Source: Nodosilinea sp. FACHB-141 (lineage in GTDB: Bacteria; Cyanobacteriota; Cyanobacteriia; Phormidesmidales; Phormidesmidaceae). Taken from it: a DNA stretch of 64,000 nucleotides. Under the pieces are notes generated by a model. That model was not told the origin of the DNA. It made no database searches and saw only the letters and a list, made by a program, of their open reading frames with translations. The translations under genes were made by a program, and so were the position numbers. Location: assembly GCF_014696135.1 (NCBI RefSeq), contig NZ_JACJPP010000021.1:248001-312000 (forward strand), given 5' to 3'. Positions 1 to 64,000 of this stretch are shown here, piece by piece (positions within the stretch are counted from its first letter, which is position 1; every line of letters starts with the position of its first letter).

Positions 1-123
1 GACCAAGTGCAATTGCCCTAGGTTGACGTTATTTCGAGCTTTTTCTAGTTAGTCGGTTATAACCCTCACTAGAAAAACCGCTCTACAGATCATACCCCCA
101 TAAATTTTAAGGATCCTATTCAT

Positions 124-1290
124 ATGAAAGCCATGATCTTGGCTGCCGGTAAAGGCACCCGTGTACGGCCCATCACCTACACCATTCCCAAGCCCATGAT
201 TCCGATCATGCAGAAACCGGTGATGGAGTTCTTGCTCGAACTGCTGCGCCAGCACGGGTTCGACCAGATTATGGTGAACGTTAGCCACTTAGCCAACGAA
301 ATTGAGGGCTACTTTCGCGATGGGCAGCGCTTTGGGGTTGAGCTGGCCTACTCCTTCGAGGGCCGCATTGAAGAAAATGGCGAACTGGTGGGCGACGCCA
401 TCGGCTCTGCCGGAGGGATGCGCAAGATTCAAGACTTTTCGCCCTTTTTTGACGACACCTTTGTGGTGCTCTGCGGCGATGCGCTGATCAACCTCGACCT
501 CACCGAGGCCGTGCGTCGCCACCGCGAAAAGGGCTCCATCGCCACCATTATTACCAAGACCGTGCCCCTCAAGCAGGTGCCCAGCTATGGGGTCGTGGTC
601 ACCGATGCCGAAGGACGGGTCAAGTCTTTCCAGGAAAAGCCCTCCGTTGAAGAGGCGCTCAGCACCGAGATCAACACCGGCATCTATATCTTTGAGCCTG
701 AGGTGTTTGACTACATTCCCTCGGGCGTATCGTTTGACATTGGCGGCGACCTGCTGCCTAAGCTGGTGGCCAACAACGCCCCCTTCTACGGCATTCCCAT
801 GGAGTTTGAGTGGGTCGACATCGGTAAGGTGCCCGACTACTGGCGCGCCATTCAAGACGTACTCACCGGCGTGGTCAATCTGGTGGATATCCCCGGTCAA
901 GAGATTCGCCCCGGCGTCCATGTGGGTCTCAACGTGAAGGCCAATTGGGACAAGGTCAACATCGAAGGGCCGGTCTACATCGGCGGCATGACCCACATCG
1001 AAGACGGAGCCACCATCATCGGCCCCAGCGCCATTGGCAACAACTGCTCGATCTGCAGCGGGGCGATCGTCGACAAGAGCGTGATCTTTGAATATTCGCG
1101 CATTGGCCCTGGGGTGCGCCTGGTAGACAAGCTGGTGTTTGGCCGCTACTGCGTGGATAAGACCGGCGCTTCGATCGACATGAAGGCCGCTGCCCTCGAC
1201 TGGCTGATTACCGATACCCGTCAGGAGTTTCCGCTGGTGCCGCCCGTGGAGCATCGGGCGATCGCCGAGTTGCTAGAGCAGCATATTTAG
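124..1290 (+). CDS. NDP-sugar pyrophosphorylase, mannose-1-phosphate guanylyltransferase-like
   Basis: The 388-residue protein makes a nucleotide-sugar from a sugar 1-phosphate and an NTP, feeding cell-surface polysaccharide synthesis. The nucleotidyltransferase signature LAAGKGTRVRPIT is at residues 6-18, followed by the PKPM motif that contacts the nucleotide. The domain runs to about residue 240 and includes FEWVDIGKVPDYW near its end. The C-terminal third (about 255-350) has the hexapeptide rhythm of a left-handed beta-helix (VYIGGMTHIEDGATIIGP). ATG 124 is supported by AAGGA about 10 bases upstream. The next gene lies beyond a strong terminator, so this looks monocistronic. Substrate is not decided by the sequence: GDP-mannose and glucose pyrophosphorylases share this layout. 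Confidence 0.9.
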   Translation: MKAMILAAGKGTRVRPITYTIPKPMIPIMQKPVMEFLLELLRQHGFDQIMVNVSHLANEIEGYFRDGQRFGVELAYSFEGRIEENGELVGDAIGSAGGMRKIQDFSPFFDDTFVVLCGDALINLDLTEAVRRHREKGSIATIITKTVPLKQVPSYGVVVTDAEGRVKSFQEKPSVEEALSTEINTGIYIFEPEVFDYIPSGVSFDIGGDLLPKLVANNAPFYGIPMEFEWVDIGKVPDYWRAIQDVLTGVVNLVDIPGQEIRPGVHVGLNVKANWDKVNIEGPVYIGGMTHIEDGATIIGPSAIGNNCSICSGAIVDKSVIFEYSRIGPGVRLVDKLVFGRYCVDKTGASIDMKAAALDWLITDTRQEFPLVPPVEHRAIAELLEQHI

Positions 1291-1324
1291 AGCGATCGAC
1301 TCGACGTCTAAGCAAATATCCTTC

Positions 1325-1359
1325 GCCCCAGAGTTAAATTAACCTTGGGGCTTTGTTTT
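1325..1359 (+). terminator. Rho-independent terminator after the pyrophosphorylase gene
   Basis: The arms at 1325-1337 and 1339-1351 pair with GCCCCA against TGGGGC at the base and GTTAA against TTAAC at the top, with one wobble and one mismatch. The T-rich tract CTTTGTTTT follows directly. It sits 35 bases after the stop codon. Confidence 0.75.
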
Positions 1360-1479
1360 GGTTAATCTCTATCCTCAGATAGTGGCGGAGAGCCCGGCAA
1401 ACTGTGGTTTTTGATACAACTACTTCAGAGGCTTTTACCAATTCTTAGAAGATGGTGTAAAAGCTAAGGGCAGCTGTTC

Positions 1480-1515
1480 ACGAACCGAGATAATCTCACA
1501 GGCGATTCGGTTCGT
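1480..1515 (+). promoter_or_regulatory. Hairpin in the leader of the BMP-permease cluster
   Basis: A perfect 9-base-pair stem (ACGAACCGA at 1480-1488, TCGGTTCGT at 1507-1515) encloses an 18-base loop about 60 bases before the lipoprotein start. No T-tract follows, so it is not a simple terminator. It could be an operator or part of an RNA leader. I do not recognise a known riboswitch class here. Confidence 0.35.
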
Positions 1516-1575
1516 AACCGGAGCTGTAAGTCCAACACTTTTATTGTTTGCCCCTGTACCGGAGAAAGTTCCCCA

Positions 1576-2769
1576 ATGAGCGATCGCAACCGTTCTTTTC
1601 GCCTATCGCGACGGCAGGTAGTGCGGGGGCTGCTGGCCTCCTCCGCCTTTGGGCTGACGGCCAAGTTGAGCACCGGCTGCGCCCAGTCGCCTGGCACCGA
1701 GGGCAGCGCGGCCACCGATGGATCTGCCCCAGAAGAACTGGTCGTGGGCTTCATCTACGTCGGGCCTAAGGATGACTTTGGCTACAACCAGGCCCATGCC
1801 CAGGGGGCCGCAGCCATGGTCGCCAACGTGCCCGGCATTCGCCTAGTGGAAGAGGCCAGCGTGCCCGAAACCACAGCCGTGGCCGAAGCCATGCGCAGCA
1901 TGATCGAAATCGACGGGGTCAAGGCACTGTTCCCCACCTCCTTTGGCTACTTTGACCCCCACATTCTCGCCATGGCAGAAGAGTTTCCCGACGTGCAGTT
2001 TTTCCACGCCGGGGGGCTCTACCAGGAGGGCGTGCATCCCAAAAATATCTGTAGCTACTTTGGCTACATTGACGAAGCCCAGTACGTGGCCGGGGTGGTG
2101 GCGGCCCAGATGAGCCCAGCGGGCAAGCTGGGGTTTGTGGCCGCTAAGCCCATTCCGCAGCTGCTGCGCAACGTCAACAGCTTTACTCTAGGGGCCAGGT
2201 CGGTCAACCCAGCCGCCACCACCCAGGTCATCTTTACCGGCGACTGGTCAGTGCCGGTGAAAGAGGCCGAGGCCACCAACAGCATGGCCGACCAGGGCAT
2301 TGAAGTGATCACCTGCCACGTCGACAGCCCCAAGGTGGTAATGGAAACCGCCGAACGGCGCGGGGTAATGACCTCGGGCTACCACGCCGACCAGAGCTCC
2401 CTGGCCCCAAAGGGCTACCTCACCGGGGCCGAATGGGACTGGTCCAGCATTTACACCGCCCTGGGCAAAGACTTCGTGGCTGGCAAAACCCTCATGGCCG
2501 GCGACATTCCCCACGTTTTGCGGGGCGGGCTAGCCGATAGCTTCTGCAAGCTGTCGGCCTACGGTCCGGCCGTCAGTGACGAGGCCAAGGCCGCTGGCGA
2601 TGCCGCTATCGCCGGCATCAAATCTGGCGAGATCGTGATCTACCAAGGGCCGCTCAAGACCAACACCGGGAGCGAGATTTTGCCCGCCGACCAGCAGCTC
2701 AAAACTGACAATGTCGAGCTTGAGAAAATGGATTACTTTGTCGAAGGTGTCATCGGGTCCATTAGCTAG
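1576..2769 (+). CDS. BMP/PnrA-family ABC transporter substrate-binding lipoprotein
   Basis: The 397-residue protein is an extracytoplasmic solute-binding protein of the BMP (basic membrane protein) family, whose known members bind purine nucleosides. The N-terminus carries a twin-arginine motif (SRRQV, residues 11-15), a hydrophobic stretch, and a lipobox ending LSTGC at Cys35. This suggests Tat export and lipid anchoring. The mature part opens with VVGFIYVGPKDDFGYNQAH, the usual BMP beginning. Two permease genes of the matching nucleoside-type family follow, the first only 9 bases after the stop, so this is the start of a transport operon. No ATPase gene lies in the cluster. Nucleoside specificity is inferred from the family only. 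Confidence 0.9.
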   Translation: MSDRNRSFRLSRRQVVRGLLASSAFGLTAKLSTGCAQSPGTEGSAATDGSAPEELVVGFIYVGPKDDFGYNQAHAQGAAAMVANVPGIRLVEEASVPETTAVAEAMRSMIEIDGVKALFPTSFGYFDPHILAMAEEFPDVQFFHAGGLYQEGVHPKNICSYFGYIDEAQYVAGVVAAQMSPAGKLGFVAAKPIPQLLRNVNSFTLGARSVNPAATTQVIFTGDWSVPVKEAEATNSMADQGIEVITCHVDSPKVVMETAERRGVMTSGYHADQSSLAPKGYLTGAEWDWSSIYTALGKDFVAGKTLMAGDIPHVLRGGLADSFCKLSAYGPAVSDEAKAAGDAAIAGIKSGEIVIYQGPLKTNTGSEILPADQQLKTDNVELEKMDYFVEGVIGSIS

Positions 2770-2778
2770 GACATCACC

Positions 2779-3864
2779 ATGACGTTGACAACAACCTGGC
2801 GGCGATCCCTTGAATCAGTGGCGCTGCCCATGGGGGCAGTGCTGTCTGCCCTGGTAATCTTCGGGGTATTTTGTGCCCTAGTTGGGGCCAACCCCCTAGC
2901 GGTGTATGCCTCCATCTATCGAGCCGCCTTTGGCAGCTGGAGCGCCTGGCAAAACACGCTGCTGCGCGCTTCACCGCTGATGCTGACGGCCCTGTGCACG
3001 GCTTTACCGGCCCGCCTGGGGCTGGTGATTATTGGCAACGAAGGGGCGCTGGTGATGGGGGGCCTAGCGGCGGTGCTGGTGGGTCTGGCCCTGGGGTCGA
3101 GTTTGCCTGGCGAACTGGTGCTGCTGGCTATGGCCCTGGGTAGCCTCGTGGCTGGGGGCCTATGGATAGTGGTGGCAGGAGCCCTGCGCCACTACCGGGG
3201 GGTGAACGAAACCATCAGCAGCCTGCTGCTGAACTACGTTGCGATCGCCCTCATGAACCACCTGGTGCAAGGCCCCCTGCGCGACCCCGCCTTTGTTAGC
3301 AAGCCCTCCAGCTTTGAAATTGCCCCAGCCGCCTGGCTGGGCAACTTGCCCGACACCCGGGTGCACTGGGGGTTGATATACGGTCTGGTGGCTTCGGCTC
3401 TGGCCTACATTTTGATGCAGCGCACCACCTTTGGCTTTGCCGCCCGCACCGCCGGGGGCAATGTGCGCGCTGCCCGCATTGCCGGGCTGCCGGTGGGCAA
3501 GCTTACCCTGGCGGTGTGTTTCTTGGCCGGCTCCTGCGCCGGGCTAGCGGGCATGGTAGAAGTCGCCGCCGTACAGAAGCGGTTGAACGAATCAATTGTG
3601 TCGAACTACGGCTACGCCGGGATTTTGGTAGCCTTTGTGGCCCGCCACAACCCCCTGGCCACGGTGCTGGTGTCGGTGCTGCTAGGAGGCATTTTGGCCA
3701 GCGGTGGCATTTTGCAGCGATCGCACAACCTGCCCGATGCCACCGTGATGGTTTTTCAGGGCATTGTCTTCCTCTGCGTGCTCTACAGCGAATCGCTCTA
3801 CGGGCGCTTCGCGGTGTTTCAGGAGCGGGAGGTACAGGCTGAAGGTGCGGCTGTGGTTGGGTAG
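2779..3864 (+). CDS. ABC transporter permease (BPD_transp_2, nucleoside type) 1
   Basis: The 361-residue membrane protein has about ten hydrophobic segments and belongs to the branched-chain-amino-acid/nucleoside permease family. The motif NETISSLLLNYVAI near residue 140 and the cytoplasmic coupling region around residues 215-240 (AARTAGGNVRAARIAGLPV) are typical of partners of BMP proteins. It lies 9 bases after the BMP lipoprotein gene and is probably translated from the same message. With the second permease it would form the heterodimeric channel. The ATPase must be encoded elsewhere if the transporter works. Confidence 0.9.
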   Translation: MTLTTTWRRSLESVALPMGAVLSALVIFGVFCALVGANPLAVYASIYRAAFGSWSAWQNTLLRASPLMLTALCTALPARLGLVIIGNEGALVMGGLAAVLVGLALGSSLPGELVLLAMALGSLVAGGLWIVVAGALRHYRGVNETISSLLLNYVAIALMNHLVQGPLRDPAFVSKPSSFEIAPAAWLGNLPDTRVHWGLIYGLVASALAYILMQRTTFGFAARTAGGNVRAARIAGLPVGKLTLAVCFLAGSCAGLAGMVEVAAVQKRLNESIVSNYGYAGILVAFVARHNPLATVLVSVLLGGILASGGILQRSHNLPDATVMVFQGIVFLCVLYSESLYGRFAVFQEREVQAEGAAVVG

Positions 3865-3865
3865 A

Positions 3866-3900
3866 TGGGTGGTTAGGTAGATGGGTGGTTGGGTTAAGCA
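3866..3900. repeat. Short GGTAGATGGGTGGTT direct repeat
   Basis: The spacer between the two permease genes contains two back-to-back copies of a unit close to GTAGATGGGTGGTT. Similar G-rich or C-rich tracts occur near 45,690-45,765 and 55,855-55,920, always between genes. Confidence 0.6.
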
Positions 3901-3974
3901 TTCATCATTCGTAGGGTGAGCGGCGGGAAACTTGCCGACCATGGCCTGAATTATCAACGCGTGAGGGGGAAGCA

Positions 3975-4922
3975 ATGGCGACGGAAGCACTGGGTTGGTG
4001 GGGCGTACCCTTGGGCATTTTGGCCGGTACCCTGCGGGGCAGCGTGCCCTTTTTGCTGGTCAGTTTGGGCGAATGCCTGACGGAGAAAAGCGGCAAAATT
4101 AACCTGGGCCTAGAGGGCACTCTGCTGATGGGAGCGATGAGCGCCTATGCCGTCTCCTACCTGAGTTCGGGCATTGTTGGCCCTACCCTGGCCCCTTGGT
4201 TGGGAGTGCTGACGGCGGGGGTAGCGGGCATGGGGTTAGGAGCGATCCACGGCTGGCTGGCGCAGCAGCCCCGGGTCAACGATGTGGCCGTAGGCATCGC
4301 CATGATTATCTTTGGCGGTGGATTGGCCAACTTCTTGGGCAAGCCTTTCATTCAGCCCCAGGCCCCACAGTTGCCTACGCTGGCGGCTGGTAGCTGGAGC
4401 AGCCTATCCCAGGTGCAGTCGGCGCTGCAAATCAGCCCGCTGTTTTTGCTGGGGGTGGCGATCGTACCGTTGATGAGCTGGTTCTTTAAGTCAACCCGAT
4501 GGGGTCTCTACGTGCGGGCCGTAGGCGACAGCCCCGATGCCGCCTTGGCCATGGGCATTTCGATCTTCTGGGTGCGCATGGCCAGCATTGTGGCGGGTAG
4601 CTTCTTGGCGGGAATTGGCGGAGCCAGCCTGTCGCTGTTTTACCCTGGCGTGTGGACCGAGCGCATCTCCAGCGGCCAGGGGTTGATGGCGGTGGCCCTA
4701 GTTATTTTTGCCCGCTGGCAGCCATGGCAGTGTCTGTGGGCCTCATTGCTGTTTGGCGGAGCCCAGGCGTTAGGGCCTGCGTTCCAGTCAGTGGGCATTG
4801 ACTCGTATTATTACCTGTTCAACGCCGCCCCATACATTCTGACCCTGCTGATCATGATTGTCACCTGCTCACCTAAGCGCACCCTGACGGGCGCTCCGGG
4901 GGCTTTGGGGCAGAGCGATTAG
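3975..4922 (+). CDS. ABC transporter permease (BPD_transp_2, nucleoside type) 2
   Basis: The 315-residue membrane protein is the second permease of the BMP-type system. It has about nine hydrophobic segments. The segment GECLTEKSGKINLGLEGTLL at residues 36-55 is the standard opening motif of this half of the heterodimer, and the coupling region VRAVGDSPDAALAMGIS lies near residue 177. It is on the same strand as the first permease after a 110-base spacer with small repeats, so it is most likely part of the same operon. No ATP-binding cassette gene follows. Confidence 0.9.
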   Translation: MATEALGWWGVPLGILAGTLRGSVPFLLVSLGECLTEKSGKINLGLEGTLLMGAMSAYAVSYLSSGIVGPTLAPWLGVLTAGVAGMGLGAIHGWLAQQPRVNDVAVGIAMIIFGGGLANFLGKPFIQPQAPQLPTLAAGSWSSLSQVQSALQISPLFLLGVAIVPLMSWFFKSTRWGLYVRAVGDSPDAALAMGISIFWVRMASIVAGSFLAGIGGASLSLFYPGVWTERISSGQGLMAVALVIFARWQPWQCLWASLLFGGAQALGPAFQSVGIDSYYYLFNAAPYILTLLIMIVTCSPKRTLTGAPGALGQSD

Positions 4923-5051
4923 CGGCCTGCCTTATCATCTGAGGACCGAAGTATCCGCAGGATCATTGCAGTGGGATAATAAAAACCGGCGACCCTGAGG
5001 CGTTTGTCTTCCAATCCTGGCCGCCCTTGTACCTAGCCTGAGATATTTCCC

Positions 5052-5468
5052 ATGACCCAAGCTGAGCAGCTCATTCGCATGGCAGAAGACGAGCTGACAG
5101 AGTACAGCACCGACGCCCGCAAGATTGAGAAACTGCGCCGCAAGTTTAGCTTTGCTGTGCCCTACCCCCAGCAGCAGGCCGTGCGGGAGGAAGTGGCGGC
5201 GAGCATTCCCAACAACTTTGTCGCCAAGCTAATTGAAGAAAACCGCCAGACGGTGGCTCTACCCTTTTGGGGCATTGGCGGGCTGGGGCTGCTGCTAGGT
5301 ATTTCGGGCCAGCAACCCCTAGATTTCATTGCTACGGGCATTGGGTTTTACGTAGCCTTTCAGGTGCAGAAGCTGGGCTGGGACTTGCAAGCCAAGCGCC
5401 TGGTGCTGCAAACTCTCGATGAGATCGATGCCAGCGTGAAGAATCCAGAGCCGGAGACGGCCTCCTAA
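5052..5468 (+). CDS. Conserved hypothetical membrane-associated protein
   Basis: The 138-residue protein is not recognised as a named family. Residues 1-65 are charged and predicted helical. Residues about 70-112 form a hydrophobic hairpin with two short segments separated by a Gln/Pro turn (GISGQQPLDFI). The tail is polar. This suggests a small inner- or thylakoid-membrane protein with both ends on the same side. A GATAAT hexamer at 4975-4980 could be its -10 box. It stands alone between the permease cluster and the SDR gene. Confidence 0.65.
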   Translation: MTQAEQLIRMAEDELTEYSTDARKIEKLRRKFSFAVPYPQQQAVREEVAASIPNNFVAKLIEENRQTVALPFWGIGGLGLLLGISGQQPLDFIATGIGFYVAFQVQKLGWDLQAKRLVLQTLDEIDASVKNPEPETAS

Positions 5469-5737
5469 GAGTTTTTCTGATTAGAAGCTGCCATAAAAGA
5501 GGTGCGGGGCCTGCACTCTTGAGAAGAAGCAAACAGTGCAGATGTTTTCGCTCGCGGAATGGTCTTTGAGGCGATCGCACAAGGAAACTATTGCTCCAAG
5601 TCCTGAGCCGGATGCGTTACGCTGGCGCGATGGCGCATTCTGCACAACCTTGAAACCTACCTCGACAACAATCCCCCGCTTTACGACTGGGGCTGTTGCT
5701 AAGCGATATTGACAATCGGCATTTATTTTTCTCTGCT

Positions 5738-6517
5738 ATGGCTGAACCGATCGCAAACCAAACCGTTCTGATTACTGGCGCTAGCAGCGGCATTGGGGCT
5801 GCCTGCGCTCGCCAGTTTGCCGTCGCTGGAGCACGGCTGATTTTGGCCGCCCGTCGCCAGGCACCCCTAGAGGCGCTGGCCGCAGAACTTCAGCAGCAGC
5901 ACTCCACTGAGGTCTTGACGGTGGTGCTAGATGTGCGCCAGTCGGGGGCCGTCGGTGAAGCGATCGCAAACTTGCCTGACCCCTGGCAGGCGATCGACAT
6001 TTTGATCAACAACGCTGGGCTCAGCCGGGGGCTCGACAAGCAGTACGAAGCGCCCCTAGACGACTGGGAGGCCATGATCGACACCAACGTCAAAGGATTG
6101 CTCTACGTGACGCGGGCCGTGGTGCCGGGCATGGTGGCGCGGGGGCGCGGCCACGTAGTGAATGTGGGCTCGATCGCCGGACGGCAGACCTACCCCGGCG
6201 GCAGCGTCTACTGCGCCACCAAGGCAGCCGTTAGATCCCTATCAGAGGGGCTGAAGCTCGACCTATTGGGCACTCCGGTGCGGGTTACCAACATCGACCC
6301 AGGCTTGGTCGAAACCGAGTTCAGCCTAGTGCGCTTTGACGGCGATCGCGATCGCGCCCAGGGCGTTTACCAGGGCATGACTCCCCTGACCGGCGACGAT
6401 GTGGCCGACGTCATTGTGTTTGCCGTCACTCGCCCAGCCCACGTCAACATCAGCGACGTCATGCTGATGCCGACCGCCCAGGCATCCGTGTTTCACACCC
6501 ATCGGCAAGCTGAGTAG
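5738..6517 (+). CDS. SDR-family NAD(P)-dependent oxidoreductase
   Basis: This is a 259-residue classical short-chain dehydrogenase/reductase. The cofactor motif TGASSGIG lies near the N-terminus, followed by NNAG, the catalytic Ser in NVGSIAG and YxxxK as YCATK. The region after the active site (IDPGLVETEFSLVRF) resembles the YdfG/serine-3-dehydrogenase group that acts on hydroxy acids such as 3-hydroxypropionate or serine. ATG 5738 (MAEPIANQ) is preferred over an in-frame TTG at 5696, because the fold begins directly after it. The substrate is inferred from similarity only. Confidence 0.88.
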   Translation: MAEPIANQTVLITGASSGIGAACARQFAVAGARLILAARRQAPLEALAAELQQQHSTEVLTVVLDVRQSGAVGEAIANLPDPWQAIDILINNAGLSRGLDKQYEAPLDDWEAMIDTNVKGLLYVTRAVVPGMVARGRGHVVNVGSIAGRQTYPGGSVYCATKAAVRSLSEGLKLDLLGTPVRVTNIDPGLVETEFSLVRFDGDRDRAQGVYQGMTPLTGDDVADVIVFAVTRPAHVNISDVMLMPTAQASVFHTHRQAE

Positions 6518-6621
6518 TTCCCGTAGGTTGTTCTTTTGAGTTGGCCGCAAACACCTGAGCCGCCGACCACCGCTATACAATGGGCGATGGCACAATCATC
6601 CCTTCACTCGCAATACCGACT

Positions 6622-7086
6622 ATGACCCTTTCCGTTGGCAACCCCGCTCCCGACTTTAGCCTGCCCGATGCTACCGGCAAGACCTATAGCCTGGCCGACC
6701 TCAAGGGTCAGCGAGTAGTGCTGTACTTTTACCCCCGCGACAACACCCCCGGCTGCACCAAAGAAGCCTGTGGGTTCCGCGATCGCTACGCTGACTACCA
6801 GGGCAAAGATGCGATCGTGCTGGGAGTGAGTACCGACGACGCCAAGTCCCACAGCAATTTTATCAACAAGTTCAGCCTGCCCTTTCCGCTGCTGGTGGAT
6901 GAGGGCGGCGAAGTGGCCAGTCGCTACGGCGTTTATGGCCTGAAAAAGTTCATGGGTAAAGAATATATGGGTATTACCCGCAGCACCTTTATCATCGGCC
7001 CCGACGGCAACCTGGAGAAAGCCTACCTCAAGGTCAAGGCCGAAACCCACGCCGACGAGGTGCTCGCCGATCTGGACACCCTTTAG
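6622..7086 (+). CDS. bcp: Thioredoxin-dependent peroxiredoxin, PrxQ/BCP type
   Basis: The 154-residue protein reduces hydroperoxides using thioredoxin. The peroxidatic Cys is in NTPGCTKEACGFRD and the resolving Cys lies five residues later in the same helix, which defines the PrxQ/BCP class. The N-terminus (VGNPAPDFSLPDATGK) and the middle (VVLYFYPRDNTPGC) are standard. ATG 6622 is preferred over an in-frame upstream ATG at 6580, because a TATACAAT box overlaps the upstream codon and family members begin near VGNPAP. The Nudix gene follows after 3 bases, so the two are likely co-transcribed. Confidence 0.93.
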   Translation: MTLSVGNPAPDFSLPDATGKTYSLADLKGQRVVLYFYPRDNTPGCTKEACGFRDRYADYQGKDAIVLGVSTDDAKSHSNFINKFSLPFPLLVDEGGEVASRYGVYGLKKFMGKEYMGITRSTFIIGPDGNLEKAYLKVKAETHADEVLADLDTL

Positions 7087-7089
7087 CCC

Positions 7090-7545
7090 ATGGCCTACTT
7101 TGCCCATATTTTACGCACCCTGCTGGGGCTGCTGCTACGCCGCCCCATTCTCGGCACCTGCGTCATTCCGCTGCTAGCCAATGGCAATATTGTGCTGGTG
7201 CGCCGCCGTGACAACGGGCTGTGGAGCCTGCCCGGCGGCATTGTTGACTGGGGTGAAGACGTGATTACCTCCGCCGCCCGCGAGCTCAAAGAAGAGGCCG
7301 GGCTCCAGACCGTGGGGCTGGAGCGTCTGGTGGGGGTATACTCCCAGCCGGGACGCGACCCCCGGTTTCATTCAGTGTGTGTAACGGTGGCGGTGCAGGT
7401 AACAGGCAAGCCCTATCCGGCTGATCCCCGAGAAATCTTAGAAGCCTCCGCCTTTAGCCCCGACGACCTGCCGTGGGATCGCCTCTCCCACGACCACCGT
7501 CAGCATTTGCAAGATTTCTTTAAGGGAGAAACGGTTTTAGCCTAA
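7090..7545 (+). CDS. Nudix hydrolase
   Basis: The 151-residue protein has the Nudix box running from GGIVDWGED to REL(K)EEAGL at about residues 47-70, with the metal-binding REUxEE glutamates intact. Family members hydrolyse nucleoside diphosphates linked to another group, such as oxidised nucleotides or ADP-ribose. The sequence does not fix the substrate. It starts 3 bases after the peroxiredoxin stop codon, which suggests one operon with a shared oxidative-stress role; that link is inference. Confidence 0.9.
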   Translation: MAYFAHILRTLLGLLLRRPILGTCVIPLLANGNIVLVRRRDNGLWSLPGGIVDWGEDVITSAARELKEEAGLQTVGLERLVGVYSQPGRDPRFHSVCVTVAVQVTGKPYPADPREILEASAFSPDDLPWDRLSHDHRQHLQDFFKGETVLA

Positions 7546-7625
7546 GCTTTTGGGTAAGTTTGTTGGGTCTGACGGACTGGGCACTGCCCTCCGGTTACCC
7601 TAGTGCCATCTACCCACCGAGACCT

Positions 7626-8486
7626 ATGCCGTTACCCGCCGAGATTCCCATTCGCACTGGCCGCATGAAGCTCCCCAGCGGCAACGTGTTTTGGCATGAG
7701 GGCGGTAAATCTCAGGCAGAAACGGTGATTTTCTTGCATGGGTCTTGGCAGGACAGCACCCAGTGGCTACCGGCCATGCAGTGCCTGGCTCCTCAATACC
7801 ATTGCCTAGCCCCCGATCTGCTGGGTTTTGGCGAGTCGTGGCGAGAAGGAAAAGCTTACTCAGTAGCCTTTCAGGTGGAAGCATTGCACAGCTGGCTGAG
7901 CGCCCTGCGCATTCATCGGTTTCGGCTAGTGGGCCATTCTTTAGGAGCCTGGGTGGCAGGCCAGTATGCCCTCACCTACCCCGACCAAGTGCAGAGCCTA
8001 ACGGTGCTGGCCCCCGAGGGCGTGAACGATCGCGCTTTACGAGGCCGCTGGCAGCGCGATCGCTGGCTAGTCGCCCCCTGGTCACCCCTGCCGCTGATGC
8101 TGCCTTGGCTGGGTAATGCCGCCTGGGTCAAAGCACTGCGCGCTCGCCACCGTTGTCTGCGCCAGTCTCCTGCCGCCTGCAAGACGCTGTTTCAGCGTCG
8201 CACCGCCGCCATCAACGGCGAACTGCTGCACCAGGGACTAGGACAACTTTGGCTGCCGACCCTGGTGCTAGAGGCTGCCACCGCTGACTCCGTGACCCAC
8301 CAGCTCACCCATGCCTGGCTGCGCCTACTACCCGATCCGCAGTACCGCGAACTCACCGCCGCTGACACGCCCTTAGGAGTAGATGAGCAGGAGTTTGCGG
8401 CGGCGATCGATCAGCTCAAGCTCCCTGATTTACCCTTTCAGGTGCGTAAGGTACCCCCCGCCCCGCCCAGGTCGACAGTGCCCTAG
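7626..8486 (+). CDS. Alpha/beta-fold hydrolase
   Basis: The 286-residue protein has the oxyanion-hole segment FLHGSWQDS and the nucleophile elbow GHSLGAW with Ser as nucleophile. The later part lacks an obvious strongly conserved His motif, so the third catalytic residue is uncertain. ATG 7626 (MPLPAEIPIRTG) is preferred over an in-frame TTG at 7560. Its stop codon overlaps that of the convergent hydrolase gene: the two share the bases CTAG at 8483-8486. The substrate is unknown. Confidence 0.82.
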   Translation: MPLPAEIPIRTGRMKLPSGNVFWHEGGKSQAETVIFLHGSWQDSTQWLPAMQCLAPQYHCLAPDLLGFGESWREGKAYSVAFQVEALHSWLSALRIHRFRLVGHSLGAWVAGQYALTYPDQVQSLTVLAPEGVNDRALRGRWQRDRWLVAPWSPLPLMLPWLGNAAWVKALRARHRCLRQSPAACKTLFQRRTAAINGELLHQGLGQLWLPTLVLEAATADSVTHQLTHAWLRLLPDPQYRELTAADTPLGVDEQEFAAAIDQLKLPDLPFQVRKVPPAPPRSTVP

Positions 8487-9226
8487 CTCTCCACGGGGCT
8501 AGTGGCCAGCGTCGCCATTAGTAGTTGAGACAGTTCTTCGGCCCGGTTGAGCACCATGAGATGGCCGCCACCGGGCACGACGACATCGGCACTGCGGTAG
8601 CCAAAGGGAAAGATGCGATCGCTGCTGCCGTGAATGTGGACTAAATGCTCAGGCACTACCTGATTGCGCCAGCCCACCACCTGGTTGATAGCCCACTTGA
8701 GAAAACAGAGATCGGTATCGACCAACACCTGCTTAAACAGGGAGCAGTCATCGCGGTTGTTGAGGCCAAACAGCCAGTTTAAAAGCCCGTGTACCACCCA
8801 CAGCAGTTGCTTAAAGGGCACCACCAGCTGCACCGGCAGCCAGCGAAACACTTTATAGTAAGCCGGAATCTGCGCCCCCGTAGTCGCGCTAGAAATCACA
8901 ATCACCTGCTGTGGGCGGCAAAGCTTTGCCATTTCAATCGCCATTAGCCCGCCAAAGGAAAGCCCCACAAAAATAGGGTTTTCTACCGTGACCTGGGTCA
9001 GCAATCGCTGGGCATACTGCTCGATGGACTCGTGGCGATCGGGACGCTGCCATAGAATGTGAACCGGGCGATAGCCCTCTAGCTGTAAGCGTTGGAACAC
9101 CCGCCAGTCGGCACCGAGACCGCTGATGAAGTAGATCTCGCGCTCGGCGATCGCCACGTTGCCCTCAGTTGCGATCGCCGGAGCTTCAGCTTTGCCCTCT
9201 GGGGATGATGTGACGGTGCCAACCAT
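8483..9226 (-). CDS. Alpha/beta-fold hydrolase, cyanobacterial type
   Basis: The 247-residue protein has FISGLGADWRVFQRL near the N-terminus, the nucleophile elbow GLSFGG, and the motif PGGGHLMVLNRAEE at the C-terminus supplying the His. It is a second hydrolase, not a close copy of its convergent neighbour. ATG 9226 is chosen because it lies 7 bases after the stop of the upstream small gene (9234-9611). A TTG at 9253 would overlap that gene. The two are probably co-transcribed. The substrate is unknown. Confidence 0.82.
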   Translation of the reverse strand: MVGTVTSSPEGKAEAPAIATEGNVAIAEREIYFISGLGADWRVFQRLQLEGYRPVHILWQRPDRHESIEQYAQRLLTQVTVENPIFVGLSFGGLMAIEMAKLCRPQQVIVISSATTGAQIPAYYKVFRWLPVQLVVPFKQLLWVVHGLLNWLFGLNNRDDCSLFKQVLVDTDLCFLKWAINQVVGWRNQVVPEHLVHIHGSSDRIFPFGYRSADVVVPGGGHLMVLNRAEELSQLLMATLATSPVES

Positions 9227-9233
9227 GCTTGCC

Positions 9234-9611
9234 CTAGCCCTTGAGCGCTTCAATTTCGCGGCGAATTGCCGCTAGCTCTAGGGTCAGTGCCTCTAGATCG
9301 CTCTGCACAGCGGTATCAACTACGGGGCTGGCCATGGTGGTAATCGTGGTCTCACCGGCTGCCGGGCCAGAGCCACCAAAGGGGTTAGGCACTTGGCTGA
9401 GCAACCCATCCACAAACTGCCGGGCCTCGCGCTCGGTGATCTCGCCTTTAACCTCTAGCTCTTCGGTAAGGCGGTTGACATCGCCGCCCAGGGCAGAAAA
9501 TTTTTGGTTCGAGGTTTCAGGATCTTGTATGGCTTCAATCAACGATGCGGTGGCCCCGAGAGTAACGCGAATTCCCTTCTGCAAGGTTTGAGACAGGTCA
9601 TCAGGGTTCAT
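9234..9611 (-). CDS. Small helical protein, phasin-like
   Basis: The 125-residue protein is mostly amphipathic helix. The segment ELEVKGEITEREARQFVDGL resembles the helical region of polyhydroxyalkanoate granule-associated phasins, and the C-terminal 25 residues form a coiled coil (LEALTLELAAIRREIEALKG). The central part is rich in Pro, Gly and Thr. ATG 9611 (MNPDDLSQ) has AAGG upstream and is preferred over an alternative start at 9665. It lies directly ahead of the hydrolase gene. The phasin relation is a pattern impression; another helical scaffold function is possible. Confidence 0.65.
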   Translation of the reverse strand: MNPDDLSQTLQKGIRVTLGATASLIEAIQDPETSNQKFSALGGDVNRLTEELEVKGEITEREARQFVDGLLSQVPNPFGGSGPAAGETTITTMASPVVDTAVQSDLEALTLELAAIRREIEALKG

Positions 9612-9790
9612 AGCTTGCTGCCTTAAAAACTTCAAATCAAGCGCTTGGAGGTCAAAGCGGACCACGCCAAACGCAACCAGTACCGCTTTGGTGGCCTTTG
9701 GCGCTCATATTCTATCGCGCCCCTCCCATCAGATGTAGCATCTCAGGCTACTATCCCACCTGGGGTAGAGGGAAGCGATACGTGGCCCCC

Positions 9791-10129
9791 TTAGCCCAGG
9801 TAAGTGATGACGTCGTCGTAAATCTGCGACAGCTCGGCCTCGGTAGTGACGCGAATGCGATCGTCCCGCAGGGTCAATAGCACCTTGGCCGCAAAGGGGC
9901 TGGGCCAAATATTGGGATTGCAAAACACCTCCAGAAATACCTCACCGCTGTGGCGATATTCCATCGGTGACTGGGGAGTCCGGCGACCGGTCTCTCCACC
10001 TTGGGCAGCGGCGCTTTTCAGCATGGTCATCAGCTCGTCTAAGGAGGCCTTGAGAGACTGGGCGGCTTCGACCGAAAAGGTAAAGCGAACAGATCCCTGG
10101 GGCAGGTTGAGAGTAAGGGGGGCGCTCAT
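9791..10129 (-). CDS. Conserved hypothetical protein
   Basis: The 112-residue protein has no recognised domain. ATG 10129 (MSAPLTLNLPQ) is preferred over an in-frame codon at 10183. It shows beta-rich ends (VRFTFSV, VFLEVFCNPN, RIRVTTEAEL) and a short helical middle ending in a low-complexity QGGETGRR loop. No signal peptide or membrane segment is visible. It lies upstream of the 9611 gene on the same strand with a 180-base gap. Confidence 0.6.
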   Translation of the reverse strand: MSAPLTLNLPQGSVRFTFSVEAAQSLKASLDELMTMLKSAAAQGGETGRRTPQSPMEYRHSGEVFLEVFCNPNIWPSPFAAKVLLTLRDDRIRVTTEAELSQIYDDVITYLG

Positions 10130-10650
10130 GGGTGCAGTATTCGTTGCGATCGGTAAATAGAGCCGTCGATTTGGCTGGGCCACCTAGGTCGAAAACGTTT
10201 CACTCACTAGGGCTAATTCAGCCAAACGGCAAGGCCACCCCATTGTGTCACCTGGGCGTCACTTGGCGGCTAGAGTTGGGCATCCAGAGCAGCGATCGCC
10301 CCCACTCCATCACCCCTTTCGCCCAGCATCGCCCTAGGGCTCCATCGTCAAACGTAACGATAAGTTACGTTATGTGTCCTGCTATGGCACACCACCGGTT
10401 TGTATATAGCCACCTATAGCGATAGTTAAATCCCAAAGAAAACCCTAAAGCTTTGCCAAATCAAGGGTTGACCTCTCTAAAGTGGTAAGCAACGACCCAG
10501 GTATGAGGACTAAGGTATGTATTTAGTTCTGTAATCCTCCACCTGAGTGTTTACTCCTACGGGTCTTCGACCGGAGCAGCTTGGGAGCAACACCCCAAAC
10601 CGCCGTCCGAAGACCGCCCCCAGATCGCATTGCTCACCGCTGGAGATGGC
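10130..10650. other. 521-base intergenic region between divergent genes
   Basis: This region separates the minus-strand hypothetical gene from ctaA. No convincing gene is visible on either strand. It contains AT-richer sequence around 10,350-10,480 that may hold the promoters, for example TTGACC near 10,469 without a well-spaced -10 box. No hairpin terminator was found. Confidence 0.5.
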
Positions 10651-11658
10651 ATGGCCGCAAATTTTCCCTCACTTTTATCTCCGGCTACAGCCCGTGAAGC
10701 GCTGTGGCCCAATGCTAACGCTGCCCCCACCCCGGTCGATCGCATTCGTCGACTGGTCTGGAAGATTGCCGTGGCCACCCTCGCCCTGATGGCCGTAGGC
10801 AGCGCTACCCGGGTGATGAATGCAGGTTTGGCCTGCCCCGACTGGCCCCTATGCTACGGCCAACTGGTGCCCCAGCAGCAGATGAACCTCCAGGTGTTTT
10901 TAGAGTGGTTCCACCGGCTTGATGCCGCCCTAATTGGTCTCAGCACCCTGTGGCTGGTTGCTCTCAGCCTATGGTATCGGCGGCAGGTGCCCGGCTGGCT
11001 GCCCTGGGCGACGGTAGGCGCACTAGCGCTCATTGGCGTGCAGGGAGCGCTTGGAGGCCTGACGGTAACCCAGCTGCTACGCTTCGACATTGTCACCGCC
11101 CACCTGGGTACAGCGCTGCTGTTCTTTAGCGCCATGCTCGTCATTGCCTGCTGTCTGCTGCCCTACCGCAGCACTGGCACGGTGGGCCGCCTGCCCTGGC
11201 TGAGCCTAGCAACGTTAGCCGTGGTGTATACCCAATGTTTACTGGGGGGATTAGTAGGGTCACGCTGGGCCGCTCACCAGTGCCTGGGGCTCAAGGAACT
11301 GTGCCAGGTGATGAATAGCCATCTGCTGGGCATTTTGCCCACCACTGCTATGGTGCTGGCGCTCACCTGGACGGTGTGGCGGACCCCAGCGCTTACCTAT
11401 CCCCTGCGGCGGTTGGGCAGCTTGGTTAGCATGCTGCTGGTGCTTCAGCTCGTCATGGGGATTGCCACCTTTCGGCTCCGGCTTCAGATCGAGCCTTTGA
11501 CCGTAGCCCACCACACCCTGGGAGCAGCGCTAGTCGGCACTCTGGTGTGCTTTACAGTGCTGGCCTGGCGCGATCGCCTCGACCCCATCCCTAGTGAGCC
11601 TCGCTTCGGCACTGACGATACACTGCTAGCCTCTACGCCTTCTGCTGTCGAGGCATAA
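10651..11658 (+). CDS. ctaA: Heme A synthase (COX15/CtaA family)
   Basis: The 335-residue integral membrane protein converts heme O to heme A for the aa3-type cytochrome oxidase. It has eight predicted membrane segments. The first-helix loop MNAGLACPDWPLCYGQ is the CtaA signature with its cysteine pair region. Heme-ligand histidines appear in FHRLDA, TAHLGTA, and late in the protein in VAHHTLGA. ATG 10651 is preferred over an in-frame TTG at 10630. ctaB follows 78 bases later on the same strand, giving the usual heme A synthesis pair. Confidence 0.95.
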   Translation: MAANFPSLLSPATAREALWPNANAAPTPVDRIRRLVWKIAVATLALMAVGSATRVMNAGLACPDWPLCYGQLVPQQQMNLQVFLEWFHRLDAALIGLSTLWLVALSLWYRRQVPGWLPWATVGALALIGVQGALGGLTVTQLLRFDIVTAHLGTALLFFSAMLVIACCLLPYRSTGTVGRLPWLSLATLAVVYTQCLLGGLVGSRWAAHQCLGLKELCQVMNSHLLGILPTTAMVLALTWTVWRTPALTYPLRRLGSLVSMLLVLQLVMGIATFRLRLQIEPLTVAHHTLGAALVGTLVCFTVLAWRDRLDPIPSEPRFGTDDTLLASTPSAVEA

Positions 11659-11736
11659 CAGCGCTTTCTATTACGAGTACGAGAGTTTTTATCCACTCCT
11701 CTAGGCGTATTTAGCTGTCAACTTAGGACTTTTTGC

Positions 11737-12717
11737 ATGAATCAGACCACCACATGGAATGCCCCCACTCGGCACCACGAGACCTTTAAGGCCGTTGTGC
11801 AGAGCTATGTGCAGCTTACCAAACCCCGCATTATTCCCCTGCTGCTGATTGAGACAGCGGCGGCCATGTGGGTGGCGAGCCAGGGCGAGATCGACCCGGT
11901 GCTGCTGATGGTAACTCTGCTGAGCGGCACCCTGGCAGCGGCTTCGGCCCAGACTATCAACTGCGTCTACGATCGCGACATTGATTTCGACATGGAGCGC
12001 ACTCGCCACCGTCCCATTCCCTCCGGGCGCATTCAGGTGCGCGACGCGCTGGTGTTTGCTGGGGTGCTGGCGGCGCTGTCTTTTGGACTCCAAGTCTGGG
12101 TGGCCAACCTGCTCAGCGCTGGGTTAGCCATGCTGGGCATTGTTATCTACGTAGGGGTCTACACCCTATGGCTGAAGCGGTCTTCGCCTCAAAACATCGT
12201 GATCGGCGGTGCCGCCGGAGCGATTCCGCCCCTGGTGGGCTGGGCGGCGGTGACGGGCGATCTACCCCTGGCCGCATGGCTGTTCTTTGCGATTGTGTTC
12301 ATCTGGACGCCACCTCACTTTTGGGGACTGGCCATGCTAATTCAAGATGAATACGCCAAGGTCAACGTGCCCATGATGCCGGTGATCGCTGGCGACGAGG
12401 CCACAGCGCAGCAGATCTGGTACTACACCCTGGTGTTGGTGCCCCTGACGCTGATGATGACGTTTCCCTTGGGAGCAACTGGCGCAGTGTATGCGGCGAT
12501 CGCCCTGATGCTGGGAGGTATGTTTATTCAACGGGCCTGGGCATTGCTGCAAGCACCGAGCGATCGCGACCTAGCTAAGGGACTGTTCAAGTTCTCGATT
12601 CTCTACATGATGCTGCTGTCGGCGGCCATGGTGGTCGATAGCTGGCCGGTGACGCGGGCAGCAGTGGCGAGCCTATCGCAGCCTCTAGAGCACCTAGTAG
12701 GCATGCTGCCCTTCTAA
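11737..12717 (+). CDS. ctaB: Protoheme IX farnesyltransferase (heme O synthase)
   Basis: The 326-residue UbiA-family membrane protein attaches a farnesyl group to heme B to make heme O, the substrate of CtaA. The prenyl-diphosphate binding motif is seen as [19 protein letters not shown], and the second Asp-rich loop lies after helix 6 around [15 protein letters not shown]. Nine membrane segments are predicted. It is co-oriented with ctaA. The oxidase subunit genes ctaCDE are not in the window. Confidence 0.96.
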
Positions 12718-12816
12718 GACCTTTCTGAGCCCATAGAATGAGCTGCATCAATAAAAGGGACTAAGGGCGTAGCCTATCTTTCTGGGTACAAGTGTGTTTC
12801 AACAGGCCGAAGTGAC

Positions 12817-12822
12817 TATAAT
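12817..12822 (+). promoter_or_regulatory. Putative -10 box of the SLOG-SLATT pair
   Basis: A perfect TATAAT lies about 140 bases before the LSDAT start. The matching -35 position (12794-12799, GTGTTT) is weak. It is the best promoter candidate in the 244-base spacer after ctaB. Confidence 0.35.
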
Positions 12823-12961
12823 GCCTGTTATGAATTTGCCGATTGCGGTGCCCTACATAGCGTTGGGATAGCCGTTGGGCAATGGGTGGTAGGTTGATCT
12901 TCGGTGAAGCGCATAGCATACGTTTCCCTTGAGATATTGTCTTAAATGGTGTTGCCGCCGT

Positions 12962-13741
12962 ATGCTACGCCCCTTTGTTCCCAAGATTAGCGATGTCCAC
13001 TTCCACAATGGCAATAGTGCTCAGGTGTTGTCGCTATCGAATCACACTACGAGTCTGGAGGCCTTAGGCTACATGGGGTTGCCCATGGCTCAACCTACTC
13101 TAGTGATCATCGGCGGGGCTAGCTTAATGTCTCATGAGAGCATGGAGCGATTGCAAACGGTCTTTGATCAGGTGTTTGCACCGTTAGCTCAATCCTTGGG
13201 CCTGACGGTGCTTGATGGCGGCACCGATACTGGGGTAATTCGCATGATGGGTCAGGCACGCCACACCATTGGCGGCAATTTTCCCCTGATTGGAGTGGTG
13301 CCCAAAGGTAAGGCTCGGTTGCCGGGCGATCGCCACCACGACGATTCCCGTCATGACCTAGAGCCTCACCACACCAATTTTTTTCTTATCCCTGGAGATG
13401 ATTGGGGCAGCGAGTCGCCCTGGTTAGCTGAGTTGGCTTCTGAAATTTCTGCTGACCGTCCGGCGCTGACTATTTTAGTCAACGGTGGCCAGATAGCTTT
13501 AATTGACCTAAAAGAAAATTTGGCTACGGGCAGACCGGCGATTGTGCTGTCAGGTAGTGGGCGTCTAGCTGATTCCATTGCCGCTGCGACCGCCGCACTG
13601 CCACCCGAGACCGATCCGGCGATTCTCGAACTGATTCAGCATTACCAGCCCGACGGCAAGTTAGAGATTATAGATTTATCTTTGCCGGTTGAGCAGATGC
13701 GCGATCGCCTCCAGCAGTACTTCAGCTCCACCCTCGCCTGA
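12962..13741 (+). CDS. SLOG-superfamily LSDAT_prok protein (TRPM-like nucleotide sensor)
   Basis: The 259-residue cytosolic protein belongs to the SLOG Rossmann-like superfamily, in the prokaryotic LSDAT group related to the N-terminal domain of TRPM channels. Visible hallmarks are VIIGGAS at about 48-54, DGGTDTGVIRMMGQAR at about 85-100, LEPHHTNFFLIPGDDWG around 125-145, and LVNGGQIA. Computational work (Burroughs and colleagues) predicts that SLOG domains bind or process nucleotide-derived signals in conflict systems. ATG 12962 is chosen because the FHNGNSAQV segment before the Rossmann fold looks conserved; ATG 13085 would remove it. The SLATT gene follows after 11 bases, so they are one unit. 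Confidence 0.85.
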   Translation: MLRPFVPKISDVHFHNGNSAQVLSLSNHTTSLEALGYMGLPMAQPTLVIIGGASLMSHESMERLQTVFDQVFAPLAQSLGLTVLDGGTDTGVIRMMGQARHTIGGNFPLIGVVPKGKARLPGDRHHDDSRHDLEPHHTNFFLIPGDDWGSESPWLAELASEISADRPALTILVNGGQIALIDLKENLATGRPAIVLSGSGRLADSIAAATAALPPETDPAILELIQHYQPDGKLEIIDLSLPVEQMRDRLQQYFSSTLA

Positions 13742-13752
13742 GGTTTCTCGCC

Positions 13753-15069
13753 GTGACCTCTTTGCCTTCAGAGCCCACCGATTCTGTGCCTGTCCCCGAG
13801 AGCAATGCTGCTTCCCCGAGCCTGCTCAACAGCGCTTGGGAAAGGTATCGGGTCTACAGCCAAAATGCTTCTAAGGCTCAGGAGCGGTTTCTTGCCGTCG
13901 AGCGCCTGATTACACTTTTGGCGCTTTTGGTTGTGGTTTTGGCGGTGGTCCATCCAATCGTTCTTCGCCAAACACCCACGTCTGAAAACTCAGCAGAACT
14001 GAACAAACAGCTGCCTTTGAGCTTACTCTTCGACCAGCAGCATGTTGGGTTAGGGATGCTCAATCTGCTGCTGATTATTCTGCCTATTTCGATCACGGCG
14101 CTGCGAGCTTTTGCTATCAAGTTTAGTCGAGGCAATAGCTGGGTAATTTTGCGAGGCAATGCCGAAGCTCTCAAGATGGAAATTTTTTATTACCGCACTC
14201 AGGTCAAGCGGTATCAAACCGATCGCAATACAGAACTAGCTGAAAAAATTCAGCAGATTAGCCAAAGGTTGAAGGGCAGCGTTGTGCACCAGCGGGCTCT
14301 GTTTCCTTACGAGAACCAAAGATCGGCTCGGCTGCGCTTGGGCGTTGTGTTTTTGGCTATTAGCCGTCTATGGTCTTTGGGGCAGCGGCTGGCCAATTAC
14401 GGTTGGGAGTTTTTTTTCGCTGTTAAAGAAGAAGCCGAGAGTTTGCCTAAAGAGCCCGATCGCACTTCTGATTTAGACCCCGAGGGCTATATCAAGTACC
14501 GCTTAGAGGAGCAGTTTGACTGGTATCGACGCAAGGCTCGCAGCTACGATCGCCAGCACCAGCTTTTGCAAACCAGTGTTTATATTTTTGGTGGCTTTGG
14601 CACGCTGCTGGCCGCGATCGGGTTTCAAAGCTGGGTCGCGGTAACGGCGACCATAGCCGCATCTTTGGTCAACTACCTGGAGTATCGCCGGGTAGAGGTT
14701 ACTCTCATGGGCTATAACCAATCTGCCGATGCGCTCTACGATATTCGCACCTGGTGGTACTCGCTCTCTGCGGACAAGCAAGCAAGCTTTAACAACTTTG
14801 AAAAGCTCGTAGTCAATACCGAAGAGACCATTCGCAGTGAGCACAACAGCTGGTTGCAGGATATGCAAGATCGGCTGTCTGACCTCTACGAGTCTGAAGG
14901 CAAGAAACAACATTCTGCGCCACATGCCAAGGTGGTAGACGCCAAATCAGCAGAGGGGCTGCTTAAGGAAAAGACAGATCACGAAGCTTTGCCTGAGAGC
15001 AAACCAGAGCTATTGCCGCCCTACCCAGAGCTTCCTCTTGATGCAGATACCCTGCCTTCTGCCCATTGA
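13753..15069 (+). CDS. Tandem SLATT (DUF4231-like) membrane effector
   Basis: The 438-residue protein contains two copies of the SLATT-type two-helix membrane module. The first has hydrophobic segments at about 50-72 and 100-121 followed by FYYRTQVKRYQ. The second begins YRLEEQFDWYRRKARSYDRQ near 245 and has segments at about 275-292 and 294-312 followed by the EYRRVEVTLMGYNQSADALYD helix. SLATT proteins are predicted pore-forming effectors of SLOG- or SMODS-based immune systems. The tail (about 390-438) is Pro/Glu/Lys-rich and disordered. It starts at GTG 13753, 11 bases after the LSDAT stop. The end lies 35 bases from the convergent WD40 stop codon. Confidence 0.82.
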   Translation: MTSLPSEPTDSVPVPESNAASPSLLNSAWERYRVYSQNASKAQERFLAVERLITLLALLVVVLAVVHPIVLRQTPTSENSAELNKQLPLSLLFDQQHVGLGMLNLLLIILPISITALRAFAIKFSRGNSWVILRGNAEALKMEIFYYRTQVKRYQTDRNTELAEKIQQISQRLKGSVVHQRALFPYENQRSARLRLGVVFLAISRLWSLGQRLANYGWEFFFAVKEEAESLPKEPDRTSDLDPEGYIKYRLEEQFDWYRRKARSYDRQHQLLQTSVYIFGGFGTLLAAIGFQSWVAVTATIAASLVNYLEYRRVEVTLMGYNQSADALYDIRTWWYSLSADKQASFNNFEKLVVNTEETIRSEHNSWLQDMQDRLSDLYESEGKKQHSAPHAKVVDAKSAEGLLKEKTDHEALPESKPELLPPYPELPLDADTLPSAH

Positions 15070-15104
15070 GGCAATTTTCGGCAAAGTTTTTGGCCTACCC
15101 GTTC

Positions 15105-17156
15105 TTACTCTGGCCAATTAACTGGCATTAGCCCCACAACCCGCCCGAGGGATGACTCGAAGAGGGCCGCGGGGTCTGGGGCGCGGGGTGGGAGGTTGCA
15201 GAGGGCGCGATCGGCGTCGGTGGCTTGGCCGTACTCTAGGTAGTTGTGCAGCCACTGGCAGCCCCAGGCCAGTAGCTCTGGCAGGGTTTGGAGTTCATGT
15301 ACCTGCACTCGACCATCGACTACCGTAGCCAAGCGCTGCCCATCGGGGCTAACGGCGGGTGAACCGTCATAAATGGCTAGTTGCCGCCCTTGTAAATCCC
15401 ACACCCGCGCCGTGCCATCGTAGGAGGTTGTTACCACTTGGGTGCCATCGGCGCTAAAACTGGCGCTTCTGACCGCAGCGATGTGCCCCTCTAGGGGAGT
15501 GGATTGTCCGCTTTGCAGGTCCCACACCCGCGCCGTGCCATCGTAGGAGGCCGTCACCACCTGGGTGCCATCGGCGCTAAAACTGGCGCTGTTGACCCAA
15601 TCGGTGTGCCCCTCTAAGGGAGTGGATTGTCCGCTTTGCAGGTCCCACACCCGCGCCGTGCCATCGTCGGAGGCCGTCACCACCTGGGTGCCATCGACAC
15701 TAAAACTGGCGCTTCTGACCGCAGCGGTGTGCCCCTCTAGGGGAGTGGATTGTCCGCTTTGCAGGTCCCACACCCACGCCGTGCCATCGTCGGAGGCCGT
15801 CACCACCTGGGTGCCATCGGCGCTAAAACTGGCGCTGTTGACCGAATCGGTGTGCCCCTCTAAGGGAGTGGATTGTCCGCTTTGCAGGTCCCACACCCGC
15901 GCCGTGCCATCGTCGGAGGCCGTCACTACCTGGGTGCCATCGACACTAAAACTGGCGTTTCTGACCCAATAGGTGTGCCCCTCAAGGGGAGTGGATTGTC
16001 CGCTTTGCAGGTCCCACACCCGCGCCGTGCCATCGGCGGAGGCCGTCACTACCTGGGTGTCATCGGCGCTAAAACTGGCGCTTCTAACCGCAGCGGTGTG
16101 CCCCTCTAGGGGAGTGGATTGTCCGCTTTGCAGGTCCCACACCCGCGCCGTGCCATCGGCGGAGGCCGTCACTACCTGGGTGCCATCGACACTAAAACTG
16201 GCGTTTCTGACCCAATAGGTGTGCCCCTCTAGGGGAGCGGATTGTCCGCTTTGCAGGTCCCACACCCGCGTCGTGCCATCGTAGGAGGCCGTCACTACCT
16301 GGGTGCCATCGGCGCTAAAACTGGCGCTGTTGACAAAATCGGTGTGCCCCTCTAGGGGAATGGATTGTCCGCTTTGCAGGTCCCACACCCGCGCCGTGCC
16401 ATCGGCGGAGGCCGTCACCACCTGGGTGCCATCGACACTAAAACTGGCGCTGTAGACCAAATCGGTGTGCCCCTCAAGGGGAGTGGATTGTCCGCTTTGC
16501 AGGTCCCACACCCGCGCCGTGCCATCGTAGGAGGTTGTTACCACCTGGGTGCCATCGACACTAAAACTGGCGCTTCTGACCGAATCGGTGTGCCCCTCTA
16601 GGGGAGTGGATTGTCCGCTTTGCAGGTCCCACACCCGCGCCGTGCCATCGTCGGAGGCCGTCACCACCTGGGTGCCATCGGCGCTAAAACTGGCGCTGTT
16701 GACAAAATCGGTGTGCCCCTCTAGGGGAGTGGATTGTTCGCTTTGCAGGTCCCACACCCACGCCGTGCCATCGTCGGAGGCCGTCACCACCTGGGTGCCA
16801 TCGGCGCTAAAACTGGCGCTTCTGACCGCAGCGGTGTGCCCCTCTAGGGGAGTGGATTGTCCGCTTTGCAGGTCCCACACCCGCGCCGTGCCATCGTCGG
16901 AGGCCGTCACCACCTGGGTGCCATCGGCGCTAAAACTGGCGCTTCTAACCGCAGCGGTGTGCCCCTCTAGGGGAGTGGATTGTCCGCTTTGCAGGTCCCA
17001 CACCCGCGCCGTGCCATCGTAGGAGGTTGTTACCACCTGGGTGCCATCGGCGCTAAAACTGGCGCTTCTGACCGAATCGGTGTGCCCCTCTAAGGGAGTG
17101 GATTGTCCGCTTTGCAGGTCCCACACCCGCGCCGTGCCATCGTCGGAGGCCGTCAC
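15105..17156 (-). CDS. WD40 repeat array, C-terminal part of a frameshifted TIR-WD40 protein
   Basis: The 683-residue open frame is almost entirely WD40 repeats: fourteen 41-residue units of near-identical sequence plus a divergent fifteenth ending about residue 620. A Trp/Leu-rich tail follows (LLAWGCQWLHNYLEYGQ), as seen in other cyanobacterial STAND-like proteins. Each unit carries DGTARVWDLQSGQSTPLEGH. The units differ mainly at the two residues on each side of the Val after GHT, at one residue before DGT, and at one in SFS(A/V)DG. The GTG at 17156 is only the first start codon in the frame. Coding sense continues upstream to about 17,315, where it meets the TIR gene in the -1 frame. It is therefore probably the second half of one gene, not a separate gene. 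Confidence 0.85.
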   Translation of the reverse strand: MTASDDGTARVWDLQSGQSTPLEGHTDSVRSASFSADGTQVVTTSYDGTARVWDLQSGQSTPLEGHTAAVRSASFSADGTQVVTASDDGTARVWDLQSGQSTPLEGHTAAVRSASFSADGTQVVTASDDGTAWVWDLQSEQSTPLEGHTDFVNSASFSADGTQVVTASDDGTARVWDLQSGQSTPLEGHTDSVRSASFSVDGTQVVTTSYDGTARVWDLQSGQSTPLEGHTDLVYSASFSVDGTQVVTASADGTARVWDLQSGQSIPLEGHTDFVNSASFSADGTQVVTASYDGTTRVWDLQSGQSAPLEGHTYWVRNASFSVDGTQVVTASADGTARVWDLQSGQSTPLEGHTAAVRSASFSADDTQVVTASADGTARVWDLQSGQSTPLEGHTYWVRNASFSVDGTQVVTASDDGTARVWDLQSGQSTPLEGHTDSVNSASFSADGTQVVTASDDGTAWVWDLQSGQSTPLEGHTAAVRSASFSVDGTQVVTASDDGTARVWDLQSGQSTPLEGHTDWVNSASFSADGTQVVTASYDGTARVWDLQSGQSTPLEGHIAAVRSASFSADGTQVVTTSYDGTARVWDLQGRQLAIYDGSPAVSPDGQRLATVVDGRVQVHELQTLPELLAWGCQWLHNYLEYGQATDADRALCNLPPRAPDPAALFESSLGRVVGLMPVNWPE
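15432..17153 (-). repeat. Fourteen tandem 123-bp units encoding WD40 blades
   Basis: The DNA repeats with an exact period of 123 bases over fourteen units, matching 41 codons. Units are nearly identical at the DNA level, including silent sites, which points to recent duplication or gene conversion. The variable residues written as pairs around the Val are, from unit 1 to 14: DS/RS, AA/RS, AA/RS, DF/NS, DS/RS, DL/YS, DF/NS, YW/RN, AA/RS, YW/RN, DS/NS, AA/RS, DW/NS, AA/RS. The array could be mis-assembled from short reads. Confidence 0.92.
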
Positions 17157-17209
17157 TACCTGGGTGTCATCGACACTAAAACTGGCGCTGTTGACCCCAG
17201 CCTTATGGG

Positions 17210-19783
17210 CTAACGGACTGTTAGGAGATCTAGCTTGTAGCTGCTGTAAGACAAAAATAGGGCTAGCGGCGGGGTACTCAGCGACAGCCTTGACGGGGAT
17301 GCCAGCTTCGTTAAAGCTGCTTGTAGCTCGCGCCCGGCCTTAATGGCTCTAAGTAATGCTTCAATTTGGTTAAACTCAAAGCGGCCTAGAGCGAAGGTGC
17401 CGGCTTGCTCTAGGCGAGTGCCGATTTGGGCCAGGTGCTGTTTTTTTTCGGCCTCAGCGGTTTTGGTATCGGCCTCTCTGGTTCTCGCTTCTGCATATTG
17501 GGCTTTGGCTTCGGCCTCTCTGACCTTCGCTTCTACCTCTTGGGCCTTTCTATCGGCCTCTCTAGCTCTCTCTGCTGCATTTTCGACCTTTCTATCAGCC
17601 TCTCTGGCACGAGTTTCGGCATCCTCAGCTTTGGCTTCAGCTTGTTCCTTATCTCGTTGGGCCTGATCAGCTTGTTTCTTTGCATTCCCAGTCGAGATTT
17701 CTGCCAGATATGTTTTTCGGTTTGCGCTCAGCTCCTGCTGAGTGGCGCTAGCTAAATTCCACCGTGCTTGAGAAGTCTCTTGAGATGCCTTACTTTGCAA
17801 ATACCAAGCGCCTCCTCCCGATATCGCTGCGACTAAAATTCCTGCAAACGCCGCGATCGCCCCAGTCAGGGCACCTCGGCGCAGCTTTTTCTCAGCCGCC
17901 TCTTCAGCCTCTTGCCTGGCTCTAGCCGCACGAATGTATTCTTGCTGCAAACCCGTAGGCTGGGGTTCTACCTTGGCGTTGGTGGCTAACCAGTGCTCCG
18001 CCGTTTCCAGATCCTTTCCCCGCAGCAGCAGGCTTTCATCGCGCCCCCGCCGATCCCACTCGCCCGATCGCACCAACAACCGCGTATGAGTCTCCAAATG
18101 CTCCCGATCCGTATCCAGCGTCCTCAGCAACCCAGCAAAATTTGCCTGAAAGTCGCCATCATGCTCGCGAAAATCTAGCCATTGCAGCTTGGCCAGCACC
18201 GGGTGCAGGTCAGCCACATCGATTGCCCGATGCAGCACCGGCACCATGCGCTTATTTAGCCCCTGGGCATACTCCACCTCATCGGCACAAAAGGGCGAGT
18301 TAATCGACTCCGGCGACAGCACAAACACAAACACATCTGAGCTTTCAATTCCCCGGTAAATCTCCTGCTGAAAATCGGTGCCGGTGGCGATGCTCTCCTG
18401 GTCAAACCAGGTGCGTTTGCCCTGGGTTTGCAGCGCATCATTCAGCCTGCGGGCAAAGTCAGAATCCACCCGCGAGTAAGAGATAAACACATCCAGCGAG
18501 GGGTTGGGCGGCTGGCGCAGGCTCTCAGCAATAAACTGCTCGTGCAGCTCGGTGGGCGGGTGGCGGTGGGTGCGGGCCACCTTTAGCCAAGTTTCGGCCC
18601 GGCGCAGGTTGTAGCCCCGCAGCAGCAGGGTGGGGTTTTGCTGCTGCCGCTGCCACTTCAGCGCCTGCACCAGCCAGGTTTTGTGCTCGGTGTGGTAAGC
18701 GACATCGGTGTTGAGCTGCCTCAGCAACTGGCTTTCATCCGCCGCATAATCGCTGGTCTGGAGGTTGTCCGTCAGGTCAACGTGCTGAAGGGTTCTCAAC
18801 CCCTCCGGCACCAGCTCCGGCTCCACCGTTGCCGCCAGCACCGGAATCACCCGCTTGTTAAGCGCCAAGGCCTGGGCCAGTTCCTGCTGGCAGTAGGGCG
18901 ACTGGGCCGAGGGCGGCGACAGCAAAAAGATTACGTTGTCGGCTTCCTCAACGCCCTGGGCAATAACGCTGTTGTAATCTTGGCTGGTTTGAATATCGGT
19001 GCGGTAGTTCCACACCGTGATGCCCTGGCGCAGCAGCGATCGCCGAATCTGCTCCGCCACTCCCTGGTCTTGGTCGCTGTGGCACAAAAACACCTGGGTC
19101 ATCAGGTTGCTGGCGTTTTTAATGCTCTCGGTAATAAATTCGCAGTGCAGATCAGTGGGGGTGCAGGGCAGCGGTGCCCCCGCCAGGGTGCGGGCGTGCA
19201 ACCAGGTTTCTGCCAGTTGGCGATCGCGGCCCACCAGCAAAAACCGAGTTTCGCGATGGCGGCGATCCCACCCCAGAGCCTGGGTAAGCAGGGCAGTGTG
19301 CTGGTGCACGTAGGCTTTTACATCGGGCTGCTCAGCGCCCGTCTTTTCGTCGCATAGGTGCAGGGCGCGGCTGAGCTTATCGAGGTACTGGGCCGGGTCA
19401 TCGACCCCGTCGCGGCACCAGATCCAATTCAGCAGGCGAATGGTAGCGCAGCCAGTAGGGTCATGGGCGGCCCAGGCGGCACTGTCGCCCCCGCCCACGT
19501 GCAGCAGCGGAATGATGCGCTTGCCGTAAGCGATCGCCCGCTCTAGCTCAACTTTGCAGTAGGGCGAGGCCATCGCCGAGGGCGAAATGATGTAGACAAA
19601 CTGGTGCGATCGCTCGATGGCGTCGTCAATGCGCCCCTGCCAGTCGGTTGCCGAAGGAATGTCGTCTAAATCGAGCCAGATTTGGCTCAGGCCCCGCACC
19701 CTGAGCTGCTCTTTGAGGGCGATGGCAAAGGCTTTGCTATCAGCCCGTGCGTAGGAGACAAACGCATCGTAAAAAGCAGCCAT
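17210..19783 (-). CDS. Triple-TIR, membrane-anchored coiled-coil protein (N-terminal part of the TIR-WD40 gene)
   Basis: The 857-residue frame has three TIR domains at about 1-120, 229-345 and 429-545. Each begins with a DAFVSYA/VFLCHS/DVFISYS strand and keeps the putative NADase glutamate in C-x-x-E (Glu79, Glu301, Glu502). A similar linker with AExWL and a PT-L-EFI/EYI motif follows each one. A single membrane segment lies at about 637-662, and an Ala/Glu/Arg coiled coil at about 690-785. The final 30 residues from about 825 look like off-frame sequence. In the -1 frame from about 17,315 the expected linker (PVKAVAEYPAASPIFVLQQL) leads straight into the WD40 array. ATG 19783 starts directly at the first TIR strand. 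Confidence 0.85.
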   Translation of the reverse strand: MAAFYDAFVSYARADSKAFAIALKEQLRVRGLSQIWLDLDDIPSATDWQGRIDDAIERSHQFVYIISPSAMASPYCKVELERAIAYGKRIIPLLHVGGGDSAAWAAHDPTGCATIRLLNWIWCRDGVDDPAQYLDKLSRALHLCDEKTGAEQPDVKAYVHQHTALLTQALGWDRRHRETRFLLVGRDRQLAETWLHARTLAGAPLPCTPTDLHCEFITESIKNASNLMTQVFLCHSDQDQGVAEQIRRSLLRQGITVWNYRTDIQTSQDYNSVIAQGVEEADNVIFLLSPPSAQSPYCQQELAQALALNKRVIPVLAATVEPELVPEGLRTLQHVDLTDNLQTSDYAADESQLLRQLNTDVAYHTEHKTWLVQALKWQRQQQNPTLLLRGYNLRRAETWLKVARTHRHPPTELHEQFIAESLRQPPNPSLDVFISYSRVDSDFARRLNDALQTQGKRTWFDQESIATGTDFQQEIYRGIESSDVFVFVLSPESINSPFCADEVEYAQGLNKRMVPVLHRAIDVADLHPVLAKLQWLDFREHDGDFQANFAGLLRTLDTDREHLETHTRLLVRSGEWDRRGRDESLLLRGKDLETAEHWLATNAKVEPQPTGLQQEYIRAARARQEAEEAAEKKLRRGALTGAIAAFAGILVAAISGGGAWYLQSKASQETSQARWNLASATQQELSANRKTYLAEISTGNAKKQADQAQRDKEQAEAKAEDAETRAREADRKVENAAERAREADRKAQEVEAKVREAEAKAQYAEARTREADTKTAEAEKKQHLAQIGTRLEQAGTFALGRFEFNQIEALLRAIKAGRELQAALTKLASPSRLSLSTPPLALFLSYSSYKLDLLTVR
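17306..17320 (-). other. Probable frameshift joining TIR and WD40 parts
   Basis: Family-like sequence passes from the TIR frame (AGRELQAAL) to the -1 frame (NEAGIPVKAVAEYP) at about 17,310-17,315. On the minus strand the bases read GCAGCTTTAACG. A one-base deletion, natural or from sequencing, explains it best. The heptamer TTTAACG is not a canonical slippery site. Confidence 0.7.
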
Positions 19784-20069
19784 GGGGCGATCGGTTAAAG
19801 CAGGTGCTTGAAAATTCTCGGGTTTTGGAAAACTCAGGAATGGGGGTGAAAAGAACGATTTTTACTGAGAGTAAACCGCCTTTCCTCAAAACAGCGGAAA
19901 TCTACGATTTGCTTAACAGGCATGGGCGACACCGCTCTAGCAACGATCAGATGGCCCCTCAATGCGATAGCCCTTTGAGCCGGTCTTTGACCATCGACCT
20001 CACGCCGTTCGGTGGAGTTCTGTAGAATGACAAGAGTAGGAACCAATACGTTTGGGGTTAGCTCTACAG

Positions 20070-21095
20070 ATGGCCGCGGCGGTAACAATTCAAAACTTGA
20101 AGAAGTCCTACGGGGCGGTGGAAGCAGTGCGCGATGTGTCGCTCACCATTGAGCCTGGCGAAATTTTTGGCCTGCTAGGGCCCAATGGGGCGGGCAAAAC
20201 TACCACCATTCGCTGCCTCTGCACCCTGACCACCCCAGACAGCGGCACGCTTGAAGTCATGGGGGTTTCGGTAGTCGAGCAGCCTCGGCTAGTGCGCCAA
20301 TATCTTGGCTACATCGCCCAGGAGGTTGCCCTTGACAAGGTACTCACCGGACGGGAGCTATTGCGGCTTCAAGCCGATATCTACCACATGCCTAAGAGTG
20401 TGTCTGGCCCTCGCATCGACCAGATGATCGACTTGCTAGAGCTAGGTGACTGGGCCGACAAAAAGACCGGCAACTATTCTGGAGGCTTGAGAAAGCGCCT
20501 AGATTTAGCTCTAGGGTTGCTGCATCAGCCCGACCTGCTGGTGCTTGATGAGCCCACGGTTGGCCTTGATATTGAGACGCGCTCGGCGGTGTGGAGTTTT
20601 TTACGGCAGCTGCGAGCGGCAGGCACCACGATTTTAATCACCAGCCACTACCTTGAAGAGGTCGATGCCCTGGCTGACCGGGTGGCGATTATTGACCGAG
20701 GCCGAGTGATTTCGGCCGGCACCCCCAGTGAACTAAAGGATAAGATTGGGGGCGATCGCATCACCCTGCGCATTCGCGAATTTACCTCCGACACTGAGGC
20801 CGCCAATGCCCGCACTATGTTGGCTGGGCTGCCCTTTGTGCGCGAGGTGATCGTCAACTCGGCCCAGGGCAACTCTCTCAACTTAGTAGTTGACCGTCAG
20901 CCCGATGTGCTGTTGACGGTACAGCAGGCGCTCAAAGCCGCCGATCTGCCTGTGTTTGGCATTGCCCAATCGCGCCCTAGCCTTGACGATGTGTATTTGG
21001 CCGCCACAGGCCGCACCTTGATGGATGCGGAGCTGGCTGCCGTCGGCCAGCGCGACCTTAAGAAAGAAAAGAAACAGGCCATGAAGGGACGCTAG
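20070..21095 (+). CDS. ABC transporter ATP-binding protein, DrrA-like
   Basis: The 341-residue ATPase energises an ABC-2 exporter. Walker A is GPNGAGKTT, the signature is SGGLRKRLDLA (variant of LSGGQ), Walker B is LLVLDEPTVGLD, and the switch His is in TSHYLEE. The C-terminal extension with RPSLDDVYLAATGR is typical of DrrA-type exporters. ATG 20070 (MAAAVTIQ) is preferred over an in-frame upstream codon at 20052. The permease gene follows after 9 bases. The substrate is unknown. I recall such pairs next to ctaAB in cyanobacteria, which would suggest a link with oxidase assembly. Confidence 0.92.
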   Translation: MAAAVTIQNLKKSYGAVEAVRDVSLTIEPGEIFGLLGPNGAGKTTTIRCLCTLTTPDSGTLEVMGVSVVEQPRLVRQYLGYIAQEVALDKVLTGRELLRLQADIYHMPKSVSGPRIDQMIDLLELGDWADKKTGNYSGGLRKRLDLALGLLHQPDLLVLDEPTVGLDIETRSAVWSFLRQLRAAGTTILITSHYLEEVDALADRVAIIDRGRVISAGTPSELKDKIGGDRITLRIREFTSDTEAANARTMLAGLPFVREVIVNSAQGNSLNLVVDRQPDVLLTVQQALKAADLPVFGIAQSRPSLDDVYLAATGRTLMDAELAAVGQRDLKKEKKQAMKGR

Positions 21096-21104
21096 GATAA
21101 CATC

Positions 21105-22022
21105 ATGAGCACCACCATTCCCACCCCATCTCCAACTCGCGAGGCTGCCCCCAGCCTTGAGAACTCAGACCTTAAAGCCTGGAAGGCTGACTTGATCAAA
21201 TCCCAAGGGCTGGTCTCTGGAGCCTTTGTGCAGGAGACCCTAGCCATGACCCGGCGGCTGTTCATTCAGCTTCAGCGTCGCCCGACTACCCTGGTGGCTG
21301 GCGTAATTCAGCCGCTGATTTGGCTAGTGCTGTTTGGGGCGCTGTTTCAGAACGTACCGGCTGGGTTGTTTGGCGAAAGTCGCAACTACGGCCAGTTCTT
21401 GGGGGCAGGCATCATTGTATTTACCGCCTTTGGGGGTGCGCTCAACGCCGGGCTACCGGTGATGTTTGACCGCGAGTTTGGCTTTTTGAATCGGTTTTTG
21501 GTAGCACCCTTAGCCTCGCGCTACTCCATTGTGGTAGCGTCGGCGCTATTTATTGCCGCTCTGAGCCTGGTACAAACGGCGGCAATTTTGGCCCTGAGCG
21601 CTGTGCTCGGTGCCGGGTTGCCTAGCCTGCCGGGGTTGCTGCTAGTGCTATTTATTGTCATGGCGCTGGTGCTGGGTGTGACGGCCCTTAGCCTAGGGTT
21701 GACCTTTGCGCTACCCGGCCACATTGAGCTGATTGGGGTGATCTTTGTAACCAACCTGCCCCTGCTATTTTCAAGTACGGCTCTGGTACCGCTAGATTTT
21801 ATGCCTCAATGGCTACAGGTAGTGGCTAGCTTAAACCCACTCACCTACGCCATTGAGCCCATTCGCTATGTCTACCTGCATCCGGCGTGGGGCTTGGGTG
21901 ACACAGTGCTGCAAACGCCTTTTGCGGCAGTTTCACTAGGGGCTTGTCTGGCGGTTTTGGTGGTTTTCTGCGGTCTGTCGTTAGGGCTAATTCAGCCCCT
22001 GCTGCGCCGCCGGATTGCCTAG
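21105..22022 (+). CDS. ABC-2 type permease, DrrB-like
   Basis: The 305-residue protein has about six membrane segments after a 60-residue cytoplasmic N-terminus. It includes the ABC-2 features GVIQPLIWLVLFGALF in the first helix and FLNRFLVAPLASRYS in the coupling region. LPLLFSSTALVPLDFMP and LNPLTYAIEPIRY are diagnostic of DrrB-like permeases. It is translated directly after the ATPase gene with AGGATAA upstream of its ATG. Together they form a dimeric exporter. Confidence 0.92.
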   Translation: MSTTIPTPSPTREAAPSLENSDLKAWKADLIKSQGLVSGAFVQETLAMTRRLFIQLQRRPTTLVAGVIQPLIWLVLFGALFQNVPAGLFGESRNYGQFLGAGIIVFTAFGGALNAGLPVMFDREFGFLNRFLVAPLASRYSIVVASALFIAALSLVQTAAILALSAVLGAGLPSLPGLLLVLFIVMALVLGVTALSLGLTFALPGHIELIGVIFVTNLPLLFSSTALVPLDFMPQWLQVVASLNPLTYAIEPIRYVYLHPAWGLGDTVLQTPFAAVSLGACLAVLVVFCGLSLGLIQPLLRRRIA

Positions 22023-22164
22023 CGACCAGCTCAACTCAACCAGTTACAGAGCTGGTCTGGTAGGGGTCGGCAGCTGGCGAGTTAGCCGCTACAATGGCAA
22101 GCGTAGGCAGCACAGTTTTTCTGTGCCCAAAGTCTTAGTTGTTATGGTGTCAAGGAGTGCTCCT

Positions 22165-22551
22165 ATGGCTTACCCAAATTTTCTCTCTAGACCGGTAGCA
22201 GCTGTGATCGCAGCTGCTAGCCTGTTAGTTCTGGCTCCGGCAGCCTTGGCCCAATCTACGGCTACCGACCCAAGCCGCACTCCGCGCGTCGATACCAATG
22301 AAGGCTTTGGCGACAGCGATGCCAACGACGGCATTTTTGGCGAAAGCAGCAGCCCTTTTGATCTAATTCACCGGGCGGTGCTGATGAATGACCGCAGCTC
22401 TACCGACTTTAGCCGTCAGCATCGTGGCCGTATTAGCGACGAGGCACTTAATTTCCGCACCCTACAGCAGGATGCCCTGCGCCGTCAGCAGCCCCAGCCT
22501 GCGCAGACTGAGGCGACTGAAGTCATTACTCCCGAAACTGGAGAAGAGTAA
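22165..22551 (+). CDS. Small secreted hypothetical protein
   Basis: The 128-residue protein begins with a signal peptide (hydrophobic core PVAAVIAAASLLVLAPAALA, likely cut before QS). The mature part is acidic and probably disordered at first (NEGFGDSDANDGIFGE). It then has a conserved-looking segment (FDLIHRAVLMNDRSS, LNFRTLQQDALRRQQ) and a Thr/Glu-rich end. ATG 22165 is chosen because AAGGAG stands 7 bases upstream. An in-frame codon at 22015 would overlap the permease and spoil the signal peptide. The function is unknown; it may be periplasmic or lumenal. Confidence 0.75.
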   Translation: MAYPNFLSRPVAAVIAAASLLVLAPAALAQSTATDPSRTPRVDTNEGFGDSDANDGIFGESSSPFDLIHRAVLMNDRSSTDFSRQHRGRISDEALNFRTLQQDALRRQQPQPAQTEATEVITPETGEE

Positions 22552-22635
22552 GCCGGAGAAGAGTAAGCCATTGCTTTTAAGGCAAACGGCCTACTACCTT
22601 CTGTTCTGATGAAGGAACACACTCCAAAACAACGA

Positions 22636-22671
22636 AACATGGCCGCTGAAAGTTTAGTGGCCATGTTTTTT
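22636..22671 (+). terminator. Rho-independent terminator after the secreted protein gene
   Basis: A 12-base-pair stem (AACATGGCCGCT against AGTGGCCATGTT, one G-T pair) with an 8-base loop ends in a run of six T at 22,666-22,671. It closes the DrrAB-secreted protein unit. Confidence 0.8.
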
Positions 22672-22756
22672 GAGCGGCTGCTTTGAGTAACCGCTTAAAA
22701 GATGACATAAACGTGCCTACCCCACGTTTCTAAGCTTCCAGCCTGTTCGTAAACCG

Positions 22757-23350
22757 CTATAGCTGGCAGGTAAACAGACGGCTGAGAAAGTAGTTGACCA
22801 TTTTGGCTCCATAGGGAGAATTCCACCAGACGATGGGATAGCAGCCTACGGGATCATCTAGATCATGGCGGGCCTGGTCAATTGTCTTCCACTGGTCATC
22901 TTGCCGCCAGCCCACCTGTTCGCCCAAGCGGTTGAGGATGGCGGTGTCTTGAATCAACGCTGATTCAAGGGTGCCGCCTACGGATTGGTAAATCTGAAGC
23001 TGCACACTAAAGCCGAAGCGGCCGCCCGTGTAGGTAGTCCACAGGCGATCTACTACCCGCAGCACGCTGCACGAAAACAGGCGCACGGCATCGGGAGTTA
23101 GGTCTTCGCGATCGGGGGTGCCGGCCTCCTGCAAAATTACCCGCACGGTTTCTTCGTCAGCCTCTCTCAGCTTGCCAGTTTTAAGCAGCCGCTGAAGTGG
23201 TTGATAGCGTTCAACATCGGTTACAAGGGTTAGCGCATCTTCCATGCGAGCGATGCGCTCCGTTATCCCTTGCTGAATAAAGCCTTCTACCCTGGCCTCT
23301 AACGCCTCTATGCGAGCAGCTAGTTCAGCTTGCGACCCTTCTTCATCCAT
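22757..23350 (-). CDS. GUN4-domain protein
   Basis: The 197-residue protein has an N-terminal coiled coil (AELAARIEALEARVEGFI) and a GUN4-type domain from about residue 48 onward. Recognisable parts are YQPLQRLLKTGKLREADEET at the start, the central WTTYTGGRFGFSVQLQIYQS, and GCYPIVWWNSPYGAK. Real Gun4 binds protoporphyrin IX and activates magnesium chelatase. This one has a different N-terminus and may be a paralogue sensing porphyrins in another setting. It stands alone on its strand downstream of the RND pump genes. Confidence 0.82.
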   Translation of the reverse strand: MDEEGSQAELAARIEALEARVEGFIQQGITERIARMEDALTLVTDVERYQPLQRLLKTGKLREADEETVRVILQEAGTPDREDLTPDAVRLFSCSVLRVVDRLWTTYTGGRFGFSVQLQIYQSVGGTLESALIQDTAILNRLGEQVGWRQDDQWKTIDQARHDLDDPVGCYPIVWWNSPYGAKMVNYFLSRLFTCQL

Positions 23351-23488
23351 ATCGACTCCTTAAGTATTGAGAACCAGAGCCATGCCCTGAGACGGTTGGT
23401 TATGCGCCTTGGTCATCCGATGCCAAACGAAGTTGGTCAACGCTACAAATTCTAGTATTACCTAGTCGCAATGGTTGCGATCGCAGCC

Positions 23489-26400
23489 CTAGGCGGGGTT
23501 TTCCCCCTGCGATTCCCGGGGGGGTTGCTCCGCAAATCGCATCGGTGCCATGGCTTCAGCTTCGTCTAGAGAACGAGAGCCATCGTTGCTGAAACTGGTT
23601 GAGACAGTCCCAGCGGGCGGTGCCCCAGGTCCACTGTGAAACAGTCGATCTTCTAAGCCCTTGAGTATCACATAGAGCACCGGCACCACCAGCAGGCTAA
23701 GCACTGTCGCCACCAGCAGCCCCCCAAACACGGTGTAGCCCACCGACCAGCGGCTGGCACTGCCCGCCCCAGTGGCAATCAGCAGCGGAAAGGTCCCCAC
23801 CAGCGATGAAATTGCTGTCATGATAATCGGGCGAAATCGCTGCTCGGCGGCGGCTATTGCAGCAGGCACCAGCCCCAAACCCTGACTTCTGGCCTGGTTG
23901 GCAAATTCTACAATCAGAATGGCATTTTTACTGGCGAGGCCGATCAGCATGACCATCCCCACCTGGGCGTAGACGTTAAGCTCCAGGCCTCGGAAGAACA
24001 GGAACGTCAGCGCCCCCAGCACCGCTAGGGGCACCGTCAGCAAAATGATGATGGGATCGACGTAGTTTTCGTACTGGGCCGCTAGCACCAGAAACACCAC
24101 CAGTACCCCAAGCCCAAAGATCAGGATTGAGAGACCGCCGGAGGCCAACTCTTCCCGAGCTGTGCCCTGCCAAGCCTGCCCTACCACCGGTAAAGCGGCT
24201 TGGGCATGGGCTTCAGTCATGTCTGCAATCAGCTGGCCCGAGCTCGCCCCCGGTGCGGGCAGGCCCTCCAGCTTAATGGCCCGCAGCAGGTTGAAGTGAT
24301 TGATGGTAGACGGCCCGACGATTTCCTTGAGAGTGACGACTTCTCCTAGGGATACCATGGTGCCCTGGCGCGATCGCACGTAAATGGCATTGATGTCGCT
24401 GGGCTCATTGCGAAAGCCTTCGTCGGCCTGCACGTAGACTCGGTAGTTGCGCCCGCCAGAGGTGTAGTCGTTGACGTAGCGGGAGCCCAGGTAGGTGCTG
24501 ACGGTGGTGAGCGCCTCGCTAACATCCACATCTAGAGCTTTGAGGCGATCGCGGTTGAGTTCCACCTGCACCTGGGGCGAACTGGCTGTGAACTGCGTGA
24601 ACACTCCCGCTGAGGCAGGCGACTCGTTAGCCGCCCCCATGATTTCGTAGGCGTTACCTAGAAACTCGTCGATGCTCATCTGATTACCGCTGCGATCTTG
24701 CAGCTGCATTTCCAAAGCCCCGGTAGGGCTAAAACCAGGCACCGGGGGAGCGTTAAAGGCAATTACCAGTGCCTCTTGAATACTTGAGAGAGCTCCATTG
24801 ACCTTGGGCAGCAGCCCCGCTACCGACGACTCACGGCCTCGCCGCTCTTCCCAAGGGGCCAGGGTCGCAAAAAATACCCCTCGGTTGGGCGAGGGGCCAT
24901 CAAAGCCAAACCCAGTCAGCATAAAGGTACTGGTCACCTCTGGAAACTGAGAAATCAGGGTATCCGCCTGGGCCATAACCGATTTGGTATATTCCAGCGA
25001 AACGCCATCGGGGGCCTGCACAATCCCCAAAAAGTACCCCTGATCTTCTTCTGGCACAAAGCCCGTCGGCACGATGCGGAACATGCCCACCATCAGCATG
25101 GTGCCCACCGCAAACAGGGCCAGCACGCCGTAGCGCAGCCGCACTAGCACTTGCACCGCCCGGCGGTAGCGCTCGGTCACCCAGCGCAACAGGTCGTTAA
25201 AGCGGTTGAAGAGGCCCCCCAGCGGCCCACCCCGGCCCCCCGGAGGGTTGGGGCGGAGCAGCAGCGCCGACATGGCGGGGGAAAAGGTGAGGGCGTTGAA
25301 GGTGGACACCAGAACCGCAAAGGCCATGGTGAAGGAAAACTGTTGGTAAATTTTGCCGGTGCTGCCGGGGAAAAAGGCCACCGGAATGAACACCACCATC
25401 AGCACTAACGAGGTGGCCACCAGCGCCCCAGACAGCTCCTGCATGGCGTCGAGGGCGGCCAGGCGGGGGCGCATGCCCTGGTCAATCTTGGCGGCGATCG
25501 CCTCCACGATCACGATTGCGTCGTCCACCACCACCCCCGAGGCTAAAATCGCCCCAAACAGGGTCAGGGTGTTGATGGAAAAGCCAAACAGCAGCAAAAA
25601 CGCCATCGGCCCAATCAGCGACACCGGAATGGCGATCGCCGGAATGATGGTGGAGCGCCAGTCCTGCAAAAAGATAAACAAAATCAGCAGCACCAGGGCG
25701 ATCGACGTCACTAGGGTGATCAGCACCTCCTTGAGCGACACACGCACAAAGTCAGTGGTATCAAACACCAGCTCAGCCTGGTAGCCCGGCGGAAACGATT
25801 GCTGTAGCTCAGCCATGCGATCGCGCACCGCCTCGGCCACCTGCAGGGCGTTGCTGCCCGGCAGCTGGTAAATGAGCAATCCTGCCGCCGCCTTGCCCTG
25901 GGTCTTAGCGTCAAAGCTGTAGTCTTGCGCCCCGACTTCGGCCCGTCCCAAATCGCGCAGACGCACCAGGTTGCCATTAGCCCCTACCTTGACCACCAGG
26001 TTCTCAAACTCTTCGGCTTCTTCCAAACGACCCGGCAGCCGCACAGTGTACTGATAGGCCTGGTCAACGTTGGTAGGGGAAGCCCCGACCGACCCAGCCC
26101 CCACCTGAATGTTTTGCTCTTGCAGGGCCGCCACCACATCGCCGGGGGTAAGCGACTGGCTGGCCAGGGCGGTGGGGTCGAGCCAGAGTCGCATGGCGTA
26201 GCGACCCGACCCAAATATTTCGGCGCTGCCGACGCCGTCAATCTGCTTCATCTCATCGAGAATGAACAGGTCGGCGTAGTTACTCAGGAACAGTGAGTCG
26301 TAGCGATCATCATCAGTAAAGAAGCGATACACCAGCAAAATACTCGGTGACTGAGCCGTCACCGTCACCCCCAGTTGGCTGACTTCCGGCGGCAGTAGGG

Positions 26401-26761
26401 GCGTTGCTCGCGACACCCGGTTTTGTACGTTCACCTGGGAAATATCTTTGTCTTGCCCAGGGCCAAATACTATGTTGATAGTGCTCTGGCCAGTGTTAGT
26501 GCTGCTGGAAGTAATGTATTGCATACCTTCCACGCCGTTGATTTCGCGCTCCAGCACCGTGGTGACATTGCTCTCTACGGTTTCGGCATCGGCCCCGTTA
26601 TAGTTAGCCGCCACCGAGATTTGTAAAGGCGCAATCTCCGGCAGTTGCTCAATGGGCAGCAAAGGGATGGCGATCGCCCCCGCCATCACAATCAGCAGGG
26701 TGCACACGGTAGTGAGCACCGGGCGACGAATAAAGTTGTCAGCAATGGAGAACAGCGCCAT
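23489..26761 (-). CDS. RND multidrug efflux transporter, HAE1/AcrB family
   Basis: The 1090-residue inner-membrane pump starts with FIRRPVLTTVCTLLIVMAG, as AcrB relatives do. The proton-relay aspartates are present in SGVVVDDAIVIVEAI near residue 410. The duplicated structure of two large periplasmic loops and twelve membrane helices is visible, and the length is close to the usual 1030-1050 plus a polar tail of about 45 residues. It lies 112 bases downstream of the adaptor gene on the same strand. Substrates are not predictable. No outer-membrane channel gene is nearby. Confidence 0.94.
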   Translation of the reverse strand: MALFSIADNFIRRPVLTTVCTLLIVMAGAIAIPLLPIEQLPEIAPLQISVAANYNGADAETVESNVTTVLEREINGVEGMQYITSSSTNTGQSTINIVFGPGQDKDISQVNVQNRVSRATPLLPPEVSQLGVTVTAQSPSILLVYRFFTDDDRYDSLFLSNYADLFILDEMKQIDGVGSAEIFGSGRYAMRLWLDPTALASQSLTPGDVVAALQEQNIQVGAGSVGASPTNVDQAYQYTVRLPGRLEEAEEFENLVVKVGANGNLVRLRDLGRAEVGAQDYSFDAKTQGKAAAGLLIYQLPGSNALQVAEAVRDRMAELQQSFPPGYQAELVFDTTDFVRVSLKEVLITLVTSIALVLLILFIFLQDWRSTIIPAIAIPVSLIGPMAFLLLFGFSINTLTLFGAILASGVVVDDAIVIVEAIAAKIDQGMRPRLAALDAMQELSGALVATSLVLMVVFIPVAFFPGSTGKIYQQFSFTMAFAVLVSTFNALTFSPAMSALLLRPNPPGGRGGPLGGLFNRFNDLLRWVTERYRRAVQVLVRLRYGVLALFAVGTMLMVGMFRIVPTGFVPEEDQGYFLGIVQAPDGVSLEYTKSVMAQADTLISQFPEVTSTFMLTGFGFDGPSPNRGVFFATLAPWEERRGRESSVAGLLPKVNGALSSIQEALVIAFNAPPVPGFSPTGALEMQLQDRSGNQMSIDEFLGNAYEIMGAANESPASAGVFTQFTASSPQVQVELNRDRLKALDVDVSEALTTVSTYLGSRYVNDYTSGGRNYRVYVQADEGFRNEPSDINAIYVRSRQGTMVSLGEVVTLKEIVGPSTINHFNLLRAIKLEGLPAPGASSGQLIADMTEAHAQAALPVVGQAWQGTAREELASGGLSILIFGLGVLVVFLVLAAQYENYVDPIIILLTVPLAVLGALTFLFFRGLELNVYAQVGMVMLIGLASKNAILIVEFANQARSQGLGLVPAAIAAAEQRFRPIIMTAISSLVGTFPLLIATGAGSASRWSVGYTVFGGLLVATVLSLLVVPVLYVILKGLEDRLFHSGPGAPPAGTVSTSFSNDGSRSLDEAEAMAPMRFAEQPPRESQGENPA

Positions 26762-26873
26762 GGGTGAAATACCGGGGGCTTAAGGGAGGTTAGAAAGTTG
26801 TGATTCCTGGAGAATCGCTTTACGATTTGCGCCATGCAGACGCTAAACAGTCGTCAAGCAGCAAATAGTTTCG

Positions 26874-28142
26874 TCAATCAGGCGAGGGCGTGGCTGAAGC
26901 TTGGGCCTCAGGGTCAATCGGCCTGCCGTCCTGCAGCTGTAGAATGTTTGTCACAATTACCTCGTCTCCGGCTTCTAGACCCTCAATCACTTGGTAGTTT
27001 CCTCCCTGGATTGGCCCCAGCTGTACCGGTCGCTGGGTGGCTACCCGCAGGGTTTTGCCGTCTTCTTGGGGCTGATCGGTGGCCACAAACACAAAGCTTT
27101 GTCCGGCGATACGGGTAACTGCCACTGTGGGCACCAGCAGCGTAGCAGTGGTGCTCCAGATCAGCCGCGCCCGCACAAACTGACCATCGCGCAAGTTGCC
27201 CGCCTCATTGGGAAAGCGAGCCTTGACCAAAATCGATTGGCCCTCGCCATCCACCTCAGGCGAGATAAAACTGACGCTTCCCGTAGCTAGGGGTTCACCG
27301 GTGTCGGGGCTAAGCAGCTCCACCGGAATGCCCGTTCGCAACTGGCTAGCCCGGGTCGTAGGCACCTGAATACGCAAAAGCAGGGCGCTGTTTTGAGTAA
27401 TAGTAGCCAGGGTATCGCCCGCCTGCACATAGTCGCCGACTTTAAGGGACACATCGCCCAAAAAGCCTGCCACTGGAGCTAACACCTGCTTAAAGCCAAC
27501 ATCTGCCTGGCTGACATCCACCTGGGCCTGGGCCTGTTCAAAGGTTGAGAGCGCCTGCTGTAGCTGAGCCTGGGCAGCTCGCACATTTTCTGAGGCCTGG
27601 CGCTGGGCAGCCTGGGCAACGTTTAGCTGGTTTTGGGCATTGTCCAACTCTTGACGGCTCAGCGCCCCCGCTCCCACTAGGCGTTCGGTGCGGCCAAAGT
27701 CAGCTGCGGCTAGCTCGACATCGGCTTGGGCACGGGCTAACTCTGCCTGAGCCGCATCGACTTGAGCCTGAGCAGCATTGCGCCCAAACCCAGCCGCCTG
27801 GGCAGCCGCCTGGTTTGCCGCCACCTCAGACTGCACCTGGTTGGTGCTGAGCTGCACCACAGGCTGCCCCTTGGCAACAGCACTGCCAGAGTCCGCTAGC
27901 ACCTGAGTGACGCGGCCTTCCACCTCTGGTTTGAGCTCAATGCGCTGCTCAGCCTCTAAAGCCCCAACGAAATCAGAGCTTTCCTCAAAGGTACCGGGCT
28001 GAAGCTCCTGCACCTGCACCTGCACCGCTTGAGGGCCGGCCATGGCGTCTGGTGCCGGTTTACTACAGGCCGCTACAGCTAGTGACAGAGTGAGAGCGGC
28101 CCCTAAAACCTGTCGCGATCGACGAGTATTCACTGGCAGCAT
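26874..28142 (-). CDS. RND periplasmic adaptor lipoprotein (AcrA/MexA type)
   Basis: The 422-residue adaptor links the inner-membrane pump to an outer-membrane channel. It has a lipobox in LSLAVAAC, a first lipoyl half (ALEAEQRIELKPEVEGRVTQ), a long Ala/Gln-rich helical hairpin at about 100-225, a second lipoyl half (VLAPVAGFLGDVSLKVGDYV), then beta-barrel and membrane-proximal regions. ATG 28142 puts the signal peptide at a usual distance; an ATG at 28175 would add eleven residues. It is transcribed between tetR and the pump gene. The tail is Ala/Pro/Ser-rich. Confidence 0.92.
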   Translation of the reverse strand: MLPVNTRRSRQVLGAALTLSLAVAACSKPAPDAMAGPQAVQVQVQELQPGTFEESSDFVGALEAEQRIELKPEVEGRVTQVLADSGSAVAKGQPVVQLSTNQVQSEVAANQAAAQAAGFGRNAAQAQVDAAQAELARAQADVELAAADFGRTERLVGAGALSRQELDNAQNQLNVAQAAQRQASENVRAAQAQLQQALSTFEQAQAQVDVSQADVGFKQVLAPVAGFLGDVSLKVGDYVQAGDTLATITQNSALLLRIQVPTTRASQLRTGIPVELLSPDTGEPLATGSVSFISPEVDGEGQSILVKARFPNEAGNLRDGQFVRARLIWSTTATLLVPTVAVTRIAGQSFVFVATDQPQEDGKTLRVATQRPVQLGPIQGGNYQVIEGLEAGDEVIVTNILQLQDGRPIDPEAQASATPSPD

Positions 28143-28293
28143 AGGGTAACTAAACTTTGAGTGCTGGTTAGACATCGGATGCCATTGCTTAATGGTAGTT
28201 CAGAGGACCTAAAGTCATAGCGTCGTCACCGCCTAAGCCAACAAACGACGCCTCGTCGTCTCGAATCCGTTGAGAAGTTGAGAACAGTGTTGC

Positions 28294-28884
28294 TCAATTG
28301 AGCGAACGTAGCGAACCTCCGTCGGTGAGGTAGAGCTTTAACATGTCAATCAGCAGCCGGGCATGGTCACGAAACGAGCAACTCTGGGGTTCGTAGATGC
28401 GGTGCAGCAAAATGCCATCTACTACGCAGCTAAGGAAACGTACCAACTTTGGATCGTCTAGCCCTAGCAGGGCAGTTATCTGCTGCTCGCTCTCTTGCCA
28501 AACCCCATGAAATACCTCGGTTGGAACACCGCTCTCTCGGTGCTGATGCTGATAAAACTCAATCCAAATCAGCATTTTCTTGCTTAAAAAGTCTTCGTTT
28601 TGAGCGACATACTCTAGGGCGGCCTCTACACGGCCCAATACACACTTTTCTTGGCTCGCAACGGCGATCGCGCTTTGAATATCTTGCAGCGTAGTTTCAC
28701 GCACCAGTTGCTCAAACAGCCCTTCTTTACTGGGAAAGTAGTGATAAAGCGTGCCTGTTGACACCCCCAGGCCCTGGGCAATTTGGCGCATGGTCAGCGC
28801 AGCGTAGCCCTTTTCAGCAAATAGGTCAAAGCATTGGGTCAACAGCTCCCTGCGGTACTCGTCATGGTCAACGATTTTGGGCAT
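28294..28884 (-). CDS. TetR-family transcriptional regulator
   Basis: The 196-residue repressor has the TetR helix-turn-helix at about 20-60 (GYAALTMRQIAQGLGVSTG, then TLYHYFPSKEGLF). The C-terminal ligand domain is family-variable. It is the first gene before the adaptor and pump on the same strand, 151 bases apart. The likely role is drug-responsive control of that efflux operon and of itself. The operator was not identified with confidence. Confidence 0.92.
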   Translation of the reverse strand: MPKIVDHDEYRRELLTQCFDLFAEKGYAALTMRQIAQGLGVSTGTLYHYFPSKEGLFEQLVRETTLQDIQSAIAVASQEKCVLGRVEAALEYVAQNEDFLSKKMLIWIEFYQHQHRESGVPTEVFHGVWQESEQQITALLGLDDPKLVRFLSCVVDGILLHRIYEPQSCSFRDHARLLIDMLKLYLTDGGSLRSLN

Positions 28885-29636
28885 ACACGCTCAGGCGCTG
28901 CGGCCTACCTCATAAGCAGCTTCAAAAGCCTATCCCATCACCGCAAATTTTATGTTGGACGATCGGTATAAAAACAATAGCCCCTTTATTCGGCCTTGTA
29001 AACCCTTTGTATCTGGTGGCCTACAGGTGTTCTTAAAGGTTTTTGGTGGCCTGCTAGCGGCCTCAAACTCCAGCATAAAGCAGATTTTTAGAAGCTAGGC
29101 AGTTGTACTCAACGGAGCCCTAAGCGGCCTAGGGCAAGGTCGCATCTTTTAATGCTTAGATGTTGCTTTTCCCTATAAATGTGTGTGTTTGGTTTAGAGC
29201 CTAGACATTGGCCCAGATTTGGCCTTACATGGGCATGGATTAAGGATTGGCTTAATTATTTGCACACCGCTGGCCATAGGCTTTCCAAGCCTTTTTCCAA
29301 AATTGTTGGCAGGCCGCCCACCCGCTGCAGAGCATTTTTATAGAAAGGGCAAGCTCTTTAAAGGCAAAAGCAGGTGTGGGGTTCATTCATCAATAGGTAC
29401 GGGAAAGCAGTACAGGTGCAAAATCTGCTAGCAAGGTCAGCATTTCGCTATCAGGTCTTCTGGCCGTCTTTTCTCAATATTTTGACTGTGGGTCGTTCAA
29501 TTAGCCCTGGGTTGCCACAACGGCTCAAGACCCAACGCCCAAGCCAGAGTCGAGAGAGGTTGTCCGGTTTGGGGATGCTATGGGAAAGCATCCGTCCTGA
29601 AGCGCTCGATAATTATGTCGGTTATGGGGAGGCAAA
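28885..29636. other. 752-base intergenic region before the SulP gene
   Basis: This is the longest non-coding stretch in the window. Short open frames in it have no family resemblance or ribosome-binding sites and were not called. It contains several GGCCT-rich short repeats around 29,025-29,130, AT-rich stretches suited to promoters, and a 7-base-pair hairpin at 29,573-29,593. It must hold the promoters of the divergent tetR and SulP units. A small RNA cannot be excluded. Confidence 0.5.
29573..29593 (+). promoter_or_regulatory. Hairpin in the SulP leader
   Basis: GGATGCT (29,573-29,579) pairs perfectly with AGCATCC (29,587-29,593) over a 7-base loop, 43 bases before the SulP start codon. 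No T-tract follows. It may influence translation or be chance. Confidence 0.3.
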
Positions 29637-31160
29637 TTGAACATTTATAAGCTTAAGCTTCGACGACTAAAACCTCGCAATTTGAGACGAGAGTGGCTAT
29701 CCAACCCCAAGGCAGACATTATGGCTGGGGCAGTGGTAGGACTGGCACTGATACCGGAGGCGATCGCGTTTTCGATCATCGCCGGAGTCGACCCCAAGGT
29801 GGGGCTTTATACCTCGTTTGTGATTGCGGTCACTACCGCGTTTCTAGGTGGACGCCCGGGGTCAATCTCAGCTGCTACCGGGGCCATGGCCCTACTGATG
29901 ATTGATCTAATGCGAGACTGGGGATTAGAGTACCTGTTGGTGGCTACCCTCCTAACCGGCATCCTCCAGGTAATTTTTGGGGTACTAAAACTGGGACGCC
30001 AGATGCGCTACGTGCCTCGGGCAGTGATGGTGGGCTACATCAACGCCTTAGCAGTGCTGATTTTTCTGGCCCAACTGCCCCAGCTCACCAATGTCCCCCC
30101 GGCAGTGTATGCGATCGCAGCCCTTTCCCTAGTCATTATCTATGGCTTACCTCGGTTAACCAAAGCGGTGCCCTCGCCCCTAGTAGCCCTGTTTGCCATG
30201 ACAACCGCAGTAATTGCCCTCGGCATCGAGGTGCCCACCGTGGGCGACATGGGCGAATTGCCCACCACCTTGCCCATTTTTGCCTTACCCAAAGTACCTT
30301 TTACGCTCGAAACCCTGCGTATTGTGCTGCCTTACTCCCTAACCATGGCAGTGGTAGGCTTGTTGGCCTCGTTTCTCACCGCCTCACTGGTAGATGAGCT
30401 AACCGATACCCCAAGCGACAAAAACCAGGAGGCCAAGGGCCAAGGTATTGCCAATATCATCACCAGCTTTTTCGGCGGCATGGCTGGCTGCGGCATGATC
30501 GGCCAATCAGTGATCAACGTACAGTCGGGCGGACGAGGACGCTTATCTACTCTGTGCGCTGGAGTGTTTTTGCTGTTTGCTATTCTTGCCCTCAGCGGCT
30601 GGGTGCGTCAGATGCCCATGGCCGCCCTAGTAGCGGTAATGATTATGGTCTCAATTGGCACCTTTCGGTGGGCCTCGTTTCGCGACATGGCGCGCATTCC
30701 GCGCAGCGAAACAGCGGTAATGCTGACCACTATGCTAGTGACCATTTTCACCCGCAACTTTGCCTTAGGAGTAGCCACAGGCATTGTAATGAGCACAGTA
30801 TTTTTCTCGCGCAAAATTGCCAGGCTAGTATTTGTTGACAAGGTGCTACACGATGATAGTAGCCACCGAATCTACAGCGTATCGGGGCAGATTTTTTTTG
30901 TGTCTGTCGATGAGTTTTTAGAAGCCTTTGACTTTAATGAATTTGTCGATCGCATCACCATTGACCTAACCCACGCTCACCTCTGGGATCAAGGGGCTGT
31001 TGCCGCCCTAGATAAAGTGGTGAACAAATTTCGCCGGGCCGGAGCAGAGGTGGAAGTGGTAGGACTCAACGAGGCCAGCGCTACCCTAGTGGAAAAACTA
31101 ACCCCCCATAGCCAAGTCAATCGATCTCTACCCAAGTCGCAACCCGAAAGTCAGTTATGA
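29637..31160 (+). CDS. SulP-family anion transporter with STAS domain
   Basis: The 507-residue protein has a SulP membrane domain (about residues 20-385) and a C-terminal STAS domain (about 410-495, with [20 protein letters not shown]). The entry motif [24 protein letters not shown] and the later [22 protein letters not shown] are SulP hallmarks. Substrates of the family include sulfate and bicarbonate. It is not a close match to the cyanobacterial bicarbonate carrier BicA as I remember it, so the anion is open. The start is TTG 29637, supported by GGGGAGG four bases upstream. The stop overlaps the next start codon (ATGA). Confidence 0.9.
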
Positions 31161-32020
31161 AGCGCCTCCTACTGTGTACAGACGGCTCAACATATGCCCA
31201 GAGCAGCTACCGCTATGGGGCCTGGTTTGCCAAGCAAGGAGGAGCCAGCATAGACGTACTCTACGTCAGCGACAGTCGAGACGAGGTCATTGCAGAGACC
31301 ACTGATCTCAGCGGTAGCATTGGCCTAGGAACCTCAGAGAGCTTACTTAAAAAGCTAGTCGAAGTAGAACACGAGCAGGCTAAGCGCAATCACCAACAAG
31401 CCAAACTAATTTTGGCCGACGCCCAACAGGCCATTGCCAATCACGGGGTTAAGTCAATACAGCTGCTCCATAAAACCGGTTTTTTGATTGACCACTTAGA
31501 AACTTTAGAAGCCAACGCTGACCTGATTGTGATCGGTAAACAAGGGGAATCAGCAAACTCTACCTTGGAGCATCTAGGCACCAATGCCGATCGCATCGTG
31601 CGCAGTAGCACTAAGCCCTGTTTAGTTACACCTCAGGAATTTGTTCCTATAGAACGCCTGTTAGTAGCTTATGACGGCAGTTCTACTGGAAAAAGCATGT
31701 TGACTTTTTTGGCTAACATACCTGGTCTCCACCATCTCGAAATTCACCTGCTAATGGCCGCCAGGGCTGAGTCAGACATCACTACAACCGAGTGCATAGC
31801 CGAGGCAGTGTCGTTGCTGCACCAAGCTGGTATTAAGCCCGTAATAACCATCCTTCCCGAGGAACCCGAAAAGTCGATTTCTCAATACGCTAGAGAGCAA
31901 GACATTAGCTTACTACTGATAGGTGCCTATAGTCATCGTTCAATTCTTCATACGGCCATTGACAGCACTACAATCCAGCTGTTGAGAAGCAGTCAAATTC
32001 CGGTACTGCTATTTCGATAG
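31157..32020 (+). CDS. Universal stress protein, tandem UspA domains
   Basis: The 287-residue protein has two Usp domains, about 1-155 and 165-287. The first keeps most of the ATP-binding loop (VIGKQGESANSTLEHLGTNA, then VRSSTKPCLVTP). The second is degenerate (LLIGAYSHRSILHTA). Its ATG overlaps the SulP stop codon in ATGA, so the two are translationally coupled. Small Usp proteins regulate transporters in other bacteria, so a regulatory role on this SulP is plausible but inferred. Confidence 0.9.
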   Translation: MKRLLLCTDGSTYAQSSYRYGAWFAKQGGASIDVLYVSDSRDEVIAETTDLSGSIGLGTSESLLKKLVEVEHEQAKRNHQQAKLILADAQQAIANHGVKSIQLLHKTGFLIDHLETLEANADLIVIGKQGESANSTLEHLGTNADRIVRSSTKPCLVTPQEFVPIERLLVAYDGSSTGKSMLTFLANIPGLHHLEIHLLMAARAESDITTTECIAEAVSLLHQAGIKPVITILPEEPEKSISQYAREQDISLLLIGAYSHRSILHTAIDSTTIQLLRSSQIPVLLFR

Positions 32021-32196
32021 GTTGGGCTGCTTCTATTCAAGTTTTCATCAAATAACAGATCATGCAAATTAAAAATTGCGGCTGTAGTTGACTTAAACTT
32101 TCGAGATCGTCTTTAAAGCAGGCTTTTCCCAAAATAGACAAGGGGTAAATAGACTACTGCATAAGCAATTCCTCCGTTTTACAAACCATTGTTATA

Positions 32197-32630
32197 CTAA
32201 ACAACTCCCAGAGTAGGCACCTTCGCCGGAATAGAGTAATAGAAGCTATCGTTTATTAGCTGTACAAGGTAGGCTCTATAATCACTTTTGGCTAGAGGTT
32301 TGGCTAAACAATAAAGTTGTTCACCAGAAATATAGCCTTTCTGATAAGCAATTTCCTCTATACAGGCGACCTTCAAGCCCTGACGTTCTTCTAAGTTCTG
32401 CATAAGCTAGACGCTTGCCCACTGGCTACCATCACCAAGCAATTGTTCAAATAAGGGTGGCGAATCAGGGGTAGAAATTATCAAAATTTTTTGGATGCCA
32501 GCTAACATCAATACCGACAGAGGATAGTAAATCATCGGCTTGCTGTACACATGTATAAGTTGCTTATTTACCGTGAGCGTAAGGGGGTAGAGACGAGTTC
32601 AGTCCTACCGGCTAGGATGATACCATTCAT
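32197..32630 (-). pseudogene. rfbA: Decayed glucose-1-phosphate thymidylyltransferase gene
   Basis: Reading the minus strand from ATG 32630 gives the RfbA opening MNGIILAG, then a small deletion with frameshift. Next come clear RfbA pieces in another frame: [38 protein letters not shown] and SQW. A stop codon follows near 32,412. It is directly joined to the RfbA C-terminus (RQGLKVACIEEIAYQKGYIS), which is open as a 68-residue frame at 32,197-32,403. The central part, about 170 codons of nucleotide-sugar binding domain, is missing. The remnant lies just downstream of rfbB, the usual gene order, so it is a dead member of a dTDP-sugar cluster. Confidence 0.85.
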
Positions 32631-32686
32631 AGGAAGTGCTCCAAAAAGTTTGTGAAACTATTGATGAGAGTTTGTCAGAAGTTCTA

Positions 32687-33763
32687 TTAGTTTTCAACCA
32701 GCCGACCCGAATAATTATCGTGAATCCAATCATGGTAATCATCGGATTGCGCTTGTTTAACCCAGTCGACATTTTTGAGATACCACTTAACGGTCTTCAA
32801 CAGGCCGCTATCAAAGCTTTCCTTAGGTTTCCAACCTAATTCAGCATGAATTTTTTTACAGTCAATGGCGTAGCGTTTGTCATGCCCAGGACGATCTGTA
32901 ACAAAGGTGATTAATGAAGAATGTTTAATGTCAGATTTGGGTGCTAGCTCATCTAGCAAAGCACAAATGGATTCAACTACAGAAAGATTAGTCTTCTCAT
33001 TAAGACCACCAATGTTATAGGTTTCACCTATATTTCCCTGTTGAATGACTTGATAAATTGCATTGCAGTGATCTTCAACATAAAGCCAATCCCTAATGTT
33101 TTGGCCATCTCCATAAATCGGCAATGGCTTGCCCTCAAGGGCACTGAGGATAGTCAAAGGAATTAGCTTTTCCGGAAACTGGTAAGGGCCATAGTTATTC
33201 GAGCAGTTAGTGGTAAGTGTAGGTATTCCATAGGTGTGATGATAGGCTCGGACTAAATGATCCGATGCTGCTTTACTCGCAGAGTAAGGACTATTAGGTG
33301 CGTAAGGAGTGGTTTCACAAAACGGTGCATCTTCAGGGCCGAGAGAGCCGTAAACTTCATCGGTAGAAACATGGAGAAAACGAAACGCTATCTGGTCCTC
33401 TGGCGACAGCTCATCCCAATAACTACGAGTTGCTTCTAACAGTCGAAAAGTACCTAGAATATTAGTCTGTATGAATGCTTCGGGTTCAACGATGGAACGA
33501 TCAACGTGGCTCTCCGCAGCAAAATTTAGAATGACATCAGGACGATGGCGAAGCAAAATACTAGAGACTAGCTCGAGGTCGCCAATATTCCCGTGAATAA
33601 GTTGGTAGCCCGGATCATTCTTTAAAGTGTTCAGACTATTAGGATTACTAGCATAGGTAAGCTGATCTAGATTAATAATGTTAGCCCACTGTTCTTCTCG
33701 GGCCTTGAGGACAAAATTAGAACCGATAAAACCAGACCCACCAGTAATCAAATAAGTTTTCAT
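32687..33763 (-). CDS. rfbB: dTDP-glucose 4,6-dehydratase
   Basis: The 358-residue extended SDR enzyme converts dTDP-glucose to dTDP-4-keto-6-deoxyglucose in dTDP-rhamnose and related pathways. The NAD motif GGSGFIGSNF is at residues 8-17. The catalytic region has HVSTDEVYGSLG and YSASKAASDHL (YxxxK), and the later motif TNCSNNYGPYQFPEKLIP is diagnostic. It appears intact. The partner rfbA immediately downstream is destroyed, and rfbC and rfbD are not in the window. Base composition here is more AT-rich than in most of the window, hinting at a separate history for this sugar locus. Confidence 0.94.
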   Translation of the reverse strand: MKTYLITGGSGFIGSNFVLKAREEQWANIINLDQLTYASNPNSLNTLKNDPGYQLIHGNIGDLELVSSILLRHRPDVILNFAAESHVDRSIVEPEAFIQTNILGTFRLLEATRSYWDELSPEDQIAFRFLHVSTDEVYGSLGPEDAPFCETTPYAPNSPYSASKAASDHLVRAYHHTYGIPTLTTNCSNNYGPYQFPEKLIPLTILSALEGKPLPIYGDGQNIRDWLYVEDHCNAIYQVIQQGNIGETYNIGGLNEKTNLSVVESICALLDELAPKSDIKHSSLITFVTDRPGHDKRYAIDCKKIHAELGWKPKESFDSGLLKTVKWYLKNVDWVKQAQSDDYHDWIHDNYSGRLVEN

Positions 33764-34033
33764 ACGCTATTCATTGGCGTTACAGCTAAGTGATGGCTTT
33801 TGCGGTAGTAATGCTAGGACTACTGCAAATTCCGTTTGGCCTGACACTCTGTAAGGCAGTACATCGTCACCACTGCTTTACATGCTTTATAAGCATATTG
33901 GGCATCGAGGTAGTTGATTCCGTTGTTACAGCTGCCGCAAATGCTCAGTCACTAAGAATAATGCGTTTTGCAATTACCCTTAACAGAGAGAAGTTTGCAG
34001 TGTGATTTGTGACCAGCCGTCCATTTAAAGTCT

Positions 34034-34978
34034 CTAAAATCCTAGTCGAGCGCTGATGGTGGCCAGCACCGACTCGCTAAGCGCGTTGTAGTCGTAGCCA
34101 CCTTCAAGGCCAAACAAAATTTTGTCGGTGACGTTTAGGCACTGGCGGGTAAAGAGGCCAAAGTCTTTGGGGGAGAGGTTGACATTGGCTAGGGGGTCAG
34201 CGGCGTTAGCGTCATACCCAGCACTAATGACGAGCAAGTCGGGGGCGAAGGACTTGAGGAAGGGAATTACCTTTTGGTCAAACTTTACCTGATAGTCGCC
34301 GCTGGCACTACCGGGGGGCATGGGCAAGTTCAAGACATTTTGGTGAAAGCCAGTTTCGCTGCTCTGGCCTGTGCCGGGGTAGGCGGGAAGCTGGTGGAGA
34401 GAGCAGTAGGCGATCGCCGCGTTTTCCTCTACTAAAGCTTGGGTGCCGTTGCCATGGTGCACATCCCAATCGAGGATGGCAACGCGATTAACCGCAGATT
34501 GTTCTAAAGCATAGTGGGCTGCGATCGCCGCATTGGAGAACAGACAAAAGCCCATGCCGCGATCGCGCACCGCATGGTGCCCCGGTGGCCGCGCCAGCAC
34601 AAAGGCCGAGTGCCCCGTTTCCAGCACATAATCGACGCCGTCGAGCCAGGCGCTCACCGCCAACCGCGCTACGGCGTAGCTAGCCTCAGACACCACAGTA
34701 TCGCCGTCGATGTGGCCACCGCCCGAGTGGGCAATTTCCCGCAGAGCTGTGACATAGCGGGGGTTATGAAGCTGGGCGATCAGGGTATCTACATCCCGCT
34801 GGTTCACTGGGGTGGGTTCGCGCCAGTCGAGGTGATCGGCCCAGGCAACTGTCTCTAAAGCAGCCACAATCGCTTTCAATCGCCCCGCGTTTTCGGGATG
34901 GAAACTGCCGGTATCGTGGGTCAAAAAATCGGGCGAATAGATAACGCCAAAATCGGCCAGGGTGAGAGCGTGGTGCAC
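34034..34978 (-). CDS. Histone-deacetylase-family (AcuC-like) amidohydrolase
   Basis: The 314-residue protein belongs to the zinc-dependent arginase/deacetylase superfamily. It shows GSFHPENAGRLKAI near the start, the active-site HH pair in RPPGHHAVRDRGMGFCLF, the zinc ligands in ILDWDVHHGNGTQ, and ISAGYDANAADPL further on. GLEGGYDYNAL near the end supplies the catalytic tyrosine region. Bacterial members deacetylate small amines such as polyamines or acetyl-lysine on enzymes. The substrate is not determined here. It is transcribed away from gyrA. Confidence 0.92.
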   Translation of the reverse strand: MHHALTLADFGVIYSPDFLTHDTGSFHPENAGRLKAIVAALETVAWADHLDWREPTPVNQRDVDTLIAQLHNPRYVTALREIAHSGGGHIDGDTVVSEASYAVARLAVSAWLDGVDYVLETGHSAFVLARPPGHHAVRDRGMGFCLFSNAAIAAHYALEQSAVNRVAILDWDVHHGNGTQALVEENAAIAYCSLHQLPAYPGTGQSSETGFHQNVLNLPMPPGSASGDYQVKFDQKVIPFLKSFAPDLLVISAGYDANAADPLANVNLSPKDFGLFTRQCLNVTDKILFGLEGGYDYNALSESVLATISARLGF

Positions 34979-35225
34979 GGCAAAGTCAGGGGTGGTGAAC
35001 TACTACGAATTAAGGATGCAGCCGGGGCGGTAAAACGTCGCTAAATCAAGCCTCTTGTGCCCCTACACCCACCATAGCGCCTGCTGATTTGAACCGGAGA
35101 ATTCGTGCTAAAATATAACTCACATGAGTCCGCAAAAAACATGCTGATTAAGCGCTATTCAGCACCACTCGGTGCGAGGGTCTGACTAGCGCTTTGTTGT
35201 TCGCAAATTCGGAGTTTTTTAGCCT

Positions 35226-37883
35226 ATGGCAACCCCAGAAGAGCGTATCGTCCCCACGGATCTGCGCGTTGAAATGCAAAGCTCTTACCTGGAATACGCC
35301 ATGAGCGTGATCGTGGGTCGGGCGCTGCCAGATGCAAGGGACGGGCTCAAGCCAGTGCATCGCCGCATTCTCTATGCTATGCACGAGCTGGGTTTGGCTG
35401 CCGATCGCCCCTTTCGTAAATGCGCCCGTGTAGTCGGAGAAGTGCTAGGTAAGTATCACCCCCACGGCGACACAGCGGTGTATGACGCCCTAGTGCGCAT
35501 GGCTCAAGATTTCTCTATGCGCATGCCGTTGATCAACGGCCACGGCAACTTTGGTTCTATCGACAACGACCCGCCAGCGGCGATGCGATACACCGAGTGT
35601 CGTCTGCAATCGTTGACCAGCGACTCGCTGCTGCAAGACATCGAGTCTGATACCGTCGATTTTGCCGACAACTTCGACGGCTCCCAGCAGGAGCCGGTGG
35701 TCATGCCGTCGCGGCTGCCCCAGCTGTTGCTTAACGGCTCCTCGGGTATTGCCGTGGGGATGGCGACTAACATTCCGCCCCACAACCCGGGTGAGCTAAT
35801 CGATGGCGTGATTGCACTGATCAACAACCCCGACATCACTACCGCCGAGCTGATGGAAATCATTCCCGGCCCCGACTTCCCCACGGGCGGGCAAATTTTG
35901 GGTCGCAGCGGTATTCGCGATGCTTACATGACCGGGCGTGGCTCTGTCACTATGCGCGGTGTGGCCAGCATGGAAACCATCGAGCACCGGGGCCGGCCCG
36001 ATCGCGAAGCCATCATCATCACCGAGTTGCCCTACCAGACCAACAAGGCGGGGATGATCGAGCGGATCGCCGAAATGGTGAACGAGCGCCGCCTGGAAGG
36101 GATTTCGGATATTCGAGACGAGAGCGATCGCGACGGCATGCGCATCGTGATCGAGCTGAAGCGTGACGCCTACCCTCGGGTGGTGCTTAACAATCTCTAT
36201 AAGCAGACGCCGCTGCAAAACAACTTTGGCGTCAACATGCTGGCCCTGGTTAACAGCGAACCTCAGCTGCTTGGCCTCAAGCGCATGCTGGAGGTCTTCC
36301 TTGAGTTCCGCGAAGAAACCATTGTGCGCCGTACCCAGTACGAGCTGCGCCGGGCCCAAGAAAAAGACCACATTCTTCAAGGCTATCTGATTGCTCTGAC
36401 GAATTTAGACGCCATTATCGGGCTGATTCGTAGTGCGGCCGATACCCCCGCAGCCAAGCAAGAACTGATGGATACCTACAGTCTGTCAGACTTGCAGGCC
36501 GACGCCATTCTGCAGATGCAGCTGCGTCGCCTCACCGCGCTTGAAGCCGACAAAATCCAGCAGGAGCACGAAGAGCTGGTCGCTAAAATCACCGACCTGG
36601 AAGATATTTTGGCCCGTCGCGAGCGGGTGCTCGAAATCATTACTACCGAGCTGGGTGAGCTCAAGGCCAAGCACAACAGCCCCCGCCGCACCATCATTGA
36701 AATGGATGATGCGGAACTGACCGACATCTCCCTGATTGCCAACGAGCAGGTGGTCATTCTGGTCACCGACCAGGGCTACATCAAGCGCATGCCGGTAGCC
36801 ACCTTTGAGGCTCAGAGCCGCGCCACTCGAGGCAAAGCCGGGGCCAAGATGAAGGAAGATGACGGCGTGCAGCACTTCATTACCTGCTACACCCACGACT
36901 ACCTGCTGTTCTTTAGCGATCGCGGCGTCACCTACGCCCTGCGGGCTTATCAGATTGCCGAAGGTTCTCGGACCTCGCGGGGTATGCCCATTGTGCAGAT
37001 GCTGCCCATTCCTAAAGAAGAGGCGATTACCTCGGTGCTGGCGGTGCGCGAGTTTACCGACGAGGAATACCTGGTGATGCTCACCCAGGGCGGCTTTGTG
37101 AAGAAGACGGCTCTATCCGCCTTCAGCAACATTCGCACCAACGGGTTGATTGCCATTTCCCTCGAAGAGGGTGACCACCTCAGGTGGGTGCGCCTAGCCC
37201 GCAACACCGACAGCATCTTGATCGGCTCGCGCCGGGGCATGACCATTCACTTTAAGGCTGATGACGACCAGCTGCGGCCCCTGGGTCGCCCCACGCGTGG
37301 GGTGCGGGCCATGGCTTTGCGCAACGGCGACGAGCTGATCAGCATGGATATTCTGCCTAGCCAGGTGGTGGAGGCGGTGGTGCAAGCCACAGAGGCAGGC
37401 AGCAACAGTGACGATGACGACGATATCGTGACCAACGGCAGCGAGGGTGGCCCCTGGGTGCTGGTGATTACCGCGTCGGGTCTGGGCAAGCGGGTGCCGG
37501 TGGCTAAGTTCCGCCTGCAGAACCGGGCGGGCATGGGCCTGATGGCGATTAAGTTCCGCAAGCGTGACGACGCCCTGGCCTCCCTGCTGGTGGTGGGCGA
37601 GGGCGATGAGCTAATGCTGGTGACTAACCGAGGCATTATCATTCGCCAGCGGGTAAACGATATCTCGATTCAGTCGCGCCCGGCGACCGGTGTGCGGTTG
37701 CAGCGGCTCGATGCAGAGGATGCGATCGCCGCCGTCGCTGTCGTGCCCCCCGCCCTGCAAGAAGAACCCTTCGAGGACACGGTGGAAGCGATTGTAGAGG
37801 CGATCGAGGAGGCTACCGAGGTATCCACCGAAGTGACCCTTACTGAGGCATCCACCGAAGCCGCTCTTGAGGAACCAATCTAA
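35226..37883 (+). CDS. gyrA: DNA gyrase subunit A
   Basis: The 885-residue protein cuts and rejoins DNA for negative supercoiling. The catalytic tyrosine is Tyr122 in [10 protein letters not shown]. Position 83 of the quinolone-resistance region is Thr ([11 protein letters not shown]) with Asp87 kept. The C-terminal beta-pinwheel has the GyrA box as [13 protein letters not shown]. An acidic insertion (SNSDDDDDI) lies in the pinwheel near residue 723, and the last 40 residues are a Glu/Thr/Val-rich tail of STEV/STEA repeats. No intein is present. A VOC gene follows 32 bases downstream. Confidence 0.97.
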
Positions 37884-37915
37884 CTACTGCCCCGCCCTGG
37901 GGGAAGGAAGTCGCC

Positions 37916-38329
37916 ATGGTGGATCTGGGGTTAACCCACATTGCCCTGCCCGTTGCTGACATAGAACGAAGCATTGCGTTCTATAGGGCCTATGCAGCGA
38001 TGGAGGTGATCCACCACCGCGTCGATCAGGCGACGGGGGTCAAGGTTGTGTGGCTATCTGACCACACGCGCCCCTTTGCGATCGTGCTCATTGAGCAAGC
38101 TGAGGTGCAGCCCCTACTGACACCCCTAGCCCACTTGGGAGTTGGCTGCAAAAGTCGCGAGGCGGTGGATACCCTGTGCAACCTGGCCCGGCAGGAGGGT
38201 TGCCTACTGCAAGATCCGCAAGATTCTGGCTACCCGGTGGGCTACTGGGCCTTTTTGCGCGACCCCGATGGCCACACGTTGGAACTCTCCTATGGGCAAG
38301 AGGTTGGGCTAACCGTGGAGAGTAGCTGA
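37916..38329 (+). CDS. VOC-superfamily (glyoxalase/bleomycin-resistance-like) protein
   Basis: The 137-residue protein has the paired beta-alpha-beta-beta-beta modules of the VOC fold. The first metal-ligand His is in LTHIALPVADIERSIAFY and the terminal Glu is in FLRDPDGHTLELSYGQ. Members are isomerases, dioxygenases or resistance proteins; no substrate can be assigned. GGAAGG stands upstream of ATG 37916. It lies 32 bases after gyrA and may be read through from it. It converges with the exonuclease gene 7 bases away. Confidence 0.85.
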   Translation: MVDLGLTHIALPVADIERSIAFYRAYAAMEVIHHRVDQATGVKVVWLSDHTRPFAIVLIEQAEVQPLLTPLAHLGVGCKSREAVDTLCNLARQEGCLLQDPQDSGYPVGYWAFLRDPDGHTLELSYGQEVGLTVESS

Positions 38330-38336
38330 CGCAACC

Positions 38337-39227
38337 TTAGGCTGCTTGGTCTGTAGCTACGGCGGTGGCAGTTAGGGGAATAACCATGGCATCGTTAAGT
38401 GGGAGGTTGAAACTATCCCACCGATGCAGATATTGAGTCAGGTGATGGTCGCCTTGGGCAATGCGATCGCCCACCATTCGCCGCACCCGCTCTTCTTCCT
38501 CCATGAACTGCTCCTCGTTAAAGAACCCAGCGAACCGCGCCGTCCGCAGCCATAGCAGATAGGTACTCAGCGCATCGAACTGACTCTGCGCCGCGATCGC
38601 TCGCAAATCCCCCTCAACCCACCAATCCACCACATCATGGGGTTGCGCCCCCACCTGGCCCGGAATCCCCATCGCCGCCGCTAGTTCGTGCAGAGTAGGT
38701 GTAGCAATCCCCCAGCCGCTGAGAATACTTTTCAAATCAATATGGGCATCGCCGTGGCGGCTAAAGTAGTCGCTGCCCCAGCCCTTATCGGCCCGGCGGC
38801 AAAACTCTGCTGCCGAGACACCTGCCACCAGTCCACGCTGAAGCAAGATTGGCAGGTCAGCGGTTTGAGAATTAAAGCCCACCAGCTGAGGATGGTGCTG
38901 CCCCAAATAGCCCAGAAAAGTAGAAATCAGTTCGCCTTCATCCATCAAGCGATCGATCTGTCTGGGCAAAGTGGTTAACCGCAGGCTAATCTCCCCGTTG
39001 TTTTGCTGCTCTCGCACCACCGCCGAGACAGCGACCACACGGCACAGTGCCGTTTTAAGATGAGGCCGAGGTTTTTCTGCCGTAGCTCCAGCCTTAGCCC
39101 ACATCACCTCAAACACCTCAACATCCGGTAGCGCTGCGGGCAGGCCATACACTCGCCGCCCCGATGTCGGGTCAGGCACCCACTCCAAGTCAAAGGCGCA
39201 CACGTGCCGACTGACGGATTTAAACAT
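38337..39227 (-). CDS. 3'-5' exonuclease, PolB-exonuclease-like
   Basis: The 296-residue protein resembles the stand-alone predicted exonuclease related to the proofreading domain of family B DNA polymerases. It has the ExoI motif with FDLEW near residue 12, the ExoII region LVGFNSQTADLPIL, and DLKSILSGWG where the third acidic motif region begins. Metal-dependent hydrolysis of single-stranded ends is expected. It is adjacent to cbiX on the same strand with an 86-base gap; no functional link is evident. Confidence 0.85.
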   Translation of the reverse strand: MFKSVSRHVCAFDLEWVPDPTSGRRVYGLPAALPDVEVFEVMWAKAGATAEKPRPHLKTALCRVVAVSAVVREQQNNGEISLRLTTLPRQIDRLMDEGELISTFLGYLGQHHPQLVGFNSQTADLPILLQRGLVAGVSAAEFCRRADKGWGSDYFSRHGDAHIDLKSILSGWGIATPTLHELAAAMGIPGQVGAQPHDVVDWWVEGDLRAIAAQSQFDALSTYLLWLRTARFAGFFNEEQFMEEEERVRRMVGDRIAQGDHHLTQYLHRWDSFNLPLNDAMVIPLTATAVATDQAA

Positions 39228-39313
39228 GGCTGCTCCCTGGGCTGCGTTAAAGACTTACCTAGGCCGCTGCCCAGGCGCTTCTTTAAGCATTCCCAGCGCA
39301 ATTAGATAAGCAG

Positions 39314-40357
39314 CTAGGGCACCTGCCAGGCCCGCTGATGGTAATCGTCGGGTTCGGGAAAGAGATCTACGGGTTCGCCATGGTGGTGATGTCCGTGATC
39401 GTGAGCCTGTCCGTGGTCATGGCCATGCCCGTGATCGTGAGCGTGTCCGTGATCGTGGCCGTGCTGACCACCCCCGGCAGCCAGGCGGAATTTACACATT
39501 TCGCAGTTCATTGCTACCTGGCCCAGGTGGGTTTCAATTTCGCGATCGCGCAAAATCTGCATCAACTGAGGATGGCTACCCATCTCCGGCAGGTAGCTCA
39601 CCAGCTGTTCTGGATGGGCCGCCTGCTCCTGCTCACAGATGCCCATGATTTTCTTGATCAGCACCCCCGTAAAGAGGAAGTAGGGCAGCACAATCATGCG
39701 TTTTGGCTCATACATCCTGGCGCGGCGAAATCCCTCTTCTAGGCGGGGATGAGTAATGCCAATAAAGCAAATCTCAACTGTTTTGTAGCGGCTGCCTTCC
39801 CACACAATGCGAGCCAATTTATAGACATCGCCATTAGCATCGGGGTCGCTGGCTCCTCGACCCACAAACAGCAGCACCGTGTCTTCGCGAGCAATATTGT
39901 TGGGATTGAATCGAGGCGTATCTAGCTCCGCCAGCCGCTCCTGCCAAAGCTGAATAATGGCTGGGGTAATGCCAAAGTGGCGACCGTAGTGAAAGGTTAC
40001 CTGAGGGTGACGCTGGCGAGCCCGATCCAGTTCGTTGGTGACATCAAACTTGTTGTGGCGAGCGGCAAAGAGCAAAATTGGCAGCACCGAAATATCGGTG
40101 TAGCCCTTCTCCACACACAGATCTACCCCGTCTTGAATCGTCGGTTCTGTTAACTCTAAAAAGCAGGGAATTACGGGGCGAGAAGTGTCGAGTTTTTGGT
40201 AGGCAGCGGCAAATTCTAGAACGCGATCGCGCCCCTCCGTGTCTCGACTACCATGACCCACCAGCAACAGCGGTCGCTGGGTCGGTAGCGGCGACCAAGT
40301 GCCCGTCGCGCTGGGCGAAAAATCGTTGGGGGTAGTAATAATTGGTGCGATCGCCAT
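39314..40357 (-). CDS. cbiX: Sirohydrochlorin chelatase, long CbiX type
   Basis: The 347-residue enzyme inserts cobalt (or iron) into sirohydrochlorin on the way to cobalamin or siroheme. Two chelatase halves are visible, each starting with a strand and turn such as [17 protein letters not shown] (first) and [17 protein letters not shown] (second). The catalytic His is in GHGSRD. Toward the end come a MxCxxC motif (MNCEMC) and a stretch of about 35 residues dominated by His, Asp and Gly ([12 protein letters not shown]). These features define the long form, where the cysteines hold an iron-sulfur cluster and the His region handles metal. It is intact. Confidence 0.9.
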
Positions 40358-40618
40358 AGGTGCTCAAAGTGCCGCAGTGATACTAAATCTAACCCTCAGT
40401 CCAGCTTAACGATATCACTGGTGAAAATTTGGCCCACAGCGGCCTAGGAGCAAACGCTAACCTAGACCCAGTTCATCCCTCAAAGCCAAATTGACCGTTG
40501 GATAATTTAAAGCCAGGGCAAGATAGCTATAAAATCGCAGCCAGATAAAAATCAGTCTGCCTGGTTATCTTAGCCCAGGCCAGAGCATAGAACCATCCTG
40601 GGGGTGGGCATTAACACG

Positions 40619-41440
40619 ATGGCAGAAACTACCGATGAAAAGCAGGAAGCCCAGCACGAGGGTCAGGGACCGGCACTGCGCGAACGCCTGCGCGGCCACC
40701 TAGACACCACCGACACGATGCCTGGTCGGATAGTCAACGGCGCGATCGTGCTGCTGATCTTTACGTCGGCCGCCATTTTTGTGATCAAAAGCTACCCCAT
40801 CTCTCCTGCCCTAGATGAATGGCTGGACTGGCTCGACTGGCTGATCGTGCTGGCCTTTACCCTCGAGTATGGTTTGCGCCTCTGGACAGCCCCGCGCCCC
40901 TGGCAGTACGCCTTTAGCCTCTACGGCCTGATCGACCTGATTGCCATTTTGCCTTCTTGGATTGGCGTCTTTGACATTCGCTTTTTGCGCTTTTTTAGAT
41001 CGCTGCGAATTTTGCGCTTAGTGCGAATCTTCAACGACCGGCTCTGGTTTGGCCAAGTAACCAGCACAGACAGCCTCATCTTAATTCGTATTTTGCTGAC
41101 GTTAGGAACAATTGTTTTTATCTACTCCGGCCTGATCTTTCAAGTTGAGCATCCCAGCAACCCCGAAGAATTCGGCACCTTTTTAGACGCGCTCTATTTC
41201 GCTGTGGTCACCATGACCACGGTAGGCTACGGCGATGTCACCCCCATTTCTGAAGCCGGGCGGGGGCTCACAGTGATGATGATTCTTACCGGCATCGCGC
41301 TCATTCCTACTCAAGTCAGCAGCCTAATTCGCCAACTGGGCCAAGTCGGTCAACACCGCCCCTGCGCCAGCTGCGGCCTAACTCTGCACGACAACGATGC
41401 CCAATTTTGCAAACGTTGCGGTACTCTTCTAGAGCCCTAG
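40619..41440 (+). CDS. Voltage-gated-like potassium channel with C-terminal zinc ribbon
   Basis: The 273-residue protein has six membrane segments. The S4-like helix carries regularly spaced arginines (RFFRSLRILRLVRIF) and the pore filter reads TMTTVGYGDV. After S6, the short cytoplasmic tail ends in a zinc-ribbon with two CxxC pairs (CASCGLTLHDNDAQFCKRCG). The filter fits potassium selectivity. The ribbon is an unusual end for such a channel and may sense metal or redox state. ATG 40619 (MAETTDEK) is preferred to a GTG at 40604. Confidence 0.85.
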   Translation: MAETTDEKQEAQHEGQGPALRERLRGHLDTTDTMPGRIVNGAIVLLIFTSAAIFVIKSYPISPALDEWLDWLDWLIVLAFTLEYGLRLWTAPRPWQYAFSLYGLIDLIAILPSWIGVFDIRFLRFFRSLRILRLVRIFNDRLWFGQVTSTDSLILIRILLTLGTIVFIYSGLIFQVEHPSNPEEFGTFLDALYFAVVTMTTVGYGDVTPISEAGRGLTVMMILTGIALIPTQVSSLIRQLGQVGQHRPCASCGLTLHDNDAQFCKRCGTLLEP

Positions 41441-41514
41441 TTAGGCAAGCCCTTCAGCCGCGCTGTTGCCTCAGTAACGAAACATAACGATTATTGAAAA
41501 AACAAATATGCCTT

Positions 41515-41542
41515 TTGCCGGATACGGTCTTTCCGGTACAAT
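41515..41542 (+). promoter_or_regulatory. Sigma70-type promoter of the ftsE-like gene
   Basis: TTGCCG (41,515-41,520) and TACAAT (41,537-41,542) are separated by 16 bases. Transcription would start near 41,549, about 100 bases before ATG 41653. Confidence 0.45.
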
Positions 41543-41652
41543 GACCACCCAAAAGCCCCGTCAGCTCTGTCCTCGGTGCTGGCTGCGCAGTTCATACGTT
41601 TTTGTCAGCCTCACCCCTGAGCCTGTCTAGCCCATCTCAGTTAGGACGCTCC

Positions 41653-42492
41653 ATGACTTCTGTGCTCCATCGCCCCACCGACGACGCCAAGCTGTCCGGT
41701 CTTCCCGAAGACGTCAAGGCTAGACTACAAGACCGCTTCAAACTTGTAGTGCCCGCCCGTTCCGCCGCCGACCCTTCTCCTGCCCCCGTGCTCGACGCTG
41801 CTCCTCCCCAAGACACCTCTGTTCAGCCCATCGTTTCCCTCAACAACGTTGAGAAGGTCTATGCCAACGGCAGCAAGGCGCTGGCTGGCGTCAATCTAAC
41901 AGTCAATCCCGGCGATTTTCTCTTCGTCACCGGCCCGTCGGGCTCGGGCAAATCAACCCTACTCAAACTGCTCTACGGCTACGAGCGCCCCACCAGCGGC
42001 AACATTCTTGTAGGCGATGAACCGATTTCTGACCTGCGGGGCAACCGCCTAGCGATGATGCGCCGCCGCATCGGTGTCGTATTCCAAGATTACAAGCTGA
42101 TTCCTAAGCGCACTGTGGCCGAGAACGTAGCCTTTGTGCTGTGGGCCCAGGGTTTTACCCGCAAAGAGATTCATCGCCGCCTCTGGCCGACTCTCAAAAT
42201 GGTGGGTCTTCAGGGCAAAGCCCAGTGCTTCCCCGACGAACTCTCTGGCGGTGAGCAACAGCGAGTGAGCATCGCCCGCGCCGTAGTCAGCACCCCACCC
42301 CTGCTGCTGGCCGACGAGCCCACCGGCAACCTAGATGCGGAGAACTCCCTTCAGGTAATCAAGATCCTCAAAAAGCTCAACTCCATCGGCATCACTGTCA
42401 TCGTCACCACCCACGACGAGCACCTGGTGCGCATTTCTAACCATCCCGTCGTGCAGATTAAGAATGGCCGTCTGCATCACCTGCGCCGGTAG
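41653..42492 (+). CDS. ftsE: FtsE-like ABC ATPase with N-terminal extension
   Basis: The 279-residue ATPase matches FtsE, the partner of FtsX in controlling septal peptidoglycan hydrolases. It has Walker A ([16 protein letters not shown]), [17 protein letters not shown], signature [14 protein letters not shown] and Walker [14 protein letters not shown] polar, Pro/Ala-rich extension of about 60 residues precedes the ATPase fold. An in-frame codon at 41602 would lengthen it further. No ftsX gene is adjacent, unlike the usual ftsEX operon. LolD-like and MacB-like ATPases are related, so the name is a best match. Confidence 0.8.
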
Positions 42493-42614
42493 TTTACTTT
42501 CCTTAACATCAACAGGTGTGCCTTATCCAATCAATAGGATAATGATCAGAGCTAACATTCAGGCGGTTTCAATCTAGGCCGCCGAATGACTTTGGACTCT
42601 GAGAGGAACGTGCT

Positions 42615-43916
42615 TTGGTCAGTACAGCCCCGTTTAAAACAGCAAAATCACAAGAAATTTTTTCCGCTGCCCAAAACCTCATGCCGGGCGGCGTTAACTC
42701 TCCGGTACGGGCCTTCAAATCAGTGGGTGGGCAGCCCATCGTATTTGACCGCGTCAAGGGCGCCTACATTTGGGATGTCGACGGTAACCAGTACATCGAC
42801 TACGTCGGCACCTGGGGGCCTGCTATCTGCGGCCACGCCCACCCCGAAGTGCTGGCAGCTCTAGCAGCGGCTTTAGAAAAGGGCACCAGTTTTGGCGCAC
42901 CCTGCTACCTTGAGAACGTGCTGGCCGAAATGGTGATTCAGGCCGTGCCCAGCATCGAGATGGTGCGCTTTGTGAACTCTGGCACTGAAGCCTGTATGGC
43001 CGTGTTGCGGCTAATGCGGGCCTACACCGGTCGCAACAAAATCATTAAATTCTCAGGTTGCTATCACGGCCACGCCGACATGTTCTTAGTGCAGGCAGGT
43101 TCTGGGGTTGCAACCTTAGGCTTGCCTGATTCTCCAGGGGTGCCCAAATCAGCCACCAGCGACACCCTGACCGCCCCCTACAATGATCTTGAAGCGGTCA
43201 AGGCCCTCTTTGCCCAAAACCCTGGGGAAATTGCTGGGGTGATTCTAGAGCCGGTGGTAGGTAACGCCGGGTTTATCACTCCTGATGGCGGCTTTCTAGA
43301 AGGGTTGCGAGAAATCACCCGCGAAAACGATGCGCTGCTGGTGTTCGACGAAGTGATGACTGGCTTCCGCATTGCCTACGGTGGCGCCCAGGCCAAGTTC
43401 AACGTCACCCCGGACCTCACCACCTTAGGTAAGGTGATTGGCGGTGGCTTGCCCGTAGGCGCCTACGGCGGTCGCCGCGACATCATGGAAATGATTGCTC
43501 CCGCGGGTCCGGTCTACCAGGCGGGCACCCTGTCGGGGAATCCCTTAGCCATGACTGCCGGCATCAAAACCCTGGAGTTGCTCCAACGCCCTGGCACCTA
43601 CGACGAGCTCGATCGCCTGACGAAGAAGCTGATTGAAGGTCTACTTCAGGTGGCTCGAGATGCAGGCCATGAGGTGTATGGTGGCCACATCAGCGCTATG
43701 TTTGGCATGTTCTTCCATGCGGGGCCGATCAGCAACTTTGAAGACGCCAAGGGAGCTGATCTGGAGAAGTTTAGCCGCTTCCACCGGGGCATGCTGGAGC
43801 GCGGCGTCTACTTGGCACCGTCGCAGTTTGAGGCCGGATTTACTTCCTTAGCCCACACCGATGCCGATATTGACGCTACGATCGCAGCCGCCCGCGACGT
43901 GCTGGCAACCCTGTAA
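42615..43916 (+). CDS. hemL: Glutamate-1-semialdehyde 2,1-aminomutase
   Basis: The 433-residue PLP enzyme makes 5-aminolevulinate, the first tetrapyrrole precursor, in the C5 pathway used for chlorophyll, heme and bilins. Diagnostic parts are [47 protein letters not shown], and the PLP-lysine region [18 protein letters not shown]. The start is TTG 42615, with GAGAGG about 9 bases upstream, and gives the normal family length. It is followed by a strong bidirectional terminator shared with apcD. Confidence 0.97.
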
Positions 43917-43980
43917 CTCGTTCAGTCGGTGCGTCACCGCTCGGGGTGACGCACCCCAGGACAGTTAGCCTACCTAAAGC

Positions 43981-44014
43981 AAAACCCCGGATTCTTGAGG
44001 AATCCGGGGTTTTT
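43981..44014. terminator. Bidirectional terminator between hemL and apcD
   Basis: AAAACCCCGGATTC (43,981-43,994) and GAATCCGGGGTTTT (44,000-44,013) form a perfect 14-base-pair stem with a 5-base loop. A-runs on the left and T-runs on the right make it work for both converging genes. Confidence 0.92.
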
Positions 44015-44028
44015 AGATTGCTCTAAAG

Positions 44029-44514
44029 CTACGACATCGCTTGGATGATGTAGTCAAAGTAGGGCTGAGCTTCGGCGGCGTCTTCGTCAGACAGCAGATT
44101 CAGAGAAGCCTCTTTTAGGCAGCGGATGGCTTCAGCCATGCCGGGTACGGGCACGTCAAGAGCGTTGTACATTTCGCGGACGCCCACAATGCCAATGGCC
44201 TCAATGGGAGTCTGGTCACCAGCCAGCACGCCGTAGGTGACCAGGCGCAGGTACCAGCCGTAGTCACGAATGCAGAGAGAACGCTGCTTTTGACCATAGG
44301 CATTGCCGCCGGGGGCGATGAAGTCGGGTCGTCGCCGCCATAGCTCTCTGCTGGCCTGGTCAACAATCTTTTTCTCGTTTTCAGACAAAGTAGCGGCAAT
44401 GCGGGTGCGCTGCTCGCCAGTCTTCAAAAATTCTTCAATGGCCTTGAGCTCGCCGGTGGTTGGGTAGCGCAGCTCGTCGTCGGCATTCAAAATAACTTGG
44501 CTAACAACAGACAT
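44029..44514 (-). CDS. apcD: Allophycocyanin alpha-B chain
   Basis: The 161-residue phycobiliprotein is the minor allophycocyanin subunit in the phycobilisome core that passes energy to photosystem chlorophyll. It begins [19 protein letters not shown]. The bilin-binding Cys is in [20 protein letters not shown] and the chain ends [10 protein letters not shown], all in line with ApcD rather than ApcA. The length of 161 is normal. It is monocistronic, away from the main apcABC locus as usual. A good promoter lies upstream and a shared terminator downstream. Confidence 0.93.
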
Positions 44515-44659
44515 AGTTAAAAATGACGGGATGACCTTTTTCCATAGCTAGTTTAGCGACTTGGGGGCCATCAGGGAAAGCTAAATTCTCATTTAGTTGT
44601 CGATGCTAACGGCGCTCTGAGTGGGTTTGCTGTGGCGAGAACTAGGCTAAAACGTCCAT

Positions 44660-44688
44660 TCTATAGGGAATTCTTAGGGGTTACGCAA
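44660..44688 (-). promoter_or_regulatory. Sigma70-type promoter of apcD
   Basis: On the minus strand, TTGCGT (44,688-44,683) and TATAGA (44,665-44,660) are separated by exactly 17 bases. The transcript would have a leader of about 140 bases before the ATG at 44,514. Confidence 0.5.
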
Positions 44689-44741
44689 TATTCTTCTGGT
44701 GAGAAAACAGGGGGATTTCGTAACGCTTTTGCAACAATCGA

Positions 44742-45692
44742 CTAGGTGAAAAGGTCAGCGCGGGGGCGAAAGCGTTCGGTTTGGCGGAGCTCTTCGTAGA
44801 GGGCTTTTTCGCGATCGCTTAGCCCCGTCGGCACTACCACCTCTAGCTCCACAATCTGGTCGCCCCGGCTTTCTCGGCCAATGGGGTACCCCCGCCCTGG
44901 CAGCTGAATAATTTGTCCGGTTTGCGCTCCTTGGGGTAGGGGGGTGCGCAAGGGACCATCCAGCGTGGGGATATCGATGGTGCTGCCCAGGGCAGCTTCA
45001 CTGGGGGTGATGGGCACACGGCAATACACATCGTTTCCCCGGAGGGTGTAGAAGGGATGGGGGTCAACCTGAATGCGCAGGTACAGGTTGCCACCACCCA
45101 CGCCCTGGCCCCGCAGGCGAATGCGCTGACCGGTGACCATGCCAGCGGGCATATTGACCTCTAGCGATCGCCCATCCTCTAGGCGAATGCGCTCGCGCCC
45201 TCCCCGAAAGGCTTTTTTTAGGGGAACGGTGAGGTCGGCCTCGGCATCGCGGCGGCCGGTAGTAGTGGATGGGCTATAGGTAGCGGTGTTGGTCGCATAG
45301 CCATCGTCATCGCTAGCGCTACGGCGAGCTGGGCGACGGTTGAGGAGCTGATCGACGAAAACATTGAAGTCAGGAAATTCGCCAAACCCGAAGTCTTCTA
45401 AGGAAATTCGCCCACCAAAGAAATCGCTGACGGCAGATTTACCCTGGCCTTTCTTAAAGCCCTCCTGCTGCCAGTACTCGCTGAATTTCTCGTACTGGGC
45501 GCGCTTTTCGTCGTCGGAGAGCACAGTGTAGGCTTCGCTGATCAGCTTGAACTGATCCTCTGCTGCTTGGTCGCCAGGGTTGAGGTCGGGGTGGTACTGT
45601 CGGGCGAGCTTGCGGTAGGCCTGCTTGATGTCACTAAACGTTGCTTCTCTGGAAACCCCCAGAATGTCGTAGTAGTTCCGAAAGTTCTCCAT
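44742..45692 (-). CDS. dnaJ3: DnaJ-type chaperone, DnaJ3-like
   Basis: The 316-residue Hsp40 has a J domain at residues 1-70 with the HPD motif (YHPDLNPGD). A linker rich in Gly, Phe and polar residues follows, with two beta-rich substrate-binding domains (LTVPLKKAFRGGRERIRL and VPITPSEAALGSTIDIP). It lacks the Cys-rich zinc domain, so it is CbpA-type. It lies about 120 bases downstream of dnaK3 on the same strand, separated by a G-rich repeat tract, and is the likely co-chaperone of that Hsp70. Confidence 0.92.
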   Translation of the reverse strand: MENFRNYYDILGVSREATFSDIKQAYRKLARQYHPDLNPGDQAAEDQFKLISEAYTVLSDDEKRAQYEKFSEYWQQEGFKKGQGKSAVSDFFGGRISLEDFGFGEFPDFNVFVDQLLNRRPARRSASDDDGYATNTATYSPSTTTGRRDAEADLTVPLKKAFRGGRERIRLEDGRSLEVNMPAGMVTGQRIRLRGQGVGGGNLYLRIQVDPHPFYTLRGNDVYCRVPITPSEAALGSTIDIPTLDGPLRTPLPQGAQTGQIIQLPGRGYPIGRESRGDQIVELEVVVPTGLSDREKALYEELRQTERFRPRADLFT

Positions 45693-45765
45693 GCAGGGTG
45701 GATAGGTGGGCGGGTAAGGGGGTGGGGGAGTGGGCGGGTGGATGGGTAGGGGAGTGGATGGTTCT
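45690..45765. repeat. G-rich low-complexity tract between dnaK3 and dnaJ3
   Basis: The spacer is built from variants of GGTGGATGGGTGGGCGGG. It resembles tracts at 3,866-3,900 and, inverted, 55,855-55,920. It is non-coding on both strands. Confidence 0.6.
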
Positions 45766-45812
45766 GTTGGCCGGTTCGCTCCCCTAGCTGGCAGGGCGAA
45801 GTGAAGGGTGGG

Positions 45813-48668
45813 TTAGAGCCACTCGTCGCGATCGCTCCAGTTGTCGCCGTCGTAGCGGGGGGCAGGGCGGCGATTGTCTTGGCGAGGGGGTACCGATCTC
45901 GCAGCATCAGCGCCGCGTTCGGCGGGTGCAGGCCGCGCGCGCGTCTCTGGAGCCGGGTTTTCAGCGGGACGGTTCGCCGATGCGGGCTGCCCCCAGGGGT
46001 CGTCTTCCCAACTGTTGTCTCGGCGAGGAGCGGCGGAGGCGGTATTGGGTCGATCTGCTGGAGACGCATCGCGAGCGTAAGGGTCATAGCCCTGATCATC
46101 GTAACCACGGTTTCCAGAGCGCTCTGTTTCAGCGTCGCGATAGTCGGCATCGCCGTAGCCTGGCTCAGGGGCGCTAGGCCGGTCGTAGCGTGGGTCATCG
46201 TAGGTCGATTGACCGTAACCCGCATCGCCATAGCTAGGGCGGGCGGGCTCAGAATTTTGCGTTCTTGGGGCGTCTTGACCGTAGTCTTGGCGGCCATAGC
46301 TGGGCTGATCATAGCTACGATAGTCGTCGGCAGCGGATGGGGTATCGGTCGACGGTCTGTAGTCTTGGCGATCGTAATCCTGGCGATCGTAGCCAGGTTG
46401 CCCATAGTCCTGGCGGCCATAGTCTTGACGGCCATAGTCCGATGTGGGCGGCTGGGGACGGTTGGGTTCTTGGGGGCGGTCGTAGCCATTGCCATAGCCC
46501 TGGTCATAGCCAGAGTTGCCGTAGCTAGAGCCGCCGCTGGGACGCTCACTGTACCCCTGATTGCCGTAGCCCTGATCGCTGTATCCTGGGCTGTTGTAGT
46601 TCGGGTTGTTATAACCCTGGCCATTGTAACCGGCCGTCCCGTAGGCGCGGTTGTCGTAGGCTGGGCTATTGTAGCGCTGGCCACCCGCTCCGCCACGATT
46701 GTCGTAGTCCCAGTCGTCGTCCCAGTTCCCCCAAGTGGTAGATCCCTGGTAGCCGTAGTTGGGCCGCGCATCCAGGTCATCATCGAAGGAGAAGGTTTTC
46801 TTTAGGGTATTACCGATCTGGCCGAGGATGCCGCCTTCGGGAGCATCCTCAGCTTCGTAGAGGTAGGCCTCGCGATTGAGGTCGTAGAGTTCGTCTTGCA
46901 GCTCGGCCTGAGCAATGTCGATGCCCCGCTCGTCGCTCTTCTCTAGGTAGTCGCGTAGCTCTTGCACCAACCCTTCGATGCGGCGACGGCGATCGCGGGC
47001 AAACTGCATGCCAAAATCGAGGGCTACCTCCCGCAGCAGTCGCTCGGCTTGGAAAGTCAGCGCTTCAGCCCGGTTGCGCTTTTCGACTCGCTCACGCTGG
47101 AGGCGATCGGTTTCGGCAAACTCCTCCGCCTCGCGGATCATGCGCTGTACTTCGCCTTCTTCGAGATTAGAAGCGCCCTGGACAGTCAAACTCTGCTCGC
47201 GCCCGGTGGTCTTATCCATGGCCGACACTTGCAGAATGCCGTTGGCGTCGATATCAAAAGACACCAGCACCTGGGGTACGCCGCGCGGTGCGGGGGGAAT
47301 GCCCATCAGCTTGAAGCGACCCAGGGATTTGTTGTCGGCCCCCATTTCGCGCTCGCCCTGGAGCACATGCACTTCTACTGATGTCTGGTTATTCTCCGAG
47401 GTGGAGAAGATATCCGATCGCCGCACCGGAATCGTGGTGTTGCGAGGAATTACCTTCTTCATCACGCCGCCGATAGTCTCCAGTCCCAAGGACAGAGACG
47501 TGACATCTAGCAGCATGATGTCCTGCACTTCCTGGGTGATGATGCCTGCCTGCACGGCGGCACCCACAGCCACGGCTTCATCAGGGTTCACGTTTTGGCT
47601 GGGTTCGAGGCCAATCAGACCGCGCACCAAGTCCTGCACCATGGGCATGCGGCTGCCGCCGCCCACCAGCACGACTTCGTCAACATCATTGGGGGTGAGG
47701 CCCGCATCGCTGAGGGCCTGCTTGAGGGGCGCGCGTAGGGCGCTGACCAGGTCGCCGCAGAGGCCTTCGAACTGCGATCGGCTCAGGCGCGTCTCAATAT
47801 GCTTAGGGCCTTCAGGGCTCGCGGTGATAAACGGCAGGCTGATTTCGGTACTGGCTACGCCAGAAAGCTCGATCTTGGCTTTCTCGGCCGCCTCAGTTAG
47901 TCGTTGTAGAGCCTGGCGATCTTTGCGCAGGTCAATGCCCTCTTTTTCGAGGAATTCATCGGCCAGCCAGTCAACAATTTTGGTGTCGAAGTTGGTGCCG
48001 CCCAGCTGAGTATCGCCCGAGGTCGATCGCACCTCAAACACCCCATCGCCCACGTCGAGAATCGACACGTCAAAGGTGCCGCCCCCCAAGTCAAACACCA
48101 GAATGGTTTCGTTCTGCACCTGGTCGAGACCGTAAGCCAACGCTGCCGCCGTGGGCTCGTTCAAAATGCGCTTGACTTCCAGCCCGGCGATCCGCCCGGC
48201 GTTGCGGGTGGCCTGGCGCTGGGCGTCGTTAAAGTAGGCGGGCACGGTGATCACCGCCCCGGTCACTGGCTGGCCCAGGTAGCGACTGGCCTCATCCGCC
48301 AGCTTGCGCAGCACGATGGCCGAAATTTCTTCGGGGGCAAAATCTTTTTCAAGGCGGGGGCAGCGAATTTTGACGTTGCCTAAATCATCGCGGCGAATCG
48401 TGTAGGGCACCCGCTTAGAGGATGGGTCGAGCTCGGCGTAGCGACGACCCATATAGCGCTTGACACTATAAAAGGTGTTTTGGGGATTGAGCACCGCCTG
48501 CCTGCGGGCCATCTGCCCCACCAGCCGCTCGCCCTCTTTGCTAAACGCCACTACCGAGGGCGTAGTCCGCATCCCTTCGGCGTTGGCAATCACTACCGGC
48601 TTGCCGCCCTCCATTACAGAGACCACGGAGTTGGTCGTACCCAGGTCGATGCCAACTACTTTTCCCAT
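45813..48668 (-). CDS. dnaK3: Hsp70 chaperone, DnaK3-like with long low-complexity tail
   Basis: The 951-residue Hsp70 has a nucleotide-binding domain at 1-365 ([13 protein letters not shown], then [18 protein letters not shown]), a substrate-binding domain around 370-510 ([13 protein letters not shown]), and a helical lid to about 610. The remaining 310 residues are a tail rich in Tyr, Gly, Gln, Asp, Arg and Ser with repeats such as [20 protein letters not shown]. It ends in an acidic/Trp segment (RDEWL). Cyanobacterial DnaK3 proteins have long tails linked to thylakoid-membrane association. ATG 48668 is preceded by AAGGAG. dnaJ follows. Confidence 0.92.
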
Positions 48669-48929
48669 GCGCTCTGGCGTCTCCTTATCTGTCGGACTGC
48701 GTGCTCAATGAAGGTTAGCACCGAGGGGGCATCGCTTCTGCCAACCTACTTACATCAACTTTCTTAATGATAGTCTGTCACAGGCTGGCCTAGATTCTAC
48801 CGCACGGCTTTTGGAGGCTTAGTAAAGGTTGAAAGAGAGAGGATAAAGGTGATTGGCTTAGCAGTATCTCTGAGCCTACGAATGGCCTAGACTGGAGCTA
48901 TCTTGAGAGCGCTTAGCCTTCTTTGGTTT

Positions 48930-49511
48930 ATGGTGCAGACGCAGCCCAGGTTCTATAGCTTTGAAGAGTATCTGGCCTACGACGACGGCACGGAACATTT
49001 TTACGAGCTATTTAATGGAGAACTGATTGCGGTGCCGCCAGAGTCGGGGCAAAACGTACAAATTGCCAATCGCCTGCTGCTAGTCTTTGCGCTGCTATTA
49101 GGAATAGACCGGGTGCGGGGGCATGGCCTGGAGCTAGAAGTCAGGGGTGAACCAAAAAATCGTTATCCTGACCTGACGGTAATTCAGCCTGAACACATCG
49201 AGCTGTTGGCGAAGCGCAACACCATTCGCCTGACGATGCCGCCCCCAGCGCTGGTGGTCGAGGTAGTTAGCCCTGGAGAATTGCAGTGGGAGCGCGACTA
49301 CGTAGCTAAGCGTGCCCAGTATGAAGACTTAGGCATTCCTGAATACTGGATCATCAACCCCCAAGATCGCACGGTGCTGGTGCTAGCGCAGCAGGGTCGG
49401 GGGTTTGACCCGGTAGGAACCTTTGCCGGAGAGCAACGCATAGAGTCGGCCCAGTTCGCCGATCTTACGCTGACCGCCGCTCAACTTTTTGCGGCGGGGT
49501 TGCCGGAATAG
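48930..49511 (+). CDS. Uma2-family (DUF820) putative restriction-like endonuclease
   Basis: The 193-residue protein has the PD-(D/E)xK-type fold common in cyanobacterial Uma2 proteins: YELFNGELIAVPPESGQN, RYPDLTVIQ with the conserved Asp, and ALVVEVVSPGE with the Glu. It ends with the usual YWIINPQDRTVLVL segment. These genes are abundant in cyanobacterial genomes and their role is unknown. ATG 48930 (MVQTQPRF) is preferred over an upstream TTG at 48903. A toxin-antitoxin pair follows 90 bases downstream. Confidence 0.88.
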   Translation: MVQTQPRFYSFEEYLAYDDGTEHFYELFNGELIAVPPESGQNVQIANRLLLVFALLLGIDRVRGHGLELEVRGEPKNRYPDLTVIQPEHIELLAKRNTIRLTMPPPALVVEVVSPGELQWERDYVAKRAQYEDLGIPEYWIINPQDRTVLVLAQQGRGFDPVGTFAGEQRIESAQFADLTLTAAQLFAAGLPE

Positions 49512-49599
49512 AACGCCATAGTAGGGGTGCAGTTTTATTGACCGCGATCGCACCCTGCCTGCAGACTTTCAAAGACAATCCTTAGGGTAACCACCCTCT

Positions 49600-49851
49600 A
49601 TGCGCATCAATCTGAATATTCCTGATGAAGTTGCCCAGTGCCCAACCTTTTCTAGGTCCGACTGGCTGCGGGAAATGGCGATTTCCTTGTTTGAGCAGGA
49701 GCGGGTTACCTTGGGCATCGCCAGCCAGATTGCAGGCATCCACCTAATGGAGTTTCAAAGAATCATCGGCAGTCGCGGCGTTTGTGCCCACTACGATGCC
49801 GAAGAGTTTGTTAACGACATTGAAAACCTGCGCAGCCGGGGTTGGCTATGA
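49600..49851 (+). CDS. UPF0175-family antitoxin
   Basis: The 83-residue protein matches UPF0175: an N-terminal strand (MRINLNIPDEV), a helical centre with ITLGIASQIAG-like sequence (VTLGIASQIAGIHLMEFQRI), and a tail that ends just inside the next gene. Such proteins are predicted DNA-binding antitoxins. The stop codon overlaps the toxin ATG in ATGA, so translation is coupled in the usual antitoxin-first order. Confidence 0.85.
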   Translation: MRINLNIPDEVAQCPTFSRSDWLREMAISLFEQERVTLGIASQIAGIHLMEFQRIIGSRGVCAHYDAEEFVNDIENLRSRGWL

Positions 49852-50336
49852 CCATTGTGAGCGATGCTTCATCTCTGGGCAGCTTGGCCCTGATTGACTG
49901 CCTCTGGCTGCTGGAAGCGCTCTACGGCACTGTGGTGATTTCAGACGTGGTGGCGAGGGAGCTAGCAACAGCTAAGAATGCTCGCATTCAGGCGGTGTTA
50001 TCGGTCAGTTGGGTCAAGGTGCGGGTGCCGACGGAGAGTGCGATCGCAACCATTCAGCAGCAAGGCCAGCAGCTCGACCTGGGCGAAACTCAAACCCTGG
50101 CCCTGGCCCTCCAGCTCAACGCCGACGAACTGCTGATCAACGAGCGCAGAGGACGGCAGGTCGCCCAAGCGCTGGGTCTGTCGGCGATCGGCATCGTTGG
50201 CATTGTCATCGTCGCCAAGCAGCGGGCGCTGATTCCCAGCGTGCGACGGGTGATGGATGCCCTGGTGGAGCTGGCTGGCTTTCGCATCAGCCACCAGCTT
50301 TACCAAAAGATTCTTAAGTTTGTCGATGAAATCTAA
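49848..50336 (+). CDS. DUF3368 PIN-like toxin
   Basis: The 162-residue protein is a PIN-domain relative of the DUF3368 group. It begins TIVSDASSLGSLALIDCL with the first acidic residue, has DVVARELATAKN in the middle, LDLGETQTLALALQ with the next Glu, and ADELLINERRGRQVAQALGL with the third acidic residue. This is a predicted RNase. It overlaps the UPF0175 gene by four bases. The active-site acids are present, so it could be functional. Confidence 0.86.
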   Translation: MTIVSDASSLGSLALIDCLWLLEALYGTVVISDVVARELATAKNARIQAVLSVSWVKVRVPTESAIATIQQQGQQLDLGETQTLALALQLNADELLINERRGRQVAQALGLSAIGIVGIVIVAKQRALIPSVRRVMDALVELAGFRISHQLYQKILKFVDEI

Positions 50337-50357
50337 GGTCTCAGCGAACGGGGTTCA

Positions 50358-50396
50358 GGGTTTAAGGTTCAGGGTTCAGGGCTGCACCTTAAACCC
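50358..50396. repeat. Inverted repeat with GGGTTTA/TAAACCC sequence
   Basis: GGGTTTAAGGT (50,358-50,368) and ACCTTAAACCC (50,386-50,396) form a perfect 11-base-pair stem over a loop that repeats GGGTTCA. There is no T-tract. It lies between the toxin gene and valS. Confidence 0.7.
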
Positions 50397-50528
50397 TAAA
50401 CCCTAGACCTAATACCTCAAACCCGTTAGCCCTTGATACCCAGCAACTCCCCAGGTTCACCATCAAAATGACAGGATCCCTAGGTACACTGTCTTTAATG
50501 CAATAGTCCCCGCGCTCCAGGTTTTGTG

Positions 50529-53500
50529 ATGACGGCCACCGTTCCCGCTCTCTCCGCCCAGTACGACCCCACGCAGACCGAAACCAAGTGGCAGGCTCAG
50601 TGGGAAGAGAACCAGGTCTTTAAAGCCGACCCCGACCACCCCGGCGAACCCTACTGCGTGGTGATTCCGCCGCCGAACGTGACCGGCAGTCTGCACATGG
50701 GCCACGCCTTTGAGAATGCGCTGATCGACACTCTGGTGCGCTACCAACGTATGGCTGGGCGCAACACCCTGTGGCTGCCGGGCACCGACCACGCCAGCAT
50801 TGCGGTGAGCACGATTTTAGATCGGCAGTTCCAAGATGAGGGGTTGAAGAAGGAGGATGTGGGGCGCGATCGCTACCTGGATCGCGCCTGGGAATGGAAG
50901 GCTGAGTCGGGTGGCACCATCGTCAACCAGCTGCGTAAGCTGGGCGTCTCGGTGGACTGGAGCCGCGAGCGCTTCACCATGGATGAAGGGCTCAACACTG
51001 CGGTGCTAACCGCCTTTACCCAGCTCTACGACGAGGGGCTGATCTACCGGGGCAACTACATGGTCAACTGGTGCCCCGCCAGCCAATCGGCGGTGTCTGA
51101 CCTAGAGGTGGAGCAGCGGGAGGTAGACGGCCATCTGTGGCACTTCCGCTACCCCTTTACCGACGGTTCAGGCTACCTGGAAGTCGCTACCACCCGCCCC
51201 GAAACCATGCTGGGCGACACGGCAGTGGCAGTGAACCCCAACGACGATCGCTACCGCGACATGGTGGGCAAAACCTTGACACTGCCAATTGTGAACCGCG
51301 AAATTCCTGTCATCGCCGATGACTATGTCGATGCGGAGTTTGGCACCGGCTGCGTCAAAGTCACCCCTGCCCACGACCCCAACGACTTTGCCATGGGCCA
51401 GCGCCACAACCTGCCCATGGTCACCGTCATGAACAAAGACGGCACCATGAATGAAAACACTGCCCATTTTCAGGGGCTAGACCGTTTTGAAGCCCGCAGT
51501 GCAGTGGTGCGTCAGCTCGATAACGAAGGCTTTCTAGTGCGCATCGAGGACTACCGCCACACGGTGCCCTACAGCGATCGCGGCAAGGTGCCCATCGAGC
51601 CACTGCTCTCCACCCAGTGGTTCGTCAAAATTCGGCCTTTGGCAGACAAAGCGTTGGACTATCTCGACAACCGCCAAGAGCCCAAGTTTGTGCCCGAGCG
51701 CTGGACGAAGGTGTACCGCGACTGGCTGGTCAACCTCAAAGACTGGTGCATCTCGCGCCAACTGTGGTGGGGCCACCAAATTCCGGCTTGGTACGCCGTT
51801 AGCGAAACCAACGGCGAAATCACTGACGACACTCCCTTTTTCGTGGCAGCCACCGAAGCAGAGGCTAGGGAAAAGGCCACCGATCGCTATGGTGAATGGG
51901 TGGAACTGGTGCGCGACCCCGACGTACTCGACACCTGGTTTTCGTCAGGCCTGTGGCCCTTCTCAACCATGGGCTGGCCCGATGAATCGGCTCAGGACTT
52001 CCAGACCTACTACCCCACGACCACCCTGGTTACCGGCTTCGACATCATCTTCTTCTGGGTGGCCCGCATGACTCTGATGGCGGGGCACTTCACCGACACC
52101 ATGCCCTTTGAGACCGTCTATATTCACGGTCTGGTGCGCGATGAAAACAACAAAAAGATGTCGAAGTCGGCCAATAACGGCATCGACCCCCTGGTGCTGA
52201 TCAACAAGTACGGCACCGACGCCCTGCGCTACACCCTGATTCGCGAAGTTACCGGGGCGGGCCAAGACATTCGCCTGGAGTACGATCGCAACACCGACGA
52301 ATCCGTCTCGGTGGAAGCTTCTCGCAACTTCACCAACAAGCTGTGGAACGCCTCCCGCTTTGTAATGATGAACCTGGGCGGGCAATCTCCCGACAGCCTA
52401 GGTGTGCCCGATGTAGCGGGGCTGGAGCTGGCTGATCGCTGGATTTTGTCTCGCTTTAACCGAGTTGTGCAGAGCGTGCGCGACAACCTAGACCAGTACG
52501 GCATGGGCGAAGCCGCCAAAGACCTTTACGAATTTGTGTGGGGCGACTTCTGCGACTGGTACATCGAGCTGGTCAAGCCCCGCCTCCAAGGGGAAGGCTC
52601 GTCGAAGTTCACTGCAGCTCAGCAAACCCTAGCCTTTGTGCTCGACGGCATTCTCAAACTGCTGCACCCGTTTATGCCCCACATTACCGAGGAGCTGTGG
52701 CACACCCTCAACCAGGTGGGCAACGACCAGTTTTTGGCTGTGCAGCCCTACCCTACGGTGCAGCCTGACCTCATTGACGATGCCCTAGAGCAGCAGTTTG
52801 CTCTGGTGTTTAACACCGTGCGCACTGTGCGCAACCTACGGGCTGAGGCCGGTATTAAACCCAGCCTGCGCATTGAGACCATTCTCGAAAGCGAGAGTGC
52901 TGACGAGCGCCATATTCTGCAAGCCACCGCCGACTACATCAAAGACCTGGGCAAAATCGATACCCTGGTGATTCTCGGTGGCAAGCAGCCGGTCTCTACA
53001 GCCCACAGCGGTGAAACGAGCGCTACATCGCTGAATTCCTCAACGGAGCTGAGCGACAACCCGGTGGTGGCCGAAGTGCAAGGCTTCTGGCACAACCTGC
53101 TGCCCCTGCTTGACGACCCTCTGCACTACGGCGACTTGTTTTTTACCGCTTTGCGCCGTCCCGCTTTTACCATGCTGTGGATTTTGGTGGGTCTGGTGGC
53201 CCTCAAGTTTACGGGGGCGTTGGTGAGCGCGGTTGACAGCACCCCCATCTTTGGTGCCCTGATGGAGCTGGTGGGGCTGTGGGTGACGGTTAACTTTGTG
53301 CGGCAGAACTTGCTCAGCGGGGGCGATCGCGCCCGCCTCAATCAGACCTACCAGCAGTGGCGGCACAAGGTGCTTGACCCCGATATCGCAGCGCCAGCTC
53401 CCACCCCGGGCCTGCTGCCTGCGCCCGTGCCCCAAGAAGGCAGCGATGACGGTGCCCCCACCCCCCACGATGAGGGCCACGATACGGTTAGAGGGGATGG

Positions 53501-53771
53501 GGAGCCGAATCAAAAGCTGTTTGCTGGGGTCACCGGCACCGTGCAGGTACTCATTCCTTTGACGGGCGTGGTAGATGTCGATGCCCTCAGAGCCAAGGTG
53601 GAAAAAGACCTGGGCAAGGTGGAGGCGGAGATCAAGTCGCTCTCGGGGCGGCTGAGCAACCCCGGCTTTGTGGACAAAGCCCCCGCCGATGTGGTGCAGG
53701 GAGCCCGCGATTCCCTGGCCGAGGCCGAAGCTCAGGCGACCATTCTCAAGGCGCGGCTGGCAATGCTTTAA
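50529..53771 (+). CDS. valS: Valyl-tRNA synthetase with inserted CAAD membrane domain
   Basis: The 1080-residue class I enzyme charges tRNA-Val. HIGH-type motif is [14 protein letters not shown] and KMSKS is in [11 protein letters not shown]. Between the anticodon-binding region and the C-terminal coiled coil lies an insertion of about 160 residues (roughly 830-1000). It contains [14 protein letters not shown], two hydrophobic helices (about 879-902 and 904-928) and [17 protein letters not shown], i.e. a CAAD domain, followed by a Pro/Ala linker. CAAD domains anchor some cyanobacterial synthetases to thylakoid membranes. A GTG at 50526 is an equally placed alternative start. Confidence 0.95.
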
Positions 53772-53958
53772 GGGGCAACAGGCGCCAATTCTCTGACGGC
53801 GAAATCTCGAAAGACTTCCCCTACCCACTGAGCAAGGGATTTCCCCCTTGCAGGAATCCGCAATCGTCTACAAAAGGGGGTATGGGTAAGGACTTTACAG
53901 CTAAGGATTAGGATCAACTGAGCTACGGGGCATTCACTAAACTGGGCTCGATCTTTGA

Positions 53959-55338
53959 ATGCGTACACAGAGTAGATCCGTTGCCCAAATCAAAACTGGC
54001 TCAGAGGTGCGAGCATTTTTAGCCCTGGCGGTGCCCCTGGCCGGGGCTCAAGTGGCCCAGGCTGCTGTTGGTTTTGTCGACACCCTAATGATGGGGCGAC
54101 TGGGGGCCGAAACCTTGGCGGCGGGTGGCCTAGCGGCCATTAGCTTTCAGCTACTGCTGGCGGTGATCGGCGGGTTTGTGATGACCGTGGGGCCGCTGGT
54201 GGCCCAGGCCTTTGGGGCGGGGCAAAGGGAGCAGGTTGAGGCGATCGCTCGGCAGGGGTTTTGGCTCTCGCTAGGGCTGAGTCTGCCAATGATGGCGGTG
54301 CTGAGCCAGCTCGATCGGATGCTGCTGGGGCTGGGGCAGCCCGAGGCGATCGCCGCCCTCACCACCCCCTACTTTCAGGGGATTTTGTGGGGCGCATTTC
54401 CGGCCCTGGCCTTTGCCATGCTGAGGGGCTACGCGGCGGCCCTAGCTGAGGCCCAGGTAGTGATTGTGATTGTGCTGGTGGGCACAGTCTTCAACATTGT
54501 GGGCAACTATGCCCTGGGGTTTGGCAAATGGGGCTTCCCGGCCCTGGGGCTGGGGGGGCTGGGGCTATCTAGCGGGCTGAGCTACTGGCTGATGTTTGGG
54601 CTATTTTTGCTCTACACCCTCAAACACCCCAATTTGAAGGAATACCGCTTTTGGCGCGGCTGGCACCGATTGCAGCCCCGGTTGGTCGGTCGGCTGCTGG
54701 GCATGGGGGGCGAGATCGCCGTTACCATCGCCCTAGAATTTAGCCTGTTTGCCGTGGTCACGTTTTTGATGGGTATCCTTGGCCCTGAGGTGCTGGCCGC
54801 CCACCAAACCGTATACCAAACGATTTACCTGATTTTTATGGTGCCCTTGGGTATGTCCTACGCGGCGACGGCGCGGGTGGGACTGGCTTTTGGTCAGCAG
54901 GATATGGGCGCGGCGCGACGGGCAGGGTATATGGCGATGGCGATCGCCGCTGCCTTTATGCTCCTGGCCACCCTTGGGCTGCTGCTGTTTCGCCAGTCCA
55001 TCATTGGCCTGTATCTAGATCTGCGCGACTCGACCAATGATCCGGTGGTCGCCCTGGCTCTGCCGATGCTTTTTGTGGCGGCACTGGCCCAACTTACCGA
55101 CGGCGTTCAGCGAGTCGCTTCAGGGGCGCTCTACGGGCTGCAAGATACCCGCATGCCCATGGTGCTCAGCGGGCTAGCCTTCTGGGGCGTAGGGCTGACT
55201 ACGGGCTATCTCCTAGGCTTTTGGCTTGGCCTCGACGGGGTTGGGCTGTGGATTGGCCAATCTATTGGGGTAGCCACCGCCGGAATAATTTTTGTGATCC
55301 GGTTCCATCGCTTGACCCGCCCCGGTCGGGCAGTCTGA
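53959..55338 (+). CDS. MATE-family multidrug efflux transporter
   Basis: The 459-residue protein has twelve membrane segments and the MATE pattern: LAVPLAGAQVAQAAVGFVDT in helix 1, MMGRLGAETLAAGGLA after it, and the second half opening near GGEIAVTIALEFSLFAVVTF. It exports cationic compounds in exchange for sodium or protons. It is NorM-like. The ATG at 53959 lies about 190 bases after valS. It converges with the next gene. Confidence 0.93.
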   Translation: MRTQSRSVAQIKTGSEVRAFLALAVPLAGAQVAQAAVGFVDTLMMGRLGAETLAAGGLAAISFQLLLAVIGGFVMTVGPLVAQAFGAGQREQVEAIARQGFWLSLGLSLPMMAVLSQLDRMLLGLGQPEAIAALTTPYFQGILWGAFPALAFAMLRGYAAALAEAQVVIVIVLVGTVFNIVGNYALGFGKWGFPALGLGGLGLSSGLSYWLMFGLFLLYTLKHPNLKEYRFWRGWHRLQPRLVGRLLGMGGEIAVTIALEFSLFAVVTFLMGILGPEVLAAHQTVYQTIYLIFMVPLGMSYAATARVGLAFGQQDMGAARRAGYMAMAIAAAFMLLATLGLLLFRQSIIGLYLDLRDSTNDPVVALALPMLFVAALAQLTDGVQRVASGALYGLQDTRMPMVLSGLAFWGVGLTTGYLLGFWLGLDGVGLWIGQSIGVATAGIIFVIRFHRLTRPGRAV

Positions 55339-55380
55339 CAGCAGCGCACAAGCTCCAGGGCCATGGTGAGCCAGGGTAGT

Positions 55381-55791
55381 TTATGGACGCACGGTTTCGT
55401 AGCGAATGAGGCGACGAATGGTGTCTGTAGAAACATTCAGCCGCTGCGCCATTTCGGCCTCAATGGCCGCTGGTGATCGCATCGGTAGGTAAAAGTCGAG
55501 GGTGCGAGGCACCGGCTTCACCACAATCACCTCAACCCGAGTTGCCCGGCGATCGCCCCCAGCAGCCGGAGCCTGACCCTCGTTGTCAATGACCGCGCGA
55601 ATGCTGAGAATGCCTTCGTCCTGCGCCGCCGTATTGGTCGCTAAAACCAGAGGTGCGATCGCCCGGCCCGCCACCCCCAGGTAGTGATGAGTCCAGCCGT
55701 AGCCAGCCAGCCAAAATGCGGCCCCCAACAGCCCCAGGGGTAGCCAAAACTCAAGGCCAGAGTGAGTAAGGAGACGTTTGAGCGCAGGCAT
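55381..55791 (-). CDS. Conserved hypothetical single-pass membrane protein
   Basis: The 136-residue protein has one membrane segment at about 16-36 (WLPLGLLGAAFWLAGYGWTHH). The outer part includes ILSIRAVIDNEG and VEVIVVKPVPRTLDFYLP, and the C-terminal helix has a helix-turn-helix-like look (AEMAQRLNVSTDTIRRLIRY). The family is not recognised. The last segment may be an adaptor rather than DNA-binding, given the membrane anchor. Confidence 0.65.
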   Translation of the reverse strand: MPALKRLLTHSGLEFWLPLGLLGAAFWLAGYGWTHHYLGVAGRAIAPLVLATNTAAQDEGILSIRAVIDNEGQAPAAGGDRRATRVEVIVVKPVPRTLDFYLPMRSPAAIEAEMAQRLNVSTDTIRRLIRYETVRP

Positions 55792-56225
55792 AGGCGATGG
55801 GGAAAGTTGGGAAGTGGGTAATGTAGGGGATGATTCTCAAGCTTAACGTCACCAGCATCACATCCACCCATCCACCCACCCACTCATCCACCCATCCACC
55901 CGCCCACCCATCCACCCCTCTCCTCTTCACACTTCCCTTGGGTAAACTAATTAATGGTAAACAGCAGGTTAAGCTAGCAAAGCGAGAGTTGTAGCCTTGA
56001 GAACACTTGCTGCGTCATCCCAATCGGATGCAACCCACAGCCAGCTAGAACAAGCCCTGTAGGCCCTGGGCACCGAGCCCTGACAATGCCCTCGCTAAGC
56101 TCGTGCAACATCTGGCTCGCACCCATCGATGGCAGAGGCGATCGCTTCAGCATTCGCGAACTCTGTGCCTAAGCCCGTCTGATCCCATCCACTCACCTCC
56201 CATCCCCTCGTCTCCCCATCTCCCC
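55792..56225. other. 434-base divergent intergenic region with C-rich repeats
   Basis: A tract at 55,855-55,920 is made of CCACCCATCCACCC variants. A shorter C/T-rich tract (56,180-56,225) precedes the histidine kinase start. An in-frame codon at 56103 would extend the kinase by 41 residues of unlikely composition, so it was not used. No gene is visible otherwise. Confidence 0.6.
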
Positions 56226-57539
56226 ATGTTTACCCGCAGCCGCAAACACCTCACCCAGTGGCTCATGCTGACCATGGGCAGCGTTTTTGTGGTGTTTGGC
56301 GGGTTGCTCTACGTCATTGAAGTGGAGCGGGAGCTAAACAAACTCGACCAGCAGCTCTACCGCGAAGCGGAGCTGATGATTAGCAGCGGCGGCGCTGACT
56401 CGTCGCCCAATCCGACCTACCCCGTGCAGTTTCAGATCAAAACGGTGCCGCTGCTGGGGGGCAGCACCCTCAGCGTTAGCTCAGATCTGGTCTACGCCCG
56501 CTGGTACGACACCAACAACCACCTGCTGATGTTTTTTGGGCCGCTGTCGGGCGATCAGCGCGACATTCAGCCTGGTTACAGAACTCTGACCTATGAGGGC
56601 CAACGCCTGCGCCAGATGACGGTGCCCATTGAGTCGGAGGGGCAAACCCTGGGGCACCTAGAACTGGCCACTACCCTGGTACCGGTGGAAACTGCCCTCA
56701 ACCAAGTTCGACTGGTTTTAAGCCTGGGGCTGCCGGTGGGGGTGGGCCTGATTGGGCTGCTGAGCTGGTGGTTTGCGGGCCAGGTGATGCGGCCCATTCA
56801 GTTGTCGTACCAGCGATTAGAACAATTCAGTGCCGATGCTAGCCACGAGCTGAGGACGCCAATGGCCGCCATTCTCAGTCAGGCCGAGCTGGGGCTGATG
56901 ACAGCTTCGCCCCAAGAGCAGGTGGCGCGGCTTCAGCACATTGCCGGGCTGGCCCAGTCGATGGGTCAGCTGATTAACAGTTTGCTGGTGCTGGTGACAG
57001 CCGATCGCTGGTCGGGCACCCAGCAGTGCAACCTCACCCTCTTGGTAAAAGAACTCGCCCGCGAGTATCAGCCTCAAGTCAAGGCTAAGGGGCTTTGGTG
57101 GCGGCTAGAGCTGCCCCAGGCCCCCCTCTGGGTGAATGGAGACGCCAATTTGCTCCGACAGGCGATTGCCAACCTGCTCAGCAATGCCTGCCGCTACACC
57201 GCTACCGGCGGAGAGGTCGCCCTCTCCCTCAGCCACCGCGTCGACCGAATTATTATTACTGTGCAGGACAGCGGCATCGGCATTCCGGCGGCCGATTTGC
57301 CCCGCGTGTTTGACCGCTTTTACCGGGTTGACAAGGCGCGATCGCGCGATACTGGCGGCTTCGGGCTGGGGCTGGCGATCGCCCAGCAAATTGTTCAGGC
57401 GCACCAGGGCAAACTTACTGTAGTCAGCACCGAAAACCAGGGGTCAACCTTCACCATTACCCTGCCGTTACTTCTGCCTGCCAATGCCCAGGGGCAACCT
57501 GCTCCCCCGCAGACCTCGGGTTACAAGGCAAAGTGCTAG
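56226..57539 (+). CDS. Membrane sensor histidine kinase
   Basis: The 437-residue kinase has a membrane segment at about 12-34, a sensor region to about 160, and a second segment at about 165-188. The H-box is [18 protein letters not shown], the N-box is [14 protein letters not shown], and the G-boxes are DSGIGIP and [16 protein letters not shown] 56226 (MFTRSRKHL) gives the shortest plausible protein with the first membrane segment intact. No response regulator is adjacent, so it is an orphan. pstS follows 104 bases downstream, which could hint at phosphate sensing, but no Pho box was found. Confidence 0.9.
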
Positions 57540-57643
57540 ACCAAACACGTCATTGATTTCTCGTCGGCCAGATTACTACGGAAGATGCTTGAAACCCCTC
57601 ACTCTACCGTTGACCGTCAAAAACTGTCCGGAGTGCTGTTCCG

Positions 57644-58756
57644 ATGATTGTTGAGCGCAAAGTATGGCTAGCAGCGGCTTTGCCCGTGGTTTTGGCGGTA
57701 GCGGCCTGCGGTGGCGGCTCTTCTCCCACCGCCGAGACCGACTCCGATGCTTCCCCAGTGTCCGCTGGCAATGGCAGCGGCACCACCATTGCGATCAGTG
57801 GCGCTGGGGCGACCTTCCCCGCGCCGATTTTTCAGCGCTGGTTTGACGCCTATACCCGGCAAGTTGACTTCGATGTGCAGGTGAGCTACCAGTCGGTGGG
57901 CAGTGGCGCTGGCCTAGAGCAGTACATCGCCGGCACCGTAGACTTTGGCGCGTCTGAGGCCCCAATTACCGATTCCGAAGATCTCACCCAGGCTTTCGTC
58001 GACGCCTTTGGTTACGCCCCCATTCAGGTGCCGATCACTGGCGGTTTATTATCGTTCTCCTATAATCTTCCTGGGATTGACGATCTGGAGCTGCGCCTTT
58101 CCCGCGATGTCTACTGCGGCATCGTCACGGGCGAAATTACCCAGTGGAGCGACCCTGCGATCGCAGCGATCAACCCCGATCTAGAGATGCCTGACCTGCC
58201 CATCACCTGGGCTCACCGCTCCGACAGTTCGGGCACCACCTTTGTCTTTGTCAACCACATTGACACCGTCTGCGACGGCTGGTCAGGCGGCGTTGGCACC
58301 TCCGTTGACTGGCCCGTGGGCATTGGCGGCCAGGGCAATGAGGGGGTAGCCGCTACGATTCAGCAAACCGAAGGCGCGATTGGCTATCTGTCCTACGCCT
58401 ATGCTGCCCTCATGGACATCGATTCAGCGTTGGTAGAAAACAACGCCGGCAACTACGTCGAGCCCTCCCCTGAAACCGCAGGCAATGCCCTTCTCGATGA
58501 AGAAATACCAGACGACTTTGCCCTGCTTGTCCCCGACCCAACTGGCGAAAACTCCTACCCCATCGTCGGTCTAACCTGGGTGATGATCTACAAGAACTAC
58601 GAAGACGCAGCCAAGTGGAACGCCATGCGCGACGTGTTTGAGTGGTCCCTCGGCTCCGAAGGCCGCGCCATTGCTGAGGAATTGCTCTATGTGCCTCTGC
58701 CTGAGCCGCTGGTGGAGCGGATTCAAGAGGTGTTTGATACCGTTAACGCGGGCTAA
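57644..58756 (+). CDS. pstS: Phosphate-binding lipoprotein PstS
   Basis: The 370-residue periplasmic binding protein has a lipobox (VLAVAACGGG) followed by a Ser/Thr/Ala linker. The PstS opening is ISGAGATFPAPIFQRWF, and the phosphate-contact regions are seen in SVGSGAGLEQYIAGTVDFGA, ITGEITQW-like (VTGEITQWSDPAI) and RSDSSGTTFVFVNH. It appears complete. The pstC, pstA and pstB genes are not in the window, so this is an orphan or extra binding protein working with a permease encoded elsewhere. Confidence 0.94.
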   Translation: MIVERKVWLAAALPVVLAVAACGGGSSPTAETDSDASPVSAGNGSGTTIAISGAGATFPAPIFQRWFDAYTRQVDFDVQVSYQSVGSGAGLEQYIAGTVDFGASEAPITDSEDLTQAFVDAFGYAPIQVPITGGLLSFSYNLPGIDDLELRLSRDVYCGIVTGEITQWSDPAIAAINPDLEMPDLPITWAHRSDSSGTTFVFVNHIDTVCDGWSGGVGTSVDWPVGIGGQGNEGVAATIQQTEGAIGYLSYAYAALMDIDSALVENNAGNYVEPSPETAGNALLDEEIPDDFALLVPDPTGENSYPIVGLTWVMIYKNYEDAAKWNAMRDVFEWSLGSEGRAIAEELLYVPLPEPLVERIQEVFDTVNAG

Positions 58757-58816
58757 TTTAAACCTCATTGCTCTGGGGTACCTAGTCAAGGCAGGGCGCT
58801 CTCGCTAACGTTTGCT

Positions 58817-58832
58817 GCGGCCTTTTGGCCGC
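58817..58832 (+). other. GCGGCC-TTTT-GGCCGC hairpin after pstS
   Basis: A perfect 6-base-pair stem with TTTT loop lies 60 bases after pstS. It has no T-tract behind it, so a terminator role is doubtful. Confidence 0.35.
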
Positions 58833-59014
58833 GTGAAACCAGCCCTCGGGAAACTTGGTTAAAGGCTATAGGCCCCATTGCGCTGTGGGCAATTTTGAAG
58901 AGTTGTTTCGCCATAAGCGCGCTGGAAGCCTAAGCGCGTTCCTGAATTTGGCTAGGCCACACCAGGGAAGACGGGTTTAAAGCACAATTAAATCTATTCC
59001 CCTCCTCCAAGGTC

Positions 59015-60364
59015 ATGGTTCAGAATCTCAAATTTGATGCGGTCAGCGATCGCCTGCCACCCCAAAACATTGAAGCCGAAGAGGCCATTTTGGGCGGTAT
59101 TTTGCTCGACCCTGAAGCCATTAACCGGGTGATGGAGATTCTCACCCCTGACGCCTTTTACATCGGTGCCCACCGCGATATTTACAAAGGGGCGCTGGCC
59201 CTCCACGCCAAGGGGCAGCCCGCCGATCTAATGACCATCGCCGTCTGGCTAAAGGACAACGGCAAGCTCGAACAGGTGGGTGGTCAAACCCGCTTGGCTC
59301 AACTGGTCGATCGCACCATTAGCGCCGCCAACATCGACCAGTACGCCACTCTGGTGATGGATAAATACACCCGCCGCCTGCTGATTCAAACCGGCGGCGA
59401 GATCTCTCAGCTGGGCTACGACACGACCTTGCCCATTGAGAATGTGATGGATCAGTCGGAGCAACGGCTGTTTGGCATTACCCAGTCGCGACCCCAGGGA
59501 GGCTTGACCTCAACCTCCGATATTTTGATTGAGACGTTTTCGGAGATTGAGCAGCGATCGCTCGGCGTCGTGCTGCCCGGCATCCCCTGCGGCTTCTACG
59601 ACTTAGATGCCATGACCCAGGGTTTTCAGCGCTCAGACCTGATTATCGCCGCTGCTCGTCCGTCAATGGGCAAGACCAGCTTTGTGCTCAATATAGCTCG
59701 CAACATTGCTGCTTTACAGAAGCTTCCTGTAGCTATTTATAGCTTGGAAATGTCGAAGGTGCAGTTGGTCTATCGCCTGCTCTCCAGCGAAGTGGAGATG
59801 GAAAGCAGCCGCCTGCGCACCGGACGCATTGCCCAGAACGAGTGGGAAAAACTGGGCCACGCCATCAGCATTCTCTCCCAGATGCCAATTTTCATCGACG
59901 ACACTCCCAGCATTTCGGTGACCGAGATTCGCTCTCGCTGCCGCCGCCTCCAGGCCGAGCAGGGTGGAGCCCTAGGGCTGATTTTGATCGACTATCTGCA
60001 ACTGATGGAGGGCGGCGGCGACAACCGGGTGCAGGAACTGTCGAAGATGACGCGATCGCTCAAGGGTCTCGCCCGCGAACTCAACGTGCCGATCATCGCC
60101 CTCTCCCAGCTCAGCCGGGGTGTCGAATCGCGCACCAACAAGCGCCCGATGATGAGTGATCTACGTGAATCTGGAGCGATCGAGCAGGACGCTGACTTGA
60201 TCATGATGCTCTACCGCGAAGAGTACTACGACCCCGACACCCCCGATCGCGGCATTGCTGAAATCATCATCACTAAACACCGCAACGGCCCTACCGGCAC
60301 CGTCAAACTGCTGTTCGAGCCGCAGTTTACCCGCTTCCGCAACCTGGCTACTCCGGGGATGTAG
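59015..60364 (+). CDS. dnaB: Replicative DNA helicase
   Basis: The 449-residue hexameric helicase unwinds DNA at the replication fork. The N-terminal domain begins LPPQNIEAEEAILGGILLDP. The RecA-like domain has Walker A (ARPSMGKTS), the following SLEMSKVQLVYRLLSSE, Walker B in GLILIDYLQLMEG, and RESGAIEQDADLI near the end. The length is normal and no intein interrupts it, unlike some cyanobacterial dnaB genes. It is flanked by unrelated genes. Confidence 0.97.
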   Translation: MVQNLKFDAVSDRLPPQNIEAEEAILGGILLDPEAINRVMEILTPDAFYIGAHRDIYKGALALHAKGQPADLMTIAVWLKDNGKLEQVGGQTRLAQLVDRTISAANIDQYATLVMDKYTRRLLIQTGGEISQLGYDTTLPIENVMDQSEQRLFGITQSRPQGGLTSTSDILIETFSEIEQRSLGVVLPGIPCGFYDLDAMTQGFQRSDLIIAAARPSMGKTSFVLNIARNIAALQKLPVAIYSLEMSKVQLVYRLLSSEVEMESSRLRTGRIAQNEWEKLGHAISILSQMPIFIDDTPSISVTEIRSRCRRLQAEQGGALGLILIDYLQLMEGGGDNRVQELSKMTRSLKGLARELNVPIIALSQLSRGVESRTNKRPMMSDLRESGAIEQDADLIMMLYREEYYDPDTPDRGIAEIIITKHRNGPTGTVKLLFEPQFTRFRNLATPGM

Positions 60365-60529
60365 CGATCGCCGTTAGGCTCAACCGAAACCGCTGGAGAG
60401 CACTGGTCGTAACCCCTAGAGGGCTGCAACTCAACCTCCAGCGCTTAGATTTTGCTCCTTTGAGAGGTAATCTAGCGTTAACGCAGCCTCTCCTTTGGAG
60501 AAGCGCGACTCAACCTCAGGAGACCTCCC

Positions 60530-61198
60530 ATGGGCGACATGATTAGCTTTAAGCGACCCGATGGCCAATCGTGCCAGGGCTACTACGTCGAGCCAGCCAG
60601 CGGCAGCACTGCCCCTGGCATTGTCGTGATTCAAGAGTGGTGGGGCCTCAACAACCAGATCAAGGGCGTGGCCGATCAGCTGGTTCAGCAGGGCTACCGA
60701 GTGCTGGTGCCCGACCTCTACAAGGGCGAAGTCACCGTCGAAACTGCCGAGGCCGAGCACCTGATGGGCGAGCTCGACTTTGGCGATGCTGCCACCCAAA
60801 ACATTCGCGGCGCGGTGCAGCACCTCAAGGCCACCAGCCCCAAGGTGGCGGTGATGGGCTACTGCATGGGCGGGGCGCTGACGGTACTGGCCGCCGTGTA
60901 CGCTCCCGAGACTGACGTGGCCATCAGCTGGTACGGGGTGCCTCCGGCAGAAGCTGCCGATGTCAGCACGATCGCAATTCCGTTCCAAGGGCACTTTGCC
61001 CAGCAAGACGAGTTCTTTTCGCCAGACGCGGTGAAGGCGTTTGAAGCGCGGCTCCAGGAGGGCGGCGTGAACTACGAATCCTACTGGTACGACGCTCACC
61101 ACGCCTTTGGTAACGAAAACAACGACATCCACGACCCCGAAGCTACCCAGCTAGCTTGGGAGCGATCGCTCACCTTCCTCGCCACTCACTTGGCCTAG
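60530..61198 (+). CDS. Dienelactone hydrolase family protein
   Basis: The 222-residue alpha/beta hydrolase uses a cysteine nucleophile in GYCMGGAL. The Glu/Asp region is VQEWWGLN-like (VIQEWWGLNNQIKGVADQL) and the catalytic His is in AHHAFGNE. Dienelactone hydrolases open lactone rings in aromatic degradation, but cyanobacterial relatives have unknown substrates. AGGAG stands 8 bases upstream of ATG 60530. The gene is complete. Confidence 0.92.
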   Translation: MGDMISFKRPDGQSCQGYYVEPASGSTAPGIVVIQEWWGLNNQIKGVADQLVQQGYRVLVPDLYKGEVTVETAEAEHLMGELDFGDAATQNIRGAVQHLKATSPKVAVMGYCMGGALTVLAAVYAPETDVAISWYGVPPAEAADVSTIAIPFQGHFAQQDEFFSPDAVKAFEARLQEGGVNYESYWYDAHHAFGNENNDIHDPEATQLAWERSLTFLATHLA

Positions 61199-61234
61199 AC
61201 CCTAGCCATAATGGCTAGCGCAAACCGGCAAGGT

Positions 61235-61627
61235 TTAGAGCTTGCCGTAGGGCTGAGTGGTGCGAATTGACAGCTCACCATTGTCTGCCGCTGAAAGAAA
61301 CTCCATAACCACCGCTACGGGGTCGCCTTCCAAGTGGGGGGTGTAGCTGCGGCGCACTAGCTCTGGAGGGTAGGGGTTGACCCGAGGCACGTGGAACCAG
61401 TCGGGTGCCTTGACCACAATCTCACCGTCCATTCTGACTACCAGACCAAAGTTGGAGCCAATCAACATCTCAGGCCGAATTCGCTGAGCCGCGCCTAGGG
61501 CATCGGTAAGGGCGGCGGCTAGGAGCGGCTGTTGAATGTTTTCCACTGGGTCATCGGGCAGCTGAAAGTCATCGGGCAGCTGCTCCCAGGTAATGGTAGG
61601 GCCAGTGCGGGGCTGAGCTTGAACCAT
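61235..61627 (-). CDS. Uma2-family protein, C-terminally truncated
   Basis: The 130-residue protein matches the N-terminal two-thirds of Uma2 (DUF820) proteins: WEQLPDDFQLPDDPVENIQQ, the metal-site Asp in VVKAPDWFHVPRV, and the Glu in VVMEFLSAADNGE. It stops at TQPYGKL, where full-length relatives continue for about 60-100 residues. The end lies only 36 bases from the convergent hydrolase stop. It is therefore probably truncated and possibly inactive, though a genuine short variant cannot be excluded. Confidence 0.8.
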   Translation of the reverse strand: MVQAQPRTGPTITWEQLPDDFQLPDDPVENIQQPLLAAALTDALGAAQRIRPEMLIGSNFGLVVRMDGEIVVKAPDWFHVPRVNPYPPELVRRSYTPHLEGDPVAVVMEFLSAADNGELSIRTTQPYGKL

Positions 61628-61838
61628 AGTCGCTCCTCAAGCAAAACCGTTTGCGGCTGTTGTCTGTCTCTATCCTAATCCGTCACTTCTCTGCCGCTGG
61701 ATGCAGGCTGATGCAGGCATACGAAATCAATTGGTAAACCCCGATTCCTGATCAGGAACTCCGTAGGTTTGCATGCTATGCCCCTACAAACCGAGGGTAT
61801 TTATTCGGGATTTCGCATCAGACCGGCTATTCCATAAG

Positions 61839-63689
61839 CTATTCCATAATCAGGATTACGCCCTGCACCTGCTTTTTGGCGTTTACCAAGGGGGTGCAGG
61901 TGATGTGGCAGCTCAGGCTGCGGCCCTTGCGGTTGACGGCCTCGATGGTCAGCTCGACGGAGCCGACGCCGGCTGAGGCTAGGCAGTCGCGAATGGGCTG
62001 GCGCAGCTGCTCTACCGGCAGACCCATATCTAGGTTGAGGAAATATTGGCCGACAACTTCTTCGGGGCGCAGGCCCCAGAGGTCTTCGGCTTTGTTGTTC
62101 CAAATTTGCACTTGCAGGTCGCGGTTGACTACTGCCACGCCGCCTTTGAGACTGGCGAACACGCATTCTAGAAACGTGTTGCTTTGATTGAGGTCGCCGC
62201 TGCTGCGCTGGAGTTCTTCGTTGAGGGTTTGGAGTTCTTCGTTGGCCGATTGCAGTTCTTCGTTCATGGTTTCCAACTCTTCGTTGGTGGACTGCAATTC
62301 TTCGTTGGTGGTTTCTAGTTCTTCATTGGTGGACTGCAATTCTTCGTTGGTGGTTTCTAGTTCTTCGTTGGTGGATTGCAATTCTTCGTAGGCCATCTCT
62401 AGCTCTTGGTTGGCGTGCTCTAGCTCGGCCTGCAACCGTTTGAACTGGGTGATATCGACAAAGCTAATGCTGGCTCCGAGAATGGCGCTGTCGCTGCCAA
62501 ACAGCGGGGTGATCTGCACCTCGAAGAAAACGGAATCACCCCGAGGATTTTGCCAGGCGACATCGGGCAGGTTGATGGTGCGGCGGCGTTCGTAGATTTC
62601 TTCCAGGCAAGAGCGCAGCTCTACGGGGCGGTAGGAAAGTTCTAAATCTTGCAGGGGGCGACCGATATCCTGCTGGGAGAGACCAAAGAGCACCTTGACG
62701 CGCTGGTTGGCCAAAACCAACACGCCGTTGTGCTTGAGCACAATGCGGGCCACCGGGCTGACATCAAAGGCAGTCTCTAGCAGGCGGAGCTGGTCGGTCA
62801 GGTCATCGGCAGTGGCTTCGTGACCGGTTTGAGCCATAATCAGCAGGCGATCGCGCCCGCTCAACTGAGGCACCTTGGTAAAGATGCGCCCCTTTAGCTG
62901 CACCGGGCTAAAGAGTTTGCTGTGGGTGAGCAGCATTTCGGCTTTGCCCAAGAACAGATAGCCGTTGTCATTGAGGGCAAAGTGAAACCGGGTCAAGATT
63001 CGGCTCTGGGTTTCAGCGTTGAAATACATCAACGTGTTGCGGCACAGCAGCAGGTCAATCTTGGAGATCGGGGCATCTTGAACCAGGTCGTGGCGACCAA
63101 AAATGACCGATCGCCGCAGCTCTTTGCTAAAGGTGTAAATTTCGTCTTTGTGGTCAAAAAATGTGCTGAGCTGGGTTTCTGATAGACCGTCTATTTTGTG
63201 GCTAGAGTAGATGGCCTGGCGCGCCGTTGCCAGAGCGTCTTCGTCGAGATCGGTGGCATAGATTTTGACTCTGGCCTGAAACTGCTCAAGGCCCAGCAGC
63301 TCTGCCAGCAGCATGGCAATGGAGTAGGTTTCTTCGCCGGAGGCGCAGCCAGCGCTCCAAATTCGGATGGGTTCGGTGCTTGCTTTGGAGCGAAAAATTG
63401 TCGGTAAGACGTCGGTGCGCAGGGCATCCCAGCTGGTGGAATCGCGAAAAAATGCGGTGACGTTGATCAGCAGTGTGTTGAACAACTGCTGAAATTCATC
63501 GGGATGCACCTCTAAATAGTCGATGTATTCGCTAAAACTGGTGACACCGACCGTCTGCATGCGGCGGGTGACCCGCCGCATGAGGCTGGGCTGTTTGTAG
63601 CCGGTAAAGTCAAACCCCCGGTTGCTGCGAACGTAGTCTAATAGAGTTCTAAAGGCAGCATCGTCAGAACTTTCTAGATTTGAGGCCAC
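61839..63689 (-). CDS. CheR methyltransferase with PAS domains and NEEL coiled coil
   Basis: The 616-residue protein has a CheR-type SAM-dependent glutamate methyltransferase at about 10-270, including the SAM motif RIWSAGCASGEETYSIAMLL and KIDLLLCRNTLMYF. A PAS domain follows at about 285-405. A coiled coil of repeated TNEELET/TNEELQS units runs from about 415 to 500, and a second PAS domain goes from about 505 to the end. Related proteins often continue into a histidine kinase; this one stops after PAS. It starts 3 bases after cheB. A role in methylation-based signalling with light, redox or ligand input is likely. Confidence 0.92.
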   Translation of the reverse strand: MASNLESSDDAAFRTLLDYVRSNRGFDFTGYKQPSLMRRVTRRMQTVGVTSFSEYIDYLEVHPDEFQQLFNTLLINVTAFFRDSTSWDALRTDVLPTIFRSKASTEPIRIWSAGCASGEETYSIAMLLAELLGLEQFQARVKIYATDLDEDALATARQAIYSSHKIDGLSETQLSTFFDHKDEIYTFSKELRRSVIFGRHDLVQDAPISKIDLLLCRNTLMYFNAETQSRILTRFHFALNDNGYLFLGKAEMLLTHSKLFSPVQLKGRIFTKVPQLSGRDRLLIMAQTGHEATADDLTDQLRLLETAFDVSPVARIVLKHNGVLVLANQRVKVLFGLSQQDIGRPLQDLELSYRPVELRSCLEEIYERRRTINLPDVAWQNPRGDSVFFEVQITPLFGSDSAILGASISFVDITQFKRLQAELEHANQELEMAYEELQSTNEELETTNEELQSTNEELETTNEELQSTNEELETMNEELQSANEELQTLNEELQRSSGDLNQSNTFLECVFASLKGGVAVVNRDLQVQIWNNKAEDLWGLRPEEVVGQYFLNLDMGLPVEQLRQPIRDCLASAGVGSVELTIEAVNRKGRSLSCHITCTPLVNAKKQVQGVILIME

Positions 63690-63692
63690 AGA

Positions 63693-64000
63693 CTATATCC
63701 TTGCTTGCTGCACCAGGTTGATCAGGGTTTGGGGAATTGTCTCTAGGGGCAAAACCCAGTCTACCTGGCCGGTATCAATGGCCATCTGGGGCATGCTGGC
63801 CACATTGGCGGTGGCCGGATCTTGGACAATCACCCGACCGCCGTGCTGCTTGATGGCCTTGATGCCGGCAGCGCCATCCCGACCATAGCCGGTTAGAACG
63901 ACGGCGATCGCCCGCTCCCCAAAGCGCTCTGCCACCGATACTAGGGTACAGTCGGCGGCGGGCCGAGAGTAGTTTACTTTGGCGGTGTGGGTCAGGCGCA
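63693..64000 (-). CDS. CheB methylesterase, 3' part only
   Basis: The frame is open from the window edge to 63693 and encodes the C-terminal 100 or so residues of a CheB-type esterase. It shows RPAADCTLVSVAERFGERAI, VVLTGYGRDGAAGIKAI with the catalytic Asp region, and IVQDPATANVASMPQMAIDT, the usual CheB end. The N-terminus and the catalytic Ser and His lie outside the window. It precedes cheR-PAS by 3 bases in one operon. Confidence 0.9.
   Translation of the reverse strand, partial: RLTHTAKVNYSRPAADCTLVSVAERFGERAIAVVLTGYGRDGAAGIKAIKQHGGRVIVQDPATANVASMPQMAIDTGQVDWVLPLETIPQTLINLVQQARI

Follow-up and report, generated by a model that had tools for sequence, protein, structure and literature searches.

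Nearly identical WD40 units stand in tandem in the genome of the cyanobacterium Nodosilinea sp. FACHB-141, and the question raised by this locus is whether their few differences renew a recognition surface or merely record a recent amplification. The window is the whole stretch of DNA analysed, 64,000 nucleotides of contig NZ_JACJPP010000021.1 (positions 248,001 to 312,000, assembly GCF_014696135.1). The locus is a WRAP-type array with diversification of the HET-E kind, carried on a TIR membrane protein at a variable site, beside LSDAT and SLATT genes (Table 1). Near-identical bacterial WD40 propellers with a suspected immune role are already known. Added here are an excess of replacement changes at contact positions, indications that units exchange sequence, a site of presence and absence common to sister species, and a repeated link between TIR-WD40 proteins and a relative of the TRPM2 N-terminal domain. 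The LSDAT-TIR-WD40 neighbourhood is not claimed as unpublished, as the literature search covered open-licence papers only.

Table 1. Features of the locus, with positions counted from the first letter of the window
Feature	Coordinates	Strand	Remarks
UbiA-family gene, left border of the variable site	11737..12717	+	Family match
LSDAT_prok (SLOG in TRPM)	12929..13741	+	Predicted to sense an ADP-ribose-type signal
SLATT_1/DUF4231, two predicted membrane helices	13753..15069	+	Predicted membrane effector
Degenerate 16th blade and C-terminal helix	15105..15365	-	C694 and C714 of 744
Units 1-14, WD40, 123 bp each	15366..17087	-	41 aa each, beginning GHT/GHI; hypervariable codons 4, 5, 7, 23
Unit 0, first WD40 unit, partly diverged	17088..17210	-	Starts AHKAG
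Switch of similarity to relatives from TIR frame to WD40 frame	17270..17339	-	Relatives read through in one frame
ORF of 857 aa with three TIR domains, membrane helix and K/E/A-rich stretch	17210..19783	-	TIR_2, 3 stretches
Single predicted membrane helix, ~residues 637-655	17819..17875	-	Between TIR and WD40 parts, KKLRR before
ABC ATPase, right border of the variable site	20052..21095	+	Family match

The array and its modelled blades

A tandem repeat with a period of 123 bases, far beyond chance, occupies positions 15397-17196 (14.6 copies, 92% matches, score 2998 in TRF). It is coded on the minus strand within a WD40 open frame running from 17339 to 15105. Fourteen units, a diverged unit 0, and a degenerate final blade give a total of 16 blades, and the last 8 residues of unit 14 are also diverged. 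Units 1-13 share a median nucleotide identity of 92.7% (range 89.4-98.4) and a median amino acid identity of 87.8% (range 80.5-97.6). These 13 units therefore meet the threshold for recently amplified propellers, more than 60% identity between the blades of one chain, given in PMC9218822.

A preliminary description of this DNA had reported fourteen near-identical WD40 units, and the TRF array and exact unit boundaries bear this out, but its coordinates (15432-17153) were off by about half a unit. The variants that it named, YW in units 8 and 10 and DF in units 4 and 7, are correct. Its statement that the units are almost identical even at silent sites holds with the limit that there are seven silent changes over 41 codons. 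Identity by lag between units revealed no supra-unit period. A search for array DNA elsewhere in the genome found no second copy (three matches, all inside the array itself), and a partner for exchange elsewhere in the genome was rejected on this basis.

AlphaFold2 modelled the whole WD40 frame with a pLDDT of 80.9 and a pTM of 0.52, and its second half including the last blade with 83.1 and 0.78. Among solved structures, both models match ODA16 best, an 8-bladed propeller, with Z scores of 48.2 (328 residues, model range 37-364) and 44.0 (321 residues). Tako8, a design with eight blades, scores 42.9 and 38.4 and the 7-bladed WRAP designs 33.4 and 32.4, and seven-bladed propellers are thus outscored. 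On the strength of these matches, the fifteen units and the last blade would form two 8-bladed propellers. In unit 1 of the model, positions 6-11 of the unit form strand a and positions 17-22 form strand b, which places positions 4, 5, and 23 in loops and position 7 at the second residue of strand a.

By sequence, the closest PDB entry is WRAP (2ymu, E 2e-97), which also ranks first in Foldseek. WRAP (Npun_R6612 of Nostoc punctiforme, PDB 2YMU) is, like the window array, cyanobacterial, recently amplified, and the C-terminal WD40 part of a conflict-type protein, according to PMC9218822 and PMC6805158. However, it has 14 blades in two 7-bladed propellers, belongs to a STAND ATPase, and carries 10 point mutations. 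The 16 blades of the window array, modelled as two 8-bladed propellers, are joined to a TIR-TM protein and hold more variation, which is concentrated at hotspots.

Replacement changes at contact positions and probable exchange between units

The top-face contact residues of each WD40 blade have been defined as R1-2, R1, and D-1 (Wu 2012, PMC3419727). They correspond to unit codons 5 and 7, either side of Val6, and codon 23, before Asp24, and these three codons were chosen a priori for per-codon least-change counts over units 1-13. Their changes comprise 9 replacements and 0 silent ones, whereas the remaining 38 codons hold 11 replacement and 7 silent changes, and random codon triplets reached at least 9 replacements in 42 of 100000 draws. 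Comparing the N:S ratio alone with that of the rest gives p 0.059 (Fisher's test). Codon 4 is also variable, and adding it post hoc gives 11:0 against 9:7 (p 0.022). With silent changes in the first 31 codons as the baseline, the hotspots reach a w of 5.9 (P 0.0013, binomial). Replacement changes are thus concentrated at the positions that make protein contacts on the top face. The preliminary description had placed the changes mainly at surface positions, and had proposed codon-wise dN/dS and mapping onto a WD40 model as checks. Its claim is upheld by the contact positions of the literature, by the replacement excess, and by the model, in which the variable positions fall either within loops or at the beginning of strand a; per-residue exposure is not part of this evidence.

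The pattern extends beyond the window. Sixteen arrays were counted, namely that of the window and 15 from this and related genomes, out of 33 loci given; ORF failures, uneven spacing, and fewer than six in-register units led to the omission of the others, including the uniform array L092. Replacements per site are higher at codons 5, 7, and 23 in all 16, with varying strength, and the three codons are all within the six most variable in 14. Pooled counts are 288N:61S at the hotspots and 793N:583S at other codons. One further array is that of the ortholog L122 (Leptolyngbya SIO4C5), which has its own consensus and blades with a median of 78% nucleotide identity. After a 40-aa unit was dropped, its 13 remaining units give counts of 14.5N:2.5S for the hotspots against 19N:27S for the other codons (p 0.0015).

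An unlikely but not negligible alternative is that a single blade was recently amplified without function and has drifted since, the hotspots varying from weak constraint, as has been proposed for many young propellers. Young WRAP propellers are reported to be disrupted often by frameshifts (PMC9218822), and the window copy has a frame change of its own. Among the 17 arrays formed by the 16 counted and L122, hotspot w is individually significant in only four, is not significant alone in 13, and falls below 1 in two (L093 and L089 minus, a WD40 ORF near the G033 locus). Together with the Fisher value in the window, this means that relaxed constraint at some hotspots is not excluded. Against drift, hotspot w exceeds 1 in 15 of the 17 arrays and w outside the hotspots is 0.21-0.58 in every one of them, while L122, with its more diverged blades, has more silent than replacement changes outside the hotspots. 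These last two observations indicate that the blade scaffold is maintained.

A close parallel to this pattern is fungal. PMC1805685 and PMC2873952 describe HET-D, HET-E, and HNWD of Podospora anserina as having near-identical WD40 repeats that evolve in concert, with replacements at top-face codons flanking conserved residues. These proteins differ from that of the window in being fungal and NACHT-based, with a HET domain in HET-D/E. Four sites are under positive selection in HET-D/HET-E (PMC1805685), and in a register of our own, anchored on the central V, three variable unit positions match three of them. The fourth selected codon, which follows the conserved Asp, does not vary among the units of the window. 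Exchange among gene family members has been reported for the HET genes, whereas no second copy of the window array was found in its genome. The preliminary description had remarked that conserved WD40 arrays with hypervariable surfaces are known in fungal and bacterial recognition proteins.

Within the window, units evolve in concert, the units of an array resembling one another more closely than they resemble those of orthologous arrays. When eight arrays were compared, the nearest unit lay in the same array for 15 of 15 window units, as is a feature of propellers amplified or homogenised independently in each close homologue. Over the first 31 codons, mean nucleotide identity is 90% within the window array and 67% to the array of the syntenic ortholog G022, which adjoins the same ABC genes and has a TIR part 80-82% identical to that of the window. 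The consensus unit differs from ortholog to ortholog, and by an eye count that leaves out the last blade, the window and G026 have 15 units, G033 has 16, and L122 has 14.

From variants that recur out of order, the preliminary description had inferred shuffling. In its favour, adjacent window units resemble each other no more closely than randomly paired ones (P 0.82), all four combinations occur at 66 of 190 site pairs, and linkage over all sites declines with distance (0 of 5000 permutations). However, pruning to one site per codon in the first 31 codons, with linked changes merged, left 10 sites, 12 of 45 pairs with four combinations, and a distance effect of only P 0.052. The pruned effect is P 0.0014 and 0.0088 in L043 and L044, arrays of the same genome, and there was no distance effect in the other seven of the 10 arrays tested. 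Neighbouring units are alike at P <0.05 in six of 10 arrays, matching the expectation for tandem duplication. Exchange within units is likely in the most uniform arrays but is not proven, and recurrent mutation could account for part of the signal. On the count of variant types alone, a diversity-generating retroelement is disfavoured as the source of variation, as A is the origin of only 6 of 27.

The TIR membrane protein and its neighbours

Upstream of the array, the 857-aa ORF carries the TIR motifs SPYC..E, SPYC..E, and SPFC..E at residues 73, 295, and 496. We take the glutamate of this motif to be the catalytic residue of TIR NADases, without alignment to a catalytic structure, and this conserved feature is present in all three domains. 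The long K/E/A-rich stretch after the helix was judged by eye to be a coiled coil. ThsB profiles match parts of the ORF (best 4e-22), and the four families matched included no STAND, NACHT, or HET. The PADLOC match of the WD40 ORF, HEAT-ARM_XIII, was taken as repeat noise, and no PADLOC family was assigned to the LSDAT or SLATT gene.

In the window, the TIR part and the array are coded in different frames, a point absent from the preliminary description, with the switch near 17300 and the TIR frame stopping at 17210. In relatives, TIR and WD40 parts are fused via one predicted membrane helix. They share a single frame in G029, G033, G026, and L122, and also in G022 and G010, whose contigs end inside their arrays; G001 has a single frame too, but its WD40 part is degenerate. 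As relatives use one frame, the window copy is either broken or misread. It may be dead, and a lesion cannot be separated from a sequencing error. Programmed frameshifting is disfavoured but not excluded, given the in-frame relatives and the lack of a standard slippery motif by eye. Separate translation of the WD40 ORF is unlikely because its first listed start (GTG, 17156) falls within unit 0. The window copy therefore has no link between sensor and TIR parts unless the sequence is in error.

The topology of this layout was examined across 36 loci given, which yielded 33 proteins combining a TIR-type motif with seven or more WD motifs. All 33 have a mid-protein hydrophobic stretch of 19 residues (mean at least 1.8). 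Lysine plus arginine is enriched on the N-terminal side of the helix in 29 proteins, on the C-terminal side in one, and balanced in three. Exactly two cysteines follow the helix in 23 proteins, three in five, and four in five, although one of the 23 (L085) is cut at a contig end, so its count says little. A (G/A/S)C.W...C pair lies near the C-terminus in 25 of 33, and in the window the two cysteines of the last blade region are the only ones in the 744 residues of the WD40 frame. Cysteines in the WD40 part are more numerous, at 8-15, in seven WD40 ORFs of the window genome that lack the TIR-helix layout (L044, L045, L046, L047, L048, L053, and L055), and L089 minus has 14. There are counter-cases, as L051, L036, and two L054 ORFs have no clear helix before the WD40 part and only 2-4 cysteines. 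L043 and L052, with a helix ahead of the WD40 part, have 4 and 2. The charge bias and the two-cysteine pattern suggest, by inference, that the WD40 part is a periplasmic or extracytoplasmic ectodomain in an oxidising environment, closed by one disulfide.

If this topology is right, the protein resembles animal Toll-like receptors in having a repeat ectodomain, one membrane helix, and a cytoplasmic TIR region. It differs in its opposite chain order, its WD40 rather than LRR repeats, and its three TIR domains, and homology of the ectodomains is not claimed.

On the other side of the array, the SLATT_1/DUF4231 gene lies tail-to-tail with the WD40 gene. The best PDB relative of the LSDAT protein is TRPM2, with a whole-sequence E of 2.3e-7 and weak single stretches; the TRPM2 fragment 7aov aligns over LSDAT residues 56-226 (2.4e-6). 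TRPM2 is gated by ADP-ribose. LSDAT homologues at E 1e-30 occur in 35 of the 63 genomes of the order searched, and the loci were screened for TIR, SLATT, LSDAT, and WD40 with profiles built in-house rather than Pfam. Forty loci remained from 43 rows after removal of that of the window and of two rows in which a split LSDAT (G019, G014) had been entered twice. A TIR ORF lies within 5 kb of LSDAT at 25 of these, TIR and WD40 share one ORF at 18, and SLATT is near at only nine. The loci are not independent, since a single genus contributes at least six of the 25. Fifteen have no TIR ORF within 5 kb. Some of these are at contig ends, and G010 was counted as a miss though its TIR gene sits on the facing contig; L150, L151, L167, and L170 are real misses away from contig ends. 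Among full 16-kb regions, 12 of 17 with LSDAT have a TIR ORF versus two of 20 control regions drawn from contigs bearing LSDAT loci (p 2e-4). The neighbourhood with LSDAT is thus recurrent, and in some genomes it includes SLATT. LSDAT and TIR genes are divergent in 14 cases and co-directional with LSDAT first in 11, with co-directional gaps of 32-83 bp in six loci, five of them of one genus. In L160, a DUF4231/SLATT_3 joined to a chitinase-type domain lies between LSDAT and TIR.

Networks of SLOG and SLATT domains were reportedly named in a paper of 2015. Thoeris combines a TIR protein, ThsB, with a ThsA that contains a SLOG or macro domain. In that system, a TIR protein that makes a signal is paired with a SLOG-type sensor of nucleotides, which is linked to an effector (PMC11204291, PMC9503650). 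The window has a counterpart of ThsB in its three TIR_2 stretches, with a predicted sensor and effector of similar kind next to it. Neither a SIR2-SLOG nor a TM-macro ThsA is among the adjacent genes; instead there are an LSDAT sensor, a separate 2TM SLATT as candidate effector, and a TIR protein with its own WD40 part. The same two papers state that SLOG senses TIR products in Thoeris, and that SLATT is a predicted ADPr-regulated membrane effector adjoining TIR genes of firmicute phages. These published links support a chain from TIR to LSDAT to SLATT as a hypothesis, in which the signalling is inferred.

Possible roles at a variable site

A mechanism can be proposed from these elements, each step of which is inferred. 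Unequal exchange and gene conversion between units would copy and reassort blades, while point mutation and selection would vary the contact residues, so that new binding surfaces could arise fast. Two propellers outside the inner membrane may bind an invader or non-self protein, and binding may cluster the cytoplasmic TIR domains. These would produce a NAD-derived signal that LSDAT could bind, upon which SLATT may open the membrane and the cell would be stopped or killed. We give an even chance to the reading that the array serves as the sensing domain in a receptor for immunity or non-self, one that raises an alarm through this chain. Recognition, signalling, and topology are inferred in this reading, and no ligand, activity, or phenotype data stand behind it. 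What computation does show is how the units vary and that they evolve in concert.

A broader version is possible, though we lean against it at present, namely that this is a widespread cyanobacterial transmembrane receptor of Toll-like topology. It would combine an external, disulfide-closed, hypervariable WD40 part with TIR domains inside, a TRPM2-like LSDAT, and a SLATT pore, and shuffling of blades would renew its specificity. If true, this would be a surface receptor of bacteria whose recognition repertoire changes by recombination, and a testable counterpart of both fungal HET-E diversification and Toll-like topology. The steps from TIR product to LSDAT to SLATT would also offer a concrete chain open to assay.

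The surroundings of the locus bear on its role. Its left border is a UbiA-family gene, here called ctaB. The interval between ctaB and the ABC gene is empty (132-226 bp) in six sister species (G017, G008, G004, G020, G012, and G025), and an LRR-Roc-COR gene takes its place in G011. G009 has a broken LRR-Roc-COR gene and an IS110 transposase at the site. Among related species, each represented by one genome, the site is thus variable, being empty or holding another insert or a different array.

This variability speaks against a structural scaffold, in which the blades would differ so as to hold a number of fixed partners within the cell; we consider this reading unlikely, and the least likely of those weighed. 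Such a role follows a proposal made for Highly-Repetitive WD40 proteins, about half of them bacterial, which share conserved blades and diverse hotspots with the window array (Hu 2017, PMC5587647). There, their hotspots are proposed to adapt to different partners and the proteins to scaffold complexes, and dS and w are analysed for the repeats; the main text has no words starting with TIR, positive selection, or immun. Besides the empty intervals, the variation of array and unit number between orthologs and the association with TIR and LSDAT speak against a scaffold.

Allorecognition is harder to set aside, although it too seems improbable. Nodosilinea has a filamentous habit, and the array could serve kin discrimination between filaments, as HET-D/HET-E do, rather than antiviral defence. 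The contact positions and concerted repeats of the HET-E kind would fit this role, as would the predicted ectodomain. A TIR protein with a SLOG-type sensor is made of Thoeris parts, however, and TIR-SLATT neighbourhoods are predicted to be antiviral (PMC9503650). The LRR-Roc-COR genes in two relatives also point to a defence-type site, though not decisively.

Other relatives hold further arrangements. In G001, ctaB is next to the ABC gene and the TIR ortholog lies beyond ABC2. Of the 14 loci viewed, L115 and L116 have no ctaB, LSDAT, or TIR3 within ~12 and ~16 kb on that side. LSDAT stands alone at the site in G016, and in G019 it is present in pieces, together with what appear by eye to be pieces of the TIR start.

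Arrays elsewhere in the genome and limits of assembly

The enrichment of replacement changes at unit codons 5, 7 and 23, the top-face contact positions, is not confined to the window array and was also found in two other WD40 arrays of the same genome, at loci L043 and L044. Each of these additional arrays has a consensus of its own. The first (C17) is carried by an nSTAND1 ORF of 1917 aa, and the second (C24) belongs to a 912-aa ORF with a TIR domain and a short nSTAND1-like stretch.

In two related genomes, G022 and G010, contig ends fall within or next to an array (end of L085, start of L086, end of L141), hence arrays of this type may drop out of short-read assemblies.

Disrupted copies and the LSDAT neighbourhood

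In the related genome G024, the TIR-WD40 gene adjoining the LSDAT and SLATT genes is broken across several frames (L183 988-5055), so disrupted copies also occur outside the window. At six loci, five of them from one related genus, a TIR-TM-WD40 gene lies immediately downstream of LSDAT with gaps of 32-83 bp (including L171 4127-8318 and L174 7577-11693). At L160 (6008-7543), a fusion of DUF4231/SLATT_3 with a Glyco_hydro_19 domain is located between the LSDAT and TIR genes.

The ctaB-ABC interval in relatives

The content of this variable insertion site, between the UbiA-family gene ctaB and an ABC ATPase gene, includes LRR-Roc-COR genes in two relatives, listed below with other repeats of the window. 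Beside the ABC gene in G023 (L115 1-12240) and G003 (L116 2208-18001), matches to ctaB, LSDAT and the three-TIR part are absent over 12 and 16 kb, respectively; different inserts or a rearrangement are possible. The G019 site (L108 12912-14015) retains two overlapping LSDAT pieces and, as judged by eye, a TIR N-terminus fragment.

Coordinates of further window repeats and of LRR-Roc-COR genes at the insertion site
Feature	Location	Setting
Second tandem repeat, 21/42-base units	window 62212-62426	within a long minus-strand ORF
42-base repeats	window 17467-17605	in the TIR gene, past the membrane helix
LRR-Roc-COR gene	L110 3909-6803	G011, ctaB-ABC interval
LRR-Roc-COR gene, broken, with IS110 transposase	L111 9962-14349	G009, ctaB-ABC interval
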